Positions 1-64,000 of a stretch of DNA of 64,000 nt are shown here, in pieces. The stretch covers positions 1 to 64,000 of the forward strand of contig JALHOP010000010.1 in the NCBI GenBank assembly GCA_022842935.1. Direction: 5' to 3'. Source of the DNA: Myxococcota bacterium. Its GTDB lineage: Bacteria > Myxococcota > XYA12-FULL-58-9 > JALHOP01. The first letter of the stretch is position 1. Every line of letters begins with the position of its first letter. A model generated the notes under the pieces. The model searched no databases. It was not told the origin of the DNA and saw only the letters and a list, made by a program, of their open reading frames with translations. A program made the translations under genes and the position numbers.

Positions 1-1
1 C

Positions 2-1033
2 ACGCTCGCGGCGAGTCGCATTCACCCTGAGCACGGTCTGTTTTTGCAGTGGCTTCAGATCTACGAGCTCGCCCCCGAGCGCATCGGCGCCATCTTGAAG
101 ACGTTCCACGCGGTCTTCCCGCACGTTTACGTGTTCACGGCCCACGCCGACTCGAACGACCTCCTGCTCGTCGGCGCCCACCGTCCGGTGACGCTCGACT
201 GGAGGCGCTTGGAAGAGCGCTTTGCGACCTGGACTGCGGAGCTCAACCGCGCCGAGCTCCGTGACCCCTACGAGCTCGCCGCGCTCTTGCTGGCCGGAAA
301 CGACGAGCTGACGGCAATCGCGGACACCACGCCGGAGAACACCGATGACAACGCGTTCATCGAGTTCGGCGCACCGCGCGACCTTTTGGAGTACGCGGAC
401 AAAGACGCCGAGCTGCCGTGGCTATCGGCCTCACGCGGAAAACGTGGGCGCCTGGTCAAGCGTATGGTGGCAGAGCAAGATGACAAGCGCTGGGCGGAGC
501 GTGCCGTGCCGCTGGCCCGCGCCTATCTCACGAAGGGCATGATCGCCGATGCGCTCGACGCCATGGAGACCGCCCGCGAGGGGATCACCGAAGGAAGCTC
601 GGCCGTACAAACCGAAGCTCGAAGGCTCACCGAGATCGCCATGTTACTCGAGAGCACCATCGACGAGGTCGAACCGGTCGACCCCACTGCCGCCGGTGAC
701 GCCGATTACCTACGGGTCGTGGCCCTGGCTCGCGGCGACATCCGCGCGGCGCTCGCTGACCTAGTGGCCAAACCCCAGCTCACCCGCGAAAACGCGGCCT
801 ACGGCCTACTCTACGGCTACCTGCTCTATCAGAACGGCCGTCATGACGACGCCGGGGTCGCCCTGACACGTGCCGATGAGGCCGTCCCAGACGCCGAACA
901 GTCGCCGGCCATCGCGTATTACCGCGCCCGCGCTGCTTACGCCGACGGGGCGTACGCAGAAGCCGTCACGCAGATGAACCGCTACCGCGCAAGCCTTACT
1001 CGAAGCTTGTCCGCATCCACGACCCGGGATTAG
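2..1033 (+). CDS. Spermidine synthase-like protein with TPR tail (5' truncated)
   Basis: The reading frame is open from the window edge, so the true start lies upstream. The first visible residues (HGLFLQWLQIYEL, then VFPHVYVFTAHADSNDLLLVG) match the end of the aminopropyltransferase fold seen in membrane-fused spermidine synthase-like proteins, where a QW-Y-L segment precedes the 'F.VFPHV..... DLLLVG' strand pair. After it come about 200 residues of Ala/Glu-rich helices with TPR character (YLTKGMIADALDAMETA; YYRARAAYADGAYAEAVTQM). A TTG at 44 could be mistaken for a start but the conserved block begins before it. The PP2C gene follows after 11 bases. The enzymatic half cannot be judged because it is outside the window. 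Confidence 0.7.
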   Translation, partial: TLAASRIHPEHGLFLQWLQIYELAPERIGAILKTFHAVFPHVYVFTAHADSNDLLLVGAHRPVTLDWRRLEERFATWTAELNRAELRDPYELAALLLAGNDELTAIADTTPENTDDNAFIEFGAPRDLLEYADKDAELPWLSASRGKRGRLVKRMVAEQDDKRWAERAVPLARAYLTKGMIADALDAMETAREGITEGSSAVQTEARRLTEIAMLLESTIDEVEPVDPTAAGDADYLRVVALARGDIRAALADLVAKPQLTRENAAYGLLYGYLLYQNGRHDDAGVALTRADEAVPDAEQSPAIAYYRARAAYADGAYAEAVTQMNRYRASLTRSLSASTTRD

Positions 1034-1044
1034 AGTCAAAGGCA

Positions 1045-2319
1045 ATGGACTTGCGGGTCGCCTCACGCACCGACGTCGGTCGGGTGCGTTCGAACAACGA
1101 GGACAACTTCTACGCCGATCCGAACCTCGGCCTGTTCATTGTCTGCGACGGCATGGGTGGTCACTCCGCCGGCGAGGTCGCGAGCAAGACCGCCTGTGAG
1201 GTCATCACGCGTGAGATCGCCGGCAGCGGCAAGATCCGCGAGAAGTTCTTGGCGAGCGGCAAGTCCGCCGACGTGAAGGTGGTGGCCAAGATGGTCGAAG
1301 CGGCCATCCACACCGCCTGCAAAGAGGTCTACAAGAAGGCGAGCCGCAACCCTGAGCTCGCGGGCATGGGCACGACCTGTACCGTGGTCTTGGTTGCTGG
1401 CCACAACAAGGGGATCCTCGGTCACGTCGGCGACTCACGCCTCTATGTGGTGCGCCAGAACATGGTGCACCAACTCTCCGACGACCACACCTACGTCAAC
1501 GAGCTCGTCAAGCGAGGCGCTCTGTCGCGCGAGCAAGCCCGCAACCATCCGCAAGGCAACGTCCTGTCGCGGGCGCTAGGGGTGCAGCCGACCGTGCCTG
1601 TCGACACGATGATCTTCGACATCGACCCGGGCGACACGTACCTCATGTGCTCGGACGGCTTGTACAACTACTACGCTGACCCAACCGAGATCACGAAGGT
1701 CATCGGCGACGCCGACATCGAGGGCGGGCTCAATCAGCTCATCGACCGCGCCATGGAGCGCGGTGGCCACGACAATCTGACCGGCATTGTCATGCGCATC
1801 GCCGGTACGCCGCCCCCGGCCGACGCCGCTGTGGCCGCCGAGCAACGTATCGCCATCTTGAAGCGCATCCCGATCTTCGCGCACCTCTCGTACAACGAGC
1901 TGGTGAAGGTGGTCGGGCTCACGCAGCTCGTGAAGGTCAAGAGCGGCGAGACATTCATTCGCGAAGGCGAACCGGGAGACGAGCTCTACGTCGTCCTCGC
2001 TGGAGAAGTTAGTGTCGTCAAAGGCGGACAGCACATCACGGCTCTGAAGGCCGGCGCGCACATCGGCGAGATGGCGCTCATCGACAACGCCATGCGCTCG
2101 GCAACCATTGTCGCGAGCAGCGACTGTAACCTTCTCGCCATGCGACGCGACGAATTCTTCGGCGTCATCCGCACCGAGCCCGTTATCGCGACCAAGCTTT
2201 TGTGGAGCTTCGTACAAGTGCTCTCGGGCCGCCTGCGCGAGACCAACGAGGCGTTGCAGGGCGCGCGCAAAGAGCTCACCGCCAACTCCGGCGACTTCGA
2301 GATCTTCGTCGACGAGTAG
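1045..2319 (+). CDS. PP2C-family Ser/Thr phosphatase with C-terminal cyclic-nucleotide-binding domain
   Basis: A 424-residue protein. Residues 1-240 are a bacterial PP2C/Stp1-like phosphatase: RSNNEDNF near residue 18, the metal-binding DGMGG, GHVGDSRLY, a LMCSDGL motif and the final GGHDNLT. Residues about 280-400 form a CRP/cAMP-type cyclic-nucleotide-binding domain (IPIFAHLSYNELVKVV, FIREGEPGDELYVVLAGEV, GAHIGEMALIDNAMRSATI). Such fusions let a second-messenger-like ligand gate dephosphorylation of Ser/Thr kinase targets in the cytoplasm; the ligand here is unknown. It lies between the TPR protein and the M48 protease (6-base gap downstream), suggesting one transcript. No kinase gene is present in the window. 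Confidence 0.92.
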   Translation: MDLRVASRTDVGRVRSNNEDNFYADPNLGLFIVCDGMGGHSAGEVASKTACEVITREIAGSGKIREKFLASGKSADVKVVAKMVEAAIHTACKEVYKKASRNPELAGMGTTCTVVLVAGHNKGILGHVGDSRLYVVRQNMVHQLSDDHTYVNELVKRGALSREQARNHPQGNVLSRALGVQPTVPVDTMIFDIDPGDTYLMCSDGLYNYYADPTEITKVIGDADIEGGLNQLIDRAMERGGHDNLTGIVMRIAGTPPPADAAVAAEQRIAILKRIPIFAHLSYNELVKVVGLTQLVKVKSGETFIREGEPGDELYVVLAGEVSVVKGGQHITALKAGAHIGEMALIDNAMRSATIVASSDCNLLAMRRDEFFGVIRTEPVIATKLLWSFVQVLSGRLRETNEALQGARKELTANSGDFEIFVDE

Positions 2320-2325
2320 GTCCCG

Positions 2326-3717
2326 ATGAACCGCTTGGCGCTCGCCGCCCTGTTGCTGTGCGGCTGCGCATCCTCGGGAACCGGCCGCTTCGCGGTGCGT
2401 CTGTCGCAAGATGACATCATCGCGCGCAACCAAGCTCTTCAGCGTATCGACGACGACATTGGTCTGCTCGGCGATGAGCCGCTCGCAGGCTACATGCAAA
2501 ACGTCGGCAACGGTTTGGGCTTTCCGCAAGTGAGCTTCTCGGTGCTCAACACATCGGAGGCCAATGCCTATGCCATAGACAGCGGCGCGGTCTTCGTCAG
2601 TCGCGGGATGCTGGCGCTCCTCAACGACGAGGGCGAGCTCGCGGCCGTCCTCGCCCACGAGGTGGGTCACATCGCCGCGAATCACGGCAAGAAGCGCGAG
2701 ATCGTCGCTGCGCCCTTTGACGCCCTCGGCAAGACACTGCGTAAGCTGCTCGGACTCCTGAAACCGAGTGTTGGCGATCGGGTGGCCGATGCGACGAGCA
2801 CAACCGCGCGCGTAGTCGCTTTGGCCCCCATCTCGCGCGCCCAAGAGAGCCGCGCTGACGAGGCGGGAGTCGAGCTCGCCGCAGCGAGCGGTTACGATCC
2901 GTTATCGCTGACACGCGTCCTTTCGCGGCTCCAGGACCACGTCGTGGAGAGGTCAACGAGCTGGCTCGACGCACATCCGCCCGTCGCGGACCGCACCCGT
3001 CGCATGACCGAACACATCGCATCTCTGGGTCTACCGACGGTGTCAGCCGAGCATCCAACGCTGCTGCCAATGCTCGAGGGACTGGTGATGGATGACCACC
3101 CGTTCGACGGCGCGGCAGTCGCGTCGAAGGTCATCCATGCCCGTTTCGGTGTCACCTACGATGTCCCGCCAGGCTGGGTTACGGAACGCGAAGGTGGGGT
3201 CCTGGTTTCGAGCGGCGAAGGTTGCACGGTGTTGCTGGAAAGCAGTAGCACCGAAGGCTCACCTGACGAGGTCGTGCGGCGCAATAGCGGCGATGGCGGC
3301 GTCGAGCCAGTCCCTGTCGAAGCGTCGTTGCTCCGGCTGCCGGGCAAGGTTGCGCGCAGTCGCGCCGAAGCGTCGGGCATCCACGTCGAGCTCATCGTCT
3401 TCGGTGATGAACAGCGCTCGCGCGTCCTTAGCGGCGCCTGGCCGGTGGAACACGCGGCGCGCTGCGCACCGGCTTTCGCCGAGACCATCATCACGTTCCG
3501 TGAGACCACCCAGGCGGACATCGCGCGACTACCGGTCGTTCGCTTGCGCATCATCGTTGCCCATGCGGGCGAATCGCTCGGCTCTCTGCTTTTCCGACAC
3601 CCCTCGCCGTGGACGATCGAGCGCGTGGCGTCCTTGAACGGCGTCGGAGTCGATCATGTTTTTCAGCACGATACCGCTGTAAAGCTGCCGCGCCGCGAGG
3701 TGTGGGGCCAGCGCTGA
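2326..3717 (+). CDS. M48-family metalloprotease lipoprotein with C-terminal LysM-like domain
   Basis: A 463-residue protein starting with a lipoprotein signal (LLLCGCASS, lipobox Cys14). The zinc motif HEVGH is at residues 111-115, and the downstream QESRADEAG supplies the third ligand typical of M48 peptidases (BepA/LoiP-like). Residues about 250-400 are a region of unknown fold. The C-terminus (HAGESLGSLLFR, VASLNGV) resembles a LysM peptidoglycan-binding repeat, as in TPR-less periplasmic M48 proteins. It is expected to act in the periplasm on misassembled outer-membrane proteins; that role is inferred from the family. Confidence 0.88.
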   Translation: MNRLALAALLLCGCASSGTGRFAVRLSQDDIIARNQALQRIDDDIGLLGDEPLAGYMQNVGNGLGFPQVSFSVLNTSEANAYAIDSGAVFVSRGMLALLNDEGELAAVLAHEVGHIAANHGKKREIVAAPFDALGKTLRKLLGLLKPSVGDRVADATSTTARVVALAPISRAQESRADEAGVELAAASGYDPLSLTRVLSRLQDHVVERSTSWLDAHPPVADRTRRMTEHIASLGLPTVSAEHPTLLPMLEGLVMDDHPFDGAAVASKVIHARFGVTYDVPPGWVTEREGGVLVSSGEGCTVLLESSSTEGSPDEVVRRNSGDGGVEPVPVEASLLRLPGKVARSRAEASGIHVELIVFGDEQRSRVLSGAWPVEHAARCAPAFAETIITFRETTQADIARLPVVRLRIIVAHAGESLGSLLFRHPSPWTIERVASLNGVGVDHVFQHDTAVKLPRREVWGQR

Positions 3718-3748
3718 GCCGCGCGCGACGGCCCGCGCCAAAGTGCCA

Positions 3749-3771
3749 GAGGGTCATGGCGCTTCATGACA
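3749..3771 (+). terminator. Hairpin after the M48 gene
   Basis: GTCATG (3751-3756) and CATGAC (3763-3768) form a perfect 6-bp stem around GCGCTT. Outer G and C runs could extend it with a two-base bulge. It lies 30 bases after the M48 stop, with no T tract, so it could be a weak terminator or a processing structure. Confidence 0.35.
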
Positions 3772-3863
3772 ACCCAGAGGCCCGGCGCGCCGAAAACCAA
3801 GAGACTAAGACGCGATGATGGGGAGGGTGTATTGCGACGCTCGCCTTCCCTCTTGGGGGGATC

Positions 3864-5621
3864 ATGGCGACGACGCTCACGGCTTCTTCGAGCACACCTT
3901 CCGCCGCTGTGCTCCGTGGCGACGGGCAGCCAGTCGATGCCGGAAGCGAGACGCTCGCACGCACGCAGGACGATGCGCTCGATCGTATCGAGCCCCGGCC
4001 ACCCGCGTTGACCTTCGGCACCTTGAGCCCCAGCGATCCCCGCAGCGCCTTGACGGCCTTGCGGCTCGGCCCCAACGCCGCGCTACGAAGCAACGCCCCT
4101 CTTGCCTGGCCCTCCTTGCCGCAGCGCCCGACCTGGAGTGTCTACAACGCACACACTCGGCAAACCTTCACGGCCACCGACCGTGACCGCATGAGCGTCC
4201 TGATGACGCCGCGGGCGGACAACAGCACGGTCGACTACATCGTGCAGCGCACGCGAGAAGCAGGACCGCGCTGGCTTGCCGAGATGAACGCGCGTTACTT
4301 CGTTTACGAAGATGAGCGCGCCAACGGTGGGGTCGGTCCGCGCTCCACCTATTCGGCGATCGAGACGCTGCAACACGGAGGCGTGTGCCGCGACCAGATG
4401 GGCCTCATGACGGCGGTGCTGAACGCTGCCGGCTATCGCGCCCATACGGTGGGTTACGACTCGGCGAACACCTCGCACGCCGTGACCCTGTACCAAGACC
4501 CATCGACCAAGCTCTGGGGGGTCATCGAATACGGCCGCGTGCATCAGCTCGATGCTGAGTCGCCGGGTCAAGCCATGGTGCGTTTTGCTCCCGGCGCCCT
4601 CGCCTTCGATCTCTTCCAGGAAAGCGGGTTCGACCGTGCGAGCGTCGGCGGTCGCTTCTACACCGACCGCGGCCTACGCGTTTACGCCGCCATGCGCGGT
4701 GAGGACCAGCCAGCGTCCATCGGTCAATTGGGCGCGAGCGCAGGGACCGACGGATTCGCCGTGACGGCGCCGCTCGGCCCCAACACCAATCTGTTCGCTC
4801 GCTCGGTCTCCGGGCAGCCGGGCCTTGAAATGCAGCTCGGCGGCGTCGCGCATCGCTTCAACAACGGCGCGCGCCTCACGGCCGGCGTGGGGTCACTCCG
4901 CTTCGATGAACGCACCGTCGGGCCGCGCGAGCTGTTCACCACGGACCGGACCTTTGCGTTCGTGACGCTCGACCGTGCTGGTCAGCTCGCCAACACTCGC
5001 CTTGCGCGCGGGGTAACCTTCGAAGCGGCGTTCGATTCGGCCCTCACCTTGGGATTTGCTCCCGGCGACCCGTCTGTGACCTCGGCGTTCGTCGACCTGC
5101 GTTCGAACGTGAGCGCCACGGTGCGTGCCGACGTCGCTCCGGGACTCGAGGCCTACGGACGGGGCGTGCTCGGCATCGGTACAGCCTCGGCGGAGTACCT
5201 GCTGACCGATGGACGCGACATCGGCCAGCTCCCTCTCAATCGCCGTCTCGAAGCGGGCCTGCTCTATACCCCATCCGATCGGTTTTTCATCGACGCTGGC
5301 ATCGAGGTTCCGTTCGGCGTTCAAGCCGACAACCTTCATGACCGCCCGGCGCTAAACCTACGCGGCGGCGCGCTTATCGGTGAATGGACGCTGATGGCCG
5401 GTGCACGGGCATCTCTCGCCGCCGACAGCGAGCTGCTATCGACGGGCGGCTCGGGCGTCGACATGCTCTACGCCGGAGTCGAGCGCTCGTTCGGCAACTT
5501 CGCGCTGAGCGCGCAGGCCTATACGGGTGACCAGTTCGGCGAGCGCAGCAGTGGCGCCTCCCTCTCCGTGCGTGCGACGCCGGGTGCGCTCCTCCACGCG
5601 ATCCGCGATGGCTTTCGCTGA
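3864..5621 (+). CDS. Transglutaminase-like protein with long beta-rich C-terminal region
   Basis: A 585-residue protein starting at the ATG after a GGGGGG ribosome-binding stretch. No signal peptide or membrane segment is visible; the first 25 residues are Ser/Thr/Pro-rich. Residues about 110-235 resemble a papain/transglutaminase-like core: Cys175 in HGGVCRDQMG, His205 in SHAVTLYQD, followed by WGVIEYGRV, which could supply the acidic residue. The last 330 residues consist of repeated short beta strands rich in Gly and aromatic residues, ending TPGALLHAI, reminiscent of a beta-barrel or beta-propeller. Substrate and location are unknown. It is flanked by the M48 gene and a convergent response regulator. 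Confidence 0.75.
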   Translation: MATTLTASSSTPSAAVLRGDGQPVDAGSETLARTQDDALDRIEPRPPALTFGTLSPSDPRSALTALRLGPNAALRSNAPLAWPSLPQRPTWSVYNAHTRQTFTATDRDRMSVLMTPRADNSTVDYIVQRTREAGPRWLAEMNARYFVYEDERANGGVGPRSTYSAIETLQHGGVCRDQMGLMTAVLNAAGYRAHTVGYDSANTSHAVTLYQDPSTKLWGVIEYGRVHQLDAESPGQAMVRFAPGALAFDLFQESGFDRASVGGRFYTDRGLRVYAAMRGEDQPASIGQLGASAGTDGFAVTAPLGPNTNLFARSVSGQPGLEMQLGGVAHRFNNGARLTAGVGSLRFDERTVGPRELFTTDRTFAFVTLDRAGQLANTRLARGVTFEAAFDSALTLGFAPGDPSVTSAFVDLRSNVSATVRADVAPGLEAYGRGVLGIGTASAEYLLTDGRDIGQLPLNRRLEAGLLYTPSDRFFIDAGIEVPFGVQADNLHDRPALNLRGGALIGEWTLMAGARASLAADSELLSTGGSGVDMLYAGVERSFGNFALSAQAYTGDQFGERSSGASLSVRATPGALLHAIRDGFR

Positions 5622-5668
5622 AGGCTCACGTCGCTTGGCGATCGCGCCTCAATGCGCGGCGGCCTCGC

Positions 5669-6034
5669 TCAAGCGGTGTCGACAATCTTCGAAAGGGCCG
5701 CGGGATCGATCGGCTTGACGATGTGCATGTCGAAGCCAGCGTCTTTGACTTCGCGCATGACGTCGGGGCCGCTGTGGCCAGTCAGGGCAACGAGCGCGAT
5801 GGCGTCCGCATGGCGGGCGCGTAGCTCACGCGCAACCTCAAGGCCGCTCATGCCAGCGGGGAGCCCGAGATCACACAAGACGATCTCGGGGACGACCTCG
5901 TAAGCCCGCGACAAACCCTCCTCCCCGCTGTGCGCGACCGCGACATCGTGTCCAGCGAGCTCGAGGACGAGACGCAGACTCTCTGCGGCATCGAAGTTGT
6001 CTTCGATGACGAGTACACGGCGGGAGGTGGTCAT
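5669..6034 (-). CDS. Single-domain CheY-like response regulator
   Basis: A 121-residue receiver domain with no output domain. The acidic pocket is ED (residues 11-12), the phospho-acceptor is Asp55 in VLCDLGLPAG, the signalling Thr is in VALTGHSG, and Lys107 lies in HIVKPIDP. Stand-alone receivers of this kind often end phosphorelays with hybrid kinases. No kinase is adjacent. It is convergent with the transglutaminase-like gene and divergent from the small membrane protein at 6109. Confidence 0.93.
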   Translation of the reverse strand: MTTSRRVLVIEDNFDAAESLRLVLELAGHDVAVAHSGEEGLSRAYEVVPEIVLCDLGLPAGMSGLEVARELRARHADAIALVALTGHSGPDVMREVKDAGFDMHIVKPIDPAALSKIVDTA

Positions 6035-6108
6035 GATCGGCTCGACACTCTCTTACGTGACCGCGCACGCGCTTGCCAAGCGGCTCGCGCCGGGCCAAGA
6101 CGGAACGC

Positions 6109-6456
6109 GTGAAGTACGTCTTGGCGATAACCGCAGTCGTGCTGATGGGGGTCGGGGTTCTTGCGATGCGTCCGACCGCTCGCCATGAGGTCCGTGACCG
6201 CTATCGGGTCGCCGAAGAACGCATCGAAGCCGAGCGCGCCCGCGGCCATCTCGACAGCGGCGAGGTCGAGCGCTTGCGCTTGGCGCTCATGGCCGCTCGC
6301 GCAGGCAGTCAGGAGCCGCACACGAAAGTTCTCAGGGGCGAGGCCCTCCAACGTGCAACCTCTGAGATCAGCGCCTGTCGCATCACCGACCTCACGCCTT
6401 GGCTCGACGAGCCTATCGGGGTCGCGTCGTGTGCGTTTACCCCAACCGGTCGATGA
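6109..6456 (+). CDS. Small protein with N-terminal membrane anchor, unknown function
   Basis: A GTG start at 6109 gives 115 residues: KYVLAITAVVLMGVGVLAM is one membrane segment or uncleaved signal, then a charged helical stretch (RVAEERIEAERARGHLDSGEVERLRLALMAAR) and a Cys-containing tail. A longer version from 6073 would put a basic stretch before the membrane segment. Its last 20 bases overlap, convergently, the end of the gene at 6437. I do not recognise a family. Confidence 0.55.
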   Translation: MKYVLAITAVVLMGVGVLAMRPTARHEVRDRYRVAEERIEAERARGHLDSGEVERLRLALMAARAGSQEPHTKVLRGEALQRATSEISACRITDLTPWLDEPIGVASCAFTPTGR

Positions 6457-6709
6457 GCGCGGTCATACGCTTTCGCAGACGGCCCACCTTCTTGCTCACC
6501 CGCTCGAGGTCTGCCTGGGTGGCAAGACCCAGCACACCCAATAAGCGCGATGCGTTCTCGTCGATGAACGCGCGACTCTCCTGAACACGGCGCACTGCCG
6601 CTCCAACCGCGGACGAGCTCTCTTCCGACGCGAGCAAGTCGTCGATGGCGCTCTTACCCACGGTCTTGGCGCGCTCTTTCACACGCTTCCAGAGGGGCGA
6701 GTCGGCCAT
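6437..6709 (-). CDS. Small helical protein, unknown function
   Basis: A 90-residue cytoplasmic protein, mostly charged helix. The C-terminal half (LGLATQADLERVSKKVGRLRKRMTALID) has the pattern of the coiled-coil ends seen in phasin/PhaE-like small proteins, but this is only a resemblance. It starts 2 bases after the stop of the lipoprotein gene at 6712 and is probably co-transcribed with it. Confidence 0.65.
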   Translation of the reverse strand: MADSPLWKRVKERAKTVGKSAIDDLLASEESSSAVGAAVRRVQESRAFIDENASRLLGVLGLATQADLERVSKKVGRLRKRMTALIDRLG

Positions 6710-6711
6710 GG

Positions 6712-7806
6712 CTACTTGCCCTTTTTCTTGGTCTTCGCCTTGGCCACCACGGGCGCTTTGCCACCGCGACGCAAGATGTCGTAGCTCGCCTTGCCTTTCG
6801 AGATGGTCATGATGGCCGCCATGCCCTCGGATTCGCTCTTGTCGTTCATCATCCAGGTGACGGCATCGGCCGGGCCCGGATTGAGGTACAGCTGCTCGAC
6901 CATCTTCTTCGGAGGAACCAACTCGCTGCCATCGCTGTTGGTGCCGTGACCACCGGCTTCGTGGATGTTGCCGAAGATGCCGAAGGGCACTTTGTGCTCG
7001 GCCATCAGCATCATCATGTCGGGGTCACCCACGTGGTTACCCTCGGTCGTCAGGTCGACGCCGTATTGGCCGCTCTGCTTGGGACCACCATGGGACACCA
7101 GCACGACCGGCGACTTCGCGGCCTTGATGATGGCCCCTGCCGCTTCGACGTCCGCTGGGTGATATTGGCATCCGTCCTTGGCGTGGATGAAGGCTGGGTT
7201 GAAGTAGCCGGGAAGGGAAACGAAGTCAGCCTGCGGGGTGTGAACGCGGCGCACCTTCACCAGATCGAACACGTGCGGCGAGCGCTGTTGGATCGCCGCC
7301 ATCGCGGTCTTGTAAGCCATGCGCCCTTCGCCGTTACCGATGGTCACGAACACCGGCACCTGCGCGCTCGCGAGCACATCGATGGCACTCTCGATGCCGG
7401 CCTGCGTGGTCCCCGAATCGCCGTCGACGATGATGAGGTCGACCTTGTTCTTCTTGAACCATGCGATGAAGGCCTTGAGGTTCGCGAGGTTCTCCTCGGA
7501 GCTCTCCTTGATGTCGGTCACGGTGCCCACAACAACGGTGTCACGAGCCGGCCCCGTCCACGCTACGGTGCTGCCGTTCTCTTCCCAGGTTACGCCGTTC
7601 CATTGATGGGTCTTGGGTGTGCCTGCCGTCTCGGAACCCATGCAGTCAGGGTCAGCGGTCTTCGGCGCGCTTGGCGGCGGCGTCACGTCGCTGGGAGCCG
7701 GATCGGCCGGCACGGGCGGAGGGACCGTAGGAGTCTGGTCGGGCTGCTTGTCGGTTTCGCAAGCGACGAGGGCGATAAAGACCAGTGGTGAGAGGCGACG
7801 AATCAT
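6712..7806 (-). CDS. Lipoprotein with divergent metallophosphoesterase-like domain
   Basis: The open frame extends to 8082, but ATG at 7806 begins a clear lipoprotein signal (RRLSPLVFIALVAC, Cys16) followed by a Pro-rich linker, giving 364 residues. The rest has metallophosphatase-like blocks: LIIVDGDSG, FVTIGNGEGR (GNGE where the family has GNHE), VLVSHGGPK, and FGIFGNIHEAGGHG (GNIH for GHxH). The C-terminus is Lys-rich (KAKTKKKGK). The replaced histidine suggests altered metal binding or a non-catalytic role. It would be anchored to a membrane facing the periplasm. The 90-residue gene follows within 2 bases. Confidence 0.75.
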   Translation of the reverse strand: MIRRLSPLVFIALVACETDKQPDQTPTVPPPVPADPAPSDVTPPPSAPKTADPDCMGSETAGTPKTHQWNGVTWEENGSTVAWTGPARDTVVVGTVTDIKESSEENLANLKAFIAWFKKNKVDLIIVDGDSGTTQAGIESAIDVLASAQVPVFVTIGNGEGRMAYKTAMAAIQQRSPHVFDLVKVRRVHTPQADFVSLPGYFNPAFIHAKDGCQYHPADVEAAGAIIKAAKSPVVLVSHGGPKQSGQYGVDLTTEGNHVGDPDMMMLMAEHKVPFGIFGNIHEAGGHGTNSDGSELVPPKKMVEQLYLNPGPADAVTWMMNDKSESEGMAAIMTISKGKASYDILRRGGKAPVVAKAKTKKKGK

Positions 7807-7909
7807 CGTGTGGAACCTCGTGAGTGGTGGCAACAAAGTGCCTTGAGCGGTGTGGGTGGTGCAAGCGACCCCCGTTTGGGGTTCGCGACGCGCCCGCCGC
7901 AGTGAGCTG

Positions 7910-8770
7910 CTAGCGGCGCTTGCGCCCCAACTCGGCGAGGGCGTCCTCCGCCCCGCGCCGCACCGCTTCGACGGGGTGTCCGCTCGCCAAGGTGACCAGA
8001 TACCCCTCGGCCGTTGGCCCGCCCAGCGAGCCAAGCGCGAAGACCACCTGCAACACGAACTGCGGATCCTTGTTTCGGGCAAGCTCGATCATCGGCTCGG
8101 CCGCCGTCGGGTCGCCAATGGCTATCAGGGCACCGATCGCCCGCAGGGCGAGCTCTGGCTTCGTCTTCTCGTCGAGCAACCCGATGAGCGCCGGAACCGC
8201 AGCCTTCACTCGACGCTCACCGAGGCGCTGCACGGCGAAGAGTTGCAGACGCTCGTCGCTGCTCTTGAGCGCGCCAATGAGGTCGCCATCGGGGCCACGG
8301 TCGAAGAGGCGCATGCTGACACTTACCGACCAGCCATCTTGAAACGCCGCGGTCGCATCTTGGCGGACATCGCTGGTCGCGGGGGCCTTGCCGACGACGT
8401 CGTAGCTCATGGCGTCCGGTCGAGGCCGCAGCTCGAGCCGAACGCGTTGCATCGGTGGCTCTTCGCCGTCACGAACGTCGTCAGGGCGGTGATTGCGTAC
8501 GTCATCGCGGACAGGCGCGGCGACCTCGACCCGCAGCGTATGCGTGCCTTCCCGCTCCTCGGGCTTGAAACGCGTGGTGCTGTCTGCGCCGAGCGTCGCG
8601 ATGATGTCCGCACGCAATCCCTCGCGCAGCTCGCGGTTCCCTTCGAGCTCAGGTGGCAGATTCAGGAGGAGGCGCGTGATGACGATGGTCGAGGGTGTGC
8701 GTTTGCAGCCACCGACCGAGGTCGCCAGCACCAACGCCAAGACCAGAAACACATGCCTTCTGACCATCAC
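7910..8770 (-). CDS. Lipoprotein with HEAT-like repeats
   Basis: A 286-residue protein with a lipoprotein signal (VLALVLATSVGGC, Cys22). A variable region to about residue 165 is followed by HEAT/PBS-lyase-type repeats: RLQLFAVQRLGERRVKAAVPALIGLLDE, LALRAIGALIAIGDPTAAEPMIELA, VLQVVFALGSLGGPTAEGYLVTLA. This is a scaffold fold expected to bind a protein partner in the periplasm. It follows the metallophosphoesterase gene by 24 bases and precedes the next lipoprotein by about 100, so the minus-strand genes 9877-6437 may form one operon. Confidence 0.8.
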   Translation of the reverse strand: MMVRRHVFLVLALVLATSVGGCKRTPSTIVITRLLLNLPPELEGNRELREGLRADIIATLGADSTTRFKPEEREGTHTLRVEVAAPVRDDVRNHRPDDVRDGEEPPMQRVRLELRPRPDAMSYDVVGKAPATSDVRQDATAAFQDGWSVSVSMRLFDRGPDGDLIGALKSSDERLQLFAVQRLGERRVKAAVPALIGLLDEKTKPELALRAIGALIAIGDPTAAEPMIELARNKDPQFVLQVVFALGSLGGPTAEGYLVTLASGHPVEAVRRGAEDALAELGRKRR

Positions 8771-8794
8771 CGGTTCGGATCATACCCGAATACG

Positions 8795-9529
8795 TTACAT
8801 GCCCACCAAGAGTCGCTCACCGAAGACCGGCGCGAGCCCGGCCTCGATGATCTTCCTGCGAGCGGTGAGCACGTCATACGACATGCGCTGGAACGTGAAG
8901 ACCTTGGCGTCGGTGTCATACACGCCACAGCAAGCACGTGGGTCGCGGTCACGGGGTTGCCCGACGCTACCCACGGTGATGATCGTCTTCTGCGACCCAT
9001 TGCAATCGATGGCGTCGGCAATGAGCGGCGTCACGACGGCGGCTTCGTCGACGTAAAACGAGATGGTCAGGTGCGAGTGACCGATGAAGGTGACCTGAGC
9101 GAGATCGGCTAGCTGGCCGCCGAGCGCCTCGACCTGCTCGGGAGCAAAAAGATAGTCGAACGCTTCGGGATGAACCGGCGAGCCGTGCGAGAACTCGAGG
9201 TCGCCATGGCGGACTTTGAAGGGCAAGCCGGCGAGCCAGGCGCGGTTTTCGGGAGTAAGTTTGTCGGCAGACCACTGCAGCGCGTGTTTGGCTGCGTCGT
9301 AGTACTCGGAGAAATCGATACGCCCGCAAGCTGCGGCGTCGTGATTGCCGATGATGGCGACGTCGGCGATGGGACGGATGCGGTCGCATACCTCGTTTGG
9401 GTTGGCGCCGTAACCGACCGCGTCACCCAGGAAGACGTAGGCGTCGCATCTCTGCTCGAGTAGCCACGTCAGCGCGACGTCGAGCGCTTCGAGATTGCCG
9501 TGGACATCGGAGAATATTCCGTAGCGCAT
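8795..9529 (-). CDS. Calcineurin-like metallophosphoesterase (YfcE-type fold)
   Basis: A 244-residue cytoplasmic enzyme with all metal motifs in order: FSDVHGN (residues 7-13), FLGDAVGYG, IIGNHDAA, EFSHGSP and FIGHSHL, plus GSVGQPRDRDPRA near the end. The family hydrolyses phosphodiesters or phosphomonoesters, and the nucleotide or protein substrate cannot be read from sequence. It starts 6 bases after the PilZ gene stop, so the two are co-transcribed. Confidence 0.92.
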   Translation of the reverse strand: MRYGIFSDVHGNLEALDVALTWLLEQRCDAYVFLGDAVGYGANPNEVCDRIRPIADVAIIGNHDAAACGRIDFSEYYDAAKHALQWSADKLTPENRAWLAGLPFKVRHGDLEFSHGSPVHPEAFDYLFAPEQVEALGGQLADLAQVTFIGHSHLTISFYVDEAAVVTPLIADAIDCNGSQKTIITVGSVGQPRDRDPRACCGVYDTDAKVFTFQRMSYDVLTARRKIIEAGLAPVFGERLLVGM

Positions 9530-9535
9530 CGCTGC

Positions 9536-9877
9536 TCAGACGGCCTCTGACGCCGCGCGGTCGTCGATGAAAGCCGAGAGCGCTGCTACATCGCTCAGCG
9601 ACTCGAAAGCCAGCCCCATGACTCCGCCGCGACCGCGAAATCCCTCGGCGCGCCAAACCACGCGCGCACGCGCGACAACCGGAACTGGGCTCGTTGGCAA
9701 TGAGAATCGAAGCACCACACGCTCCCCAACCTCGGGTGGAGCCGCAGCCAAAACACGCGCGCCGGATAAGCTCAAGTCCGCAAGCGACACGAATCGCTCG
9801 GTCTTGGCGTCGATGAGCCAGCAGCGCAGCGGTGTCGACCGTCGCACGTGATGGCGCTGCTCCTGCGCACGCGACAT
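9536..9877 (-). CDS. PilZ-domain protein
   Basis: A 113-residue PilZ domain: the arginine-bearing N-terminus (RHHVRRSTPL) and the DLSLSGARV block correspond to the RxxxR and [D/N]xSxxG c-di-GMP-binding motifs. The spacing of arginines (HHVRR) is slightly atypical. It resembles the TIGR02266-type PilZ proteins common in myxobacteria. It heads the minus-strand operon and is divergent from the BMC-domain gene. Confidence 0.88.
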   Translation of the reverse strand: MSRAQEQRHHVRRSTPLRCWLIDAKTERFVSLADLSLSGARVLAAAPPEVGERVVLRFSLPTSPVPVVARARVVWRAEGFRGRGGVMGLAFESLSDVAALSAFIDDRAASEAV

Positions 9878-9999
9878 TCGTTGAAAGGATCGAGGAGGCC
9901 CAAAACCGTGTCAAGGTCAGGTTTTCCATTGTCAGGCACCGACAACGGGGCCGTACGCCGCTTCCAATCACCCAGGCCGGCCGTGTAAAACCGCCCGGC

Positions 10000-10599
10000 G
10001 TGCCGTCAGCGACCTTCATCTCCGCCGAGGCCATCGGTTTGCTCGAAATCGACGGCCTACCGCGGGCTTTGCGTGCTCAAGACGCAGCGCTGAAGCGCGC
10101 GCCTGTGAAGATCCTCGCCTGCGCTCCAGTAAGCCCCAACAAGGTCGTGCTGTTAATGACTGGGGATGTCGCGTCGGTCCAGGAGAGCCTCGCGGCCGCA
10201 GAAGATGGACTGGGCTCGCGCCGAATCGACCGGTTGTTCTTGCCGGGGGTCCATCCCGCCGTCATCGCCGCAGTCCGTGGTGATCGCCTCGTCCCCAACG
10301 ACGCCCCCTTGGGTATCTTCGAGCTCGCGACAGTCGCAACGACCATCAGCGCGGCAGACATGGTGGTGAAGGCCACCGAGGTGCGCCTCGAGCGTATGCA
10401 CCTCGCGACGGGCTTTGGCGGTCGGGGCTTCTTCACGTTGCGTGGTGAACAGGCCGACGTGGAGGAGGCACACGAGCGGCTCAGCGCCGCCATGGGCGAA
10501 GCCCTGCTCGATGCCGAGGTCATTGCCGCGCCACATGCCGAGCTTCTAGAAGGCGCTTTCAGGCGGCCCTGGAATCTCGATCCGGCCGACAGGGGTTAA
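10000..10599 (+). CDS. Tandem BMC-domain (PduT-like, BMC-T) shell protein homologue
   Basis: A GTG start at 10000 gives 199 residues, matching where PduT-type proteins begin; an upstream GTG at 9832 would overlap the PilZ gene antisense. Domain 1 (8-94) has AIGLLEIDGLPRALRAQDA, the MTGDVASVQ block and FLPGVHPAVI. Domain 2 (103-186) has PLGIFELATVATTISAAD, the GFGGRGFF strand, an RGEQADVEEA block and IAAPHAELL. Both match the BMC fold. In PduT the pore loop of domain 1 is a CPGK-type motif whose Cys ligates a 4Fe-4S cluster; here it reads VSPNK (Ser45), so that ligand is missing, although Cys41 is nearby. MoxR follows after 9 bases. No other shell genes are in the window. Confidence 0.85.
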   Translation: MPSATFISAEAIGLLEIDGLPRALRAQDAALKRAPVKILACAPVSPNKVVLLMTGDVASVQESLAAAEDGLGSRRIDRLFLPGVHPAVIAAVRGDRLVPNDAPLGIFELATVATTISAADMVVKATEVRLERMHLATGFGGRGFFTLRGEQADVEEAHERLSAAMGEALLDAEVIAAPHAELLEGAFRRPWNLDPADRG

Positions 10600-10608
10600 G
10601 ACTTCCAC

Positions 10609-11586
10609 ATGAGTCTCGACGAACGTACCGTGCAGGACACCGCGGCGATGCTTGGCCGCATTCGCGACGAGGTCGCCAAGGTCATGGTTGGCCAGGGCAC
10701 CCTGGTTGACCGCTTGCTCCTCGCCTTGGTCGCCGATGGCCACGTGCTCATCGAGGGCATCCCGGGCCTCGCCAAGACCACCGCGGTGAAGGCCTTGGCC
10801 GGCGCGGTCGAGACGACCTTCTCGCGTATCCAATTCACTCCCGACCTTCTACCCGCGGACCTCACCGGCACCGAGGTCTACCGCCCGCAGACCGGCGCCT
10901 TCACCGTGAAAAAGGGGCCATTGTTTGCGAACCTGGTCCTCGCCGACGAGGTCAATCGCGCGCCCGCCAAGGTGCAGAGCGCATTGCTCGAGGCCATGCA
11001 AGAGCGGCAGGTAACGCTCGGCGATACCACCCACGTTCTGCCGCAGCCCTTTCTGGTGCTGGCGACACAGAACCCGATCGAGCAGGAAGGCACCTACCCC
11101 CTCCCGGAGGCGCAGGTCGATCGCTTCATGCTCAAGCTCACGGTCGACTACCCCGACAAGGCGTCCGAAAAAGAGATCATGCGCCGCATGAGCGGCCGCG
11201 AGACACCGCGTGTGCATGCGGTGGTTCATCCGCGCGACATCATGGCGGCCCGCGAGGTAGCAGACGCCGTGCACTTGGATACCCGCCTCGAGGACTATAT
11301 CGTCGATCTGGTGTTCGCGACCCGCAAGCCCGAGGCGTACGGGCTCGCGAAGCTCGCGAAGTTCATCGCCTTCGGGGCCTCTCCACGCGCGAGCATCGCG
11401 CTCGCCAAAGCCGCTCGCGTCCATGCCCTCATGCAAGGTCGCACCTACGCGACACCGCACGACGTGAAGACCATCGCACTGGACGTCCTCCGCCATCGCG
11501 TACTTCCGACCTACGAGGCCGAAGCACAAGAGCTCACGGGTGAGCGGATCGTGCGCGACGTGCTCGCGTCGGTCGATGTACCGTGA
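10609..11586 (+). CDS. MoxR-family AAA+ ATPase
   Basis: A 325-residue AAA+ protein: Walker A GIPGLAKT, Walker B LVLADEVNRAPAKVQSALLEAMQE, sensor-1 LATQNPIEQEGTYPLPEAQVDRF, and sensor-2 region GASPRASIAL. MoxR ATPases act as chaperones with VWA-domain partners, mainly in metal-cofactor insertion or envelope complex assembly. It is followed by DUF58 and two VWA genes, the standard MoxR/Bat arrangement. Confidence 0.95.
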   Translation: MSLDERTVQDTAAMLGRIRDEVAKVMVGQGTLVDRLLLALVADGHVLIEGIPGLAKTTAVKALAGAVETTFSRIQFTPDLLPADLTGTEVYRPQTGAFTVKKGPLFANLVLADEVNRAPAKVQSALLEAMQERQVTLGDTTHVLPQPFLVLATQNPIEQEGTYPLPEAQVDRFMLKLTVDYPDKASEKEIMRRMSGRETPRVHAVVHPRDIMAAREVADAVHLDTRLEDYIVDLVFATRKPEAYGLAKLAKFIAFGASPRASIALAKAARVHALMQGRTYATPHDVKTIALDVLRHRVLPTYEAEAQELTGERIVRDVLASVDVP

Positions 11587-11612
11587 GCACTCCCGGAGCT
11601 CGTTAAGTACTT

Positions 11613-12521
11613 ATGGAAGCGCCTCGTCCCACGCTCGACCCGGAGCTTGCGGCACGAGCCCGCCGGCTTAGAATCCGCGCGCGGCGCTTGTCGAGCGAGC
11701 TATTTACCGGCGCCTTCGCGAGCGCCTTCAAGGGCCGCGGCACCGAGCTCGATCAAGTACGTGAGTACATGCCGGGCGATGACGTCAGGCGCATCGACTG
11801 GAACGTGACGGCGCGAGCTCACTCGGGCGACAGTGCGCGCGCTTTCCTCAAGGAGCACCGCGCCGAGCGCGAGCTCACCGTCGTTCTTCTGGTCGACATG
11901 AGCGCCTCGGGCAGTTTCGGTAGCGTAAGCCGCAGCAAACGCGAGATGGCCGCCGAGCTCGCCGCGCTCCTCGCCTTCGCGTCCATCGCCACCAACGACC
12001 GGGTCGGCATCGGACTCTTCACCGACCGCATGGAGCGCTACGTGCCGCCGCGCAAGGGTCGAGCGCAGGTTGCGCGCTTGATCCGTGAGCTGCTCACCTT
12101 CGAACCAGCCGGTACCGGAACGAACCTGACTGCGGCGCTCGCGTACCTGCGGCGGGTGCAGCGTCGACGCGCGGTGGTCTTTCTTATCTCCGACTTCATG
12201 GCGCGCAACTACGACGAAATTTTGGGCGCCGTGGCTGCGCATCACGAAGTCATCGGCTTGCGACCCATCGACGCGCACGAGCTCGTTCTGCCCGACGTTG
12301 GCATGGTGACCCTACGCGATGCCGAAAGCGGCGCAACGCGGCTCGTCGACACGAGCGACCCAAGAGTCCGAGAACACTTCGCGGCGATCGCTGCGCGGCG
12401 GGGACAGGAGCTCGCCGATAGCCTGCGAAAAGCGCGTGTGCCCCTGCTGGATTTGCCGCTCGACGGGACGTACGTCGACATTCTGACCCGTTTCTTCGCG
12501 AGCAGACGGAGGCGGCGGTGA
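11613..12521 (+). CDS. DUF58 (VWA-like) protein
   Basis: A 302-residue protein with the DUF58 signature G(R)G.E(F/L)..VREY.PGDDVR.IDWN (residues 45-70) and a vestigial VWA fold with LVDMSASGSF as the MIDAS loop (DxSxS) near residue 95. There are no membrane segments, so it is probably cytoplasmic and membrane-associated through partners. It is the usual MoxR partner, and its stop overlaps the start of the next gene. Confidence 0.93.
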   Translation: MEAPRPTLDPELAARARRLRIRARRLSSELFTGAFASAFKGRGTELDQVREYMPGDDVRRIDWNVTARAHSGDSARAFLKEHRAERELTVVLLVDMSASGSFGSVSRSKREMAAELAALLAFASIATNDRVGIGLFTDRMERYVPPRKGRAQVARLIRELLTFEPAGTGTNLTAALAYLRRVQRRRAVVFLISDFMARNYDEILGAVAAHHEVIGLRPIDAHELVLPDVGMVTLRDAESGATRLVDTSDPRVREHFAAIAARRGQELADSLRKARVPLLDLPLDGTYVDILTRFFASRRRRR

Positions 12522-13003
12522 TGGACGAGTTGCGCGACATCAAGCCGCTGGTGCCGCTCTCGGAGCCGGTGCCTATTTGGATCTGGGCGCTGATGGCGCT
12601 TGTCGCGTCCTCACTGCTGGTTCTTCTGTGGCGAAGGACGCGACGCAAGAGCGTCGATCAGGTGGTGCTGAGCGAGGCAGAGGCAGCCCGGCGCGCGCTC
12701 GAGGCGGTCCGGGGCTTTCGGCCGCGCGATCGCGCGAGCGCCGAAAGACTTCAGAGCCACATCGCGATCGTCTTGCGCCGCTGGCTCGAGGCGCGCTCCG
12801 AGGTTCATGCCACCGACATGACGACCGAGGAGCTCGAAGCCGATCCGCGTCTCGCGAAGGTCTTGGGTGAAGAGGGTCGCGCTACGCTGGTTGCCATCCT
12901 TACCTTCGCCGACGCGGTGCGCTTCGCCGGGCGCTCCGCTACGGAAGACGAGCACCGCGAGAGTGTCGAGCGGGCCTCGGCGCTCGTGCGAGGTAGGGCA
13001 TGA
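12521..13003 (+). CDS. Bat-operon membrane protein (DUF4381-like)
   Basis: A 160-residue protein from the ATG at 12521, which sits 8 bases after GGAGG (a GTG at 12518 is possible). One membrane segment (IWIWALMALVASSLLVLLWRR) follows a DIKPLVPLSEPVP stretch, then a helical cytoplasmic domain (Ala/Glu/Arg-rich). Position between DUF58 and BatA and the layout fit the DUF4381 proteins of Bat operons. Confidence 0.8.
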   Translation: MDELRDIKPLVPLSEPVPIWIWALMALVASSLLVLLWRRTRRKSVDQVVLSEAEAARRALEAVRGFRPRDRASAERLQSHIAIVLRRWLEARSEVHATDMTTEELEADPRLAKVLGEEGRATLVAILTFADAVRFAGRSATEDEHRESVERASALVRGRA

Positions 13004-14001
13004 GGCTCGCCGATCCACGTTGGCTCTTCGCACTCGTCCCCATCTTCGCCGCCTGGCTCGGTTGGCTGTGGTACCAGCGACGCAACGCGCTTTTACCGTC
13101 CGCAAGCTTCTCGAGTCTCGATGCATTCGCGGACCTCCGCGCCACCTGGGCTGTGCGCGCCCGGCCATGGGTTGTCGGCACGCGGTACGTGGCGGTCGCC
13201 CTCCTCTTCGCCGCTCTCGCGCGGCCTGTTGCATCGCAAGGGAAAAAGGCTCTCACCACCGACGGTCTGCACATCGTTCTCGCCATCGACACGTCTGGGA
13301 GCATGCGCGCCCTCGACCTCGACGCCGAGCGCTCGCTCGAATGGCGACGCACCCGGCTCGAGGTCGTTCGCGACGTGGTCACTGCCTTCATCGAAGCGCG
13401 CGTCAATGATGCGGTTGGCTTGGTGGTGTTCGGGAGCTTTGCCTTCACGCAGGCCCCGCTCACGCTCGACCATGCGCTCGTCGCGAACCTGGCCCAGCGG
13501 CTCGAGATTGGCGTCGCCGGAGAGCAAACGGCGATCGGTGATGCATTGGTCACAGCCGTGAAGAGACTCAAGGACGACAAGGCCAAATCGCGAGTGGTGG
13601 TATTGCTCACCGACGGACGCAACAACGCGGGCAGCGTCGAGCCGCAAGAGGCAGCGCGCCTCGCGAAAGCCTATGGCGTCAAGGTTTATACCATCGGCGC
13701 CGCGCGGCAGGGTCGCGCGCCGATGGTCGTGGGGGGCCAACTCTTCTACGAAGACGTCGATCTCGACGACGACACCCTAACCGCTATCGCGGAGACAACG
13801 GGGGGCAAGTACTACCGCGCCGAAGACGCGACGGCGTTGGAGCGCATCTACGCGGACATCGACACTCTAGAGAAGGACGCCATCGACGCACCTGAGCAGC
13901 ACGAGCTCGATGAGCGATACCCGTTGTTCGTGGCACCCGCGCTATTCTTGCTGTGCTGCGAGGCTCTGCTGCTGTCGACCCGGCTGAGGACGCTGCCATG
14001 A
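13000..14001 (+). CDS. batA: BatA-like VWA-domain membrane protein
   Basis: A 333-residue protein starting at an ATGA overlap. An N-terminal membrane segment pair (WLFALVPIFAAWLGWLWYQ; YVAVALLFAALARPV) precedes a VWA domain with MIDAS motif IDTSGSM (near residue 98), DAVGLVVFGSFAFTQAPLT and LLTDGRNNAG, and a C-terminal membrane anchor. BatA proteins present a VWA domain to the periplasm and work with MoxR/BatB/BatD; the target complex is not established. Confidence 0.93.
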   Translation: MRLADPRWLFALVPIFAAWLGWLWYQRRNALLPSASFSSLDAFADLRATWAVRARPWVVGTRYVAVALLFAALARPVASQGKKALTTDGLHIVLAIDTSGSMRALDLDAERSLEWRRTRLEVVRDVVTAFIEARVNDAVGLVVFGSFAFTQAPLTLDHALVANLAQRLEIGVAGEQTAIGDALVTAVKRLKDDKAKSRVVVLLTDGRNNAGSVEPQEAARLAKAYGVKVYTIGAARQGRAPMVVGGQLFYEDVDLDDDTLTAIAETTGGKYYRAEDATALERIYADIDTLEKDAIDAPEQHELDERYPLFVAPALFLLCCEALLLSTRLRTLP

Positions 14002-15002
14002 CGAGCTTCGTCATCGAGCGCCCCTGGATGTTGTGGTTCCTGGCGGTGCCGTTTCTGGTGACGCTCGTCGGAATCCAAGGCGAGCGTCTGGGACACTCGC
14101 GCCTTGCCCGTTTGGTCGCGCCACGGCTGCAGCCGCTACTCGTGACCCGCTCACCCGGCGGCTTCTGGCGGCACATCGTGATTGGCGCATCGCTGGCGGC
14201 TTTGGTGATTGCGCTAGCCGGCGTCCGCTATGGCGACGTCGAAGAAGAGATACGCGGGCGCGGCGTCGATGTGATGGTGGCGCTCGACGTCTCCGACAGC
14301 ATGTTGGCGCGTGACGTCGAGAGCGACGCTGGTCTCACGCGTCTCGAGCGTGCCAAGCGCGAGATCTTGGACCTGCTCGCGCGCCTGGACGGCGATCGCA
14401 TCGGCCTCGTGCTCTTCGCAGGTGACGCGGTGCTCCAACTACCGTTGACGCTCGACTACGAGGCTGCGGCACTGTTCGTCCGCGAAGTCGCGCCAGAGCT
14501 CGTCTCCACCAAGGGGACGGCTGTCGCCAAAGCTATCGACGTGGCGACGCTCGCTTTCGATGCCGGCGTCGCCGAGGGGCGCGCCATTATCTTGATCACG
14601 GATGGCGAAGACACGGAAGGCGATGTGGAAACAGCGGCCACGAAGGCCAAGGAAGCGGGTGTGCGGGTGTTCGGCATCGGCATCGGTCGCAGCGAGGGCG
14701 CGCCCATTCCGCTTGCTGGCGGCGGCTTTCGCCGCGACACGCGTGGCGAAATGGTGCTGAGCCGCCTGGACGAGGCCCAGCTCACACGGATTGCCTCGGC
14801 AACTGGCGGTGACGTCGTGCGGTCCACCAGCGGGGACTATGACCTCGAACGCATCTATGCGGGGATCAAAGCGAGGGTCGCCGCGCGGGAGCTTGGGTCG
14901 CGGCGGCGCGTGCACGGGAAAGACCGTTACCGCGTCTTGGTCTCGTTGGCTGCTGCGGGACTCATGCTCGAGTCTATCCTCCGGGGGCGACGTACGCGAT
15001 GA
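13998..15002 (+). CDS. batB: BatB-like VWA-domain membrane protein
   Basis: The ATG at 13998 overlaps the preceding TGA (ATGA) and gives 334 residues; longer starts would overlap BatA. Two N-terminal membrane segments (WMLWFLAVPFLVTLVG; HIVIGASLAALVIALAGV), then a VWA domain with ALDVSDSM, IGLVLFAGDAVLQLPLT, ILITDGEDTEGD, and a C-terminal anchor at VLVSLAAAGLMLESILRG. It is a paralogue of BatA and part of the same operon. Confidence 0.92.
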   Translation: MTSFVIERPWMLWFLAVPFLVTLVGIQGERLGHSRLARLVAPRLQPLLVTRSPGGFWRHIVIGASLAALVIALAGVRYGDVEEEIRGRGVDVMVALDVSDSMLARDVESDAGLTRLERAKREILDLLARLDGDRIGLVLFAGDAVLQLPLTLDYEAAALFVREVAPELVSTKGTAVAKAIDVATLAFDAGVAEGRAIILITDGEDTEGDVETAATKAKEAGVRVFGIGIGRSEGAPIPLAGGGFRRDTRGEMVLSRLDEAQLTRIASATGGDVVRSTSGDYDLERIYAGIKARVAARELGSRRRVHGKDRYRVLVSLAAAGLMLESILRGRRTR

Positions 15003-15799
15003 TTGTACTCCTGCTCACCATCTTCGGCGCGGACCCAGGCGTCATATCTTACGAACTCCGAGACTACGCGACCGCGATAGAGGAGCTCGCGCGAGCTCTC
15101 ACCGACAAGCCCCACGACGCGCGAATCGACTTCGACCTCGGAAGCGCGCTGTACAAGGCGGGGCGATTTGCGGACGCCGAGAAGGCCTTCGGCAGAGCGG
15201 CGCGTGACCCAAAGCTCACGGCGCGAGCCCTGTACGACCAAGGAAACGCAAGGTTCAAGCAGGAGAACTTCAAGGGGGCGATCGAGAGCTACGAGAGTGC
15301 GCTGAAGACGGACACAAACGATGCGGATGCGAAAGCGAACCTCGAGCTGGCAAAGCGAAAGCTCGCAGAGAAGGAGAAAGAGGAAGAGCAGCAGAAGCAA
15401 GAGAAGCCAGAGCAGCCGAACGCCGAGCAGCCGAAGCCCGATGACCGACAGCCGAACGCCGAGCAGCCGAAGCCCGATGACCGACGGCCGAACGCCGAGC
15501 AGCCGAAGCCCGACGACCGACAGCCGAACGCCGAGCAGCCGAAGCCCGATGACCGACAGCCGAACGCCGAGCAGCCGAAGCCCGATGACCGACAGCCGAA
15601 CGCCGAACAGCCGAAGCCCGATGACCGACGGCCGAACGCCGAGCAGCAAGCTGCCGGCCAGCCCAAGCGCGAGCATCGTCCGACCGACAAGTCCGTGATG
15701 ACCGAGGAGCAAGCCGCGCGTCTCCTCGAGCGGGTCGACGAGAAGCGGCCGCGCGCGCGCCAGCGTCAGAAGCACTCGCGCTCGGGCAAGGACTGGTGA
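14999..15799 (+). CDS. Bat-operon TPR protein with tandem 12-residue repeats
   Basis: A 266-residue protein starting at an ATGA overlap. A short hydrophobic N-terminus is followed by three TPR-like helices (YELRDYATAIEELARAL, FDLGSALYKAGRFADAEKAF, LYDQGNARFKQENFKGAIESYESAL), then a Lys/Glu coil and six copies of QPNAEQPKPDDR (residues 139-210) with a partial seventh. The C-terminus is Arg/Lys-rich with VMTEEQAARLLERVDE, the usual end of BatC/BatE TPR proteins. The repeats form a flexible, highly charged linker. Confidence 0.88.
   Translation: MIVLLLTIFGADPGVISYELRDYATAIEELARALTDKPHDARIDFDLGSALYKAGRFADAEKAFGRAARDPKLTARALYDQGNARFKQENFKGAIESYESALKTDTNDADAKANLELAKRKLAEKEKEEEQQKQEKPEQPNAEQPKPDDRQPNAEQPKPDDRRPNAEQPKPDDRQPNAEQPKPDDRQPNAEQPKPDDRQPNAEQPKPDDRRPNAEQQAAGQPKREHRPTDKSVMTEEQAARLLERVDEKRPRARQRQKHSRSGKDW
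15413..15646 (+). repeat. 36-bp in-frame tandem repeat (six copies plus a partial)
   Basis: Six consecutive 36-bp units (15413-15628) each encode (Q/R)PNAEQPKPDDR, followed by a half unit to 15646. The units are nearly identical at the DNA level (mainly CAG/CGG and GAT/GAC changes), which implies recent slippage expansion. There are no spacers, so this is not a CRISPR array. Confidence 0.95.
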
Positions 15800-15801
15800 G
15801 C

Positions 15802-17499
15802 ATGTCGCGCGCGGTCGTCTTGCTCGTCACCCTCGTGTCGTCCCCAGCGTTCGCAGGCAGCGCGCGCGCGACGCTCGACCGCGGCCGCGCTAGCCTCGAC
15901 GACGAGCTCACCCTGACGATTCAGGTCGTTGGCAGCGCTGACACGCCTGAGCTTCCCAGCAGCATGAACACGGACTTCGAGGTCCAAAGCTCAGGACAAG
16001 CAAACCAGGTCTCAATCATCAATGGCCGCATGAGCTCGAGCACGCGCTACACCTTCACGCTCGTGCCCAAACACGCCGGCACCCTCTCCGTTCCCGCCAT
16101 CCCCGTGGTCGTCGACGGCACGCGCATGGCGACCGAGCCTCTGCAGGTGCTGGTCGCGGCGGCCAGCTCCAAGCCTGGTCAGGGCGGCGACGAGATCTAC
16201 CTCACTGCGGAGCTGACCCCCGCGAGCGGCCCACGTCAGTCGGCTTTCGTGGGGGAGCAGCTCGTCTACACCCTAAAGGTATGGGCGCGCGTCGACGCGT
16301 CATGCCCTAGCTTGAAACTCCCCGATTTCCCCAACGCGGTGTCATACGATCTGGGAGAGCGACGTCAGTATCGCACGCACGTGGACGGCGAAGATTTTTC
16401 GGTCGTCGAGGTGCGCAAGGCCGTTTTCGCGGACAAGGCGGGAGTGTTGGACATCGCCCCGGTGCGGCTCCAGTGCACCATAGAGCGCAACCGACGCGGC
16501 GGCGACGAGTTTGGGCGCATCTTTGGCAGCAACGGAGTCCGCAAAGTCGTACGCAGCAACGCAGCGCGTATGTCCATCGAGGCATTGCCGCCGCCGCCCG
16601 CTGATTTTTCGGGCCTTGTCGGCGATGTGGCGGTGAGTACAGCGCTCAGCAAAACAGAAGCCCGCGCTGGCGACTCGGTGACGCTCTCGCTCGCGGTACG
16701 CGGTGATGCCGAGATGACTGCTGCTCCGGAGCCGCGGGTGCAGTTCCTTAACTCGGTGAAGGTCTATGACGACAAGCCGACCCTACGCTACGACGGGTCT
16801 GGCGCGGCGCTCATCGGAGAGCGCGTCTTCCAGAAAGCATTGGTCGCGCAGAGCGCGGGCGACATACGACTCCCGGCACCGAGCCTTACTTACTTCGACC
16901 CGAAGCGACGGGCGTACGCCAAGGCGGAGTCACAGTCGCTCACACTGCGAATCGTCGGCGACGACTCTGTTGCCACCGTCGCGACACCAGCGAACCCGAG
17001 CGCGCCTCTAGCGAGCGCGGCGCCCACAACAGGTCAACCCGGGCGGCGTGCGGCGTTCGCGGTGCGCGGGGCACGACAAGACCTTGCAACGTGGCTGCGC
17101 GGCCCCCGACTCGCGGCGCTCGTCATCGCACCCCTTTTCGTCGCGTTCGTCGCACGAAGCCGTCGCCCCAAGTTGGCGGGAAGCACCCAAAAGAAGCAGC
17201 GCCGCGAAGCAGCGCGACGCGCCCTGGCAGAGCTCGAGCGACTCGGCGACGACGCGCGCGAGGTATCGCGCGTGGTTCGGGAGCTCATTGGCCACCGTGT
17301 TCAGCACCACGGCGCGGCACTCTCGACCGATGAGGCCCTGGCAGCCTTGGTCGCCAGTGGTGTGGACGCGGCCCTTGTTGGGCGAGCACGCGCGGTACTC
17401 GTAGCCTGCGACGCCTCTCTCTACGGCCATGCAAACAGTCACACGGCCGTAAAGGACGATGCCATCGCGCTGGCGCGCGGCTTCGCGGAGTCGGCATGA
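15802..17499 (+). CDS. batD: BatD-like protein
   Basis: The ATG at 15802 is preferred to GTG 15796; the product has 565 residues. A signal peptide (SRAVVLLVTLVSSPAFAG) precedes immunoglobulin-like BatD domains (RATLDRGRASLDDELTLTIQVVG; NGRMSSSTRYTFTLVPKHAGTLSVP; FVGEQLVYTLKVW). A transmembrane segment near residue 435 (LAALVIAPLFVAFVA) leads to a helical cytoplasmic tail. It is the large periplasmic component of Bat systems ('oxygen tolerance' family) and is translationally coupled to both neighbours. Confidence 0.9.
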   Translation: MSRAVVLLVTLVSSPAFAGSARATLDRGRASLDDELTLTIQVVGSADTPELPSSMNTDFEVQSSGQANQVSIINGRMSSSTRYTFTLVPKHAGTLSVPAIPVVVDGTRMATEPLQVLVAAASSKPGQGGDEIYLTAELTPASGPRQSAFVGEQLVYTLKVWARVDASCPSLKLPDFPNAVSYDLGERRQYRTHVDGEDFSVVEVRKAVFADKAGVLDIAPVRLQCTIERNRRGGDEFGRIFGSNGVRKVVRSNAARMSIEALPPPPADFSGLVGDVAVSTALSKTEARAGDSVTLSLAVRGDAEMTAAPEPRVQFLNSVKVYDDKPTLRYDGSGAALIGERVFQKALVAQSAGDIRLPAPSLTYFDPKRRAYAKAESQSLTLRIVGDDSVATVATPANPSAPLASAAPTTGQPGRRAAFAVRGARQDLATWLRGPRLAALVIAPLFVAFVARSRRPKLAGSTQKKQRREAARRALAELERLGDDAREVSRVVRELIGHRVQHHGAALSTDEALAALVASGVDAALVGRARAVLVACDASLYGHANSHTAVKDDAIALARGFAESA

Positions 17500-18065
17500 C
17501 AGCGGACGAAGCCTTCGACGCGGGAGTGATAGCGCTTGGCCGCGATGACCACCCCACCGCTATTGCGAGCCTCCTGGTGGCGCGTGACGCCGCCCCGAGG
17601 GACGTCGAGATCGCAAGCGCGCTGGAGACGGCGCGAGAGTCGAGTGGTAGTCGCGTTCATGTTGACGTGCCGATCCCCGTCGCGGCAACGGACCTTGGTC
17701 TGCTGTTGCTGCTCGTGAACGTTGCCCTCTGCATCGCCATCGCCCGTCGCGTCAGACGCCGGCTGCTCGTCGGAACCGTCGCCGCCTGGTTCGTGGTGCT
17801 GGGAGCACTGCTAACGCGTGTCGTGACGCAACCCGACTACGTGGTGGTCGTTCGCGAAGGCACCAAGACCTACGCCGCCGACGACGTCAGCAGCCTGGAG
17901 CGCTACCAGGTCACACGCGGAGACGAGCTCGTGCTTCTCGAAAAGCGAGGCGCCTGGCTCAAGGTCGAAGGCCCCGAAGGACCGGCCTACTTGGCTGCTG
18001 GAGACGCGGTGGAGGCAACGCGCGGTAACGATGTCAGCGAGACGCGTAGCGACACTGCCAAATAG
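17496..18065 (+). CDS. BatE-like protein: TPR, two membrane segments, SH3-like tail
   Basis: A 189-residue protein overlapping BatD (ATGA). A TPR-like N-terminus (AFDAGVIALGRDDHPTAIASLLVAR), two membrane segments (LGLLLLLVNVALCIAIA; LLVGTVAAWFVVLGALLT), and a C-terminal SH3-like fold (YVVVVREGTKTYAADD...RGDELVLLEKRGAWLKVEGPEGPAYL). This matches BatE proteins that close Bat operons. It is the last gene of the operon that starts at 10000. Confidence 0.82.
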   Translation: MTADEAFDAGVIALGRDDHPTAIASLLVARDAAPRDVEIASALETARESSGSRVHVDVPIPVAATDLGLLLLLVNVALCIAIARRVRRRLLVGTVAAWFVVLGALLTRVVTQPDYVVVVREGTKTYAADDVSSLERYQVTRGDELVLLEKRGAWLKVEGPEGPAYLAAGDAVEATRGNDVSETRSDTAK

Positions 18066-18125
18066 TCATCGTTGCGAATCGGTCAACATTTGCCGAGCCC
18101 CGGCGTCTGAACATAACGTTTCGCA

Positions 18126-18779
18126 ATGGCCACCAAGACGACAGCGCCTCAGAAGATTCCCAGGAATACCCTTGCGGCGCTGAAGAAGGCGAAGCGCGTC
18201 ACGAACGCTGGTGACGATGACGACCTCTCCGAGCTCATCAAAGACGAAGACATTCAAAGCTGCGTTAGCGTTGATGATGCTTGCGTGCACGACGGCGACC
18301 TTACGGTCGAAGGCGATCTCGATCTCTTCGACGGCGCAGTGCTGATCGTCAAAGGCAATCTGACCGTCTCAGAGGCTGTGCTTACCGACGAAACGGCGAC
18401 TCTTGTCGTCACGGGCAAGCTCAAGTGCCGCCACCTGTTTCTCGAGGGCAACCTCGAGATTCAGCAGGGGGCGACGATGAGCGGCGTAATCTTCGGGTTC
18501 TACGAAGCCGGCATGTCGCGCATTCATGGCACGACGAAAGCGAAGGTCGCGCTCATTGGTAACCATGACTTCGAGACCGACGACGAGGACTACAAGACCG
18601 TCGCGCGCTTTTCGAATCATCACGAGCTCAGCGAAGGGGATCCCGCGGAGCTCGAAAAGGTCCTCGGAGCCAAGGCCTTTAAGGGCTTGAGCCGCCTCAT
18701 GGGTATTTCCGATGCGGAGGAGGGAGATGAGGAAGACGGCAACGACGCCTGGAGCCTCAAGCTCCTTCGGCATCTCTAG
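18126..18779 (+). CDS. Beta-helix-like acidic protein, unknown function
   Basis: A 217-residue cytoplasmic protein. After a basic N-terminus (TTAPQKIPRNTLAALKKAKR), residues 48-150 show short repeating strands (HDGDLTVEGDLDLFDGAVLIVKGNLTVSEA, TLVVTGKLKCRHLFLEGNLEIQQGA) of the kind that build a right-handed beta-helix. An acidic tail follows (DAEEGDEEDGND). The pattern recalls bactofilin-type proteins but the match is not strong enough to name it. It sits 60 bases after the Bat operon with its own start region. Confidence 0.75.
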   Translation: MATKTTAPQKIPRNTLAALKKAKRVTNAGDDDDLSELIKDEDIQSCVSVDDACVHDGDLTVEGDLDLFDGAVLIVKGNLTVSEAVLTDETATLVVTGKLKCRHLFLEGNLEIQQGATMSGVIFGFYEAGMSRIHGTTKAKVALIGNHDFETDDEDYKTVARFSNHHELSEGDPAELEKVLGAKAFKGLSRLMGISDAEEGDEEDGNDAWSLKLLRHL

Positions 18780-18917
18780 ATCACCCCTCCGGCGTTGCGA
18801 ACCTGCCTACTCGTCAGCCCTGCCAGCCTTGCCGCGGGGTCTGTCGCCAGCAACGCGCGCGGTCCGTCTTCCGATACGCAAGGGGTGAGGTCAGAACCAG
18901 CAGGAAAGCCTCAGGGC

Positions 18918-19190
18918 ATGACGCTCGGGTCGACCGAGCCCACCGCAGCGGAGCTTCGCCGTGCTTGGGAGCCCTTGCTCAAGGTGACCAGCACGGCGCC
19001 CCAGGCCGCCACCTACCGGCGCGGCATCGTCAGCGTCAGATCCGACGTACCGCCGCCCAAGAAGGTGTTGCTTTACGCGATGGACGCGTGGCGTACCTCG
19101 TGCGCCGACTTCTTCGGGGGGCATGTGACCAACCTGCCACCAACCGCCACGGGTGAGCTGCGCTTCGACGTCACCGTCTACACCGACTAG
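18918..19190 (+). CDS. Small protein, unknown function
   Basis: The ATG at 18918 follows AGGAAAG by 9 bases and gives 90 residues (ELRRAWEPLLKVTSTAP..., DAWRTSCADFFGGHVTN, ending ELRFDVTVYTD). A longer TTG start at 18795 adds an unconvincing Ser-rich stretch. I see no membrane segment or known motif. It lies between two other unrecognised genes. Confidence 0.45.
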   Translation: MTLGSTEPTAAELRRAWEPLLKVTSTAPQAATYRRGIVSVRSDVPPPKKVLLYAMDAWRTSCADFFGGHVTNLPPTATGELRFDVTVYTD

Positions 19191-19256
19191 CAGACCACGC
19201 CCTGGCGTCAGCTGTCGCCCGCGCACCTTCTTGAAGCCGTCCCCGATCATGGAGCG

Positions 19257-19817
19257 ATGACAATCAACGTGACTGCCTCCGGAGTCGTTCCCGCGTTCGC
19301 TTCGGCGTCCGCCGACGACCGCCTGATAGCCATTCGCAAAACACTTGCCGCCGATGGCATCACGCTCACGCCGACCGATGCCGTGAATCGCTCGGATGGC
19401 CGCGTCTACGCGCTGGCCCGCTCCGGCCAGCCTGATGTCAAGCTTCCCCTCGCCGACTCGTTGCCCGTGGATGTCGCCATCCTTCGCAGCCAGCTCGCGA
19501 TGGGTATTCTCCCCCCGTTGGTCACCGCGTTTGCGCAAGGCCTGTCGGCGGTGGCGTCGTCGAGCCTCACCCGACTTCTCACTACAGGCAGCCTGCATCC
19601 CGAAGAAGAGGCCGTCCGCTATAGCAAGAGCGACAAGCAGCTTTTCCGCAAGATCAACTCGATCACTGCGACGGACAAGGACCTCGAAGCCCAATTCGGC
19701 GACGACTTCGGCGACGGCCCCGGTGTTCTGACCCTCAAGCGCAGCGGTGACGGCTTCGAGAGCTGGGCCGCCTTTGCGTTCTTCGGAACACGGCAGACCA
19801 AGCTAGACCTCGGCTAG
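19257..19817 (+). CDS. Hypothetical cytoplasmic protein
   Basis: A 186-residue protein with a Ser/Ala/Val-rich N-terminus (TINVTASGVVPAFASAS) and otherwise ordinary soluble composition (DDRLIAIRKTLAADGITLTPTDAV; HPEEEAVRYSKSDKQLFRKINSITATDKDLEAQFGDDFGDG). No signal peptide and no recognised domain. The competing minus-strand frame through 18891-19694 is less protein-like (Arg/Gly/His-rich), so the plus frame is taken. Confidence 0.65.
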   Translation: MTINVTASGVVPAFASASADDRLIAIRKTLAADGITLTPTDAVNRSDGRVYALARSGQPDVKLPLADSLPVDVAILRSQLAMGILPPLVTAFAQGLSAVASSSLTRLLTTGSLHPEEEAVRYSKSDKQLFRKINSITATDKDLEAQFGDDFGDGPGVLTLKRSGDGFESWAAFAFFGTRQTKLDLG

Positions 19818-19971
19818 CCGCTCCGCAATCGGGGCCGCAGTGCCGTACTGCAACGACGTCGAACGCCTTGTGCGACACGCGCGTCCCGACAGTGCTCGCC
19901 AAAGCCGACGAGCCGCTAGTCGTCGATGGCGATGCTCGGGGGCAAGGAGGCACCCACCCGCCTCGGATAGG

Positions 19972-20280
19972 CTACTGCTCGTCGTTGGGTACCAGGCGAA
20001 CAGGATTTCGGGTGGAAACACCAGCTCGCGCCCGGGCGCCGGTGTTTCCGACGTCCCTTGCGGCGTCGCCCAAGAGAGTTCCGAGACCAAGGAGTGGCAT
20101 GCCCACCAAGCAGACCGGGTTCAAAAACTGGAACTTGCTCTGGTGACAGTAGTCCACGAACGACTCGGAGGCGCTCTTGGGGGGCGGCGGGGCCGGTCTG
20201 CCGGGCTCATCGCCGTCGTTCTCGCTGAGCAAATGCTCCGCGCCCGATACAGCCCCCGCAACGGTGTTCACTTGACTCAT
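19972..20280 (-). CDS. Small protein with one hydrophobic helix, unknown function
   Basis: A 102-residue protein starting at an ATG 9 bases after GGGAG (minus strand). The N-terminus is polar with a Pro run (RPAPPPPKSASESF); one hydrophobic stretch (FLNPVCLVGMPLLGLGTLLGDAA) could insert in a membrane. The last 20 residues are less convincing and the gene may be decayed at its 3' end. No family recognised. The stretch 19818-19971 holds nothing else I can support. Confidence 0.5.
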   Translation of the reverse strand: MSQVNTVAGAVSGAEHLLSENDGDEPGRPAPPPPKSASESFVDYCHQSKFQFLNPVCLVGMPLLGLGTLLGDAARDVGNTGARARAGVSTRNPVRLVPNDEQ

Positions 20281-20303
20281 GTTGCCGATCTCCCTTCGCG
20301 CTA

Positions 20304-20380
20304 GTGCCGCTTCGACCCGAACTTATCGGGTCAGGGCTCGGCACGATGCGGCACCAAGCCATGACATAGGCCCATGGTGC
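20304..20380 (-). terminator. Two hairpins between mrfB and the small gene
   Basis: GTGCCG (20304-20309) pairs with CGGCAC (20339-20344) around an inner stem GACCCG/CGGGTC (20314-20319, 20327-20332). A second stem, GCACCA/TGGTGC, is at 20351-20356 and 20375-20380. They lie directly downstream of the mrfB stop, so a terminator role for the minus-strand operon is likely. Confidence 0.45.
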
Positions 20381-20413
20381 GGAATCGTTCCTGCACGAGC
20401 GGCAGCGGCGATC

Positions 20414-21769
20414 TCACTCGAATTCGGCGGGAAATGGTAGCGCTAGACGTGACGCTCTTCGCGTGAGGCGCTCGATACGGCGCGCGCTCGCGACCTCAGG
20501 CTCGGCCATGATGGCGTTGCGCGCGTACTCGAGTGCACGGGCAGGATCACGCAGCCGTCGCTCGTAGAGCTTCGCGAGCTCGAGGCACAGCGACGGTGCG
20601 TTGTCGGGCTCGACATGGGTGAGCGCCCTTTCGAGAGCCGCGACCGCTGAAGCGAACTCACCTCGGCGCTTGTGCACTCGCGCCATGAGCACGAGCGCCG
20701 GTGTCGACACGTCGGAGCCCCCCGCGGCCGCCGTTAGCGCGAACGCATGCGCGCGGTCTCCGTCACCGGCGCGTACCGAGAGCTCAGCGAGCGCGAGCTG
20801 ATCGCGCAGGTCGTCGTCGCTCGAAGCGCTCTCCAGCTTGTCGGCTAGCACGCCGAGCAACGCCACCAGCGACACCAGGTCGTGCTGGTTGTGTACCAGG
20901 ATCGGGTTCAAACAGGCGCCGTCTTTGCCGCGCAAGAACTCCATATAGATGGCGGGGATCTGCGCGCCACCGACATCGTCATGTCGGGTCAGCGCCAAGA
21001 CCTCGCGCTCGAGCTCGGTGAGCTGGACGTTCGTGAGCCGACGGCGGAAGACGCGGCGCGCGCAATGCAGAAGGTCGACGTGCGCAGCGGGCTCGGGGAC
21101 CTTCATGCGATTCAATACGAATCGCGTCCGTAAAAGCGGCCAATCGAAGCTCTTGCCGTTGTAACTGACGATGCACGACGCTTGAGCGATACGCATGGCC
21201 AGCTCCTCGAGCATCGGACCTTCCTCGCCAGGCTTGCGCAACACCAGCTGCTCGACCTGCACCGCAGCGCCATCGAACCAAGCCATGCCGATGAGAAAGG
21301 GCAACGTGCCGGCCCCATGCGACAGCCCGGTGGTCTCGGTGTCGATGTACAGGGCGCGGCTTAAATCGATTGGCGTGAGCCTCTCGTCGAGCGCCAGCTT
21401 GGCGATGAGCTCACCGGTAGCAATGAGACCTCGCCGCAAACGCGCGCAGCCCTGGGAATGATCGGGGTCGAAAGACTGGGCAACGACGTGCAGCTCGCCG
21501 CGAGCGTTTGAACGTACGGAACCAGCGAGACCCGATGCGGGCTCAGCGCGGGAACGCTTGGGCTTTGCCTGCCGATTCGCGAGGGCGAGCAAGCGCGACT
21601 TGATGTTGTCTGCGCGACCAATCGGCGCGTCGAGATTCGGCGCATCCGCCGTCGCGGCATCGACGACCGGCGTTCGGCTACCAACGATCGCAGACCGGCC
21701 ATCGGCGACCTGGCCCTCGGCCATCGCCCCGTCAGGCCGAAGCCGCGACAGCTTCTTCTTCATGTCCAT
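20414..21769 (-). CDS. mrfB: MrfB/YprB-type RNase H-like exonuclease with TPR tail
   Basis: A 451-residue protein. Residues about 140-320 are a DnaQ/RNase H-like (RNase_H_2, YprB) exonuclease: YIDTETTGLSHGAG holds the first acidic pair, VSYNGKSFDWPLL the next Asp, and VHNQHDLVSLVALL the last. The final 130 residues are TPR-like. In Bacillus subtilis MrfA and MrfB act together in repair of mitomycin C damage, and the same gene pair is seen here: the start codon overlaps the stop of the helicase gene by one base (TGATG). The first 90 residues are a disordered, basic extension. Confidence 0.88.
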   Translation of the reverse strand: MDMKKKLSRLRPDGAMAEGQVADGRSAIVGSRTPVVDAATADAPNLDAPIGRADNIKSRLLALANRQAKPKRSRAEPASGLAGSVRSNARGELHVVAQSFDPDHSQGCARLRRGLIATGELIAKLALDERLTPIDLSRALYIDTETTGLSHGAGTLPFLIGMAWFDGAAVQVEQLVLRKPGEEGPMLEELAMRIAQASCIVSYNGKSFDWPLLRTRFVLNRMKVPEPAAHVDLLHCARRVFRRRLTNVQLTELEREVLALTRHDDVGGAQIPAIYMEFLRGKDGACLNPILVHNQHDLVSLVALLGVLADKLESASSDDDLRDQLALAELSVRAGDGDRAHAFALTAAAGGSDVSTPALVLMARVHKRRGEFASAVAALERALTHVEPDNAPSLCLELAKLYERRLRDPARALEYARNAIMAEPEVASARRIERLTRRASRLALPFPAEFE

Positions 21770-24363
21770 CAGCCGCCGACCCCCAGAGCCCGAAGCACCT
21801 CGAGCGCTAGAGCCTTCCGCATGTCGCCACTCGGCATCGACGCCATGGTGGGCTGCGCCACGGACTGCGAATTGTCAGTCACGCGGACGAGAGCCTCATC
21901 GAGCTCGCCCATCAGGGGTGCTGCTTCGAGCTGCCGCATCGCGGCGGCGGGCAGTGCGCTCTGCGGTGCCCCCGCAAGCTGGGCCACCCCCACCCCAATG
22001 CCCGGCCCAATGCAGCTCGGGCACCCCGCGCTGCAAGGACACGCTCGAATGAGCGCATGCGCACGCACCAACATCTCGACGCGATCCTCGTGCAGGCGCG
22101 GCGCGAGGCCGACACCACCGGCAACCGAATCGTACAAGAAGATGGTTGGATGAAACGGCTCACGGTCGACGAGCCAACCGCCATCCGCTGGAGCGGTTGC
22201 GCCCTCTCCGGCCTTGTCGGTGACGGTCCGCCCGAGATCGCGCGGATCAGTCATGAGGCCAACGCAGGCCACGGTGTGCAACGCGTTGGCCAGGCCACGT
22301 AGCGCGTCGATGACGAGCGGCCGCGCGACGCCCAGGCTCGTCACCAGCTCGTTCCCGATGGTGAGCCACATGGCGCTCGTGTGCATCTGCATCTCGGGCA
22401 GGTGGACGTCCCCGTAACCCACGTTTTCGTGTGTGTGGAACTTTATCTTCTTGTAGCCGACGACTTTGGAGACAACGCTGACCTCACCCATGCCGCCGGC
22501 GAGCGTCGATGCCAAGTGCTCGCTTACGCGCTCCGACGGGACATCATCCTCGAGAACGGCGACGCGCGTGTACGTCATGGCATCGGTGTAGTAATCGGGT
22601 GCCACCTTGCGCACGTAAGCCTTGTGATTTTCGTAGTCGAGGCGCTCCACCTGATACTGCTCGCCCAAGTGCTGATAAATGGCTTGTTCGTGCAGCATGG
22701 TGTGCGTGCTCCGCCAATCCATCTCGGCGATGGTGTGATCGGAGGCGATATCGATGACCGCGAAGTTGTCCCAACTAGCGGTGCGTAGAGACACGTGGTT
22801 GGCTGGATAGACGTCGCTTGCCCAGTGGTAAACGTTGCGCCCCGAAGTGGCCGGCACCGGGTGTACGATGCGCGACTCGGCGAGATAGTCGAGCGCGTCC
22901 TTGATGGCGGACGGCGGCACATCGCCGAAGGCCTCGCCCTCCTCGAACGGCAGCTCGAATGCCGCGCACTTCAAGTGCGCGACGAGGATCTCGATATTGT
23001 CGGGATCGATACGCGCATGCTCGACCGGCGCGCCGATGAGCGCTTCGGGGTCGGCGGCGAAGAACTGATCGAGCGGCGCACTCGAGGTCACGAGCAGTGC
23101 GAGCGAAGCCTCCCCGCGCCGCCCACCACGCCCGAAGCGCTGCCACAAACCTGCAACCGAGCCCGGATAGCCGGCGCAGACCACGGCGTCGAGGGCACCG
23201 ATGTCGATACCCAGCTCCAAGGCGTTGGTAGCAACCACGCAACGCACCGCTCCCTCGCGCAGACCCGCTTCGATGCGGCGGCGGGTCTCTGGCAAATAGC
23301 CGCCGCGATACGCGTGGATGGTCTCGGGGTCGACACCGTCTTCTCCCAAGCGATCGCGCAGATACTTCAGCATCACCTCGACGGAGTTTCGGCTCTGCCC
23401 GAAGACGATGGTCGACACCCCAGCGCGCACGAGATCAGCGGTCAAGCGCACCGCAGTCTTGATGTAGCTCGCGCGGATCCCGAGCTCGGGGTTCAAAAGC
23501 GGCGGGTTGAACACCATGACGTGCTTCTCACCAGCAGGTGCTCCGCTCTCGTGGACGAGCGAGACCGCGTCGCCGAGGATTCGCTCGGCATGCTCGCGCG
23601 GGTTGCCGATGGTCGCCGAGGCAAACATCACGGTAGGCGAGCCGCCGTGAAACCGCGCGACGCGCAAAAGCCGTCGCAACACGTTGGCAAGATGTGAACC
23701 AAAGACGCCACGGTACGAATGCAGCTCGTCGATCACGATGAAGCGAAGGTTCGCGAACAACCTCGCCCAGCTCGCATGATGTGGCAGGATGCCAGTGTGC
23801 AGCATGTCCGGGTTGGTGACGAGGACGCCGCTCTTTTCGCGGGCCGCGCGCCGCGCATCCCCCGGTGTGTCGCCATCGTAGGTGATTGCGCCGTGCGTCA
23901 AGGCCGCCGCGTGCATGAGGTCGTGCAGCGCCACTTCTTGATCGCGGGCAAGCGCCTTCGTAGGGAAGAGGTAGAGCGCGCGCGCTTCGCTATCGCGGGC
24001 AAAGGCATCGAGGACCGGCAGGTTGTAGCAGAGGCTCTTGCCGGAAGCGGTCGGTGTCGCGACCACGACGTGTTCACCGGCACGGGCGCGCTGATACGCC
24101 TCGGCTTGGTGCGTGTAGAGTTGCTTGACCCCGCGTCGCTGCAGGGCGCTGGCAACTTGGGGCGATAGCTCGACGGGGAGCTCGGTGAGACGAGCCGGTC
24201 GCTCTGGCACGAGCGTATCGAGCGCGAAATGCCGATAGAGCCGGCCATCTTCACGCCAGCTGGAGAGAACGTGACCGATGCCGCCCGGCTTTTGCCACGG
24301 CGCCGATGGACGCCGGAACTCGAGAACGTTCGATGGTGCTAGCAGCTCAGGCGGCTCTGCCAT
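21769..24363 (-). CDS. mrfA: MrfA/YprA-type DEAD/DEAH helicase with DUF1998 domain
   Basis: About 864 residues from the ATG at 24363 (a GTG at 24387 would add 8). Helicase motif I is ATPTASGKSLCYNLP, motif II VIDELHSYRG, motif III-like FASATIGNP and motif VI QRFGRGGRRG. The C-terminus carries the DUF1998 zinc site (ACPCSAGCPSCIGPG). This is the MrfA family, a 3'-5' DNA helicase in a UvrA-independent excision route in B. subtilis. Paired with MrfB directly downstream. Confidence 0.93.
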   Translation of the reverse strand: MAEPPELLAPSNVLEFRRPSAPWQKPGGIGHVLSSWREDGRLYRHFALDTLVPERPARLTELPVELSPQVASALQRRGVKQLYTHQAEAYQRARAGEHVVVATPTASGKSLCYNLPVLDAFARDSEARALYLFPTKALARDQEVALHDLMHAAALTHGAITYDGDTPGDARRAAREKSGVLVTNPDMLHTGILPHHASWARLFANLRFIVIDELHSYRGVFGSHLANVLRRLLRVARFHGGSPTVMFASATIGNPREHAERILGDAVSLVHESGAPAGEKHVMVFNPPLLNPELGIRASYIKTAVRLTADLVRAGVSTIVFGQSRNSVEVMLKYLRDRLGEDGVDPETIHAYRGGYLPETRRRIEAGLREGAVRCVVATNALELGIDIGALDAVVCAGYPGSVAGLWQRFGRGGRRGEASLALLVTSSAPLDQFFAADPEALIGAPVEHARIDPDNIEILVAHLKCAAFELPFEEGEAFGDVPPSAIKDALDYLAESRIVHPVPATSGRNVYHWASDVYPANHVSLRTASWDNFAVIDIASDHTIAEMDWRSTHTMLHEQAIYQHLGEQYQVERLDYENHKAYVRKVAPDYYTDAMTYTRVAVLEDDVPSERVSEHLASTLAGGMGEVSVVSKVVGYKKIKFHTHENVGYGDVHLPEMQMHTSAMWLTIGNELVTSLGVARPLVIDALRGLANALHTVACVGLMTDPRDLGRTVTDKAGEGATAPADGGWLVDREPFHPTIFLYDSVAGGVGLAPRLHEDRVEMLVRAHALIRACPCSAGCPSCIGPGIGVGVAQLAGAPQSALPAAAMRQLEAAPLMGELDEALVRVTDNSQSVAQPTMASMPSGDMRKALALEVLRALGVGG

Positions 24364-24408
24364 GAGGCGCACTGTACGGATGTGCACCCCTCGAAATCAA
24401 GAGCCGAT

Positions 24409-24771
24409 TCACTCGACGCGAATGGTGAAGGTCATGCCCGGATGAAAGCTGCAGCGGCCAGGGTGATCGCCAGCCGCTGAGGGCGCCGTGATCGCCGCGC
24501 TTGCTCCCCCGGCGATGGTGCCGGTGTCGAACCCAGCCGCTGCTGTCGCAGTTGCCGTATGGGCCGCGCTGTCGTTGTTGGTGAAGGTGACGGACGCACT
24601 CGGCGACACGCGGAGACAACGTGGGGAGAACGTGAAGTTAGTGATCGAGACGCTCGTGGTCGCTGGGCAGGCGTCGTCCTGATCGCCGCCGTTGTGATCA
24701 TCGTGATTCTCCTCACCACCACCACAGCCCATGACAACAACCAGAACGGACATCGCGAGCAACGTGCGCAT
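24409..24771 (-). CDS. Cupredoxin (plastocyanin/azurin-like) lipoprotein
   Basis: A 120-residue protein with a lipoprotein signal (LLAMSVLVVVMGC, Cys16) and a Gly/Asp/His linker. Type-1 copper ligands are visible: His71 in SAAHTA, and Cys107, His110 and Met113 in GRCSFHPGM. An extra Cys pair (Cys35, Cys52) could form a disulfide. It should be a periplasm-facing small electron carrier. A hairpin over its ribosome-binding site is noted separately. Confidence 0.9.
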   Translation of the reverse strand: MRTLLAMSVLVVVMGCGGGEENHDDHNGGDQDDACPATTSVSITNFTFSPRCLRVSPSASVTFTNNDSAAHTATATAAAGFDTGTIAGGASAAITAPSAAGDHPGRCSFHPGMTFTIRVE

Positions 24772-24777
24772 GGCAGA

Positions 24778-24796
24778 CTCTCCTTAGGGAGGAGAG
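24778..24796 (-). promoter_or_regulatory. Hairpin covering the cupredoxin ribosome-binding site
   Basis: On the minus strand CTCTCC-(7 nt)-GGAGAG forms a 6-bp stem whose 3' arm is the AAGGAGAG Shine-Dalgarno of the cupredoxin gene. Folding would hide the ribosome-binding site. Whether it is regulatory or chance (SD and anti-SD are short) cannot be decided from sequence. Confidence 0.35.
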
Positions 24797-24843
24797 GTAC
24801 CCCCTCGAGAACGCCAAAGTCAAAACGGCCAACGAACATCAGT

Positions 24844-24884
24844 GGTCCCGGGTGGCACCGAAAATTCGATTGCCACCCGGGACC
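24844..24884 (-). terminator. Strong hairpin after the RND gene
   Basis: A perfect 14-bp inverted repeat, GGTCCCGGGTGGCA (24844-24857) and its complement (24871-24884), with a 13-base loop. It lies between the stop of the RND gene and the start of the cupredoxin gene, both on the minus strand. It most likely terminates the efflux transcript; no clear U tract follows. Confidence 0.7.
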
Positions 24885-24933
24885 TGCACCGTAGCGCACT
24901 CGCCCATAGCGCGCTCCGGAGCATCTTTGTCGA

Positions 24934-27900
24934 TCAAGCGACGATCTGCTGCGGCGGACGTTCCTCGCGACCGGCTGCTGGGCGAAGGGACTCGACCACC
25001 TCCGCGGCTGGCGCCATCTCGTCATCATCGACGTCAGCGTTCGACTTGAAGCGCCCGAGCTGCCGAGCGAACCACTGCGACGCGTCGTCGAACAGCGAAT
25101 ACGCGACGGGCGTCGCAAGCAGGGTCAACAAGAGCGACATCAGCTGTCCGCCTACGACGACACCCGCTGTCGCTCGGTTGTTGCCGGCGCCGGCGCCCTC
25201 GGAGACGATGAGCGGCACCATACCCGCAACGAACGCGAACGTGGTCATCAGGATGGGGCGCAGCCGGTCTTTGTTGGCAACGATGATGGCCGTCGCCCGG
25301 TCCATACCCTCGCCACGCAAGTGGTTGGTGTGATCGATCTGCAAGATCGAGTTCTTCTTCACGACACCGAAGAGCACGAGGAGCCCCAGCATCGAATAGA
25401 TGTCGAGCTGCTGCTTGAAGATGACGAGCGACAAGAGCGCAAAGGGCAAGGTGAGCGGCAAGCACAACAAGATGGTGACGGGGTGTAGCCACGACTCAAA
25501 CTGCGCCGCGAGAACCAGGTACATGAACACGAGCGACAGCAAGAACGCCGCGAGGAAGAGCTTGCCAGCCTTGGCCATCTCCTTCGAGCGACCCGACGGT
25601 CCCGAACGGTACTCGGCCGGCAGCTTGAGGGAATCGATGACGGTCTTCACGCCCGCCATGATGTCGCCTTCCGAGTAGCCGGCGCCGGGGTTAGCGCGGA
25701 AGGTGATCTGCCGCACGCGGTTCAGACGATTGATGAGCGACGGTCCACTGCCACTCTCCATGTGAACGACGTCGAGGAGCGGGACGGCAGAAACTTTGGA
25801 CGACGGTACCGTCATGAGAGCCAATCCCTCGAGGTCAGCGCGGTACTTGCGCTCGGCGCGCAGGTGCACCTCGTATTGTTCGCTCTTCTCCTCGTAGGTG
25901 GAGACCTCGAGACCGCCGACGAGGAGCCGCATCGCCGTCGCGATGTCCGACACCGCGACACCGAGTGACGCCGCTTTTTCGCGATCGATCTCGACCGCCA
26001 TCTCGGGCTTACCCGAGATGAACGAGGAGGTTACGTCGACAGCACCGGGTACCTCTTTTTTGATGCGTTCGATGACGGTGTCGTTGATCTCGGCGAGGCG
26101 CTCGAGCGAAGGCCCGCTCACATCGTACTGGACGAGCGCGGAGCTCCCACCCGCCATAGCGAACGCAGGGACGTCCGACACATCGATCTGAAGTTCTTTG
26201 GGCTGTTTGGCGATGATGGTCTTGCGCACGAAGTTCATGACATCGTGCTGCGACAAGTCGCGCTCGCTCGAGTCGATCATGCGTACGTAGATGCGCGCCT
26301 TGTTCGGCGTGCGCTCGTTGTTGTCGCCGATGGTCATGAGCGTCGCTTTGACCGTCTCGACGTTGCGAACCTCACGCGCGATGCGTTCCGCGACGAGGCC
26401 GGTGGCCTCGAGCGACGTACCCTCTGGAGCTCGCACGTTGATCTCGAAATGCGACTCGTCGTTGGTCGGCAAGAAGCCCTTCTTGACCGTCTTCATCAAC
26501 GGACCGACCGAAGCCAAGGCAGCGACGGCGGCGAGGACGATGACCCACCTGTGCGCCATCGACCAACGCAGAATACTCACGTAGCCGCGCTCGATGGGGA
26601 GGTAGAAGGAATCGACCAAACGCTCGAGGATGGGCTTTTGAACTGCACGCCCGCCCTGCGAAGCGATAGGTCGGTGCTTCTTGAGCCAGCGCGAGGCCAT
26701 CATCGGCGTGAGCGTGAACGACACGAGCAACGACACGCCGATGGCGAACGCCATGGTGAGGCCGAAGCTGTTCAAAAAGCGGCCGACGATGCCGCTCATG
26801 TAAGCGACCGGCAAGAACACCGCGATGAGCGACACGGTGGTGGCGAGCACGGCCAGACCGATCTCTTTGGTCGCGTGGACCGCCGCCTCGCGCGGCCTCA
26901 TCTTCTTCTCGTCGATGAAGCGGAAGATGTTCTCGAGGACGACGATGGCGTCGTCGATGACGATGCCGACCGCCAGGGCAAGCGCGAGGAGTGTGATGGT
27001 GTTGAGGGTGAAGTTCTGTTGCCACATGAGCGCGAACGTGCCGATGATCGACACCGGGATCGCGATGGCCGCGATAACGGTCGAGCGCAGATTCCCCAAA
27101 AACAAAAGAACCACCAGCGCCGCAAAGATCGCCCCGAGCACCAGATGTTCCTCGACGGCGTGAACACTGGTGCGAATAGTCTCACTGTTATCGCGGACAA
27201 CCTCGAGAGTGTAACCGGCCGGCAAGATCGGCTTGATCTGCGCCATGCGTTCGAGGACCGCATCGACGACGGCCACGGTGTTGCCGCCCGATTGTTTGCG
27301 TACCGACAACACGACAGCCGGAGTGCCATCTTTGACCGCGATGGTCTCGGCTTCTTCGGCGCCATCGTCGACACGTGCCACGTCACGGATGCGAACCGGG
27401 TAACCCTTCACGTGTCGGATGACCAGGCCGCCAATATCCTCGGGGCGCTCGACGCGACCCTTGATGCGCAGCGTGACCTCGTCGGACCCGACATCGATGG
27501 CGCCGCCCGGCATGGTGAGGTTCTGGCTCTGCACGGCGCGTTGCACGTCAGCGGCAGTCAACGCATGAGCACGCAATTGCGCCGGGTCGAGCCAGATATT
27601 CACCTGCCGTTCGCGGCCACCTACGATGGAAACCTGTCCGACGCCGGAAATATTCTCGAGTTTACGCTTGATGTTCTTGTCAGCGACCTCGGTGATCTCG
27701 CGCAGCGGCCGCTCGGCATTGACCGCGATATAGAGAATGGGCGTCGCGTCGGGGTCGGCCTTGGTGACGACCGGGACGTCGATGTCTTTGGGGAGATCGG
27801 GAATGACCCCCTGAACCTTCTCGCGGACCTCTTGCGCCGCGACGTCGATGTCCTTCTCGAGGACGAACTGCACGATCACCTGCGAAACACCGTCACTCGA

Positions 27901-28152
27901 AATCGAGCGCAGGTCGTCGATGCCCGCGATCGTGTTGACGGCTTCTTCGATCTTGTCGGTGATCTCCGTTTCGATCTCTTGCGGGGAAGCCCCCGTCTGC
28001 CGGGTCAACACGACGACCATCGGAAAGTCGACGTCAGGGAAGCGGTCGACACCGAGCTGCGACGCCCCAGTGATACCAACGACGACGATGGTAAGCATGA
28101 GGACTGTCGCGAAGATGGGGCGTTTGATGCTGATATTGGATAGCCACTGCAT
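24934..28152 (-). CDS. RND (AcrB/HAE1-family) efflux transporter
   Basis: A 1072-residue inner-membrane pump of normal length. It begins [20 protein letters not shown] with the [13 protein letters not shown] signature, has twelve membrane segments in two sets, the proton-relay segment [21 protein letters not shown] (adjacent Asp pair), and a C-terminal set with [15 protein letters not shown]. The closest types are MdtB/MexF-like HAE1 pumps. The adaptor gene ends 39 bases upstream, so the two are co-transcribed from the region around 29.43 kb. Confidence 0.95.
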
Positions 28153-28191
28153 GCGCTCGGTCCTTCGATTGGGGGGGCGTAAGACTACGCT

Positions 28192-29403
28192 TTAGCGTCC
28201 TTCGGCGAGCTCGGCGCTTGGCGGCTGCGGCGCCGACGCCTGTTTGGTGACGGTAACCTGCACCCCGTCACGAAGATCGTCGGTCACGCTTGCAACGACC
28301 CGCTCACCAGCCTCGACGCCTTTGGCAACCGCGACCAAGCCCCCCGCGAGCTCGGGTCCGAGCTGCACGAGGCGCTCCTCGATCTGCTGATGCTTACCAT
28401 CGTCTCGGATCACGAAGATGCGATAGGTCTCTCCGTCATCGCGGATGGCGGCTCGCGGCACGACGGGAGTAGGCACTTCTCCGAGAGTTACCTTGGCGAT
28501 CGCGAAGTTGCCTGGACGCAAAACACGGTCGCGATTGTCGATCACTGCTTCGACCACCAAGTCGCGCGTCTCGGCACGCAACGATGGACCAACGTATTTG
28601 ATGGTACCGGCGAAGGTCTGCTTGTCGAAGCCGGCCACGTCGAAGCGCACGGCCTGACCGACCTGGACGTAGCGGGCGTCGGCCTCTGGTACGTTGAGCT
28701 CGAGACGAAGCGGATCGAGCTCAACGAGCGACACGACCTTTGTATCGCGACCCACATATTCACCATCGTCGACGTAGCGCTGAGCCACCATGCCGGCGAA
28801 GGGCGCTCGCACCGTCGCATCACCCAGCTGCTGCCCGGCAAGCCGAGCCCGCGCTATGGCGGCCTCTGCTTGCTTCGCCTGGGCGTTGCAGGTTGCCGTG
28901 AGCCGGTCGAACTCGGCGTTACTGATGGCGTTGGTCGCAAAGAGCTTGCTGGCGCGTTCGCAATCACTGCGCGCCAGCTGCAATGACGCCTCGGAGGCCG
29001 CGGCAGTCGCGCCGGCCTCCTGGGCGTTCAATGAAGCCGTGCGCGGATCGAGACGCACCAGCGCTTGACCCTTCGCGACTTGTTGACCCCGCTCGACCAG
29101 CGTCTCCACCACCTTGCCGGCCCAGTCGGCGGCGACCTCTGAGCTTCGGTTGCCATTCAGGGTGCCCGTGAGTGTGAGGTAGCGCGGGGTGGGCGCGGCC
29201 ACGGCCTCGACCATCGTCACGGCCCGCGCCTGCGTGGTCGCCTCCTTGACGGCTGGCTCTCGGTGACCTTCGCCACAACCATAGAGCGTGAAGGCGGTCA
29301 CAGCGGAGGCTGCGATGATGACAGCCAAATCTCGAAGCTGGCGGTGACGTCCGACCTTCGGCGCGGGGATGTAGGCGTTGAGGGTCGCGAGCGGGAACAT
29401 CAT
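28192..29403 (-). CDS. RND periplasmic adaptor (membrane fusion) lipoprotein
   Basis: The ATG at 29403 (or 29400) follows AAGGAGAT and gives 403 residues; longer starts lack a ribosome-binding site. A signal sequence ends in TAFTLYGCG (lipobox). The lipoyl/barrel-sandwich halves (TLTGTLNGNRSSEVAADWAGKVVETLVERGQQVAKGQALVRLD and TVRAPFAGMVAQRYVDDGEYV) flank a long coiled-coil hairpin of Ala/Gln/Glu helices, and a beta-barrel (RLELNVPEADARYVQVGQAV) follows. This is an AcrA/MexE-type adaptor linking the RND pump to a TolC channel. Confidence 0.93.
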   Translation of the reverse strand: MMFPLATLNAYIPAPKVGRHRQLRDLAVIIAASAVTAFTLYGCGEGHREPAVKEATTQARAVTMVEAVAAPTPRYLTLTGTLNGNRSSEVAADWAGKVVETLVERGQQVAKGQALVRLDPRTASLNAQEAGATAAASEASLQLARSDCERASKLFATNAISNAEFDRLTATCNAQAKQAEAAIARARLAGQQLGDATVRAPFAGMVAQRYVDDGEYVGRDTKVVSLVELDPLRLELNVPEADARYVQVGQAVRFDVAGFDKQTFAGTIKYVGPSLRAETRDLVVEAVIDNRDRVLRPGNFAIAKVTLGEVPTPVVPRAAIRDDGETYRIFVIRDDGKHQQIEERLVQLGPELAGGLVAVAKGVEAGERVVASVTDDLRDGVQVTVTKQASAPQPPSAELAEGR

Positions 29404-29434
29404 CGAATCTCCTTGCGGGTCGGAGGACGCGGTT

Positions 29435-29450
29435 TGCACAGCGCGTACCA
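29435..29450 (-). promoter_or_regulatory. Putative sigma-54 promoter for adaptor-RND operon
   Basis: Read on the minus strand the site is TGGTACG-CGCT-GTGCA, against the sigma-54 consensus TGGCACG-N4-TTGCA. The invariant GG (-24) and GC (-12) are kept with correct spacing. The predicted start is near 29424, about 10 bases before the AAGGAG of the adaptor gene, giving a 20-base leader. Confidence 0.5.
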
Positions 29451-29524
29451 AAGCGCCATTCGTCTTAGGGACGCCGGCAACGCCAGAGAAACCGCTTTTC
29501 GTGGGGTGGACATTGACAGCCGCA

Positions 29525-29586
29525 GTGTCCGGACAGTTGTCCAGCGGACACCCCCGTGTCCGGGGGCGGCACCCCGATGTGTCCGG
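29525..29586. promoter_or_regulatory. Cluster of GTGTCCGG boxes, predicted activator-binding (enhancer) site
   Basis: GTGTCCGG occurs at 29525-29532, 29556-29563 and 29579-29586, and its inverse CGGACAC at 29545-29551. The pairs 29525/29545 and 29545/29556 form inverted repeats, the second with a 4-base spacer. A further GGACA-GT-TGTCC palindrome is at 29531-29542. The cluster lies 100-160 bases from the minus start and about 150-210 from the plus start, typical for an NtrC-type enhancer. Confidence 0.55.
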
Positions 29587-29664
29587 TTTGCCCGTCGTCC
29601 TTGATCCCCGCCGCGTTGCCCGCTACAGCGCCCAGCGTGGGCGAGACGGCGTTTGGCTCCACGT

Positions 29665-29677
29665 TATCAAGCGGTCT
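29665..29677 (+). promoter_or_regulatory. Weak IHF-like site
   Basis: TATCAAGCGGTCT fits the WATCAA half of the IHF consensus fully but the TTR half poorly. Its position between the box cluster and the plus sigma-54 promoter is where IHF bends DNA in sigma-54 systems. On sequence alone it is marginal. Confidence 0.25.
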
Positions 29678-29707
29678 GACCGAGGTCGGCGCGGCGTGTT
29701 TCCACGC

Positions 29708-29723
29708 TGGCACGAACCTTGGA
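29708..29723 (+). promoter_or_regulatory. Putative sigma-54 promoter for tolC-ABC-regulator operon
   Basis: TGGCACG-AACC-TTGGA matches the consensus TGGCACG-N4-TTGCA except G for C at -12. The -24 element is perfect. Predicted start is near 29734; the AGGAG of the tolC gene is at 29744-29748 and its ATG at 29758, giving a 24-base leader. The imperfect -12 base lowers confidence. Confidence 0.5.
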
Positions 29724-29757
29724 GGGGCTGCAGCCGTCACCCTAGGAGAGTTGCCCG

Positions 29758-31218
29758 ATGCGTCCCCGTTCGCTCGCCCTCATTGCAGTCGCGCTAACCT
29801 GCACAACCCCCGCGCTCGCAGAGCCCCTGCAACTGTTCGCCGTCCAGACAGCGGCCCCGGGTGGCAACGGTCACGCCATTGCCAATCCCAACGCAGAAGC
29901 TTTCAACAGCAAGGTCGAAGCGTTGTTCACGCCAGGCACCGGCCTCACCGCTGAAGAAGCCGCGGCAAAGGCCACGCAGACCAGTTTCGACGTTCAGGCA
30001 CAGCGCGAAGACATGCTCTCGGCAGAAGCGCTGCGCCAGCAGGCCAAGTACGGATTCATTCCGATGTTGACCGCTACGGCGAACTACACACGCACGCGGA
30101 GCATCACCAATCGCTTGGTCCAGACCGACCCGACCACCGGCGCCGAGCAAGCCATCATTCTGCCCTTCTTTCCGAACCAGTACAGCCTCGGCGCGAATCT
30201 CTCGATCCCGCTTTCGGACTATTTCCTGCGCCTGCCGCAGAGCCTGGCCTCCGCCAACCGCAGTCTCGATGCCGCCACTCTAAACGCGCGCCACACCGAG
30301 CTTACGACCGCAACGCAAGCCAAAGTCGCTTACTATGAATGGGCCCGCGCAAAGTTACAGCTGGTCGTTCAAGAGCAGGCCCTCGAGCAGGCCAGGGCGC
30401 AAGCCAAAGACGGACGAGCCCAGTTCGAGGCCGGCGCGTCGACGAACGCCGATGTGCTGCGCCTCGAGTCGAGCGTAGCGACGACAGAGCTCGCCGTCGA
30501 GCGCGCAAGGAACGCCGCTCAGCTCGCCGAGGAGCGACTACGCACCCAGATGCACGACGCGAGCCAGGGCCAGTACCAAATTGGTGAAGACGTTCGCGCT
30601 GAGATCACGCAGCTCGACAATGTCGGTGACATCGCAAGTCTCTGGAAAGAAGCCGAAGAGAAGCGACTCGATCTCAAGGCGGCGTCGCTCCAGGTGGAAG
30701 CACAACGCGAGCGCGCCAGCGCGAACCGCGCTGCCTACTATCCGCGTCTCACCGCCCAGGGCAGCTACTCGTACCTGAGCCCACTGCAACAGCGCTTTCC
30801 GCAGACCGACGACTTCGACCACTGGTGGACGTTGGGAGCCACGCTATCGTGGACACCGACGGACATCTTCGGCGCGCGCCAAGGTACAGAGAGCATCGAG
30901 CACCAAGCATCCAGGACAGAAGCTCTGCGAAACCTTTCGCGCGACAACATCCACGTGGCGGTGCTCAACGCTTATCAGGACTTGAACGTGGCAGCCGTTG
31001 CGATCGACACGACCACGCGTTCACTTGCCTCCGCCGAGGAGTCTTACCGTGTGCGCCGCGCTCTCTTTCAGAACGGTCGCGCGACCACCGTCGAGGTCAC
31101 CGATTCGGAAACGACCCTCACGCGGGCCCGCAGCGAAGCGATGAACGCGCGCATCGACCTACGCATCGCCCGCGCTCGCCTCATCAACGCCATCGGCCGC
31201 GACACCGAGCGCCAGTAG
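29758..31218 (+). CDS. TolC-family outer-membrane efflux protein
   Basis: A 486-residue protein with a Sec signal peptide (RSLALIAVALTCTTPALA). Two homologous halves of long Ala/Gln/Glu helices and strand pairs follow, as in TolC/OprM: YGFIPMLTATANYTRT with the outer strand, QYSLGANLSIPLSDYF, then ARAAYYPRLTAQGSYSYL... and SAEESYRVRRALFQNGRATTVEVTDSETTLTRARSEA. No lipobox. Ribosome-binding site AGGAG 9 bases upstream. It should form the exit duct for the RND pump encoded divergently and perhaps for the ABC transporter downstream. Confidence 0.92.
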   Translation: MRPRSLALIAVALTCTTPALAEPLQLFAVQTAAPGGNGHAIANPNAEAFNSKVEALFTPGTGLTAEEAAAKATQTSFDVQAQREDMLSAEALRQQAKYGFIPMLTATANYTRTRSITNRLVQTDPTTGAEQAIILPFFPNQYSLGANLSIPLSDYFLRLPQSLASANRSLDAATLNARHTELTTATQAKVAYYEWARAKLQLVVQEQALEQARAQAKDGRAQFEAGASTNADVLRLESSVATTELAVERARNAAQLAEERLRTQMHDASQGQYQIGEDVRAEITQLDNVGDIASLWKEAEEKRLDLKAASLQVEAQRERASANRAAYYPRLTAQGSYSYLSPLQQRFPQTDDFDHWWTLGATLSWTPTDIFGARQGTESIEHQASRTEALRNLSRDNIHVAVLNAYQDLNVAAVAIDTTTRSLASAEESYRVRRALFQNGRATTVEVTDSETTLTRARSEAMNARIDLRIARARLINAIGRDTERQ

Positions 31219-31237
31219 AACCATGTAGAGCCAAACC

Positions 31238-31936
31238 ATGATCAAGATGCAGGGGGTCAGGAAAGTCTACCGAAGCCACCTGCTGGCCATGGAGGCTCTG
31301 CGCGACTTCCACCTCACCATCGAGGACGGCGAGTTTGTCGCCATCATGGGCCCGTCGGGCTCGGGCAAGACGACGTTCCTGAACGTCGCCGGCTTGCTCG
31401 ACACCTTCGACGAGGGCACCTACGAGCTGGCTGGCGTCGACGTCATGGGCTTGAAGGACGCGGAGATGGCAAAGCTCCGCAATGAGAAGATCGGCTTCAT
31501 CTTTCAGAGCTTCAACCTCATCCCCGATCTCGATGTGTTCGACAACATCGATGTTCCGCTCCGCTATCGCGGCATGAACGCCCGCGAGCGCACCGAGCGC
31601 ATCGAGCTCGCGCTTACACGGGTCGGCCTCATCGCCCGACGTCACAACCGTCCTTCGCAGCTCTCGGGTGGGCAGCAGCAACGCGTGGGCATCGCTCGCG
31701 CCTTGGCTGGCTCGCCGCAGCTCATTCTCGCCGACGAGCCCACGGGTAACCTCGACTCGCTCATGGCCCGTCAGATCATGGAGCTACTGCAAGAGATCAA
31801 CTCACAGGGCACCACGATCGTCATGGTCACGCACGCCACGGAGCTCGCGGCTCGCGCCCATCGCAAGCTGCACATCCTCGACGGCAGGGTCATCGACCCG
31901 TGGGCCAAGAAGCGGAGCAGCGAGGTTGTACCGTGA
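31238..31936 (+). CDS. ABC transporter ATPase, MacB/LolD type
   Basis: A 232-residue ATPase: Walker [11 protein letters not shown]-loop [17 protein letters not shown], signature LSGGQQQRV, Walker [14 protein letters not shown], and H-loop [13 protein letters not shown]. The FQSFNLIP and GNLDS motifs are those of the MacB/LolD/FtsE group, which drive FtsX-like permeases in mechanotransmission rather than classical translocation. It overlaps the first permease gene (GTGA). Confidence 0.95.
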
Positions 31937-33264
31937 ACCCGCTCTCTCGCGCCTTGATGATGCTGGCGTATCACCTGCGTCACGCGGCGCGGAGCCTGTC
32001 GCGCACGCCCGGCTTCACCTTCGTCATGGAGCTGTCGCTCGGGCTCGGTGTCGCGCTCTGGACCGTCGCCCGCACGGCGATCGATTCGCAAGCCAACGTG
32101 GCAATCGCCGACTCCGACCAAGTGTATCTCGTCGAGATCCAGCGCGACATGCTGGTCCCGGTGCCGACGGAGAACCACGACCCGAACAGCTTCTGGGATC
32201 ACGTCCCCGACATCATGCTGACCTACCGTGATGCCACCGCCCTCGCCGCTCAGAGCGCGCGGCGGCACACGATCTCCTTCTTCTCTCCCCTGCTGGTGGC
32301 CAAAGCTGGCGGACCCGCGTCGAACCTTCGCGTGCGCTTCACGACGTCACCGATATTCGAGATGTTCGACCACGTCTTCACAGAGGGGGCGCCTTGGTCG
32401 GACCAGGACGAAGCCCAAGATCCGCAGGTCTGCGTCATCACCGAGGACCTCGCCGAACGGTTGTTCGGGAGCGCCAGCGCAATCGGCGCCGTAGTCCGCA
32501 TAAGCGGACGCGATTTTCGAGTTGTTGGAGTCGTCTTCGATAGTCGGACCGAGCGAAAGCTCTACGACTTCACCGCATATCCCGACACGGACAGCGTGTA
32601 CGTCCCCCTCGCGGCTTGGGACGTGCTCGAAGCGCGTCCGGTCACCTACTACACTTGGGGCGGCCCCACGGTGTCGCACGACGAGCTGGTGCGCAGCGAG
32701 ACCGGGTTTCTCCAGATGTTCGTCGAGCTGCCGAACGCGCAAGCAGTGGCGGACTACGAGAGGGTCTTGGCCGACTATGTGGCCGGCGAGCGCGAGACCA
32801 ATCGCGCCCCGAAGATCGCGCGCCCGACCCTTCGCCCGCTCGATCAGTGGGCGAACATGCTGACGGCGACGCCTTTCGTACTCTTCCAGCTCTTCGGTGG
32901 CATCGCCTTCATCGCTTGCGTCTTCAATCTGGTCCGCCTCTTGATTGCGAAATTCTCGGCACGCGCCAACGAGGTCGCCATCCGCCGGGCACTGGGGGCG
33001 CCCCGCCGCACGGTCTTCGTTCAACACTTGCTCGAGGCCGAGCTCGTGTCATGCGGCGGCGCCGTCTTGGGCCTATTGCTCGCCGCGGGCGGCATCGCCA
33101 TGCTGAACACTCTGATTATCGATCGCCCGGTCGACTTTTCGCTCGACACGCGACGCGTGCTTCTCGCTGTCGCTTCGGCGGTGCTTGCGGGCTTCGTTGC
33201 CGGCATCTACCCGGCCTGGCGTATTTGCAACACGCAGCCTGCCTCTGCGCTGAGGAGGCAATAA
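31933..33264 (+). CDS. ABC permease, FtsX/MacB_PCD family (first)
   Basis: The GTG at 31933 overlaps the ATPase stop and gives 443 residues. A transmembrane segment near residues 25-45 is followed by a 230-residue periplasmic domain (SDQVYLVEIQRDML... to ARPTLRPLDQW) and a C-terminal three-helix FtsX bundle with the family motif EVAIRRALGAPRRTVFVQHLLEAELV. With the second permease it would form a heterodimer. Its stop overlaps the next start (TAATG). Confidence 0.9.
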   Translation: MNPLSRALMMLAYHLRHAARSLSRTPGFTFVMELSLGLGVALWTVARTAIDSQANVAIADSDQVYLVEIQRDMLVPVPTENHDPNSFWDHVPDIMLTYRDATALAAQSARRHTISFFSPLLVAKAGGPASNLRVRFTTSPIFEMFDHVFTEGAPWSDQDEAQDPQVCVITEDLAERLFGSASAIGAVVRISGRDFRVVGVVFDSRTERKLYDFTAYPDTDSVYVPLAAWDVLEARPVTYYTWGGPTVSHDELVRSETGFLQMFVELPNAQAVADYERVLADYVAGERETNRAPKIARPTLRPLDQWANMLTATPFVLFQLFGGIAFIACVFNLVRLLIAKFSARANEVAIRRALGAPRRTVFVQHLLEAELVSCGGAVLGLLLAAGGIAMLNTLIIDRPVDFSLDTRRVLLAVASAVLAGFVAGIYPAWRICNTQPASALRRQ

Positions 33265-34448
33265 TGAGCGGTCACTACGGCCCCATGCTACGCGCTCTTG
33301 CAGCAAACCGCCGCGACTACCGGGTCCTCGTGTTCGCTACCGCGGTCGGCTACACGGTTGTCGTTCAAGCCTTGGCCTTCGCATCGTTGTTCTGGCGCGA
33401 TCTCGCCTCCGACTATGGCATCGACCCCGACCGCGTCGTGATTGTGCAGCTCGAAGCCAGTCGCGAAAACTCCGCATCCGCCGACGAGGTCAAGAGCGCC
33501 GCGCTCACAGTGCCCGGCGTCGAGAGTCTCGCGTGGCTCACACGGCGACCGTTCCGCTTCACCGAGTTCGGCGAGCCGGTGGCGCCCATCGATGACCGCA
33601 TGCGTGCGCAACTCGCGTGGCCGTCTTCAGGTGACGAGAACCTCGTGCGCACGCTTGGCCTGACAATGCGCGCGGGTCGCAACTACACGCCGAAACGCGC
33701 CGAGCCCGGCGAGGACATCGAGGCGGTCGTAAGCATGTCTCTCGCGACCTTTCTCACAGGCAGCGCCAAGCCAACCGACGCACTTGGGGTGCGCTTCCTC
33801 CACGGCATCAACGACCGGGTAATGCGCATCGTCGGAATCGTGGACGATGTGTCGGTCCACACCAGCTGGGTCCCCGACGTTCACAACATCGTGTTCACCT
33901 ATTCGCCGCTGGTCACCGCCCCCCGACGCTTCGCGGTCATGCGCGTAGCAAGCGGCGATCCTGCGATCATCGACCGGGTCGGCGAGACGATCCGCGCGGG
34001 CGGCAATTGGGTCGAGCTCACGAGCCTGAGGAACCTGCGGGCGTCTACCAGCGCAACGAGTCGAGGCGCCGCACGCGTCCAGATTGTCGTCATCGCTGTC
34101 GTCTTGTTCGTCGGACTTATCGGTAACTTCGGCGCCGCCTCGTTCTCGGTCGCCGAACGCGCGCGAACCATCGGCATCCGGCGTGCTTTGGGGGCCACTC
34201 GCGGGCAGATCATCCGCTACTTCCTCGAGGAGAACCTGCTCGTCACCACCGGCGGCATCGTCATCGGCATCCCCATCGCTTTAGCGGTCGGTACCGCCGC
34301 CGAGCATCTAGAGACGAGCTTCATTCTCGAATGGAAGCAGATGGTGCTCGCGGCCCTCTGTTTCTACGTCACGAGCCTGTGGGCAGCACATGCGCCGGCG
34401 CTCAAAGCCGCGCGTATTCCCCCTTCGGTGGTGAGCCAGGCCGCATAG
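33264..34448 (+). CDS. ABC permease, FtsX/MacB_PCD family (second)
   Basis: The ATG at 33264 follows GAGGAGG by 6 bases; the product has 394 residues. One N-terminal membrane segment (VLVFATAVGYTVVVQALAFA), a periplasmic domain (DPDRVVIVQLEASREN to SLRNLRA) and an FtsX bundle with RTIGIRRALGATRGQIIRYFLEENLLV. It is somewhat shorter than the first permease, consistent with an asymmetric pair. The alternative frame upstream to 32616 is a shadow of the first permease. Confidence 0.9.
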   Translation: MSGHYGPMLRALAANRRDYRVLVFATAVGYTVVVQALAFASLFWRDLASDYGIDPDRVVIVQLEASRENSASADEVKSAALTVPGVESLAWLTRRPFRFTEFGEPVAPIDDRMRAQLAWPSSGDENLVRTLGLTMRAGRNYTPKRAEPGEDIEAVVSMSLATFLTGSAKPTDALGVRFLHGINDRVMRIVGIVDDVSVHTSWVPDVHNIVFTYSPLVTAPRRFAVMRVASGDPAIIDRVGETIRAGGNWVELTSLRNLRASTSATSRGAARVQIVVIAVVLFVGLIGNFGAASFSVAERARTIGIRRALGATRGQIIRYFLEENLLVTTGGIVIGIPIALAVGTAAEHLETSFILEWKQMVLAALCFYVTSLWAAHAPALKAARIPPSVVSQAA

Positions 34449-34466
34449 GCTAGAGTGAGGAAGAGC

Positions 34467-35906
34467 ATGTCGTCCCTGAAAGTGTTGATTGTCGATGACC
34501 AGGACGCCGTACGCTCGGCGCTTGAGCTTCTCCTCGACATCCAGGGCATCCCAACGGTGAGCGTCGACTCGCCCGCGGCCGCCATCGCGGCCATCGACCG
34601 TGGCGACGTCGGCTGCGTCATCCAAGACATGAACTTCACCCAGAGCAACACCACGGGCGAAGAAGGCGTCGAGCTGTTCAAGCAACTCCACGCCAAGGCG
34701 CCCGAGGTCGGCATCCTGCTGATGACGGCGTGGACCTCTCTCGAGACCGCCGTGAAGCTCGTCAAGGAAGGCGCGGCCGACTACATCGCCAAGCCCTGGG
34801 ACGACGAGAAGGTCGTCCGCTCGGTGAAGTATCTGCTCGCCCTGCGCGAGCTCAAGCTCGAGAATCTTCGCCTACGCGACCAGGCGTTACGTATGCGCGA
34901 CCAGATGGCCGCCAAATACGATCTGCGTGGGCTCATCTACGCGAGCCAGGGTATGCACGAGGTCGTGACCCTGGCGGTGAACGTCGCCCCCTCGGACGCC
35001 GCGGTGCTGATCACGGGTCCAAACGGCTCGGGCAAGGAGAAGATCGCAGAGATCGTTCAGGCAAACTCACGCCGCCGCGACAAGCCGTTCGTCAAGGTGA
35101 ACGCGGGCGGCCTTCCCGACGAGCTTCTCGACGCCGAGCTTTTCGGCGCCGAAGCTGGCGCCTATACGGGCGCCACCAAGCTGCGTGTCGGTCGCTTCGA
35201 AGCTGCCGACGGAGGCACGCTCTTCCTCGACGAGATCGGCAATCTGTCCATGAGCGGCCAGGCCAAGATCCTGCGCATCCTGCAAACAGGCGAGTTCGAA
35301 CGCCTGGGTTCCAGCGTGACTCGCAAGGTGAACGTCCGCATGGTGTCGGCCACCAATGTCGACCTGCAGACCGCTATCGCGACAGGCAAGTTCCGCGAAG
35401 ACCTGTACTTCCGTCTGAACGTCATCGAGCTGCGCGTCCCGGCGCTCGCCGACCGTATCGATGACATCTTGCCGCTCGCGACTTACTTTCTGAAGCAGTA
35501 CGCAGCCGAGAACACTCCCCGTCTCGGCGAGGACGCTGAGCGCTTGCTCAAACGCTACCCATGGCCCGGCAACGTCCGAGAGCTGCAGAACCGTATGCAG
35601 CGCGCCACCTTGGTCTGTCGGGACGGCATCATACGCCACGAGGACCTCGGTATCGCCCAGGAGCACGAAGCACCAGCGTCGCGTGTGCCCGCGCGCCCTG
35701 CGCCAAGCCCGCAAACCAACATGTCCAGACCCAGCACCCCGGCGGCCCCCCCAGCCGAGCTCGACCGCGGCGTCATCGAAGAGGCCCTGTTGCGAAATGG
35801 AGGCCTCGTGAGCCGAGCCGCTTCAGACCTGGGATTGAGCCGCCAGGCGCTGTATCGTCGTATGGAGAAGCTGGGGATCGTGCTCGAGCGTAAGCCGAGA
35901 ATGTGA
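34467..35906 (+). CDS. NtrC-family sigma-54-dependent response regulator
   Basis: The ATG at 34467 follows GAGGAAGAG and gives 479 residues. Receiver domain: DD at 10-11, phospho-acceptor Asp54 in IQDMNF, Lys109 in AKPW. AAA+ domain: Walker A GPNGSGKE (184-191; GESGTGKE is usual), loop GAYTGA (231-236; GAFTGA is usual), Walker B LFLDEIG, arginine-finger region FREDLYFRLNVIELRVP. A Pro-rich linker leads to a Fis-type HTH (RAASDLGLSRQALYRRMEKLGI). It is made with the kinase downstream and is the obvious candidate to act at the boxes at 29525-29586. Confidence 0.94.
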   Translation: MSSLKVLIVDDQDAVRSALELLLDIQGIPTVSVDSPAAAIAAIDRGDVGCVIQDMNFTQSNTTGEEGVELFKQLHAKAPEVGILLMTAWTSLETAVKLVKEGAADYIAKPWDDEKVVRSVKYLLALRELKLENLRLRDQALRMRDQMAAKYDLRGLIYASQGMHEVVTLAVNVAPSDAAVLITGPNGSGKEKIAEIVQANSRRRDKPFVKVNAGGLPDELLDAELFGAEAGAYTGATKLRVGRFEAADGGTLFLDEIGNLSMSGQAKILRILQTGEFERLGSSVTRKVNVRMVSATNVDLQTAIATGKFREDLYFRLNVIELRVPALADRIDDILPLATYFLKQYAAENTPRLGEDAERLLKRYPWPGNVRELQNRMQRATLVCRDGIIRHEDLGIAQEHEAPASRVPARPAPSPQTNMSRPSTPAAPPAELDRGVIEEALLRNGGLVSRAASDLGLSRQALYRRMEKLGIVLERKPRM

Positions 35907-35917
35907 GGCAAAGCAGT

Positions 35918-37363
35918 ATGGATCCCGTGCAAAAACTCAAAGCCGACTGTCGCGAGGCACGCCGTTTTCACGGCAAGCCAAATCTCGCCCGGCTCAACAT
36001 GCGCGCCCGCGCTTTCTTCACCATCATGGCGGTCGTCGGTCTCGCGGTGCTCGCGACCATGATGACCAGCGAGATGGTGCGCTCGCCGATGCAGCAAGTC
36101 GCAGTCACCATTCTCCTTGCGGTGCCCCTCGCGGCGATCATCGTATGGATGGTGCTACGGCCGGTGCGGGAGCTGGTTCAGGCGGTGAGCGACGGCCTCT
36201 TGTCATACCGTGAAGGTGACTACACCATGCGCTTGGCCGTCGGATGCGAGGGTGGCATCGGCGACATTGTGCAGCGCTTCAACGCGCTCGGCGACATGCT
36301 CTCGACCGACCGCAACGCCACGTACCAGAAGCACATGATCTTCGAGACCGTGCTGCAGTCAGCGCCCGTATCGATCGTCCTCTGCGACGAAGCCGGCTAT
36401 GTGCTCTTCGCCAACAACGCCGCTTGTGAGCTCTTCAACGAAGGCAGCTCCCTCGAGGGTGCCGACATCCATCAGGTGCTGGCGAGTGTTCCAGACGAGA
36501 TGCGCGAGGCGCTCGAGTCGGGTCAAGATTCGTTGTTTACGGTGAGCCGCAACGGCAACGTCGATACGTTCCACGTGCAGAAGCGCTACTTCGAAATCAA
36601 GACGCAGCTCGTGACGTTCTACAAGGTCGAGACGTTGTCACGCGAGCTCGCGCGCCAGGAGGTCGAGGTCTGGAAGCGCGCCATCCGGGTGATCGGACAC
36701 GAGATTAACAACACGCTGGCGCCGGTGAGCTCACTCGTCCACTCCGCGAAAGCGATCGCTGGTATGCCCGAGAAAGCGGACAAGCTCGTCAAGGTCTTCG
36801 ACACCATCGAAGAGCGTACTGGCCACCTCAAAGACTTCCTGCAGTCGTATGCCCGCTTCGCTCAGTTGCCCCGGCCCACCAAGAGTTTGCAATCGTGGAA
36901 CGCCCTGCTCGAGAGCGTGCGTCCGCTTTACAGCTTCGAGGTCGCAGGCCCCCTCCCGGACGCGGCCGGGTACTTCGACCCGACCCAGCTTCAGCAGGTA
37001 CTCATCAATCTGGTGAAGAACGCGTACGAATCGGGGAGTGCCCACGGCGCCATTCAGGTGCACGTCGGTCACGCCGAGGAAGGAGGCTTCGAGCTCTGCG
37101 TCCTCGATCGCGGTTCAGGCATCAGCGACGAGGCCCTCAAGAAGGTCCTCTTGCCCTTCTACTCCACGAAGAAACAGGGCCAGGGACTGGGTCTTTCACT
37201 CAGCCGCGAAATCATCGAGGCCCACGGGGGGCGACTTTCGATCCACCGGCGCGAGGGCGGCGGCACCATGGTCCGCTGCTACTTGCCATCACGGGAGCAG
37301 CAGGCAACGACCTCGAGCACGGAGATCTCGACGGCGGCCCTGCAGGCACGTATCGAAGCCTAA
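35918..37363 (+). CDS. Sensor histidine kinase (NtrY/AtoS-like), partner of the sigma-54 regulator
   Basis: The ATG at 35918 gives 481 residues. Two membrane segments (about 32-50 and 60-80) are separated by fewer than ten residues, so there is no periplasmic sensor. A HAMP segment follows, then a PAS domain (about 137-235), then the H-box RVIGHEINNTLAPVSS with His261 and a HATPase domain (INLVKNAYESG, LDRGSGI, FYSTKKQGQGLGLSLSREIIEAHGG). Sensing is probably in or at the membrane, or by the PAS domain. It lies 11 bases after the regulator stop and ends the operon. Confidence 0.93.
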   Translation: MDPVQKLKADCREARRFHGKPNLARLNMRARAFFTIMAVVGLAVLATMMTSEMVRSPMQQVAVTILLAVPLAAIIVWMVLRPVRELVQAVSDGLLSYREGDYTMRLAVGCEGGIGDIVQRFNALGDMLSTDRNATYQKHMIFETVLQSAPVSIVLCDEAGYVLFANNAACELFNEGSSLEGADIHQVLASVPDEMREALESGQDSLFTVSRNGNVDTFHVQKRYFEIKTQLVTFYKVETLSRELARQEVEVWKRAIRVIGHEINNTLAPVSSLVHSAKAIAGMPEKADKLVKVFDTIEERTGHLKDFLQSYARFAQLPRPTKSLQSWNALLESVRPLYSFEVAGPLPDAAGYFDPTQLQQVLINLVKNAYESGSAHGAIQVHVGHAEEGGFELCVLDRGSGISDEALKKVLLPFYSTKKQGQGLGLSLSREIIEAHGGRLSIHRREGGGTMVRCYLPSREQQATTSSTEISTAALQARIEA

Positions 37364-37370
37364 CCCCGCC

Positions 37371-37403
37371 GCTCGAGCCCTGTGGCTAGAACACGGCTCG
37401 AGC
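37371..37403 (+). terminator. Terminator hairpin after the kinase gene
   Basis: GCTCGAGCC (37371-37379) pairs perfectly with GGCTCGAGC (37395-37403), with three further pairs past a mismatch. It is followed by TGCCTTTGTT, a short T-rich tail. It lies 8 bases after the kinase stop. Confidence 0.65.
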
Positions 37404-37455
37404 TGCCTTTGTTGGGCTGCGGCACGTGCGCGACTCATGTTATGAGCCAGCGGCC

Positions 37456-38532
37456 ATGATGATTGTCGGCCTCGGCCGCGACGAGCTGCGGGCGGTTCTT
37501 GCCCCTCTGGAACTCGACACCCCGCGCGTCTTCCGCGCGCTGTGGACGGGGCTGTACGCACGCGGCGCGACGTCAATCGAGCAGCTCGGTCTGGGCAAGA
37601 AGGTGTGCGAGAAGCTCGCCGGAGCGGTAAGCCTCGCCCGCCCTGAGATGGTCCGCGAGCAGGTCTCGAGCGACGGAACGCGCAAGTGGCTGCTGAAGCT
37701 CGCCGACGGTAACCTCGTCGAGACCGTCTACATCCCCGAAGAAGGTCGCGGCGCGGTCTGCGTCTCATCGCAGGTCGGGTGCACCATGCGCTGCTCCTTC
37801 TGCCACACGGGTACGCAGCCCCTGGTGCGCAACCTTACCGCGGCCGAAATCGCCGCCCAGGTCGTCCTCGCACGTGACCGTCTCGGTGACTTCGTTGGCG
37901 GCAAGCGAGGCAATCTGGTCGGCAGCGTCGTGCTCATGGGTATGGGTGAGCCGCTCGCAAACTTCGATGCCGTCGTGTCTGCCATTGCGGTCATGAGTGA
38001 TGCCGATGGCCTCGCCATCTCGAGGCGTCGCATCACGCTTTCCACCTCGGGTCTCGTGCCTCAGATCGACCGCCTCGGCAGCGAGTGTCCCGTGAGTCTC
38101 GCCATCAGTCTGCACGCGACGAACGACGCGCTGCGCAACGAGCTGGTGCCAATCAACACGCGCTTCAATCTCGCGACGCTCATCGATGCCTGTCGCCGCT
38201 ATCCAGCGACCAATGCCCGACGCATTCTGTTCGAATACGTCATGCTCGACGGCGTCAATGACAGCGACGCCGAGGCGCGAGCGCTCGTGAAGCTACTCGC
38301 GGGCTTGCACGCCAAGGTGAACCTCATCCCCTTCAATCCGTGGCCAGGTAGCCGTTATGGCACGTCGAAACCCGAGCGGATCGAGGCCTTCGCGCGCATC
38401 CTGGTCGAGGCCGGCTACCCTTCGCCGGTACGCACGCCGCGCGGCCGGGACATCGCAGCGGCCTGCGGGCAGCTCAAGAGCGATTCGACCCGTCCCCAAA
38501 AAGCCCCTCGATCGTTGCATGCTGACATCTAA
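37456..38532 (+). CDS. rlmN: RlmN: 23S rRNA/tRNA adenine-C2 methyltransferase (radical SAM)
   Basis: The ATG at 37456 gives 358 residues, near the family's usual 350-390. An HhH-like N-terminal domain precedes VETVYIPEEGRGAVCVSSQVGCTMRCSFCHTGTQPLVRNL: the CxxxCxxC motif for the SAM 4Fe-4S cluster. GMGEPLANFD, TLSTSGLVPQI and VSLAISLHATNDALRNELVPIN are family blocks. The C-terminal AAACGQL contains the second catalytic Cys. It modifies rRNA A2503 and certain tRNAs to maintain translational accuracy. It stands alone. Confidence 0.95.
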   Translation: MMIVGLGRDELRAVLAPLELDTPRVFRALWTGLYARGATSIEQLGLGKKVCEKLAGAVSLARPEMVREQVSSDGTRKWLLKLADGNLVETVYIPEEGRGAVCVSSQVGCTMRCSFCHTGTQPLVRNLTAAEIAAQVVLARDRLGDFVGGKRGNLVGSVVLMGMGEPLANFDAVVSAIAVMSDADGLAISRRRITLSTSGLVPQIDRLGSECPVSLAISLHATNDALRNELVPINTRFNLATLIDACRRYPATNARRILFEYVMLDGVNDSDAEARALVKLLAGLHAKVNLIPFNPWPGSRYGTSKPERIEAFARILVEAGYPSPVRTPRGRDIAAACGQLKSDSTRPQKAPRSLHADI

Positions 38533-38573
38533 GCGTTAATTTAAGTGGTGGTCTCTGGGGAGGGACGTCCGCC

Positions 38574-38774
38574 ATGCAAGTCAATCAACAGCGTCCGGCA
38601 ACGCCGGCGCCGGTGCCCGTGTCCAACAAGGTCGATGCGCGAGTGAACCTTGACGTCGGTCGCTCGCTCGCCGAGCAGGGGCGCTTACGCCGCGACGACC
38701 GTGGACTCAACCGTTTCGGCCCGCTGCCGGGCGAGGTTTTTTCAGACGAGGCGCGCTTCGGTAGCTTCAGCTAG
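38574..38774 (+). CDS. Small polar protein, unknown function
   Basis: A 66-residue protein with a good ribosome-binding site (GGGGAGGGA). Polar, Pro-rich N-terminus (NQQRPATPAPVPVSNK), then an Arg/Asp-rich stretch (LAEQGRLRRDDRGLNRFG). No signal peptide, no known motif. The upstream 41 bases contain an AT-rich GTTAATTTAAG, unusual here and a possible promoter. Confidence 0.5.
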   Translation: MQVNQQRPATPAPVPVSNKVDARVNLDVGRSLAEQGRLRRDDRGLNRFGPLPGEVFSDEARFGSFS

Positions 38775-38795
38775 CTCCTTGGTGGACCGAAATAA

Positions 38796-39107
38796 GTGGC
38801 CGCCGCCGTCGGCCCAAGCGGTCGGTCATCATTGCATCGCGCACTCGTTCAACCGGCATATCCGGCTGACCTCGTGGTCGCGCTCGTGAAGGCAGGCGCC
38901 GACGTCAATCTTCCTTATCCCATCGAGGGCTCGACGATGCTGCCGCTGGTCATGGCCACGCTTCGTAAGCAACCCGCTCAAGTCATCTCTGCCTTTGTAA
39001 CCGCTGGGGCGGACATCAACGCACCAGTTGCGATGGCTGGCGGCAAACCCTTCATCGAGGTGGCTCGTAAGAAATGGCCCGACCGCATCAAAGAGCTCGT
39101 CGGCTGA
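38796..39107 (+). CDS. Short ankyrin-repeat protein or fragment
   Basis: From a GTG at 38796, 103 residues. Two ankyrin repeats are clear: SLHRALVQ...DLVVALVKAGADVNLP and LPLVMATLRKQPAQVISAFVTAGADINAP, then a capping helix (PFIEVARKKWPDRIKELVG). There is no ribosome-binding site before the GTG and no beginning before the first repeat, so this may be the remnant of a longer ankyrin gene. It follows the 66-residue gene by 21 bases. Confidence 0.5.
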   Translation: MAAAVGPSGRSSLHRALVQPAYPADLVVALVKAGADVNLPYPIEGSTMLPLVMATLRKQPAQVISAFVTAGADINAPVAMAGGKPFIEVARKKWPDRIKELVG

Positions 39108-39147
39108 CCACGAACCCGCTTCGACCAGCATTCCATCGAGGCGCGTG

Positions 39148-39558
39148 TCAGAGCGGCGCATCCGGGTCGTGGTTTGCTCCCTTGGGCTGAGGGGCGCCGT
39201 GCCAGCCCATCTTCACCTCGCCGGTCGTCTTGTCGATCAGGTACTGCACAGCGCCGCCAAAGTGCGTCTCGGTGTCGCGGTCGTAGACGACAGCCTCATA
39301 GTTCGTGCCCCGGTCGTAGATCACGACGCGCGCCCCGGCCCTGTCGCTAACGAATTTGTCGAGGATCGGAACGTGCTTGACCTCCGCGTCACTCAACTGC
39401 GGGCGCGCAGGCTTGTCATCCCCGACCTTCACGAGAGCCTCTTTGGAAGCGCATGCGAGCAACGTCAATGCGATGACCACGCTAGTCGCTTTCCGAGCGC
39501 CTCCGGCACCGAGCAACGACGCACGAGGCGACATTGCGACCGCCATGAGGTTTCTCAT
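39148..39558 (-). CDS. Small lipoprotein, unknown function
   Basis: About 136 residues with a lipoprotein signal (RKATSVVIALTLLAC, then ASK). The mature part has two short beta hairpins (ARVVIYDRGTNYEAVVYDRDTETHFGGAVQYLIDKTTGEVKMGWHG) and a Pro/Asp tail. Starts at 39576, 39558 and 39534 are all possible; none has a clear ribosome-binding site. No family recognised. Confidence 0.6.
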   Translation of the reverse strand: MRNLMAVAMSPRASLLGAGGARKATSVVIALTLLACASKEALVKVGDDKPARPQLSDAEVKHVPILDKFVSDRAGARVVIYDRGTNYEAVVYDRDTETHFGGAVQYLIDKTTGEVKMGWHGAPQPKGANHDPDAPL

Positions 39559-39741
39559 TCGCCCACGCTTGCCCACGCCTCGCTGCTTTCGGGAAGTCTA
39601 TTCGACGCGAGAGCAGGTGCTGGGCCATCCGGGGCTTGCTGGCGCGCACGGTACACCCGCGCTAACATCGCGTCATTCGCTGCCCAGGGCTACAGATGAT
39701 GCGAGCGCCGGACGCCGCGTCGCAACGACAACGGCGAGATC

Positions 39742-39870
39742 ATGAACTTCGCGGTGCTCCCCGCCAACGCTTGGGTGGAGATCCCGGAGAGCAGCTACCT
39801 CGCGCAGATCAAACCGATCTTGGATGCCAACTACAGCGGCAGGCCCTGCGGCGTTTTGTCCGGTTGCTAG
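39742..39870 (+). CDS. Possible small ORF before RegB
   Basis: ATG to TAG, 42 codons, with protein-like composition (FAVLPANAWVEIPESSYLAQIKPILDA, ending in two Cys). It ends 29 bases before the RegB start. No strong ribosome-binding site and no recognised family; it may be a leader peptide, a remnant, or nothing. The stretch 39577-39741 holds nothing else I can support. Confidence 0.3.
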   Translation: MNFAVLPANAWVEIPESSYLAQIKPILDANYSGRPCGVLSGC

Positions 39871-39899
39871 CCTCGCAGGCGCGGCGTACATAGGAGCCC

Positions 39900-41210
39900 A
39901 TGCGCGGTGGCACGGGCGCAACTGCGCCTACGCGGCGCTTGGTCCTTGCGCAAACTGACGCGCCTGCGGTGGATTCCGCCCAGCGCATCGGGTTCGCCTG
40001 GCTCGTAAATCTTCGTTGGCTCGCGGCCGCTGGTCAGCTCACCCTGCTCGCCTACGCGCACTTTGCGCTCGCGCTGAGTCTGGGCTTCTCGGTGATTCTC
40101 GCGCTGATTGCCATCACAGCGACAACCAACGCCGTCCTCCACTGGCGCCTCCGCCGAGGCCTGCAGGGCTCGCCCGCGCTCGTCGCCACGTTGCTGGTTC
40201 TCGACACATTGCTGCTGACGGGCATGCTCTATGCGAGCGGTGGCGCCTCGAACCCGTTCTCCGTCTTCTACCTCGTGCACGTGGCGCTTGCGGCTACACT
40301 CTTGAGCTGGCGCTGGATCTGGGTCCTCGCGGCAACCACGACGGTCTGCTTTGGCTCGCTGTTCCTCCTCGCATCCGCGAACCCGCACGCGCACATGCAT
40401 GGCGACTTCAACATCCACCTGCGTGGGATGTGGCTGTCGTACGTGTTGGCGGCTGGCTCGATTGGCTATTTCATGACGCGCGTCAAAAGGAGCCTCGCCC
40501 AGCGAGAAGCGCAGACCGAAGCGCTCGATGCGTTGCGCGCGCGCTCCGAACAAGTGGTCGCTTTGTCCGCGCTCGCGGCAGGCGCCGCGCACGAGCTGGG
40601 TACGCCCCTTGGCACGATTGCTCTCATCGCCAAGGAGCTCGAGCTTGCGACCCACGGCAAGCTCGACCCGGAGCGGGCCCGCGAAGACGCCGCTCTCCTC
40701 CGCAGCGAGGTCGACCGATGCAGGGCCATCCTCGCGACCATGGGCGACCATTCCGGAGATGCCCAGGTAGACAGCGCTGCCAAGACGTCTACAGTGCTGA
40801 TCGTGCGCGAGATCATGGCAGCTCTCGGCTCGGCACGAGCAGCGCGGCTCACTGTCCGTGGGGCGCAAGAGCACATTGTGGTGCGCGCCCCTCTTCGCCC
40901 AATCGTTCAGGCCCTCGTCAACTTGGTGGTCAATGCGCTGGACGCCTCGAGCGATGCAGTGGAGCTGACTGTCGAGCCCGGACCAGGTGAGGTTTGCTTC
41001 GCGGTGAGTGACCGCGGTAGCGGAATGTCCCCCGAAACCTTGGCCCGTGTCGGGGAGCCCTTCTTCACGACCAAGGCCGCCAGCCGTGGCTTCGGTCTCG
41101 GGCTGTTCCTGGTGCGGAGCTTCGCCGAACGAACGCGCTCTCGTCTCGAGATCATTTCTACGCCAGGCGCAGGTACACGAGTCGAGCTCGCCGTCCACGG
41201 AGGGGCCTGA
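39900..41210 (+). CDS. regB: RegB/PrrB-type redox sensor histidine kinase
   Basis: A 436-residue kinase with six membrane segments. The quinone-sensing motif GGASNPF is at 114-120. The H-box (ALAAGAAHELGTPLGTIAL) has phospho-acceptor His231, and the redox-active cysteine position is kept as Cys274 in EVDRCRAIL. HATPase blocks: LVVNALDAS, SDRGSGMS, GFGLGLFL. RegB homologues monitor the quinone pool and control respiratory and carbon/nitrogen functions. AGGAG precedes the ATG. The regulator gene overlaps its stop (TGATG). Confidence 0.94.
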   Translation: MRGGTGATAPTRRLVLAQTDAPAVDSAQRIGFAWLVNLRWLAAAGQLTLLAYAHFALALSLGFSVILALIAITATTNAVLHWRLRRGLQGSPALVATLLVLDTLLLTGMLYASGGASNPFSVFYLVHVALAATLLSWRWIWVLAATTTVCFGSLFLLASANPHAHMHGDFNIHLRGMWLSYVLAAGSIGYFMTRVKRSLAQREAQTEALDALRARSEQVVALSALAAGAAHELGTPLGTIALIAKELELATHGKLDPERAREDAALLRSEVDRCRAILATMGDHSGDAQVDSAAKTSTVLIVREIMAALGSARAARLTVRGAQEHIVVRAPLRPIVQALVNLVVNALDASSDAVELTVEPGPGEVCFAVSDRGSGMSPETLARVGEPFFTTKAASRGFGLGLFLVRSFAERTRSRLEIISTPGAGTRVELAVHGGA

Positions 41211-41722
41211 TGCGCTTGCTTGTCATCGACGACGACGCGGTCTTTCGCACCCGGCTGGTTCGCGCCCTGAAAGAGCGCGATGTCGAGGTCTCCCCGGCGG
41301 CGGACGCGACCGAAGCGATGACGATGGCTCGCCAGCAGGCGCCGACACACGCTCTAGTGGATCTTCGGCTGGGTAACTCGGACGGCATCGAGCTCGTGCG
41401 CGACCTGAGGGCACTCGCGCCCGCCATGACCATCGTCGTGCTTACCGGCTACGGGAGTATCGTGACCGCCGTCGAAGCGATGCACGCGGGCGCCACCAAC
41501 TACCTCACCAAGCCGGTCGACGCCGAGCAGATCCTCGCGACTCTCCGCGGTGAAGGTGCCGACACCCAAGCCGATGTACCGAGCCTCGCGCGGGTTGAGT
41601 GGGAACACATGCAGCGGGTGCTCGCCGACTGCGACGGCAATATCTCGGAAGCGGCACGTCGACTGGGTCTGCACCGCAGGTCGCTTCAACGAAAGCTCGC
41701 CAAGTACCCACCCACGCGTTAG
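41210..41722 (+). CDS. regA: RegA/PrrA/ActR-type response regulator
   Basis: A 170-residue protein: receiver with IDDDAV, phospho-acceptor Asp51 in LVDLRLG, VLTGYGSI, TKPVDAE, a short linker, and a Fis-type HTH (GNISEAARRLGLHRRSLQRKLAK). This is the conserved RegA arrangement and length. It forms a two-gene operon with RegB; targets are unknown here. Confidence 0.95.
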   Translation: MRLLVIDDDAVFRTRLVRALKERDVEVSPAADATEAMTMARQQAPTHALVDLRLGNSDGIELVRDLRALAPAMTIVVLTGYGSIVTAVEAMHAGATNYLTKPVDAEQILATLRGEGADTQADVPSLARVEWEHMQRVLADCDGNISEAARRLGLHRRSLQRKLAKYPPTR

Positions 41723-41761
41723 GGGTCCGCAGTCATTCATCGCGCTAGTTGCGCCGGACCC
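41723..41761 (+). terminator. Terminator hairpin after regA
   Basis: GGGTCCG (41723-41729) pairs with CGGACCC (41755-41761), with an inner GCGC/GCGC stem (41742-41745, 41751-41754). It starts at the base after the regA stop. No T tract. The remaining 180 bases to 41941 contain nothing else I recognise. Confidence 0.5.
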
Positions 41762-41941
41762 AAGCCCGGGGTCGCTAGGCGGGTTGCTGGCACGCTGGGG
41801 ACACGAGCCACACGCGTCCGACGCGAGGGGCAGATGTCCGCCGTTGCCGGCTGCTCCGACCTCTTCATAGCCCGCGCGCTCGACGCGCGAGGTTTTGCAC
41901 GTTGCTTGCAGAGCTGTCGGCCACAAAGGGAGGAACAGCCC

Positions 41942-42451
41942 ATGGCTGAAATCAGGAACTTGCGGGACATGCTCATCGAAGAGCTCCGCGACATCTATCA
42001 CGCGGAGAAACAGATCACGAAGGCGCTACCAAAGATGCTCAAGGCGGCGACATCCGAACAACTCAAGGCCGGCTTCGAGAAGCACCTCGAGGAGACGCAT
42101 GGCCAGATCGAGCGCCTGGAGCAATGCTTCGAGTTGCTCGACGAGCGGGTGCGAGGAAAGACCTGCGAAGCCATGCGCGGCATCATCGAAGAGGCTAACG
42201 ATACGATGAAGGAGGACATGGAACCCGATGTGCTCGACGCAGCCCTTGTCGCCTCGGCGCAGAAGGTGGAGCACTACGAGATCGCTTCGTACGGCACAGT
42301 GATGACGTGGGCGAAACACCTGGGCTTCGACAGGGTTGCCAGGCTACTGAGCGCCACGCTCGATGAGGAGAAGGCGACTGACGTGAAGCTCACGCAGCTC
42401 GCCACCAAGGACATCAATGCGAGGGCCGCCAAAGCGGGCATGGCAGCCTGA
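41942..42451 (+). CDS. Ferritin-like DUF892 (YciE/YciF) protein
   Basis: The ATG at 41942 follows GGGAGGAA and gives 169 residues. It has the DUF892 blocks LRDMLIEELRDIYHAEKQITKALPKM, the ETHGQIERLEQCFE helix and KVEHYEIASYGT, with Glu/His positions expected for a di-iron ferritin-like bundle. YciE/F-type proteins are induced by stress in enterobacteria; function here is unproven. An inverted repeat follows. Confidence 0.92.
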   Translation: MAEIRNLRDMLIEELRDIYHAEKQITKALPKMLKAATSEQLKAGFEKHLEETHGQIERLEQCFELLDERVRGKTCEAMRGIIEEANDTMKEDMEPDVLDAALVASAQKVEHYEIASYGTVMTWAKHLGFDRVARLLSATLDEEKATDVKLTQLATKDINARAAKAGMAA

Positions 42452-42478
42452 CGCCACGGGCTCAGGGCAAGCTACGCT

Positions 42479-42503
42479 GCGCACGAGCTAGCGGCTCTTG
42501 CGC
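42479..42503 (+). terminator. Hairpin after the DUF892 gene
   Basis: GCGCA-c-GAGC pairs with GCTC-t-TGCGC around a five-base loop (one mismatch). It lies 28 bases after the stop and 23 before the next start. Confidence 0.45.
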
Positions 42504-42525
42504 CACGTTGCCAAAGGGGGATCCG

Positions 42526-43350
42526 ATGCTCACCACGACGGCACCCGTCATGCCAGAAGGCGCCCGTGTCGAAGATGCCCTGAGTCCTCACTCGCACGAG
42601 TTCTATCACCGCATGCTCGCCGTCCTCCTGGACAGCGGTCTCGGATTTTTGGTCGGCGGAACCTACGCCCTCGAGCACTATGCGGGCATTACACGTCCCA
42701 GCAAGGACCTCGACCTATTTGTGCGTGCACGCGACGTCGAACCAGTGCTCGACATCTTGCAACGTCATGGCTGCCGCGTGGAGCTCACCTTCCCACACTG
42801 GCTCGGCAAGGCATTCTACGGTGAGGACTTCATCGACATCATCTTCAACGCGGGCAATGGAGTCGCACGGGTGGACGATCGGTGGTTCGCAAACGCGGAG
42901 CGCTGCAAGGCTTTCAAGCATGAGCTCATGCTCTGTCCGGCCGAAGAGACCATCTGGAGCAAAGCCTGGGTCATGGAGCGCGAACGCTACGACGGAGCCG
43001 ATGTAGCGCACATCCTGCGAGCCCGGGCCCACCACCTCGACTGGCCTCGCCTCATCGACCGTTTCGGTGACCACTGGCGCATCCTCGTGTCGCACCTGGT
43101 GCTCTTCGGGTTCATCTATCCGGGAGAGCGACACCGCGTACCCGAGTGGGTCATGCGGACCATGGTCGAGCGTCTCACCGCAGAGAGCAACGAAATCTCG
43201 AACGTCGAGCGGGTCTGCCAGGGCACACTCGTGTCGCGCGAGCAGTACCTCATCGACATCGCTCGCTGGGACTACGCCGACGCACGCCTGGCGAACCGTA
43301 CGATGACGGAGGCGGACGTGGCTCACTGGACCGCCGCGATTCAAAAGTAG
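42526..43350 (+). CDS. Nucleotidyltransferase-fold protein
   Basis: The ATG at 42526 follows AAAGGGGG by 6 bases and gives 274 residues. The fold signature is FLVGGTYALEHYAGITRPSKDLDLF (GG plus DxD) with a later DFIDIIFN holding a third Asp. The rest is helical. It resembles AbiEii/MNT-like and aminoglycoside-type transferases, but the substrate cannot be inferred. The next gene begins 18 bases downstream and is likely co-transcribed. Confidence 0.75.
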   Translation: MLTTTAPVMPEGARVEDALSPHSHEFYHRMLAVLLDSGLGFLVGGTYALEHYAGITRPSKDLDLFVRARDVEPVLDILQRHGCRVELTFPHWLGKAFYGEDFIDIIFNAGNGVARVDDRWFANAERCKAFKHELMLCPAEETIWSKAWVMERERYDGADVAHILRARAHHLDWPRLIDRFGDHWRILVSHLVLFGFIYPGERHRVPEWVMRTMVERLTAESNEISNVERVCQGTLVSREQYLIDIARWDYADARLANRTMTEADVAHWTAAIQK

Positions 43351-43368
43351 CCAAGGAGGAGTTTAACG

Positions 43369-44211
43369 ATGGCCAGCACTACGTTGCCCCCCGCGCCCGT
43401 GCGAGCCACTGCGTCGTTGACGTCCTCACCGTGCGAAGAATCCCCCAATGACCGCCGTAGCGTACGCAAGCTCCGCATCGGCGCCATCGGTGACACACAC
43501 TACGCGATGAGCTCGAGTGGTTCGCTGCACCCCTATTTCCAAGATCTACGCCGCTACGCAGATGTGTTGCTCCTCTGCGGCGACCTCACGGACCACGGTC
43601 TACCGGACGAGGCGAAGGCGCTGGCCGTCGACCTCTCCGCTGTCCGACTGCCGATGGTCGCAGTCCTAGGCAATCACGACTACGAGGCCGGCAAAGCGGA
43701 CGAGGTGGCGAACATCATCCGCAACGCTGGCGTCGAGGTACTCGACGGCGATGCCATCATGATCGGCGGTGTCGGTTTTGCTGGGGTCAAGGGCTTCGGT
43801 GGAGGGTTCGACCGCCACATGCTGCAGCCCTGGGGCGAAACCGGCGTGAAGGACTTCGCGCGCGCCGCGGTCGAAGAAGCTCTGAAGCTCGATAGTGCTC
43901 TTGCCAAGGTTCGCTCGCCGCACCGCATCGTGCTCATGCACTACGGCCCCGTGCGCGGCACCTCGGAGGGAGAGCCACCTGAAATCTTCCCTTTCCTGGG
44001 CTCGAGTCGCCTGGAGGAACCCTGCAATCGCTACGCCGCCACCTTCGTCGTCCACGGCCACGTCCACCGTGGCGCGCCCGAGGCAACGACGAGCACGGGG
44101 ATCCCTGTTTACAACGTCGCGCTACCGCTCTTGCGACGTCTCTATCCCGATGGGCCCGCCCTGAAGGTCATCGAGATCGATGTCGCACGTGAGTCGACGA
44201 CAGCCGGTTGA
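43369..44211 (+). CDS. Calcineurin-like metallophosphoesterase
   Basis: A 280-residue protein with a strong ribosome-binding site (AAGGAGGAG). A 33-residue Ser/Thr/Pro N-terminal extension precedes the core: IGAIGDTHYA, LLLCGDLTDHG, VLGNHDYEAG, LMHYGPVRG and FVVHGHVHRG. No signal peptide. It is distinct from the enzyme at 8795. Its pairing with a nucleotidyltransferase-fold gene could mean opposing reactions on one substrate, but that is only an inference. Confidence 0.9.
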   Translation: MASTTLPPAPVRATASLTSSPCEESPNDRRSVRKLRIGAIGDTHYAMSSSGSLHPYFQDLRRYADVLLLCGDLTDHGLPDEAKALAVDLSAVRLPMVAVLGNHDYEAGKADEVANIIRNAGVEVLDGDAIMIGGVGFAGVKGFGGGFDRHMLQPWGETGVKDFARAAVEEALKLDSALAKVRSPHRIVLMHYGPVRGTSEGEPPEIFPFLGSSRLEEPCNRYAATFVVHGHVHRGAPEATTSTGIPVYNVALPLLRRLYPDGPALKVIEIDVARESTTAG

Positions 44212-44253
44212 TTTGCGGAGAACGAGCCCTTAGCTTGCGCGCGGGGTACCTCC

Positions 44254-45300
44254 ATGAAGATCAGCGCGGTGGGCGTAGGTTTCCCGGCGCATTACTACGA
44301 TCAGGCGACGCTCATCGACGCGGCAAAGCGTATGTGGAGCGGTCGGTTCTTTAACCCGGCACGCCTGACACAGCTGCAGGAGAACGTCCTCGTCGGTGGA
44401 CGGCACCTCGCGCTCCCCATCGAACGCTACGGTGAGCTACAGGGGTTCGGCGCTGCCAACGACGCCTACATCGAGGTCGCCACCGAGGTTGGCGAGGCAG
44501 CGCTCCGCGACGCCCTCAGCGCCGCCAAGCTCGCACCGCGCGACATCGATCACCTGTTTTTCGTGTCCGTCACAGGCATCGCGACGCCGTCGATCGATGC
44601 CCGTCTGGTCAATCGCCTCGGCCTGCGCAGCGACGTCAAACGAACGCCGATCTTTGGACTCGGCTGTGTCGCGGGTGCCGCGGGGGTCGCGCGCGCCGCT
44701 GACTACGTCAAGGCTTACCCGGACCAAGTTGCCGCGTTGGTGTCGGTCGAGCTGTGTAGCCTGACCCTGCAACGCGACGACCTGTCGATTGCAAACCTGA
44801 TCGCGAGCGGCCTCTTCGGCGACGGTGGCGCCGCTGTCCTGATCGCCGGAGCGGACACAACCCGACAAGGCCCCCGCATCGTCGCCAGCCGCTCGGTGTT
44901 CTATCCCGACACCGAAGAGGTCATGGGCTGGCGGCTAACGAGCGAGGGCTTCCGTGTCGTGCTGTCGCCGGAGGTACCAGCGATGACCCGCCATCTGCGC
45001 GGTGACGCTGAACGTTTTCTCGCCGCGCACGGCCTGACTCTCGCCGACATCTCTCGCTTCGTCTGCCACTCTGGCGGCCCCAAGGTCCTCGCGGGCGTAG
45101 AAGAGGCTTTCGGACTATCGCGGGACAAGCTTGCCCTCTCGTGGAAGTCCCTTGCCGAGGTCGGAAATCTTTCTAGTGCTTCCGTACTCCTGGTCCTGCG
45201 TGACACGCTAGCCGACACGCGTATCGCTCCGGGTAGCTACGGTCTCATGATCGCGATGGGCCCCGGCTTTTGCTCGGAGCTGGTGCTGTTGCAATGGTGA
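44254..45300 (+). CDS. Type III polyketide synthase (chalcone/alkylresorcinol synthase family)
   Basis: A 348-residue ketosynthase homodimer subunit. Catalytic triad: Cys138 (FGLGCVAGAAG), His272 (VCHSGGPKVL) and Asn305 (EVGNLSSASVL). The terminal GPGFCSELVLLQW is a family hallmark. It condenses malonyl-CoA onto an acyl starter to give resorcinols or pyrones. Downstream ACP and fatty-acyl-AMP ligase genes suggest long-chain acyl starters. Its stop is overlapped by the methyltransferase gene. Confidence 0.93.
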   Translation: MKISAVGVGFPAHYYDQATLIDAAKRMWSGRFFNPARLTQLQENVLVGGRHLALPIERYGELQGFGAANDAYIEVATEVGEAALRDALSAAKLAPRDIDHLFFVSVTGIATPSIDARLVNRLGLRSDVKRTPIFGLGCVAGAAGVARAADYVKAYPDQVAALVSVELCSLTLQRDDLSIANLIASGLFGDGGAAVLIAGADTTRQGPRIVASRSVFYPDTEEVMGWRLTSEGFRVVLSPEVPAMTRHLRGDAERFLAAHGLTLADISRFVCHSGGPKVLAGVEEAFGLSRDKLALSWKSLAEVGNLSSASVLLVLRDTLADTRIAPGSYGLMIAMGPGFCSELVLLQW

Positions 45301-45839
45301 TTGCCTACCTGGTCCTTATCGCGGCTGTGGCGTGCGAGCGCCTCTTCGAGCTAGCCCTGAGCCGCCGTCACGCGCGCGCCGCTTTCGCCCGCGGCGGCGT
45401 CGAATTCGGAGCGGGTCACTTCCGCGTCATGAGCATCATGCACACGGCGTTCCTCGTCGCGTGTGCCCTCGAGGTCGTACTGCTCGAGCGTGCCTTTCTG
45501 CCCTGGCTCGGCTGGCCTGCCTTGGGGCTAGTCGCTGGTGCGCAAGCGTTGCGCTATTGGGCCATCGTCGCACTCGCTGACCGGTGGAACGTGCGCGTGA
45601 TCGTGGTCCCGGGTGAACCAGCAGTGCGCCGAGGCCCCTACCGCTTCCTGCGCCACCCAAACTACCTCGCGGTCGTCATCGAGATGGCGGCGTTACCGCT
45701 CGTGCACGGAGCCTATTTGACCGCTATCGCGTTCAGCGTGGCCAATGCCGTGGTCCTCGGGGTACGTATTCGCTGCGAGGAGCAGGCGTTGCGCACACAC
45801 TGTGCCTATGACGAACGTTTTGCGCGGAGAGCATCGTGA
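45294..45839 (+). CDS. Isoprenylcysteine methyltransferase (ICMT)-like membrane methyltransferase
   Basis: The ATG at 45294 overlaps the PKS stop and gives 181 residues. Several membrane segments and the ICMT signature GPYRFLRHPNYLAVVIEM, ending CEEQAL...YDERF. In alkylresorcinol clusters (SrsB type) such enzymes O-methylate the phenolic lipid at the membrane. That specific role is inferred from context. Confidence 0.88.
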   Translation: MVIAYLVLIAAVACERLFELALSRRHARAAFARGGVEFGAGHFRVMSIMHTAFLVACALEVVLLERAFLPWLGWPALGLVAGAQALRYWAIVALADRWNVRVIVVPGEPAVRRGPYRFLRHPNYLAVVIEMAALPLVHGAYLTAIAFSVANAVVLGVRIRCEEQALRTHCAYDERFARRAS

Positions 45840-46078
45840 CCGAAGGCGATATCTTCCACGGCGTCAGCGAGCTCGTCATCAAGACCATGAAGCGCGAGGT
45901 CGAGCTTTCGATGACGACTGATTTTCGACGCGACCTGCAGCTCGATTCGCTGAAGCTGTTGGAGCTGGTCGTCGCCATCGAGGACCGTTTCGAGGTCTGC
46001 CTCGATCCCAGCGACGAAGCGGCGCTCGTCACGGTCGGGGATGTCGTTCGCTTTCTGGCCACGCGAGTGTCGAAGTGA
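45836..46078 (+). CDS. Acyl carrier protein
   Basis: A GTG at 45836 (GTGA overlap) gives 80 residues: the phosphopantetheine site is Ser38 in LQLDSLKLLELV, followed by EDRFEVCLDPSDEAALVTVGDVVRFL, the standard ACP helix order. It overlaps the AMP-ligase gene. It most likely carries the fatty acyl starter from the ligase to the PKS. Confidence 0.92.
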   Translation: MTEGDIFHGVSELVIKTMKREVELSMTTDFRRDLQLDSLKLLELVVAIEDRFEVCLDPSDEAALVTVGDVVRFLATRVSK

Positions 46079-47793
46079 AAACCCTTGCCGATGTGTTGAC
46101 GCGCGCGGCGGCGTCACCGCAGGCCGTGACCTTCATCGATGCGCGCGGCGGTGAGGAGCGTGTCGCGTACGTCGCCGTGGCCGATCGCGCCCGTGCTGCC
46201 GCCGCCATGTTACGCAAGCATGGTGTCGAGCCACAGGAGCGTGTCGGCATCATCCTCCCTACGAGCATCGGCTTCTTTGACGCGTTCTTCGGGTGCATCA
46301 TCGCCGGCGCCGTGCCCGTGCCGCTCTATCCGCCGACGCGGCTCGGGCGGCTCGACGAATATCACGAACGTACAGCTCAAATGTTGCGTTCGGTCGATGC
46401 CAAGCTCGTCATCACTGACGGCCGCGCCGGTAAGGTGATCGGCAACACCATGCTTGCGGCACAACCGGCGCGCGGGTGGCTCGACGTCCGCGAGCTGACA
46501 CGCGACATGGTCGCGGTGATGCGTCCCACGCTCGGCGAAGACGATATCGCCTTCGTTCAGTTCTCGTCCGGTACGACCGGAGCGCCCAAGCCCATCGTCT
46601 TGACGCACAGGCAGATCCTCTCGAACGTAACGGCGATCTTAGGCGCCATCGACGAGGCTTATCCGCTCGCGGCGCCCGAACGCCACAGCTGCGTGAGCTG
46701 GTTGCCGCTCTACCACGACATGGGGCTCATAGGCTGTGTCCTTGCCGCTTTAGCGTACCCAGGCGAGCTAACCCTGCTGGGGCCAGAGACCTTCGTTACC
46801 GACCCGGTGCGTTGGCTGCGAACCATATCGGAGAAGCGCGCAACCATCAGCGCAGCTCCGAGCTTCGCTTATTCGCTATGCCTCGAGCGCATCGACGAGA
46901 CTGAGCTCGTCGGGGTGAACCTGTCTTCGTGGCGCGTGGGCCTGAACGGTGCCGAGCCGGTAGCGCCGGCTGTCATGACCCGTTTCAGTGAGCGTTTTGC
47001 CCGTCGCGGCTTGCGCCCCGAGACCCTGACGCCAGTTTATGGGCTTGCCGAGGCGACGCTCGCGGTCACCTTCAGCGATCTCAAAGGAAAATGGAGCGTA
47101 TCGCGCTTCGATACGCAAAAGCTTGCGGGTGAGGGAGTCGCTGTTCCCGACGAAGAGGGCATGCAGCTTGTCGCCCTCGGTCGGCCGTTGCCTTCGATAC
47201 AGCTCCGCATCGCCAGCGAGGACGGTGTCGGGCTCGCGGAGAATACGCTGGGCCGCATCCAGATTCGTGGCCCGTCGGTGACGCGCGGCTACCTCGGTGA
47301 GCCACCGCGCGCCGTCGACGCCTGGCTCGACACCGGGGACACGGGCTTCATCCACGGCGGCGAGCTCTTCGTTTACGGCCGCACGAAAGACATCATCGTC
47401 CTGCGTGGCCGCAAATATGCACCCCAAGACATCGAACACGCGGTGAGCGCCGTCCCGGGAGTCCGCGCTGGCTGCGTCGCGGCGGTCGGAATCACCGGCC
47501 CCGAGGGTGAAGAGCTTCACGTGTTCGTCGAGCACGCGCGCGGCAAGACCATCGACGAGGCGGCCGTACGTGACGCCATCGGCTCCGCCACGGGGTTCAA
47601 CGAGCTGCGCGTCGTGGTGCTAGAACCTGGGACGCTACCGCGGACATCGAGTGGCAAGATTTCGCGATCCGACACGGCGCGACGCTTCCGTGCAGGGACT
47701 TTGACCCCGCCGGCCCCCCTTTCGATGCTAAAGCTCGGCATCACCGCCCTGCGCTCGAAGCTCGCAATGGTGAAGACACGGAGTGGCACGTGA
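46075..47793 (+). CDS. Fatty-acyl-AMP ligase (FAAL)-like enzyme
   Basis: A 572-residue ANL-superfamily enzyme from a GTG overlapping the ACP stop. Nucleotide loop FVQFSSGTTGAPKPIVLTH, SWLPLYHDMGLIG and PVPLYPPTRLGRLDEY are FAAL marks, as is RGRKYAPQDIEHAV near residue 440. The C-terminal TSSGKISRSDTAR has the A10 lysine. FAALs load acyl-AMP onto a carrier protein rather than CoA, matching the adjacent ACP gene. About 40 extra residues follow the usual end. Confidence 0.9.
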   Translation: MKTLADVLTRAAASPQAVTFIDARGGEERVAYVAVADRARAAAAMLRKHGVEPQERVGIILPTSIGFFDAFFGCIIAGAVPVPLYPPTRLGRLDEYHERTAQMLRSVDAKLVITDGRAGKVIGNTMLAAQPARGWLDVRELTRDMVAVMRPTLGEDDIAFVQFSSGTTGAPKPIVLTHRQILSNVTAILGAIDEAYPLAAPERHSCVSWLPLYHDMGLIGCVLAALAYPGELTLLGPETFVTDPVRWLRTISEKRATISAAPSFAYSLCLERIDETELVGVNLSSWRVGLNGAEPVAPAVMTRFSERFARRGLRPETLTPVYGLAEATLAVTFSDLKGKWSVSRFDTQKLAGEGVAVPDEEGMQLVALGRPLPSIQLRIASEDGVGLAENTLGRIQIRGPSVTRGYLGEPPRAVDAWLDTGDTGFIHGGELFVYGRTKDIIVLRGRKYAPQDIEHAVSAVPGVRAGCVAAVGITGPEGEELHVFVEHARGKTIDEAAVRDAIGSATGFNELRVVVLEPGTLPRTSSGKISRSDTARRFRAGTLTPPAPLSMLKLGITALRSKLAMVKTRSGT

Positions 47794-48902
47794 GGCCGTT
47801 GCTCGTCGTCGGGGCCGGCCCGGTCGGCCTCGCGGTCGCTATCGCGGCACGCCTCCGTGGTATCGCTTGCATCGTCATCGATCGACGTGAGCCGCCCTGT
47901 GACAAAGCCTGCGGCGAAGGGTTGCTACCGCACGGTCTGAAGGAGCTGGCGGAGCTGGGTGTCAAGCCACCGATCGCGCACCCCTTCGTGGGCATTCGCT
48001 ACATCGACGGGGAAAGGACCGCTGCGGCGAGTTTCCCTGAACCCGCCCTCGGCGTACGCCGTATCGTGCTCTCAGAGACCCTGCTGCGCCGCGCCAAAGA
48101 AGTCGGCTGCGATGTCCGCTTTGGCGTATCGGCAACCGAGCTGCGCGACCAGCGTGACCACGTGGTCTTGACCACGAGCGACGGCGAGATCGAAGGCAGA
48201 CTGCTGGTCGGAGCGGATGGCTTACACAGCAAGGTCCGCGAGCTCGCCGGCATCGAGGTGCGTCCAGGGCCGTTTCCCCGCTACGGGGCGCGTCGGCACT
48301 ACGCCATCCGCCCCTGGTCCGACCACGTCGATGTTCACTGGCACGACACGTGCGAAGCTTACGTGACGCCAGTGGCGAGCAACTGTGTCGGTGTCGCAAT
48401 CATCAGCCACGGAAAGCTCGTCTCGTTCGACGAGGCGCTCGAGCGTTTCCCCGCCCTCACCGCCCGCTTGGCTCACGCCGAGATCGTATCGCCGCTGCGC
48501 GGAGCGGGACCCTTTCATCAACGCGTCGAGAGCCGGCACCTTGGTCATGTGGCGCTCGTCGGCGATGCGGCGGGCTACGTCGACGCGCTAACGGGTGAAG
48601 GTCTGTCGATAGGGTTTGCTTGTGCGCGCGCTCTCGTGGACGTCGTCGCGCGTGACCAGCCACTCGCGGTCTACGAGCAACACTACCGACGCCTAACGCG
48701 GGGCTACTATCGTACCACCCGACTCATGCTCGCCTTGGCGCGCCGCCCAGCCCTGCGCCGCCAGGCGATCAAGGTCCTCTCGCGCACGCCCCGCGTGTTC
48801 GCCGCGCTGCTCGCCATGCACGCAGGCTATCCGATGACCCGCAGCACGTTGCTTGGTCGCAAATCATCGTCCTCGATTTCCCGGCTCGTTGGCACATCAT
48901 AG
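47790..48902 (+). CDS. FAD-dependent monooxygenase (PHBH/geranylgeranyl-reductase-like fold)
   Basis: A GTG start overlaps the ligase stop (GTGA); 370 residues. Rossmann motif VVGAGPVGLAVAIAARLRG, RREPPCDKACGEGLLP, LVGADGLHSKVRE and GDAAGYVDALTGEGLSIGF are present. In Srs-type phenolic-lipid clusters a flavin hydroxylase oxidises the methylated resorcinol to a quinone; this gene occupies that place. Its last 76 bases overlap the end of the convergent methyltransferase gene. Confidence 0.88.
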   Translation: MRPLLVVGAGPVGLAVAIAARLRGIACIVIDRREPPCDKACGEGLLPHGLKELAELGVKPPIAHPFVGIRYIDGERTAAASFPEPALGVRRIVLSETLLRRAKEVGCDVRFGVSATELRDQRDHVVLTTSDGEIEGRLLVGADGLHSKVRELAGIEVRPGPFPRYGARRHYAIRPWSDHVDVHWHDTCEAYVTPVASNCVGVAIISHGKLVSFDEALERFPALTARLAHAEIVSPLRGAGPFHQRVESRHLGHVALVGDAAGYVDALTGEGLSIGFACARALVDVVARDQPLAVYEQHYRRLTRGYYRTTRLMLALARRPALRRQAIKVLSRTPRVFAALLAMHAGYPMTRSTLLGRKSSSSISRLVGTS

Positions 48903-49465
48903 GTCGCGAGGAGCTCGACGTTCGACGTCGGGGCGTACGCTCGCCTGGGATCACCGACGAGCACAGTGGCGCCTCGACGGGCCAACTCTCGAAACCAGCG
49001 CGTCCCCGCTTCGGCGAGCGGCCGCTCGTAGAAGACGTCGCCAGCCAAGACGACGTCGTAGCCCGTGAGGTCCTCGCCGACGACATCGCGTAAGGCGACT
49101 TCGAGTGTGACCGCGTTGAGCGCCGCGTTTAGACGCGCGGCTTGGGCAGCAAACGGGTCGAGCTCGCTCGCGCCGATATGGAGCGCGCCGGCCTTCGCCG
49201 CCGCGATCGCGACGAGGCCAGAGCCGGTCGCGAAATCGAAGACGCGGCGCCCGCGCACGACCTCGGGATGGTCGAGAATGTAGCGCGCGAGTCCTTGGCC
49301 ACCGGCCCAAGCAAAGGCCCAGAACGGCGGGGGCATGTCTTCGGAAGCAAGGACAGCCGCCGTCGACCGCCAAAGCGGTGTCAACTCGGTGGCAAGATGC
49401 AAGCGTAGCTCGGGGACGAGCCCAGGCGATGCAGTCGCGGTGTTCGCGACGATGAATGCGCACAT
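48827..49465 (-). CDS. METTL20/ETFB-lysine-methyltransferase-like protein
   Basis: The ATG at 49465 gives 212 residues, beginning FIVANTATASPGLVPELRLHLATELTPLWR, a start typical of this family. SAM-binding FDFATGSGLVAIAAAKAGA and the active-site AGDVFYERPLA follow. METTL20 homologues methylate lysines of the electron-transfer flavoprotein beta subunit. It is the last gene of a minus-strand operon with two redox proteins, which may point to a flavoprotein target. Confidence 0.8.
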   Translation of the reverse strand: MCAFIVANTATASPGLVPELRLHLATELTPLWRSTAAVLASEDMPPPFWAFAWAGGQGLARYILDHPEVVRGRRVFDFATGSGLVAIAAAKAGALHIGASELDPFAAQAARLNAALNAVTLEVALRDVVGEDLTGYDVVLAGDVFYERPLAEAGTRWFRELARRGATVLVGDPRRAYAPTSNVELLATYDVPTSREIEDDDLRPSNVLRVIG

Positions 49466-49488
49466 GGCGTCGGGAGAGCGCCGCACGG

Positions 49489-50592
49489 CTACGTGATGAT
49501 GGGCAGGCTTGCGCGCCCCGGACCGCGTCGCACGGCTTCCTGTGGATCGTTGCGGGTGACGTTCTCGAGCGTCAGGACGCCACGCGGGCAGACCTCGGCA
49601 CACATGCCACAGCCCACGCAGGAAGCGCGGGTGAAGCTCTGGTTGGTTTGGGCGTAGCTGCGCACGTCGATACCCATCTCGCAGTACTTCGAGCAAAGAC
49701 CGCACGAGATGCACATGTCTTTCTTCACGCGAATGCGAAAGCGCCCGATTTTCTGAACCAGTCCGAGCATCGCCGCCATCGGGCAGAAGTTACGGCACCA
49801 GATGCGCGTGCCCCCGATGGGGTACAGACCAACGCCGATGACGCCGGAGAGGACTGCGCCGACGACGAGACCGTAGATCTCGCGATATTGGCCCGCGACC
49901 GCGACGATGGGTGACTCCTCGGGCAGCAACGCGGACCCAATCGCCAGCGCCGTCGCGAGCAAGGCGGCGATCAGCACGGTGTGAATCGCGACCTTCTCGA
50001 AGCGCCATGACGTCGTGCTTTTCGAGCTCAGGTGGCGGAATGGTTCACCGGCCGTGTTTGCGAGACCGCCACAGCCGCACACCCAGGAGCAATACCAGCG
50101 TTTACCGAAGAAGACGCCCAGTACCGGCACCATCACGAGCGCACCGACAACGCTATAGACGACGTACGGCCATGGCAGACTGGTGATGCTATCGGGATAG
50201 AAGTAGTCGATCTTCAGCGGCCACAGATAGCTGAAGTAGTACTCTGGCTGCCCCGCCTGCTTGAGCATCTGTGGGACGCTGAAGCCGAGGGTAACCTGGA
50301 CGACCATGACCACGGTCGTGCGGACTACTTGGTAGCGGTTGTGCCGGTACTTCCAGAGCATCCAGCAGCCACCGAGCACGATCGCCAGGCTATACAAAGC
50401 GCCATAGAGAACCCACTTGCTCGACAGGCCGAGTCTCTCGGCCCACGGAGAGAAGAGGTCGGGGACGCCGTATTGGCCGCCGAAATAGAGAACGACGTAG
50501 AACGTGAAGATCACGGCCGAAAGCGCCCAGGCAGTGACGCCCCGGTGAGTGACATCGTGGAGTAGCCAGCCACGCACTCCAGCCTTACGCAT
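49489..50592 (-). CDS. Membrane 4Fe-4S protein, NapH/NosR-like
   Basis: A 367-residue protein with about five membrane segments. CSWVCGCGG and WCRNFCPMAA give two membrane-proximal Cys pairs as in NapH/NosR/CcoG. The C-terminal ferredoxin domain has CISCGLCSKYCEMGIDV and CVGCGMCAEVCP (the usual fourth-cysteine Pro is Glu in the first motif). It probably passes electrons between a quinol and soluble carriers. 18 bases separate it from the flavin reductase gene. Confidence 0.88.
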   Translation of the reverse strand: MRKAGVRGWLLHDVTHRGVTAWALSAVIFTFYVVLYFGGQYGVPDLFSPWAERLGLSSKWVLYGALYSLAIVLGGCWMLWKYRHNRYQVVRTTVVMVVQVTLGFSVPQMLKQAGQPEYYFSYLWPLKIDYFYPDSITSLPWPYVVYSVVGALVMVPVLGVFFGKRWYCSWVCGCGGLANTAGEPFRHLSSKSTTSWRFEKVAIHTVLIAALLATALAIGSALLPEESPIVAVAGQYREIYGLVVGAVLSGVIGVGLYPIGGTRIWCRNFCPMAAMLGLVQKIGRFRIRVKKDMCISCGLCSKYCEMGIDVRSYAQTNQSFTRASCVGCGMCAEVCPRGVLTLENVTRNDPQEAVRRGPGRASLPIIT

Positions 50593-50610
50593 GGGCAGGA
50601 CTCCCGAGCT

Positions 50611-51882
50611 TCACGAGGGGGATCTCGACCTCGTCGAATGCTGTAGATTCATCCGACCGAACTCGACGTCATGCTGAGCCTCGGCGAGGTGGCGAAGGAC
50701 ATAGGCGGGCGAGCGCCGCTCCGTGACCCAGCGAACGAGAACCTCGTTGTCCCAGCGCGAGCCCAACATGTTGAAACCAATGACGCGCGTCCCGTCATGG
50801 ACGATGCGTTGGCAGACGTGTTGGCCAGCGCGATGGCGAAAGATCGTGGGCGTGCCCGCGGGAGCGGACTCCACGTCACCGACCGTGGTGAACTCGATGT
50901 GAAAGAACTTCGAGCTGTTGAAGAACACCGGCGGTTCGTAGGCGACGTCATCGCCGAAGATGTTACGGGCGACCACGGCGCCGTGCCGCTTGGCCGAGTA
51001 CCAGATGGTCTCGATGAGCGGTCCCTTGGTAGGCCGCGCGATCTCGCAACAGTCGCCGCACGCAAAGACACCAGCGATGTCGGTTCGAAAGCGTTCGTCG
51101 ACCACGATACCTCGGCGGCTAGCCGGAGCGCTCTTCCAGGCCTTCATGCGGTCGAGATTGGCGCGGACCCCGATGCAGACCCCTAGGATGTCGCCAGCGT
51201 AGCGCTTGCCAGAGCTCGTGACCACCGCAGTGAAGCGGCCACCAGACGACTCGACCCGCTGCACGCTGTCTTCGACGACGACCTCGACGCCTTGCTCACG
51301 AAGGTGCGCGATAACCATCTGCGACTCTTCGCGCGACAGCGCAGCCGGCCAGTAGTAGGGCTCGCGAATCAAGAAGGTGGTGGCGATACCGTGATGCACT
51401 AAACACTCGACGAGCTCGATGCCGATGAGACCACCGCCGACGACCACCGCGCGCTTGGCGCTGGGGACCATGGCTTCACAAGCGTCGAGGTCCTGCATGG
51501 AAACGAAGTTGACGACGCCGTGCTTGACCTCGGTAAGGCCTTCCCAGTCGGGCTTGTTGGCGGTAGCGCCGAGTGCAAGCACCAGCACGTCGTAGGCGAT
51601 CGTCCTGCCGCCAGCGAGCTTGAGCTCACGCTTGTCGGCGTCGTGATCGACGACCCAATCGGTGACCAGCCCAATGTTGCGCTTGCGCCAGACGTCACGC
51701 TCGAGGGGCTCGAGGTCACGGCGATTCATCTTGTCCATGAACGCGTACATGAGCGCGGTGCGTGAGTAGAAGTACTCAGTCTCACCGCCGACAACCGTGA
51801 TGCGCGCGGAGGCGTCGCGGTCGCGCGCGTCGAGAGCGCAGGTGATGCCGGCGATACCGTTGCCGACGATGACGATGTGCAT
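50611..51882 (-). CDS. FAD-dependent pyridine-nucleotide oxidoreductase
   Basis: A 423-residue flavoprotein with FAD motif IVGNGIAGITCALDAR, LVLALGATANKP, a second Rossmann (KRAVVVGGGLIGIELVECL) and GVFACGDCCEIARP. This is the NirB/rubredoxin-reductase-like Pyr_redox_2 architecture with no visible redox cysteine pair. The adjoining 4Fe-4S membrane protein is a likely partner. Confidence 0.9.
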   Translation of the reverse strand: MHIVIVGNGIAGITCALDARDRDASARITVVGGETEYFYSRTALMYAFMDKMNRRDLEPLERDVWRKRNIGLVTDWVVDHDADKRELKLAGGRTIAYDVLVLALGATANKPDWEGLTEVKHGVVNFVSMQDLDACEAMVPSAKRAVVVGGGLIGIELVECLVHHGIATTFLIREPYYWPAALSREESQMVIAHLREQGVEVVVEDSVQRVESSGGRFTAVVTSSGKRYAGDILGVCIGVRANLDRMKAWKSAPASRRGIVVDERFRTDIAGVFACGDCCEIARPTKGPLIETIWYSAKRHGAVVARNIFGDDVAYEPPVFFNSSKFFHIEFTTVGDVESAPAGTPTIFRHRAGQHVCQRIVHDGTRVIGFNMLGSRWDNEVLVRWVTERRSPAYVLRHLAEAQHDVEFGRMNLQHSTRSRSPS

Positions 51883-51903
51883 GGCCCCGGGAATGTGCCC
51901 GGC

Positions 51904-52467
51904 TTACGCGCCTAGGTCGAGAGCAACGACCGACCAGTCGTCGGTTGCGTCCCGGTAACGGTGGATCTCGACGAAGCCGACCCGCGCGTGCGCGCGCAAA
52001 GAACGTGGGTTCGCGAGAGAGATCTCGGTTACGCAGAGATCGTAACGGGTGGCGAGGAACCGGCGATGGCCAGCGTATAGGGCGTCGAAAACACCTTGGC
52101 CCCGCACTGCGTGAGCCACGCAGACTTGTCCCATCACGTAGTAGCGATGGGCTGTCAGGGGCTGACCCGCGAATGACAAGCTCTCGAGCAGAGCGAACAT
52201 TGGTTCGAGGACCGGCACATACGACCGCGCTTCAACCGGCATGACCAGCGCATAGCCAACGACCTCTCCGTCACGCTTGGCGACGACGGACGGCGCCATG
52301 GCGTGCATGCGGGCAAGGGTCGCCCGGTCGTGCTGGACAGTGACGAACCCTTGCGAGCGGGCGGTGGCAGGGTCGACGCGACCCCGCAGGTTGAGGCCTT
52401 GGAGTCGTAGGATCCCGTCGAGGTCCGCGTCGCCATTCGACGCGGTGATGGTGACGCCGGTGCTCAT
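51904..52467 (-). CDS. GNAT-family acetyltransferase
   Basis: The ATG at 52467 gives 187 residues; longer starts run into the divergent gene. The GNAT acetyl-CoA site is V-HAVRGQGVFDAL (RGQG) after YVMGQVCVA, and the C-terminal ANPRSLRAHARVGFVEI is the usual end. Substrate unknown. It heads the minus operon that includes the flavin reductase and 4Fe-4S genes; the divergent gene starts only 21 bases away. Confidence 0.82.
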   Translation of the reverse strand: MSTGVTITASNGDADLDGILRLQGLNLRGRVDPATARSQGFVTVQHDRATLARMHAMAPSVVAKRDGEVVGYALVMPVEARSYVPVLEPMFALLESLSFAGQPLTAHRYYVMGQVCVAHAVRGQGVFDALYAGHRRFLATRYDLCVTEISLANPRSLRAHARVGFVEIHRYRDATDDWSVVALDLGA

Positions 52468-52488
52468 TTGGTCGTATCGAGGAGTGGC

Positions 52489-53214
52489 ATGGCTCTGACA
52501 CCACCTTACCAGATTGGTATCCTCGGCCTCGGACGTTTTGGGGCGGCCTTCGCCGAGCTTACGCGCACGCATGGTTTCCCAACCCTCACTTTCGACCCCA
52601 AGCACCCCGAGGCGAGCCCCAGCACCTTCGCCGAGGTGGTTGCCCGTGCCGACGTGCTCATCGTCGCCGTGCCCATCGAGAACCTCGACGCGGTCCTGAG
52701 CGCGTGCGCTCCGCTATTGCGACCCGACCAACTCGTCATCGACGTCTGCAGCGTCAAGGTGGAGCCAGAAGCGCGCATGCGCGAGCGGCTTGGCAACCGT
52801 TCGCGCTGGATCGCAAGTCACCCGCTCTTTGGACCGGTAAGTCTCTCGCGCGGCGAGCCCCGCACCGTCGTGCTGTGCCCGCGCGTCGACCAGCCAGAGA
52901 CCACCAACGACGCGGCCAGCTTCTTCCGCGCTCTCGGTTGTGAGCTCATCGAGGTGCCCGCAGAGGAGCACGACCGCGTCATGTCGCGCACCCACGTGCT
53001 GGCCTTCTTCGTGGCCCGCGCCCTGCAAGATATCGGCGCCGCAAGCGCACCGTTCGCACCGCCGTCCTTCAAGTCGATGGCGCATGTCGTATCGCTCGTT
53101 CGCGAAGATGCCGGCCACCTGTTTACGGCCATCCAGACCGGTAACCCGTTCGCCAAAGAAGCACGCCGCGAGCTCATCGCGGCCCTGCAAAAGATCGACG
53201 CGGAGCTCGACTAA
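52489..53214 (+). CDS. Prephenate dehydrogenase-like protein (TyrA family)
   Basis: The ATG at 52489 follows GAGGAG by 6 bases and gives 241 residues. Nucleotide-binding GILGLGRFGAAFAEL, VIDVCSVKVEP, ASHPLFGPVS (conserved His) and SRTHVLAFFVARAL match prephenate dehydrogenase/arogenate dehydrogenase. It is on the short side because there is no C-terminal ACT domain. It would make tyrosine precursors. Divergent from the GNAT gene. Confidence 0.87.
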   Translation: MALTPPYQIGILGLGRFGAAFAELTRTHGFPTLTFDPKHPEASPSTFAEVVARADVLIVAVPIENLDAVLSACAPLLRPDQLVIDVCSVKVEPEARMRERLGNRSRWIASHPLFGPVSLSRGEPRTVVLCPRVDQPETTNDAASFFRALGCELIEVPAEEHDRVMSRTHVLAFFVARALQDIGAASAPFAPPSFKSMAHVVSLVREDAGHLFTAIQTGNPFAKEARRELIAALQKIDAELD

Positions 53215-53246
53215 CGCCCCCTCAGAGCACTGGGCTAAAGGCGATT

Positions 53247-53258
53247 CGCGGCGCCGCG
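53247..53258. terminator. Palindrome between convergent genes
   Basis: CGCGGCGCCGCG is a perfect 12-base palindrome between the stops of the prephenate dehydrogenase-like gene (53214) and MetZ (53268). It could form a cruciform or a small bidirectional terminator. No T tract. Confidence 0.3.
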
Positions 53259-53267
53259 GAGCATCGT

Positions 53268-54431
53268 CTAGGCGCTAGTCAACGCGCGCGTCACGTCTTC
53301 GACGAGGTCATCCGCGTCCTCGAGGCCGACCGACAAGCGCACGGTGGCGTCGGTGATGCCAACACGGAGCCGGTCCTCGGGAGTCAGGCGATGATGCGTC
53401 GTGGTCGCGGGGTGCGTCGCAAGTGACTTACTGTCGCCGAGGTTATTCGAAATGCTGAAGAGCTCGAGCGCGTTCATGAAACGGAAGGCCGCAGCCTTGT
53501 CGCCCTTCAGATGGAGAGCAATGATGCTGCTGCCACCCTGCATCTGACTACGCGTAAGGGCGTATTGTGGGTGCGATTCGAGGCCGACGTAGGTGACCTT
53601 GTCGACGCCCGAATGTTTCTCGAGATGGCGCGCCAGGGTTAGAGCACTGTGGCTCTGGGCACGAACCCGCAGCTCCATGGTCTCGAGACCCTTCAAGAGC
53701 ACCCACGCGTTGAACGGACTCATAGCAGGTCCGGTATGACGGACAAACGGCATCACCAACTTGGCAAACTCGAGATCGCACAGGATGGCCCCGCCGAGCA
53801 CCCTGCCCTGACCATCGATATGTTTGGTCGCCGAGTAAACGACGATATCGGCGCCCAGCTCGAGTGGCTTCTGTAGAACCGGCGTTGCGAAAACGTTGTC
53901 GACGACGACGCGTGCGCCGGCGGCATGGGCGAGCTTACAGACCTTGCGGATATCCACCACTTGCAACGTCGGATTGCTTGGTGACTCCAGGAAGACGACA
54001 TTGGCTCTGCGCGACAGCGCTTCTTCCCACTGCGCGTTGTCGGTACCGTCGACCAACGTGCACTCGATACCGAAGCGCACGCAGATGTCGCTGACAACGA
54101 TCAGACATGAGCCAAAGAGCGCGCGTGGCGCGACGATCCGGTCGCCGGCTCTGAGCTGACACATGAGGCTAGCGAAGACCGCGGCCATGCCGCTCGCAGT
54201 CGCGAAGCATTTCTCGGCGCCCTCGTAAGCCGCCATGCGCTCCTCGAACATCGCGGTCGTCGGATTGCCGAAGCGAGAATAGATGAAGCGGCTGCCATCG
54301 TTCTTGAAGGCGGCCTCGCACTGCTCGGCGGTGTCGTACACATAGCCAGAGGTGAGATAGAGCGCTTCGCTTGTCTCGTCGAAGGCCGACCGTTTGGTGC
54401 CCGCATGAATGAGTTGAGTGCGAGGTTTCAT
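53268..54431 (-). CDS. metZ: O-succinylhomoserine/O-acetylhomoserine sulfhydrylase (MetZ-like)
   Basis: A 387-residue PLP enzyme of the Cys/Met metabolism family: YSRFGNPTTAMFEERMAAYEG, SGMAAVFASL, LESPSNPTL, DNVFATP, and the PLP lysine Lys203 in VYSATKHIDGQGRVLGG; C-terminal LRVGITDATVRLSVGLED. The TKHIDGQGR form favours MetZ over cystathionine synthase. It makes homocysteine from an acyl-homoserine and sulfide. Its start follows the MetX-Hom stop with no gap. Confidence 0.92.
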   Translation of the reverse strand: MKPRTQLIHAGTKRSAFDETSEALYLTSGYVYDTAEQCEAAFKNDGSRFIYSRFGNPTTAMFEERMAAYEGAEKCFATASGMAAVFASLMCQLRAGDRIVAPRALFGSCLIVVSDICVRFGIECTLVDGTDNAQWEEALSRRANVVFLESPSNPTLQVVDIRKVCKLAHAAGARVVVDNVFATPVLQKPLELGADIVVYSATKHIDGQGRVLGGAILCDLEFAKLVMPFVRHTGPAMSPFNAWVLLKGLETMELRVRAQSHSALTLARHLEKHSGVDKVTYVGLESHPQYALTRSQMQGGSSIIALHLKGDKAAAFRFMNALELFSISNNLGDSKSLATHPATTTHHRLTPEDRLRVGITDATVRLSVGLEDADDLVEDVTRALTSA

Positions 54432-56771
54432 CTACTGCGTCACACCGAGGACGAGGGTTTGCTTGACGCGGCCTAACTTGCTGATTGCGGCAACCGCGTC
54501 TTCGATGACGGATTTTGGCGCCAATGATAACACGAACCCGTAGTGCGTCACGTCTGACTCGGCTCGGCGGGCCTGCTTCAAAACGTCGACGCCGTGACGA
54601 CGCATCAAGCTCTCGACACGGCGGGTTAGGCCGTCGTGCTCATCTGCGGTAACGCGCACGTAGTAGCTCCTTGGCTTGGCGTCGCTACGAAGTGTCGTCT
54701 TGCGCGGCTCCGGCCAGCGCACCGAGTTTCCCTGAGCCAGCTCGATGAGGTCAGCGAGTACGGCGCTAGCGGTCGGCAGCGACCCCGCACCCATGCCGAA
54801 GAGCGACAGGTCCCCCGAGCACGCCTGCTTAAGGTAAATGGCGTTGTACTCTTCTTCGACGGAAGCGAGCAGGTGCCAAGCGGGTAGCAACATGGGTTCC
54901 ACACCGAGCGAGAGACCATCCATGTCTCGACTCGCATGCGCGAGGGAGCGGACACGGTAGCCCATGCTCTCGGCGAGGTCACAATCGGCGGCCGTGAGTT
55001 CACGGATGCCGCGTACTGCGAACTGACCCGGAAGAGCCCAGGCACCGAACGCTCGGTATGCAAGGATGGACAGCTTGGCCGCCGCATCGTGACCGTCCAC
55101 ATCAGCGGACGGGTCAGCCTCGGCGAAACCCTTGGCTTGAGCCTCTCTCACCGCATCGTCGAAGGGTAGCTCGTCTTGCTCGAGCCTGGTGATGATGTAG
55201 TTGCAGGTGCCGTTGACGATCCCGAGCAAGCTGTCGACCTCGTCGGAGCGGTGCGAGAGATGACGGATGATGGGGATGGCGGCTGCGACCGCAGCTTCGC
55301 AGTAAAGGGGGGTCGCGGTACGCGCAGCGAGCATGGCGAGTCCGTCGAGCTTCGCCGCGAGCAATGCCTTGTTGGCGGTGACCACGGGCTTGCCAGCGGC
55401 GAGAGCGGCACGCAGTACCGGCTCGACGCCCATGCCACCAGCAACCTCGACGACCACGTCGACATCTGGGGCCGCGACGAGAGCCAGCGCATCGGTGCCT
55501 ATCGGTTTGGCGGCCGCAAGCGCCCCGCGCGGCTTCGAAGCATCACGGACAGCGATACGCGTAATCTCGAGACGTACGCCATAGCGAACAATGAGTTCCT
55601 GGCGCTGGCGCTCGATCATCTCGAGAAGACCCGACCCAACGACGCCACAGCCCACGAGACCAACACGCAGCTCACGTACAGGCTCGACCCCGACACCAAC
55701 GAAGCGCTCACCAGAGGCGATGAGGGCGGGTGCCTTCCGGAAGAAGCCACTATCGCGCAGCAAGCGCGCGAGCTTGTCTTGGTCGGCGAGGAAGGCGTCG
55801 TGGCCGAACTCGGATTCGAGCTTCCATAGGTGGGAGGTCGCGCCGAGCGCTTGCAAGGTCCGGTGTAACTCGACCTGCAAGGCGTAGGGGAAAAGCATGT
55901 CGCCCGGCACACCGATGACGAGTACTTCAGCGGTGACGCGCTCGAGCGCCGCACGAACGGCCGCGTCGTCGGGGCCAAAGTTTGCGCGGTCGATGGCCTC
56001 GGAGAGGAGCAAGAAGGTACGCACCGGAAAGCGGTCTGCAAATCTCTTTCCGTGATGGTCGAGATACTCAGCGACCGGCGGTCGGTCGAGATCGCCGAGG
56101 AGCTTACCGAAACGCGTATCGAGCTCATCGCGGCCGCGATACGTCAGCATGCCGAGCTGCCGCGCGCGCGCCATCCCGGTAGCAACGTCGTTGCGGGCAA
56201 TGCCATCGCGAATCAGCTCGCGCTGCAAGTGGCGCGTCGCCGTACCCCAGCCGTCAGGCCGCAGACCAGCGGAGATGGTGACGAGGCGCGCGCAGCGCTC
56301 GGGGTAGCGGGAGGCGAAGGCAATCCCAACCATGCCGCCAAGGCTCGCGCCGATGTACGTGACGGCCTCACGCGCGCCGATACCATCGAGCCAGGCAGCG
56401 AGGAGGTCCGACAGTCCCAAGGCCGACAGCGGCTTTTGCGCCCCGTCATCATCAAAGCCTGTCCAGCTCGAGCCATTGCCGGGCCAGCAGAACGTGAGCA
56501 CGGTCTCGCGCGTCGGATCGACAAGGTCAGGCGATGCGAGCGCCGGCCACCACGCCTCTGCCTCGGCGCCATTGCCAAACGGGAATGGCGAGGCAGTGAT
56601 GCCGCCGACCACGACGACCACCGGGGCGGTCCCGAGCTCGGGCCCGAGCATGAACCCAGCAAGCTCGACATCGCGCAAAGCGCGACCCTCGACGACACAA
56701 GCGTCTTTTCTTACGACCGCGCGACGCGGGAGCGCGCCGGTCCGGGCTTCGAGCTCACACACCGACCCCAT
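54432..56771 (-). CDS. Fusion: MetX-type homoserine acyltransferase + homoserine dehydrogenase with ACT domain
   Basis: A 779-residue protein. Residues about 30-345 are an alpha/beta-hydrolase acyltransferase: VVVVVGGITASP, nucleophile Ser143 in YIGASLGGMVGI, Asp291 in GVPGDMLFP, His324 in SEFGHDAFL. Residues about 366-690 are homoserine dehydrogenase: VGLVGCGVVGSGLLEMI, VVTANKALLA, GIVNGTCNYIITRLE, DPSADVDGHDAAAKLSILA. An ACT domain (about 693-779, SYYVRVTADEHDGLTRRVE) should confer feedback control. Together they turn aspartate semialdehyde into acyl-homoserine. One unbroken frame, so a true fusion. Confidence 0.9.
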   Translation of the reverse strand: MGSVCELEARTGALPRRAVVRKDACVVEGRALRDVELAGFMLGPELGTAPVVVVVGGITASPFPFGNGAEAEAWWPALASPDLVDPTRETVLTFCWPGNGSSWTGFDDDGAQKPLSALGLSDLLAAWLDGIGAREAVTYIGASLGGMVGIAFASRYPERCARLVTISAGLRPDGWGTATRHLQRELIRDGIARNDVATGMARARQLGMLTYRGRDELDTRFGKLLGDLDRPPVAEYLDHHGKRFADRFPVRTFLLLSEAIDRANFGPDDAAVRAALERVTAEVLVIGVPGDMLFPYALQVELHRTLQALGATSHLWKLESEFGHDAFLADQDKLARLLRDSGFFRKAPALIASGERFVGVGVEPVRELRVGLVGCGVVGSGLLEMIERQRQELIVRYGVRLEITRIAVRDASKPRGALAAAKPIGTDALALVAAPDVDVVVEVAGGMGVEPVLRAALAAGKPVVTANKALLAAKLDGLAMLAARTATPLYCEAAVAAAIPIIRHLSHRSDEVDSLLGIVNGTCNYIITRLEQDELPFDDAVREAQAKGFAEADPSADVDGHDAAAKLSILAYRAFGAWALPGQFAVRGIRELTAADCDLAESMGYRVRSLAHASRDMDGLSLGVEPMLLPAWHLLASVEEEYNAIYLKQACSGDLSLFGMGAGSLPTASAVLADLIELAQGNSVRWPEPRKTTLRSDAKPRSYYVRVTADEHDGLTRRVESLMRRHGVDVLKQARRAESDVTHYGFVLSLAPKSVIEDAVAAISKLGRVKQTLVLGVTQ

Positions 56772-57031
56772 GACCGATCCTCGGTTGTCCTGGACGAGTA
56801 TCGGCGTTCACGGCTGGGAGTTGCGACTCATACGCATCTGCTTGGAATTGCTCGAGATGGGCCCGAATTTGCGAATCTGACCCTGCTGACCCAAGCCGAA
56901 TGGCGCTTGACTCGAGCCCGCTTGCGACGTCGTTTTAGGCAAGTGACCGTGTCGGGGCAGAGCCTCCTCGAGCTTTTGCGACGCGAGGTGCAGATGGGCA
57001 ACGGCGCCCCGCTGCGGTGTGGAGGCTTTCC
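56772..57031. other. Divergent intergenic region between MetX-Hom and LuxR genes
   Basis: These 260 bases separate the two divergent starts. I looked for SAM-I/SAM-II-type riboswitch cores on the minus strand and saw none. A CTGACCC direct repeat (about 56878-56893) is the only structure noted. Several frames are open but look unlike proteins. Confidence 0.4.
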
Positions 57032-58090
57032 TTGATCGGTCTGAACAAGACGCGCTCGTCCGCGCTCACGAAACTGCTGGCGCTCACCAGTCGGGGCATC
57101 GTCACCGGCGGCGACGCCGAGGAGTTGCTCTCGCTTCTGTTTGCGACCTTTGCAGCGAGCGGCGGTGCCTTCACCCAGAGCTTCGGCTACCGCGACTTCA
57201 TGCTCGGCGTCGACGTGCGCCGCGAGTGGATTGAGGCTTACCATCGACTGCGACACCTCGATCCGTTCACCGAGCCTCTAGGCAGGTTGCCGCCGGGTGA
57301 GGTCTTCTTCACGGTTGGCGACACGAACGAGGAGCACAAGCGCCTCGAGCTCTGGCACAGCTTTCGCGCCCACGGCTACCGCGACGCCATGCAGGCGCGT
57401 CTGTACAACCCGCTGGTCGCCGACCTCTTCATGATCCTGTACCGGCAAGACGGCGAGCGTCCGTTTTCGCCGAACGACCGCGTGCTCTTCCAGCTCATCT
57501 ACCCGCATCTCGCGGGAGCCCTCGCCGCAAGGCGCGCGCTCGCGGCCCTCGACGCCCCAGCAAACGAACGTATCGAGAGCGTCCTTGCCAAGGTCTCCGG
57601 CCACGCGTGGGTGTCGCTGCCCTCGGGCGAGGTCGCTTGGTCGGAAGAGGCGCGTCGCGTGTGGCAGGCGCGCTTGGGTATCGGCGCGCGCGACTGGCAC
57701 AAAGCCAACGAGGTACTGCTCGCTTCTGCCCGGCGCTTCAACACCGCCCTCATCGGCGGCCGCTCGCAAGTTGTCTTTCCGGGCGTGCGCGTCGAATGGG
57801 CGAGCGTGCCGGCGCAACCGCACGAGCAGCGGCGCTTGCTTGCGCTCATGCTCGAGGAAGGCTTCGATCCCGCTGCAGACACGACTCCCGCTGAGGCCCT
57901 GCTCTCGCCGCGTCAACGAGAGGTCGCCCGCTTGGCCGCTGCCGGCAGCTCGGCGTCCGCCATTGCAGACAAGCTAAAAATCAAGCCGACGACCGTGCGC
58001 GGCTATCTTCGCGAAGTCTATGAGCGCTTGGGCATCACGAGCCGGGCACAGCTCGCCTCGGCGCTGTCGCAACGGTCCGCCGCCACCTAA
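57032..58090 (+). CDS. LuxR-family transcriptional regulator
   Basis: A TTG at 57032, 6 bases after GGAGG, gives 352 residues; a GTG at 57017 is the alternative. The first 270 residues are a GAF/PAS-like sensory region without receiver motifs (YRDFMLGVDVRREWIEAYHRL, SPNDRVLFQLIYPHLAGAL). The C-terminal HTH is LSPRQREVARLAAAGSSASAIADKLKIKPTTVRGYLREVYERLGI. The input signal is unknown. A hairpin follows. Confidence 0.88.
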   Translation: MIGLNKTRSSALTKLLALTSRGIVTGGDAEELLSLLFATFAASGGAFTQSFGYRDFMLGVDVRREWIEAYHRLRHLDPFTEPLGRLPPGEVFFTVGDTNEEHKRLELWHSFRAHGYRDAMQARLYNPLVADLFMILYRQDGERPFSPNDRVLFQLIYPHLAGALAARRALAALDAPANERIESVLAKVSGHAWVSLPSGEVAWSEEARRVWQARLGIGARDWHKANEVLLASARRFNTALIGGRSQVVFPGVRVEWASVPAQPHEQRRLLALMLEEGFDPAADTTPAEALLSPRQREVARLAAAGSSASAIADKLKIKPTTVRGYLREVYERLGITSRAQLASALSQRSAAT

Positions 58091-58109
58091 CGGTGACCGT
58101 ATCAACGTC

Positions 58110-58137
58110 GGTGACCGCGCGAGAGATCGCGGTCACC
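58110..58137 (+). terminator. Hairpin after the LuxR gene
   Basis: GGTGACCGCG (58110-58119) pairs perfectly with CGCGGTCACC (58128-58137) over an 8-base loop, 20 bases after the stop. An ACGGTGACCGT palindrome lies just before it (58090-58100). No T tract. The remainder to the tRNA has weak open frames on both strands that I do not call. Confidence 0.55.
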
Positions 58138-58289
58138 AAGGATAGCGGCGCGGATGTCGTCCTCAACGCGACCGCCGAGGTCCTACTGCTGGACGTCAGC
58201 TTCACGGTCGCACCGGCCTGCCCCTGCGACATCGGCGAGCCGGTTGCTGCTGGCGCTCGTCGCAAGCTTGCGCTACACGTGGCGACGTC

Positions 58290-58362
58290 GCGGCCTTAGC
58301 TCAGCTGGATAGAGCATCGGACTTCGAATCCGAGGGTCGGGGGTTCAAATCCCTCAGGCCGC
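58290..58362 (+). tRNA. tRNA-Arg (anticodon TCG)
   Basis: Full cloverleaf: acceptor GCGGCCT/AGGCCGC, D-arm GCTC...GAGC, anticodon stem TCGGA/TCCGA with loop CTTCGAA giving anticodon TCG (reads CGA), five-base variable region, T-arm GGGGG/CCCTC with TTCAAAT. 73 bases; the CCA end is not encoded. Confidence 0.97.
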
Positions 58363-58541
58363 GCCTGCTTGCTACATTGGGTCTTCTCACTTCGCGGCCC
58401 GCCCTCCTAACGTCAAAACCTCTCGCGCGTCTCCGAGCGAGCTGGCGCAAATACGGGGGTACCCCAGTGCCTTGAGAACCCTCGCGGCGGGCGATGTTCG
58501 CGAAGTCGTGTGCGGTCAGATTCGCCATCGACAGTGCGACC

Positions 58542-59417
58542 ATGTCAGGGCAATCGCTGAAGCCCCAGTTTGACGGTTCCTCGATGATTGCGGCAGCCTC
58601 CACCTCAAAGCTTGTGGAGATAGGCGTGACCGAAGAACACCTGGGGAGCGTTGCTTGTCCGTCTGGCTCTCTCGTCGTCGTCGACTTTGGTTTGATGGGC
58701 GGGTGGTCGAGGAAGGTCGCGACGTCGGTCACCAAGCTTCTCGCTCGCGGCGGCGGGACGAGCTCCGCGCTCGACGACGGCAATCTCATCGCCCTTCCAG
58801 GCTTGCCGCGTGAGCCGCTCGAGGTCGTCGGCGTGCGAATCGGAAATGGCCGCTGGGCGAACCTCTGGCGGCACGTCGAGCTCAAGCTCGGCTCGACTCC
58901 GGTGGCCAAAGTCGAAGAGCTCGGCGAAGTTTATGTCGAGCGCGCCCGGCTGATGTTCGCTGATCCCAGCGTTCTCGACGCATGGCAGCACGAAGACACG
59001 CTCGACGGCTTGGCCGATATAGCTTTCTGGGGACGCGACAAGGAGCTGGTCGCAAAGGCAAGCGGAGCGACCCGCCTTGACGACGGCGAGTGGGGTTTCG
59101 CCGACCTGCCCCTCGACGCGGCCAAAGCAAAGTACGCTGAGCTCGAGGAGCTCGTCGCTCGCAACGATTGGTTCGTGCGCGCAGAACCGCGGGAGCATGA
59201 CCACCACTACCTGCTCCTGAAAGCCGCGAAAGCATCCCCCCTGGCAGTTGGTGAGCTCGAGCTACGTGGAGCGCGCCTCCTCGGGCTGTTGCTCCCCCAC
59301 GGCGACGGGGCGTTTCCGGTACAACGATGCCGCGATGCGCATGGCGCACTGGTTGGTGTGCGCGTCGTGCTCGGAACCGATGATGCGCTCGCGACACTTG
59401 ATGCCGTGAACGACTGA
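58542..59417 (+). CDS. Hypothetical cytoplasmic protein
   Basis: From the ATG at 58542 (others at 58494 and 58584 possible) about 291 residues. No signal peptide. Conserved-looking stretches are CPSGSLVVVDFGLMGGWS, LEVVGVRIGNGRWANLWRHVELKLG and HHYLLLKAAKASPLAVGELELRGARLLGLLLPHGDG. I do not recognise the family. The minus-strand frame over its start contains the well-known false peptide read antisense from tRNA-Arg. Bases 58363-58541 hold nothing I can support. Confidence 0.6.
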   Translation: MSGQSLKPQFDGSSMIAAASTSKLVEIGVTEEHLGSVACPSGSLVVVDFGLMGGWSRKVATSVTKLLARGGGTSSALDDGNLIALPGLPREPLEVVGVRIGNGRWANLWRHVELKLGSTPVAKVEELGEVYVERARLMFADPSVLDAWQHEDTLDGLADIAFWGRDKELVAKASGATRLDDGEWGFADLPLDAAKAKYAELEELVARNDWFVRAEPREHDHHYLLLKAAKASPLAVGELELRGARLLGLLLPHGDGAFPVQRCRDAHGALVGVRVVLGTDDALATLDAVND

Positions 59418-59627
59418 ACACGGTGAGCCGGGTCTTCAACGCGTGCGAGGCTTCGCAACGGGAAATCCGGGCCATCGAATCCCAGCGTCGGTGCGCGCTG
59501 CGGCTACCAACAGCGAGCGGCCGTCTTGCACGTCGCCCCGCGTGACTCGCAGCCCCTGCCCTGCTAACGTTCTGCACCGTCGGTGCGGCGCAGCCCCAAT
59601 GTCTCTTCATGCCGCGCCTCTTTCCCG

Positions 59628-60638
59628 ATGGCCGCCATGCTGCACGAAAACCTGATCATCCTGGTCGGCGCGCCCCGCAGCGGTACCACCATGCTGCAGC
59701 GGGTGCTGGGTTCACACACGCGGGTCTTTACCCATCCCGAGCCACACCTTTTGACGCCGCTTGCGTATCTGGGGTTCTACGACATCGTCGAGAAAGCGCA
59801 ATACGACCACGTCAACGGCGCGCAGGCGCTTCGCGAGCTCGTCGACGAGCTGCCGCGGAAAGAAGAGGACTATCTCGAGGCCCTGCGTGCCTACCCGGCA
59901 ACGCTGTACGCGCGTCTTCTTGAGCGGACTGGCAAGACCCATTTCTTGGACAAGACTCCGGGGTACGCTCTGGTGCTGCCTTTCATCACCAGGCTCTTCC
60001 CTCGTGCGAAGTACGTGGTGCTCACACGCAACCCGCTCGCCATCTGGCATTCGCAGGCGCACTCGTTCTTCGACGGCGACTACGCGGCCGCACAGGCACA
60101 AAACCCGGTGGTCGAACCGTACGTTGCGGGGATCGGTAAGTTCCTGGTCGACGCGCCTGTTCCCTACGTGCATGTCCGCTACGACGATCTAGTCGCCGAC
60201 CCCGAGCCGCACGCGAAGCGCATCTTCGAGCACTTGGGGCTACCGCACGAGCCGGGCGCAATCGACTACGGCGAACACGCCCACATCACCAAGAGCTTCG
60301 GCGACCCGATGTCGGTCGAGAAGCACAAACGGCCGGTCGCGAGCTCTGTCGACACCTGGGCCGCCGACATACGAGCGCGCCCCGACGTCCTCGATCTCGC
60401 CCGCGACGTGGTCGATCGCTTGGACCCAGCCCACCTCGAGGCCTGGGGCTATCCCAAAGACCAGATCTTCGCGGCACTCGAGGGCACGAGCGCCAAGACA
60501 ACCAAACGCAACGCGCTCAACGGCTACCGGTTCAAGCGCAAGGTGCTGCTCTCACTGCGCAAGAACATCCAGCACAATCAGTTGGGAGCGGCCGTAAAGA
60601 AGGTACGCTACTACTGTGATGTGCTCTTGCGCAGCTAG
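59628..60638 (+). CDS. Sulfotransferase-family protein
   Basis: The ATG at 59628 gives 336 residues. The 5'-phosphosulfate loop is ILVGAPRSGTTMLQ, the 3'-phosphate-binding stretch is YVVLTRNPLAIWHSQ, and HVRYDDLVADPEPHAKRIFEHLGLP is typical of bacterial Sulfotransfer_3 proteins. The substrate (lipid, glycan or protein) is unknown. The DUF4846 gene overlaps its end by 20 bases. Confidence 0.88.
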   Translation: MAAMLHENLIILVGAPRSGTTMLQRVLGSHTRVFTHPEPHLLTPLAYLGFYDIVEKAQYDHVNGAQALRELVDELPRKEEDYLEALRAYPATLYARLLERTGKTHFLDKTPGYALVLPFITRLFPRAKYVVLTRNPLAIWHSQAHSFFDGDYAAAQAQNPVVEPYVAGIGKFLVDAPVPYVHVRYDDLVADPEPHAKRIFEHLGLPHEPGAIDYGEHAHITKSFGDPMSVEKHKRPVASSVDTWAADIRARPDVLDLARDVVDRLDPAHLEAWGYPKDQIFAALEGTSAKTTKRNALNGYRFKRKVLLSLRKNIQHNQLGAAVKKVRYYCDVLLRS

Positions 60639-61431
60639 TTTCCTCGCCACAGCCATCCTCGCTGCTCCGCTTTGGCAAACAGTGCAGCGGGGTGGAGACA
60701 GCATCGAGAAACGCTTCGAGCCGCCCAAGGGCTTTGCCAGGGCGGCGCTTTCGCCCGAGGCGCTGGGGTCCTTCCTACGCGGGCTGCCGCTCTTCGACGG
60801 CAATCCAGACATCCTGCTGCACGACGGCGGCGTGAAGCGCTATCAGCGCGGACACCTGGCGGTTGTCGATATCGACGTCGGTCCACACGACCTGCAGCAG
60901 TGCGCCGATGCAGTGATGCGCTTGCTCGCCGAATACCGCTACGCACGCAAGCTGCCGGTTTGCTTCACGGCGACCAGCGGCGATGCGATGCCATGGGAGC
61001 GCTATGCGCGCGGGGAGCGACCGAGCGTGTCAGGTAACCGACTCGGCTGGTCGACCCGCGCCGGGCCAGACGCCGGACACGAAGCCTTCCGCGCCTACCT
61101 CGACGCCGTTTTCACCTGGGCGGGCACCCTGTCTTTGCACCGCGACCTCACCCCGGTCGCCGATAGCGCCCCCATAGAGCCTGGTGACGTGTTCATCGTC
61201 GGCGGCTCCCCCGGCCACGCGGTCCTGGTCGCCGATGTCGTAGCGAACCCTCAGGGCGAGCAGCGTTTTTTGCTCGTGCAGAGCTACATGCCGGCGCAGC
61301 AGATTCACGTTTTGCGTGGCTCTGAGGGGCCCTGGTTCAGTCCCCCTGAGCGCGGTAGGGACCTGCCGACACCCGAATGGACCTTCCCAGCAGGCAGCCG
61401 CCGGCGCTACACACGCGAGCCGTGTCGCTAG
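60619..61431 (+). CDS. DUF4846-family exported protein
   Basis: A 270-residue protein with a likely signal (CSCAASFLATAILAAPLW). DUF4846 blocks are QQCADAVMRLLAEYRY, FTATSGDAMPWERYARGERPS, and PIEPGDVFIVGGSPGHAVLVADV with LVQSYMPAQQIHVL. The Cys/His pattern (CFTATSGD, GSPGHA) recalls NlpC/P60-like folds but the family is uncharacterised. It is translationally coupled to the sulfotransferase. Confidence 0.8.
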   Translation: MCSCAASFLATAILAAPLWQTVQRGGDSIEKRFEPPKGFARAALSPEALGSFLRGLPLFDGNPDILLHDGGVKRYQRGHLAVVDIDVGPHDLQQCADAVMRLLAEYRYARKLPVCFTATSGDAMPWERYARGERPSVSGNRLGWSTRAGPDAGHEAFRAYLDAVFTWAGTLSLHRDLTPVADSAPIEPGDVFIVGGSPGHAVLVADVVANPQGEQRFLLVQSYMPAQQIHVLRGSEGPWFSPPERGRDLPTPEWTFPAGSRRRYTREPCR

Positions 61432-61488
61432 TTTGCGTTCGACGGACGCAGACTAGCTTCCAAGCCTCGTGTTTTCGGGGGATTTGCC

Positions 61489-64000
61489 TTGTTCTTCACC
61501 ATTCGTTCTCACCTTGCCCTGCCGCTCCTCTTCGTATGCGCTCTGCTCACCGCCTGCGGTGACGAAGACGACGACATCATCGATGACCCGTACGGCGACA
61601 GCGACCAGAGGCCCGCCGACGTCGACCGCCCGACCGATGGTGATGGTGATGGTGATGGCGACGGGGATACGGACGCTGGAGATAGTAGCGGCGACGGCGA
61701 CGGCGAGCCGGTGGACAACGACCCCCCGCCGGTCTTCGGTCTCGACGAGCGTCCGTCACAGCAGACATGCACCGCGTTCACCGCGCCGCCGGTGACCGAC
61801 ACCATCAGTTTCGAAGATCGCTTTCCGAACATCCGCTTCTCGGGCTCGGTGTCGATGTCACAACGTCCGGGCGACAACGCGCGCATCTACGTCAACGAGC
61901 GCGGCGGTCGCATCTACTCGTTCCCGAACGACCCGACCGCGTTGGCCACTGACAAGCTCCTGGCGCTCGACCTCTCGGACGTGCAGTTCACCGGTTGGGA
62001 CTGCTCGACAGCGAGCCTGGTCTTTCCGAGCGACTTCGCGACCTCGCGGGCGGCATACGTTGTCTATTGCCATCAGTTCCCGTCAGGTGGCGGCAATCCG
62101 CACATCCAGGTCCGCCTGTCGCGCTTCTACTCGGACGACGGTGGCTTGACCTTCGAGCGCGCAAGCGAACAGGTCCTCATCGCCATCAACTACAACGAAA
62201 CGGCGGATCCTGCGGATGCAGACCCCGGCTACCTGCGCTCGTGCAGCCACACCGTCAACGAGGACGGCTTGCACGCGGGAAACGCCGCTCACTTCGGTGT
62301 CGATGGCTATCTGTATTGGGCTGTCGGCGATGGCGGACCACAAGGGCACTGCGGCGGTAAACAAGCCCAGCACCTGTCGACCTTACGCGGGAAGCTCCTG
62401 CGAATCGACGTCTCGGATCTGGCGAAACAAATCGACCCATCGTTGCTCGGCTTCAACGAGGGCTGGCAATACACCGCCGTCGACGCGCCGCCCGACAACC
62501 CATTTTACGGCACGGGCGAAGACCCGAACCCCACCTACAACATCGAAGCAGGCGTCGTTCAACCGCTCATCTACGCGCGTGGCTTTCGCAACCCCTGGCA
62601 GTGGAACTTCGACCCGGCTGACAACAGCATCTGGCTTGGGGACGTCGGCAACGGTACCTGGGAAGAGGTGAACCGCAACGTCGTGGCGGGTGGGAACTAC
62701 GGGTGGGGTTATTTCGAGGGAACGCATTGCACGAACGGCTGGGGAGGTGGCGCGAACTCGGAGTATCCCGACGACGGGATGGCGCCTGTCGTGCCTGCGT
62801 GTACCGCGTACGCGAACGCGGTGCGCTGGCCGATGCTCGAGTTGCGCCACTCCGAGTCTTACAACCGCAACGCGACGCCCGAGGCGGCTCGTCTGCCCAC
62901 GACCATCTACGGACGCGCCATCAGCGGCGGCCTCGTCTACCGCGGCACGAGTGTGCCGGCGTACACGGGCAGCTACTTCTTCGGCGACTACTCGACGCAG
63001 CGTATCTGGGCCATCCGCAATGTCGACGCAATCTCAGAAGCGTCGGGCACGGTGTGCGATAGCTCGGCCGACTGCGGCGCCGGCTTGGTCTGCAAGAGCC
63101 ACGAGCTGCCGTACGAAGATCCTGACGGCGCAGGCACGGGCGTCAACGGCTACGACCCCGACATCGTGGGTCCACCTGGAGTCCACGGTCGCTGTGTCGC
63201 CGACTACGAGCTCGTCCAGACGGGCGTTCCAGTCGCTTCGTTTAGCCGCGATCAGGACGGCAATGTTTACGCGGTCATGTTGTTCGGAGCACCCGGCACG
63301 GGCAACGGCTGGATCGGGATGCTGCGCGCGGCACCCGCGAGCGGGGGATCGGGCGGACCGCCTGATCTGCTCTCGGAGACAGGTTGCTTCCAAGTCGCCG
63401 ACGACGCGGGGACCACCACCGTCGGCGAGCCCGTCGACGACCTCATCCCGTACAAGCCTGTGGCCGAGCTATGGTCCGACGGCGCAACCAAACGTCGCTG
63501 GATGACGGTGCCCGACGCGCTCCAGATCACGCTCGATGCGAGCGGCGACTTCGAGTTCCCGCCCGGCAGCGTCTTGGTGAAGGAGTTTAGCCTCTTCGGC
63601 CAGAAGATCGAAACGCGCTTCCTCATTAGGCAAGTCGCGGACAGTCGCTGGGCGGCCTACACCTACGCGTGGAACGACGAGCAGACCGACGCGACGCTCG
63701 TGCCCGAGATTGGAGCCGAGAAGACCTGGGGCACCGCGCCCGACGATCAACTCTGGCACTACCCAGGGCGCTCGCAGTGCTTCCAGTGTCACAACACCAT
63801 CGACAAGGTGGCGTTGGGCCCCGAGACCGCTCAGCTCAACAACGACCTGACGTACCCAGCGAGCGGCGAAACCGCCAATCAGATGGCGACGCTCGAACAC
63901 ATCGAGCTCGTCGACACCACCGGTGACCCCGCTCCATGGGCGAGTCTTGCCGCGCTCACGGACACCACGCGCAGCGTCGAAGACAGGGCACGCTCGTACC
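61489..64000 (+). CDS. PQQ-type sugar dehydrogenase-like lipoprotein with cytochrome c motif (3' truncated)
   Basis: A TTG at 61489, 6 bases after GGGGGA, opens a frame that runs off the window (at least 837 codons). Lipobox LLTACGDE is followed by an Asp/Gly repeat (GATGGT codons) linker. The next part has blocks of the glucose/sorbosone dehydrogenase beta-propeller family (RIYVNERGGRIYSF, LDVSDLAK-type, ARGFRNPWQWNFDPA, WLGDVGNGTWEEVN, NYGWGYFEG, PAYTGSYFFGDYSTQRIW). A second domain contains SQCFQCHN, a CxxCH haem site. It is expected to be a periplasm-facing soluble-type dehydrogenase with cytochrome; PQQ binding is inferred. Confidence 0.85.
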   Translation, partial: MFFTIRSHLALPLLFVCALLTACGDEDDDIIDDPYGDSDQRPADVDRPTDGDGDGDGDGDTDAGDSSGDGDGEPVDNDPPPVFGLDERPSQQTCTAFTAPPVTDTISFEDRFPNIRFSGSVSMSQRPGDNARIYVNERGGRIYSFPNDPTALATDKLLALDLSDVQFTGWDCSTASLVFPSDFATSRAAYVVYCHQFPSGGGNPHIQVRLSRFYSDDGGLTFERASEQVLIAINYNETADPADADPGYLRSCSHTVNEDGLHAGNAAHFGVDGYLYWAVGDGGPQGHCGGKQAQHLSTLRGKLLRIDVSDLAKQIDPSLLGFNEGWQYTAVDAPPDNPFYGTGEDPNPTYNIEAGVVQPLIYARGFRNPWQWNFDPADNSIWLGDVGNGTWEEVNRNVVAGGNYGWGYFEGTHCTNGWGGGANSEYPDDGMAPVVPACTAYANAVRWPMLELRHSESYNRNATPEAARLPTTIYGRAISGGLVYRGTSVPAYTGSYFFGDYSTQRIWAIRNVDAISEASGTVCDSSADCGAGLVCKSHELPYEDPDGAGTGVNGYDPDIVGPPGVHGRCVADYELVQTGVPVASFSRDQDGNVYAVMLFGAPGTGNGWIGMLRAAPASGGSGGPPDLLSETGCFQVADDAGTTTVGEPVDDLIPYKPVAELWSDGATKRRWMTVPDALQITLDASGDFEFPPGSVLVKEFSLFGQKIETRFLIRQVADSRWAAYTYAWNDEQTDATLVPEIGAEKTWGTAPDDQLWHYPGRSQCFQCHNTIDKVALGPETAQLNNDLTYPASGETANQMATLEHIELVDTTGDPAPWASLAALTDTTRSVEDRARSY

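What the first reader, a model, noticed from the sequence alone, without database searches (positions are those of the whole stretch)
29404..29757. Divergent sigma-54 promoters with a central enhancer cluster controlling two efflux operons
In one intergenic region there are outward-facing -24/-12 elements (minus TGGTACG-N4-GTGCA at 29435-29450; plus TGGCACG-N4-TTGGA at 29708-29723). Between them lie three direct GTGTCCGG boxes and one inverted copy. Spacing (about 100-210 bases to either start) and the short leaders to each ribosome-binding site fit known NtrC-type architecture. I know of no description of this exact arrangement for an RND plus MacB/TolC locus.
Basis: partly seen in the sequence, partly recalled or inferred. 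Interest (0 to 1): 0.82.

Follow-up and report, generated by a model that had tools for sequence, protein, structure and literature searches.

The report
Two pump operons, one sigma-54 switch
In this bacterium (probably a myxobacterium) one stretch of DNA between two back-to-back drug/toxin pump operons carries a cluster of docking sites and two outward-facing sigma-54 promoters, and comparison with dozens of other bacteria suggests it is a real, widely conserved on-switch run by a two-component regulator encoded in the same locus.

Summary
The intergenic region 29404-29757 holds outward-facing -24/-12 elements (minus 29450-29435, plus 29708-29723) and, between them, seven TGTCC/GGACA half-sites (six within 65 bp; 1 of 200 simulated windows reached even five). 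The genome has rpoN. The plus operon (TolC, ABC ATPase, two FtsX/MacB-type permeases) ends in an NtrC-type response regulator (GAYTGA motif) and its kinase. Among relatives of that regulator the same half-site (TGTCCG/CGGACA) sits 40-120 bp upstream of a -24/-12 site: 42 of 44 regulator-linked ABC-FtsX-FtsX operons (Myxococcota, Acidobacteriota, Gammaproteobacteria) have both, against one such combination in the other 773 kb. An unbiased scan of all 1024 pentamers returns this motif first. Three other loci (L049, L051, L099) repeat the divergent layout with boxes and both promoters. Twenty-three MFP homologues not retrieved through the regulator give at most one weak hit. So this is a conserved, apparently undescribed operator/regulator pair controlling exporters. 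The weakest part is the plus promoter: -12 TTGGA instead of TTGCA, and boxes 128-200 bp away. Nothing was tested at the bench. The divergent logic is known (zraP/zraSR); the regulon appears new.

The parts
29435..29450 (-). -24/-12 (sigma-54) promoter of the MFP-RND operon, TGGTACGCGCTGTGCA; predicted start about 29424
   Evidence: sequence; score 13.9, among the best in the window; equivalent minus promoters in L049, L051, L099
29508..29587 (.). operator/enhancer cluster: half-sites GGACA 29508, TGTCC 29526, GGACA 29531, TGTCC 29538, GGACA 29546, TGTCC 29557, TGTCC 29580 (palindromes TGTCCGGACA 29526-29535, GGACAGTTGTCC 29531-29542, TGTCCAGCGGACA 29538-29550)
   Evidence: conserved motif in relatives
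29665..29677 (+). weak IHF-like site TATCAAGCGGTCT (2 mismatches to WATCAANNNNTTR), between operator and plus promoter
   Evidence: weak on its own (about 5% of shuffles of the 70-bp stretch do as well), but IHF-like sites between boxes and promoter are strongly enriched in relatives
29708..29723 (+). -24/-12 (sigma-54) promoter of the TolC-ABC-FtsX-FtsX-RR-HK operon, TGGCACGAACCTTGGA (-12 is GG, not GC); predicted start about 29734
   Evidence: sequence; score 14.0; the equivalent promoters in L049, L051, L099 also lack the -12 C
28192..29403 (-). periplasmic adaptor (MFP, RND_mfp TIGR01730)
24934..28152 (-). RND transporter permease (ACR_tran, HAE1/multidrug type)
29758..31218 (+). TolC-family outer-membrane efflux protein (OEP)
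31238..31936 (+). ABC ATPase, MacB/LolD/DarD-like (below every curated cut-off seen for a specific name)
31900..33264 (+). FtsX/MacB_PCD permease 1 (resembles half of an ADOP permease); true start probably inside this ORF, after the ABC gene
33264..34448 (+). FtsX-like permease 2 (start MSGHYGP...)
34455..35906 (+). NtrC-type response regulator: receiver, AAA+ with GAYTGA, Fis-type HTH with recognition helix SRQALYRR; proposed activator of both promoters
35903..37363 (+). PAS/HATPase sensor histidine kinase, overlapping the regulator gene; proposed partner

Best explanation
The region is a shared sigma-54 control centre. The kinase (35903-37363) phosphorylates the NtrC-type regulator (34455-35906) in response to an unknown, probably envelope-related, signal. 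The regulator oligomerises on the TGTCC/GGACA half-site cluster at 29508-29587. By DNA looping it then drives open-complex formation by sigma-54 RNA polymerase at two outward-facing -24/-12 promoters. One transcribes MFP-RND. The other transcribes TolC-ABC-FtsX-FtsX-regulator-kinase, which gives positive autoregulation. Shown here by computation: the sequence elements, their conservation as a unit, the regulator's sigma-54-activator domains, and rpoN in the genome. Inferred: that this regulator binds these boxes, phosphorylation, looping, transcription from both promoters, and that the two pumps share the single TolC and perhaps the single adaptor (the plus operon has no MFP of its own, unlike its relatives).
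For: 42 of 44 regulator-linked ABC-FtsX-FtsX operons carry half-site clusters plus -24/-12 just upstream, against 1 such combination in the other 773 kb of the same loci. An unbiased scan of 1024 pentamers upstream of 75 strong -24/-12 sites puts GTCCG-N0-4-CGGAC first, 28 sites against 0.49 expected. In 40 operons GTCC/GGAC cores peak 50-110 bp upstream of the -24, and the -24 GG and -12 G are invariant. IHF-like sites occur between boxes and promoter, 10 perfect against 0.1 in shuffles. The divergent layout with boxes and both promoters recurs in L049, L051, L099. The receiver Asp/Thr/Lys are invariant, GA[FY][TS]G is present, and the recognition helix SRQ is near-invariant (R and Q in all 82 sequences that cover it, S in 81). 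rpoN is present in the window's genome and in six related genomes. Twenty-three MFP homologues not retrieved through this regulator give at most one weak hit. There is no sigma-70-like promoter in the region.
Against: The plus -12 element has GG instead of the near-invariant GC (39 of 40 relatives have C). The operator is 128-200 bp from the plus -24, farther than in most relatives. The -24/-12 matrix was built from consensus values recalled from memory; a matrix trained on the relatives ranks the two window sites 3rd and 5th in 64 kb. No binding, transcription or phenotype data exist for this organism.
Confidence: 0.87

Rival explanations
1. Only the minus (MFP-RND) promoter is an efficient target of this operator. 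The plus promoter, with its degenerate -12 and distant boxes, is a weak or relic sigma-54 site, and the TolC-ABC-FtsX-RR-HK operon is read mainly from another, unrecognised promoter.
For: plus -12 is TTGGA; cluster lies 62-134 bp from the minus -24 but 128-200 bp from the plus -24, while relatives mostly have 40-120 bp.
Against: The plus site is by far the best on that strand of the intergenic region (14.0 against 5.5 for the next). Relatives' exporter operons almost always have this promoter. TolC-side (or RR-side) promoters in L049, L051, L099 lack the -12 C too and are otherwise conserved (TGGCACG), which suggests a tolerated variant. No sigma-70-like site was found.
Confidence: 0.15
2. The boxes bind a different regulator (another NtrC-type activator or a repressor), not the linked response regulator.
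For: Binding was not tested; the genome encodes many NtrC-type activators (one search reports 107 first-look candidates).
Against: The boxes track linkage to this regulator across three phyla and across different target genes (MacB-type, RND/TolC, ExbBD/TonB), and not the adaptor family alone. The Myxococcaceae outgroup with a changed recognition helix (SRS) has a changed dyad.
Confidence: 0.08
3. Chance: GC-rich intergenic DNA with fortuitous boxes and promoter look-alikes.
For: Single palindromes of this kind occur about 20 times in the genome; other -24/-12 look-alikes exist in the window.
Against: Cluster density exceeds all 200 simulations, and conservation is as above.
Confidence: 0.02

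Closest known systems
zraP / zraSR divergent sigma-54 promoters (ZraR, E. coli and Salmonella)
   Same: An NtrC-type response regulator controls divergent sigma-54 promoters, one transcribing its own two-component genes, in envelope stress (PMC4987338); in E. coli it binds the zraP/zraSR spacer (PMC8249747).
   Different: Targets here are an RND pump and a TolC/ABC-FtsX exporter rather than a periplasmic chaperone; the regulator is not called ZraR by NCBIfam (278 bits, cut-off 760).
GlrR-type enhancer sites TGTC-N10-GACA (glmY)
   Same: NtrC-type response regulator with a TGTC/GACA dyad upstream of a sigma-54 promoter (site given in PMC4987338).
   Different: Half-sites here are TGTCCG/CGGACA, most often 7 bp apart and clustered; N10 spacing is not favoured; regulator below the GlrR cut-off (253 against 763).
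Predicted sigma-54 control of ABC/FtsX permeases (COG0577, COG1136)
   Same: PMC12316311 (2025) predicts -24/-12 promoters for this exporter class in Gammaproteobacteria, Opitutia and Bacteroidia.
   Different: In the parts read, that study names no activator, operator or divergent RND arrangement for these exporters, and does not name Myxococcota or Acidobacteriota for this class.
MacAB-TolC (PhoPQ-regulated) and BceAB/BceRS-type exporter plus two-component modules
   Same: FtsX/MacB-type ABC exporters under two-component control (review PMC5985334).
   Different: Here the regulator is a sigma-54 activator; the window operon lacks its own adaptor and shares the locus with an RND pump.

Membership tests
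sigma-54 (-24/-12) promoter, minus site | TGGCACG-N4-TTGCW with near-invariant GG and GC 10 bp apart | tested here: met
   GG and GC present at the right spacing, two mismatches elsewhere.
sigma-54 (-24/-12) promoter, plus site | TGGCACG-N4-TTGCW with near-invariant GG and GC 10 bp apart | tested here: inconclusive
   GG and the -12 G present, but the -12 C is replaced by G (C in 39 of 40 relatives); otherwise a full match and the best site on its strand of the region.
sigma-54 (-24/-12) promoter | transcription depends on rpoN and on an activator | not testable with these tools
   rpoN gene present; no expression data.
NtrC-family response regulator (sigma-54 activator) | receiver with phospho-Asp, AAA+ with GAFTGA, Fis-type HTH | tested here: met
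   Response_reg, Sigma54_activat and HTH_8 all above cut-off; D58, T91, K113 invariant; GAYTGA, with Y in 51 of 84 relatives and F in 33.
Named NtrC-type regulators (AtoC, NtrC, ZraR, GlrR, PrsR) | score above NCBIfam equivalog cut-off | tested here: not met
   Best AtoC 365 against 714, NtrC 332 against 559, PEP-CTERM regulator 331 against 503, ZraR 278 against 760, GlrR 253 against 763.
ZraR-like shared divergent control | one regulator site cluster between two outward sigma-54 promoters, one of them autoregulatory | tested here: met
   Layout in the window and in L049, L051, L099; function not tested.
MacAB-TolC exporter | MacB (ATPase fused to permease), MacA adaptor and TolC | tested here: not met
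   ATPase and two permeases are separate genes; no adaptor in the plus operon; TolC present.
RND multidrug pump (HAE1 type) | ACR_tran permease with RND_mfp adaptor | tested here: met
   PF00873 941 bits; TIGR01730 235 against 95; substrate unknown.

The most novel reading that the evidence does not exclude
The regulator defines a previously undescribed, cross-phylum sigma-54 regulon (Myxococcota, Acidobacteriota, Gammaproteobacteria) marked by TGTCCG/CGGACA enhancer clusters. It coordinates envelope machines: MacB-type exporters, RND-TolC pumps and, in several myxobacteria, ExbB-ExbD/TonB systems. In the window it co-induces two different pumps that share one TolC and perhaps one adaptor.
Probability: 0.6. 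Interest if true: 0.7.

Novelty: new variant of a known kind. Interest (0 to 1): 0.6.

Why it matters
Tripartite exporters are usually discussed under sigma-70-type local regulators. Here a whole clade of exporter operons in soil and aquatic bacteria appears to be silent until an NtrC-type two-component system fires. That would give a specific operator to search genomes with, a ready way to find the rest of the regulon, and a way to switch the exporters on in order to find their substrates. It also proposes the activator that the 2025 prediction of sigma-54-controlled FtsX/ABC transporters lacked.

Tried and rejected
(1) Chance: rejected by simulation and conservation. (2) Using the Myxococcaceae outgroup (GAFTDA, SRS helix) as a sigma-54-negative control: dropped, because its exporter operons also have -24/-12 sites. 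(3) A plain pentamer-cluster count in 2.2 kb upstream regions discriminates poorly in GC-rich DNA (GTCCG 44 of 44, but CGCGC 35 of 44), so I rely on the position-restricted and joint tests instead. (4) Own-genome counts of single palindromes are not above composition expectation and identify the regulon only together with a -24/-12 site. (5) Plasmid collection search with the intergenic DNA: no match. (6) The D. vulgaris sigma-54 regulome paper (PMC4641369) contains none of the terms for this motif or these transporters. (7) A first scan of the window for -24/-12 sites used a one-base-wrong GC offset and found nothing; corrected later.

Full report
WHAT IS THERE. The window lies in a 6.28-Mb, 46-contig genome. 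One genome of the same phylum, G056, has a contig of the same number and length as a named uncultured Myxococcales record, so the organism is probably a myxobacterium. Leftwards from 29403 run an RND adaptor and an RND permease. Rightwards from 29758 run TolC, an ABC ATPase, two FtsX/MacB-type permeases, an NtrC-type response regulator and a histidine kinase, with short or overlapping junctions. The 354-bp gap holds the two -24/-12 elements exactly as reported and a half-site cluster: GGACA 29508, TGTCC 29526, GGACA 29531, TGTCC 29538, GGACA 29546, TGTCC 29557, TGTCC 29580. Each promoter ends about 12 bp before its predicted start and has a short leader to an AAGGAG or AGGAG ribosome site.

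IS IT MORE THAN CHANCE. By itself the window already argues for it. The two promoters are among the best -24/-12 matches in 128,000 positions. Six half-sites in 65 bp were not reached in 200 simulations. A sigma-70 consensus scan finds nothing.

CONSERVATION. I took relatives of the response regulator from one scan of named genomes (80 loci) and from genomes of the same phylum. They are 50-64% identical and range over Myxococcota, Acidobacteriota and Gammaproteobacteria (Lysobacter, Luteimonas, Tahibacter, Rheinheimera, Glaciecola and others), so their intergenic DNA is not expected to be alike by descent alone. Even so, 42 of 44 regulator-linked ABC-FtsX-FtsX operons have a half-site cluster plus a -24/-12 site in the 2.2 kb upstream, 1.3-1.8 kb before the ABC gene, that is, ahead of the gene (adaptor where identified) that precedes it. 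Elsewhere in the same loci one such combination occurs in 773 kb. The two exceptions have weaker versions of the same (L054, L108). Asking without prejudice which palindromic pentamer is enriched upstream of 75 strong -24/-12 sites gives GTCCG (28 against 0.49 expected), then CGGAC, GGACA and TGTCC. The half-sites most often sit 7 bp apart (GGACA-N2-TGTCC, 40 pairs) and peak 50-110 bp upstream of the -24. The -24 GG and -12 G are invariant in 40 promoters and the -12 C is in 39. Between boxes and promoter, IHF-like sites are enriched (10 perfect against 0.1 expected), mainly at about -18 or -30, roughly one helical turn apart. This is the classical UAS-IHF-promoter layout of NtrC-type activators (general knowledge).

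THE DIVERGENT FORM. L051 and L099 (MFP-RND leftwards, TolC-regulator rightwards) and L049 (MFP-RND leftwards, regulator rightwards) have the boxes in the middle and a -24/-12 element on each side. L038 and L050 show the same geometry between an ExbB gene and a TonB-domain/TonB-dependent receptor gene (the L038 receptor is judged from its start only). In L045, one of the window regulator's nearest relatives in the tree, RND and ABC-FtsX-FtsX-RR-HK lie in one row, so the RND/ABC association is not unique to the window. Adaptor homologues fetched without reference to the regulator show at most one weak site among 23: the boxes go with the regulator, not with the adaptor family.

THE REGULATOR. 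Receiver residues D58, T91 and K113 are invariant; GA[FY][TS]G is present (GAYTGA in the window and Y in 51 of 84); in the recognition helix S-R-Q, R and Q are in all 82 sequences covering it and S in 81. That the Y variant still engages sigma-54 is recalled from PspF work and is not tested here. In the Myxococcaceae outgroup the helix reads SRS and the loop GAFTDA. Its exporter operons also have -24/-12 sites but a changed dyad, TGTCCGTTYYTGGGACG, about 95 bp upstream, which fits co-evolution of helix and box. rpoN is present in the window's genome and in the six related genomes tested.

HOW IT MOST LIKELY WORKS. Kinase signal, phosphorylated regulator, oligomer on the half-site cluster, looping to sigma-54 polymerase on both sides, co-induction of both pumps and of the regulator itself. 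Sequence elements, conservation and protein domains are shown; binding, phosphorylation, looping, transcription and the signal are inferred. The window operon differs from its relatives in beginning with TolC where they have an adaptor; the only adaptor at this locus is in the RND operon, so sharing of TolC and perhaps of the adaptor is plausible but untested.

WEAK POINTS. The plus -12 element is TTGGA. The equivalent promoters of L049, L051 and L099 lack the C as well (ATGTA, GTGAA, GTGAA). This may be a tolerated feature of this promoter type, or it may mean a weaker promoter. The boxes are farther from it than usual. My -24/-12 matrix rests on recalled consensus values; with a matrix trained on the relatives the two window sites remain in the top five of 64 kb. 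Relatives are not statistically independent, although they span three phyla. Cluster counts of pentamers alone are poorly informative in GC-rich DNA.

COMPARISON WITH THE KNOWN. ZraR controls divergent sigma-54 promoters for zraSR and zraP (PMC4987338) and binds the spacer between them (PMC8249747): same logic, different genes. GlrR uses TGTC-N10-GACA (PMC4987338): similar half-site, different spacing. A 2025 survey (PMC12316311) predicted sigma-54 promoters for FtsX/ABC exporters and called this the first such evidence; the parts I read name no activator or operator for them. My ten literature searches in the held library found no description of this regulator, operator or arrangement; papers outside that library were not searchable. 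I therefore rate it a new variant of a known kind.

Noticed in passing
L122 position 1501 / L142 10523 (G000:C9:236522): Second likely target in the same genome: TGTCCGGACA box cluster about 90 bp upstream of an excellent -24/-12 site (TGGCACGGATGATGCT) ahead of a small PGPGW-family membrane protein.
   Followed up: partly
L050 6150-6370; L038 20740-20990; L031, L032 and L035 upstream of the regulator genes: The same boxes and -24/-12 sites sit at ExbB and TonB/TonB-dependent receptor genes in myxobacteria, in divergent form in L050 and L038.
   Followed up: partly
window 29719-29723; L051 8546-8550; L099 8540-8544; L049 9903-9907: In all four divergent RND loci the promoter on the TolC/regulator side lacks the otherwise near-invariant -12 C (TTGGA, GTGAA, GTGAA, ATGTA).
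   Followed up: no
L022, L023, L024, L025, L028: Myxococcaceae exporter operons have a related but different dyad TGTCCGTTYYTGGGACG about 95 bp before a -24/-12 site, paired (in the regulators checked) with a recognition helix that reads SRS and a loop that reads GAFTDA.
   Followed up: partly
window 37426-38532: An RlmN-type 23S rRNA methyltransferase gene follows the kinase gene by about 60 bp on the same strand (359 bits against cut-off 290) and could be co-transcribed.
   Followed up: no
window 31238-31936: The ABC ATPase's best NCBIfam match is the darobactin exporter DarD, below its cut-off (269 against 375), hinting at peptide export.
   Followed up: no
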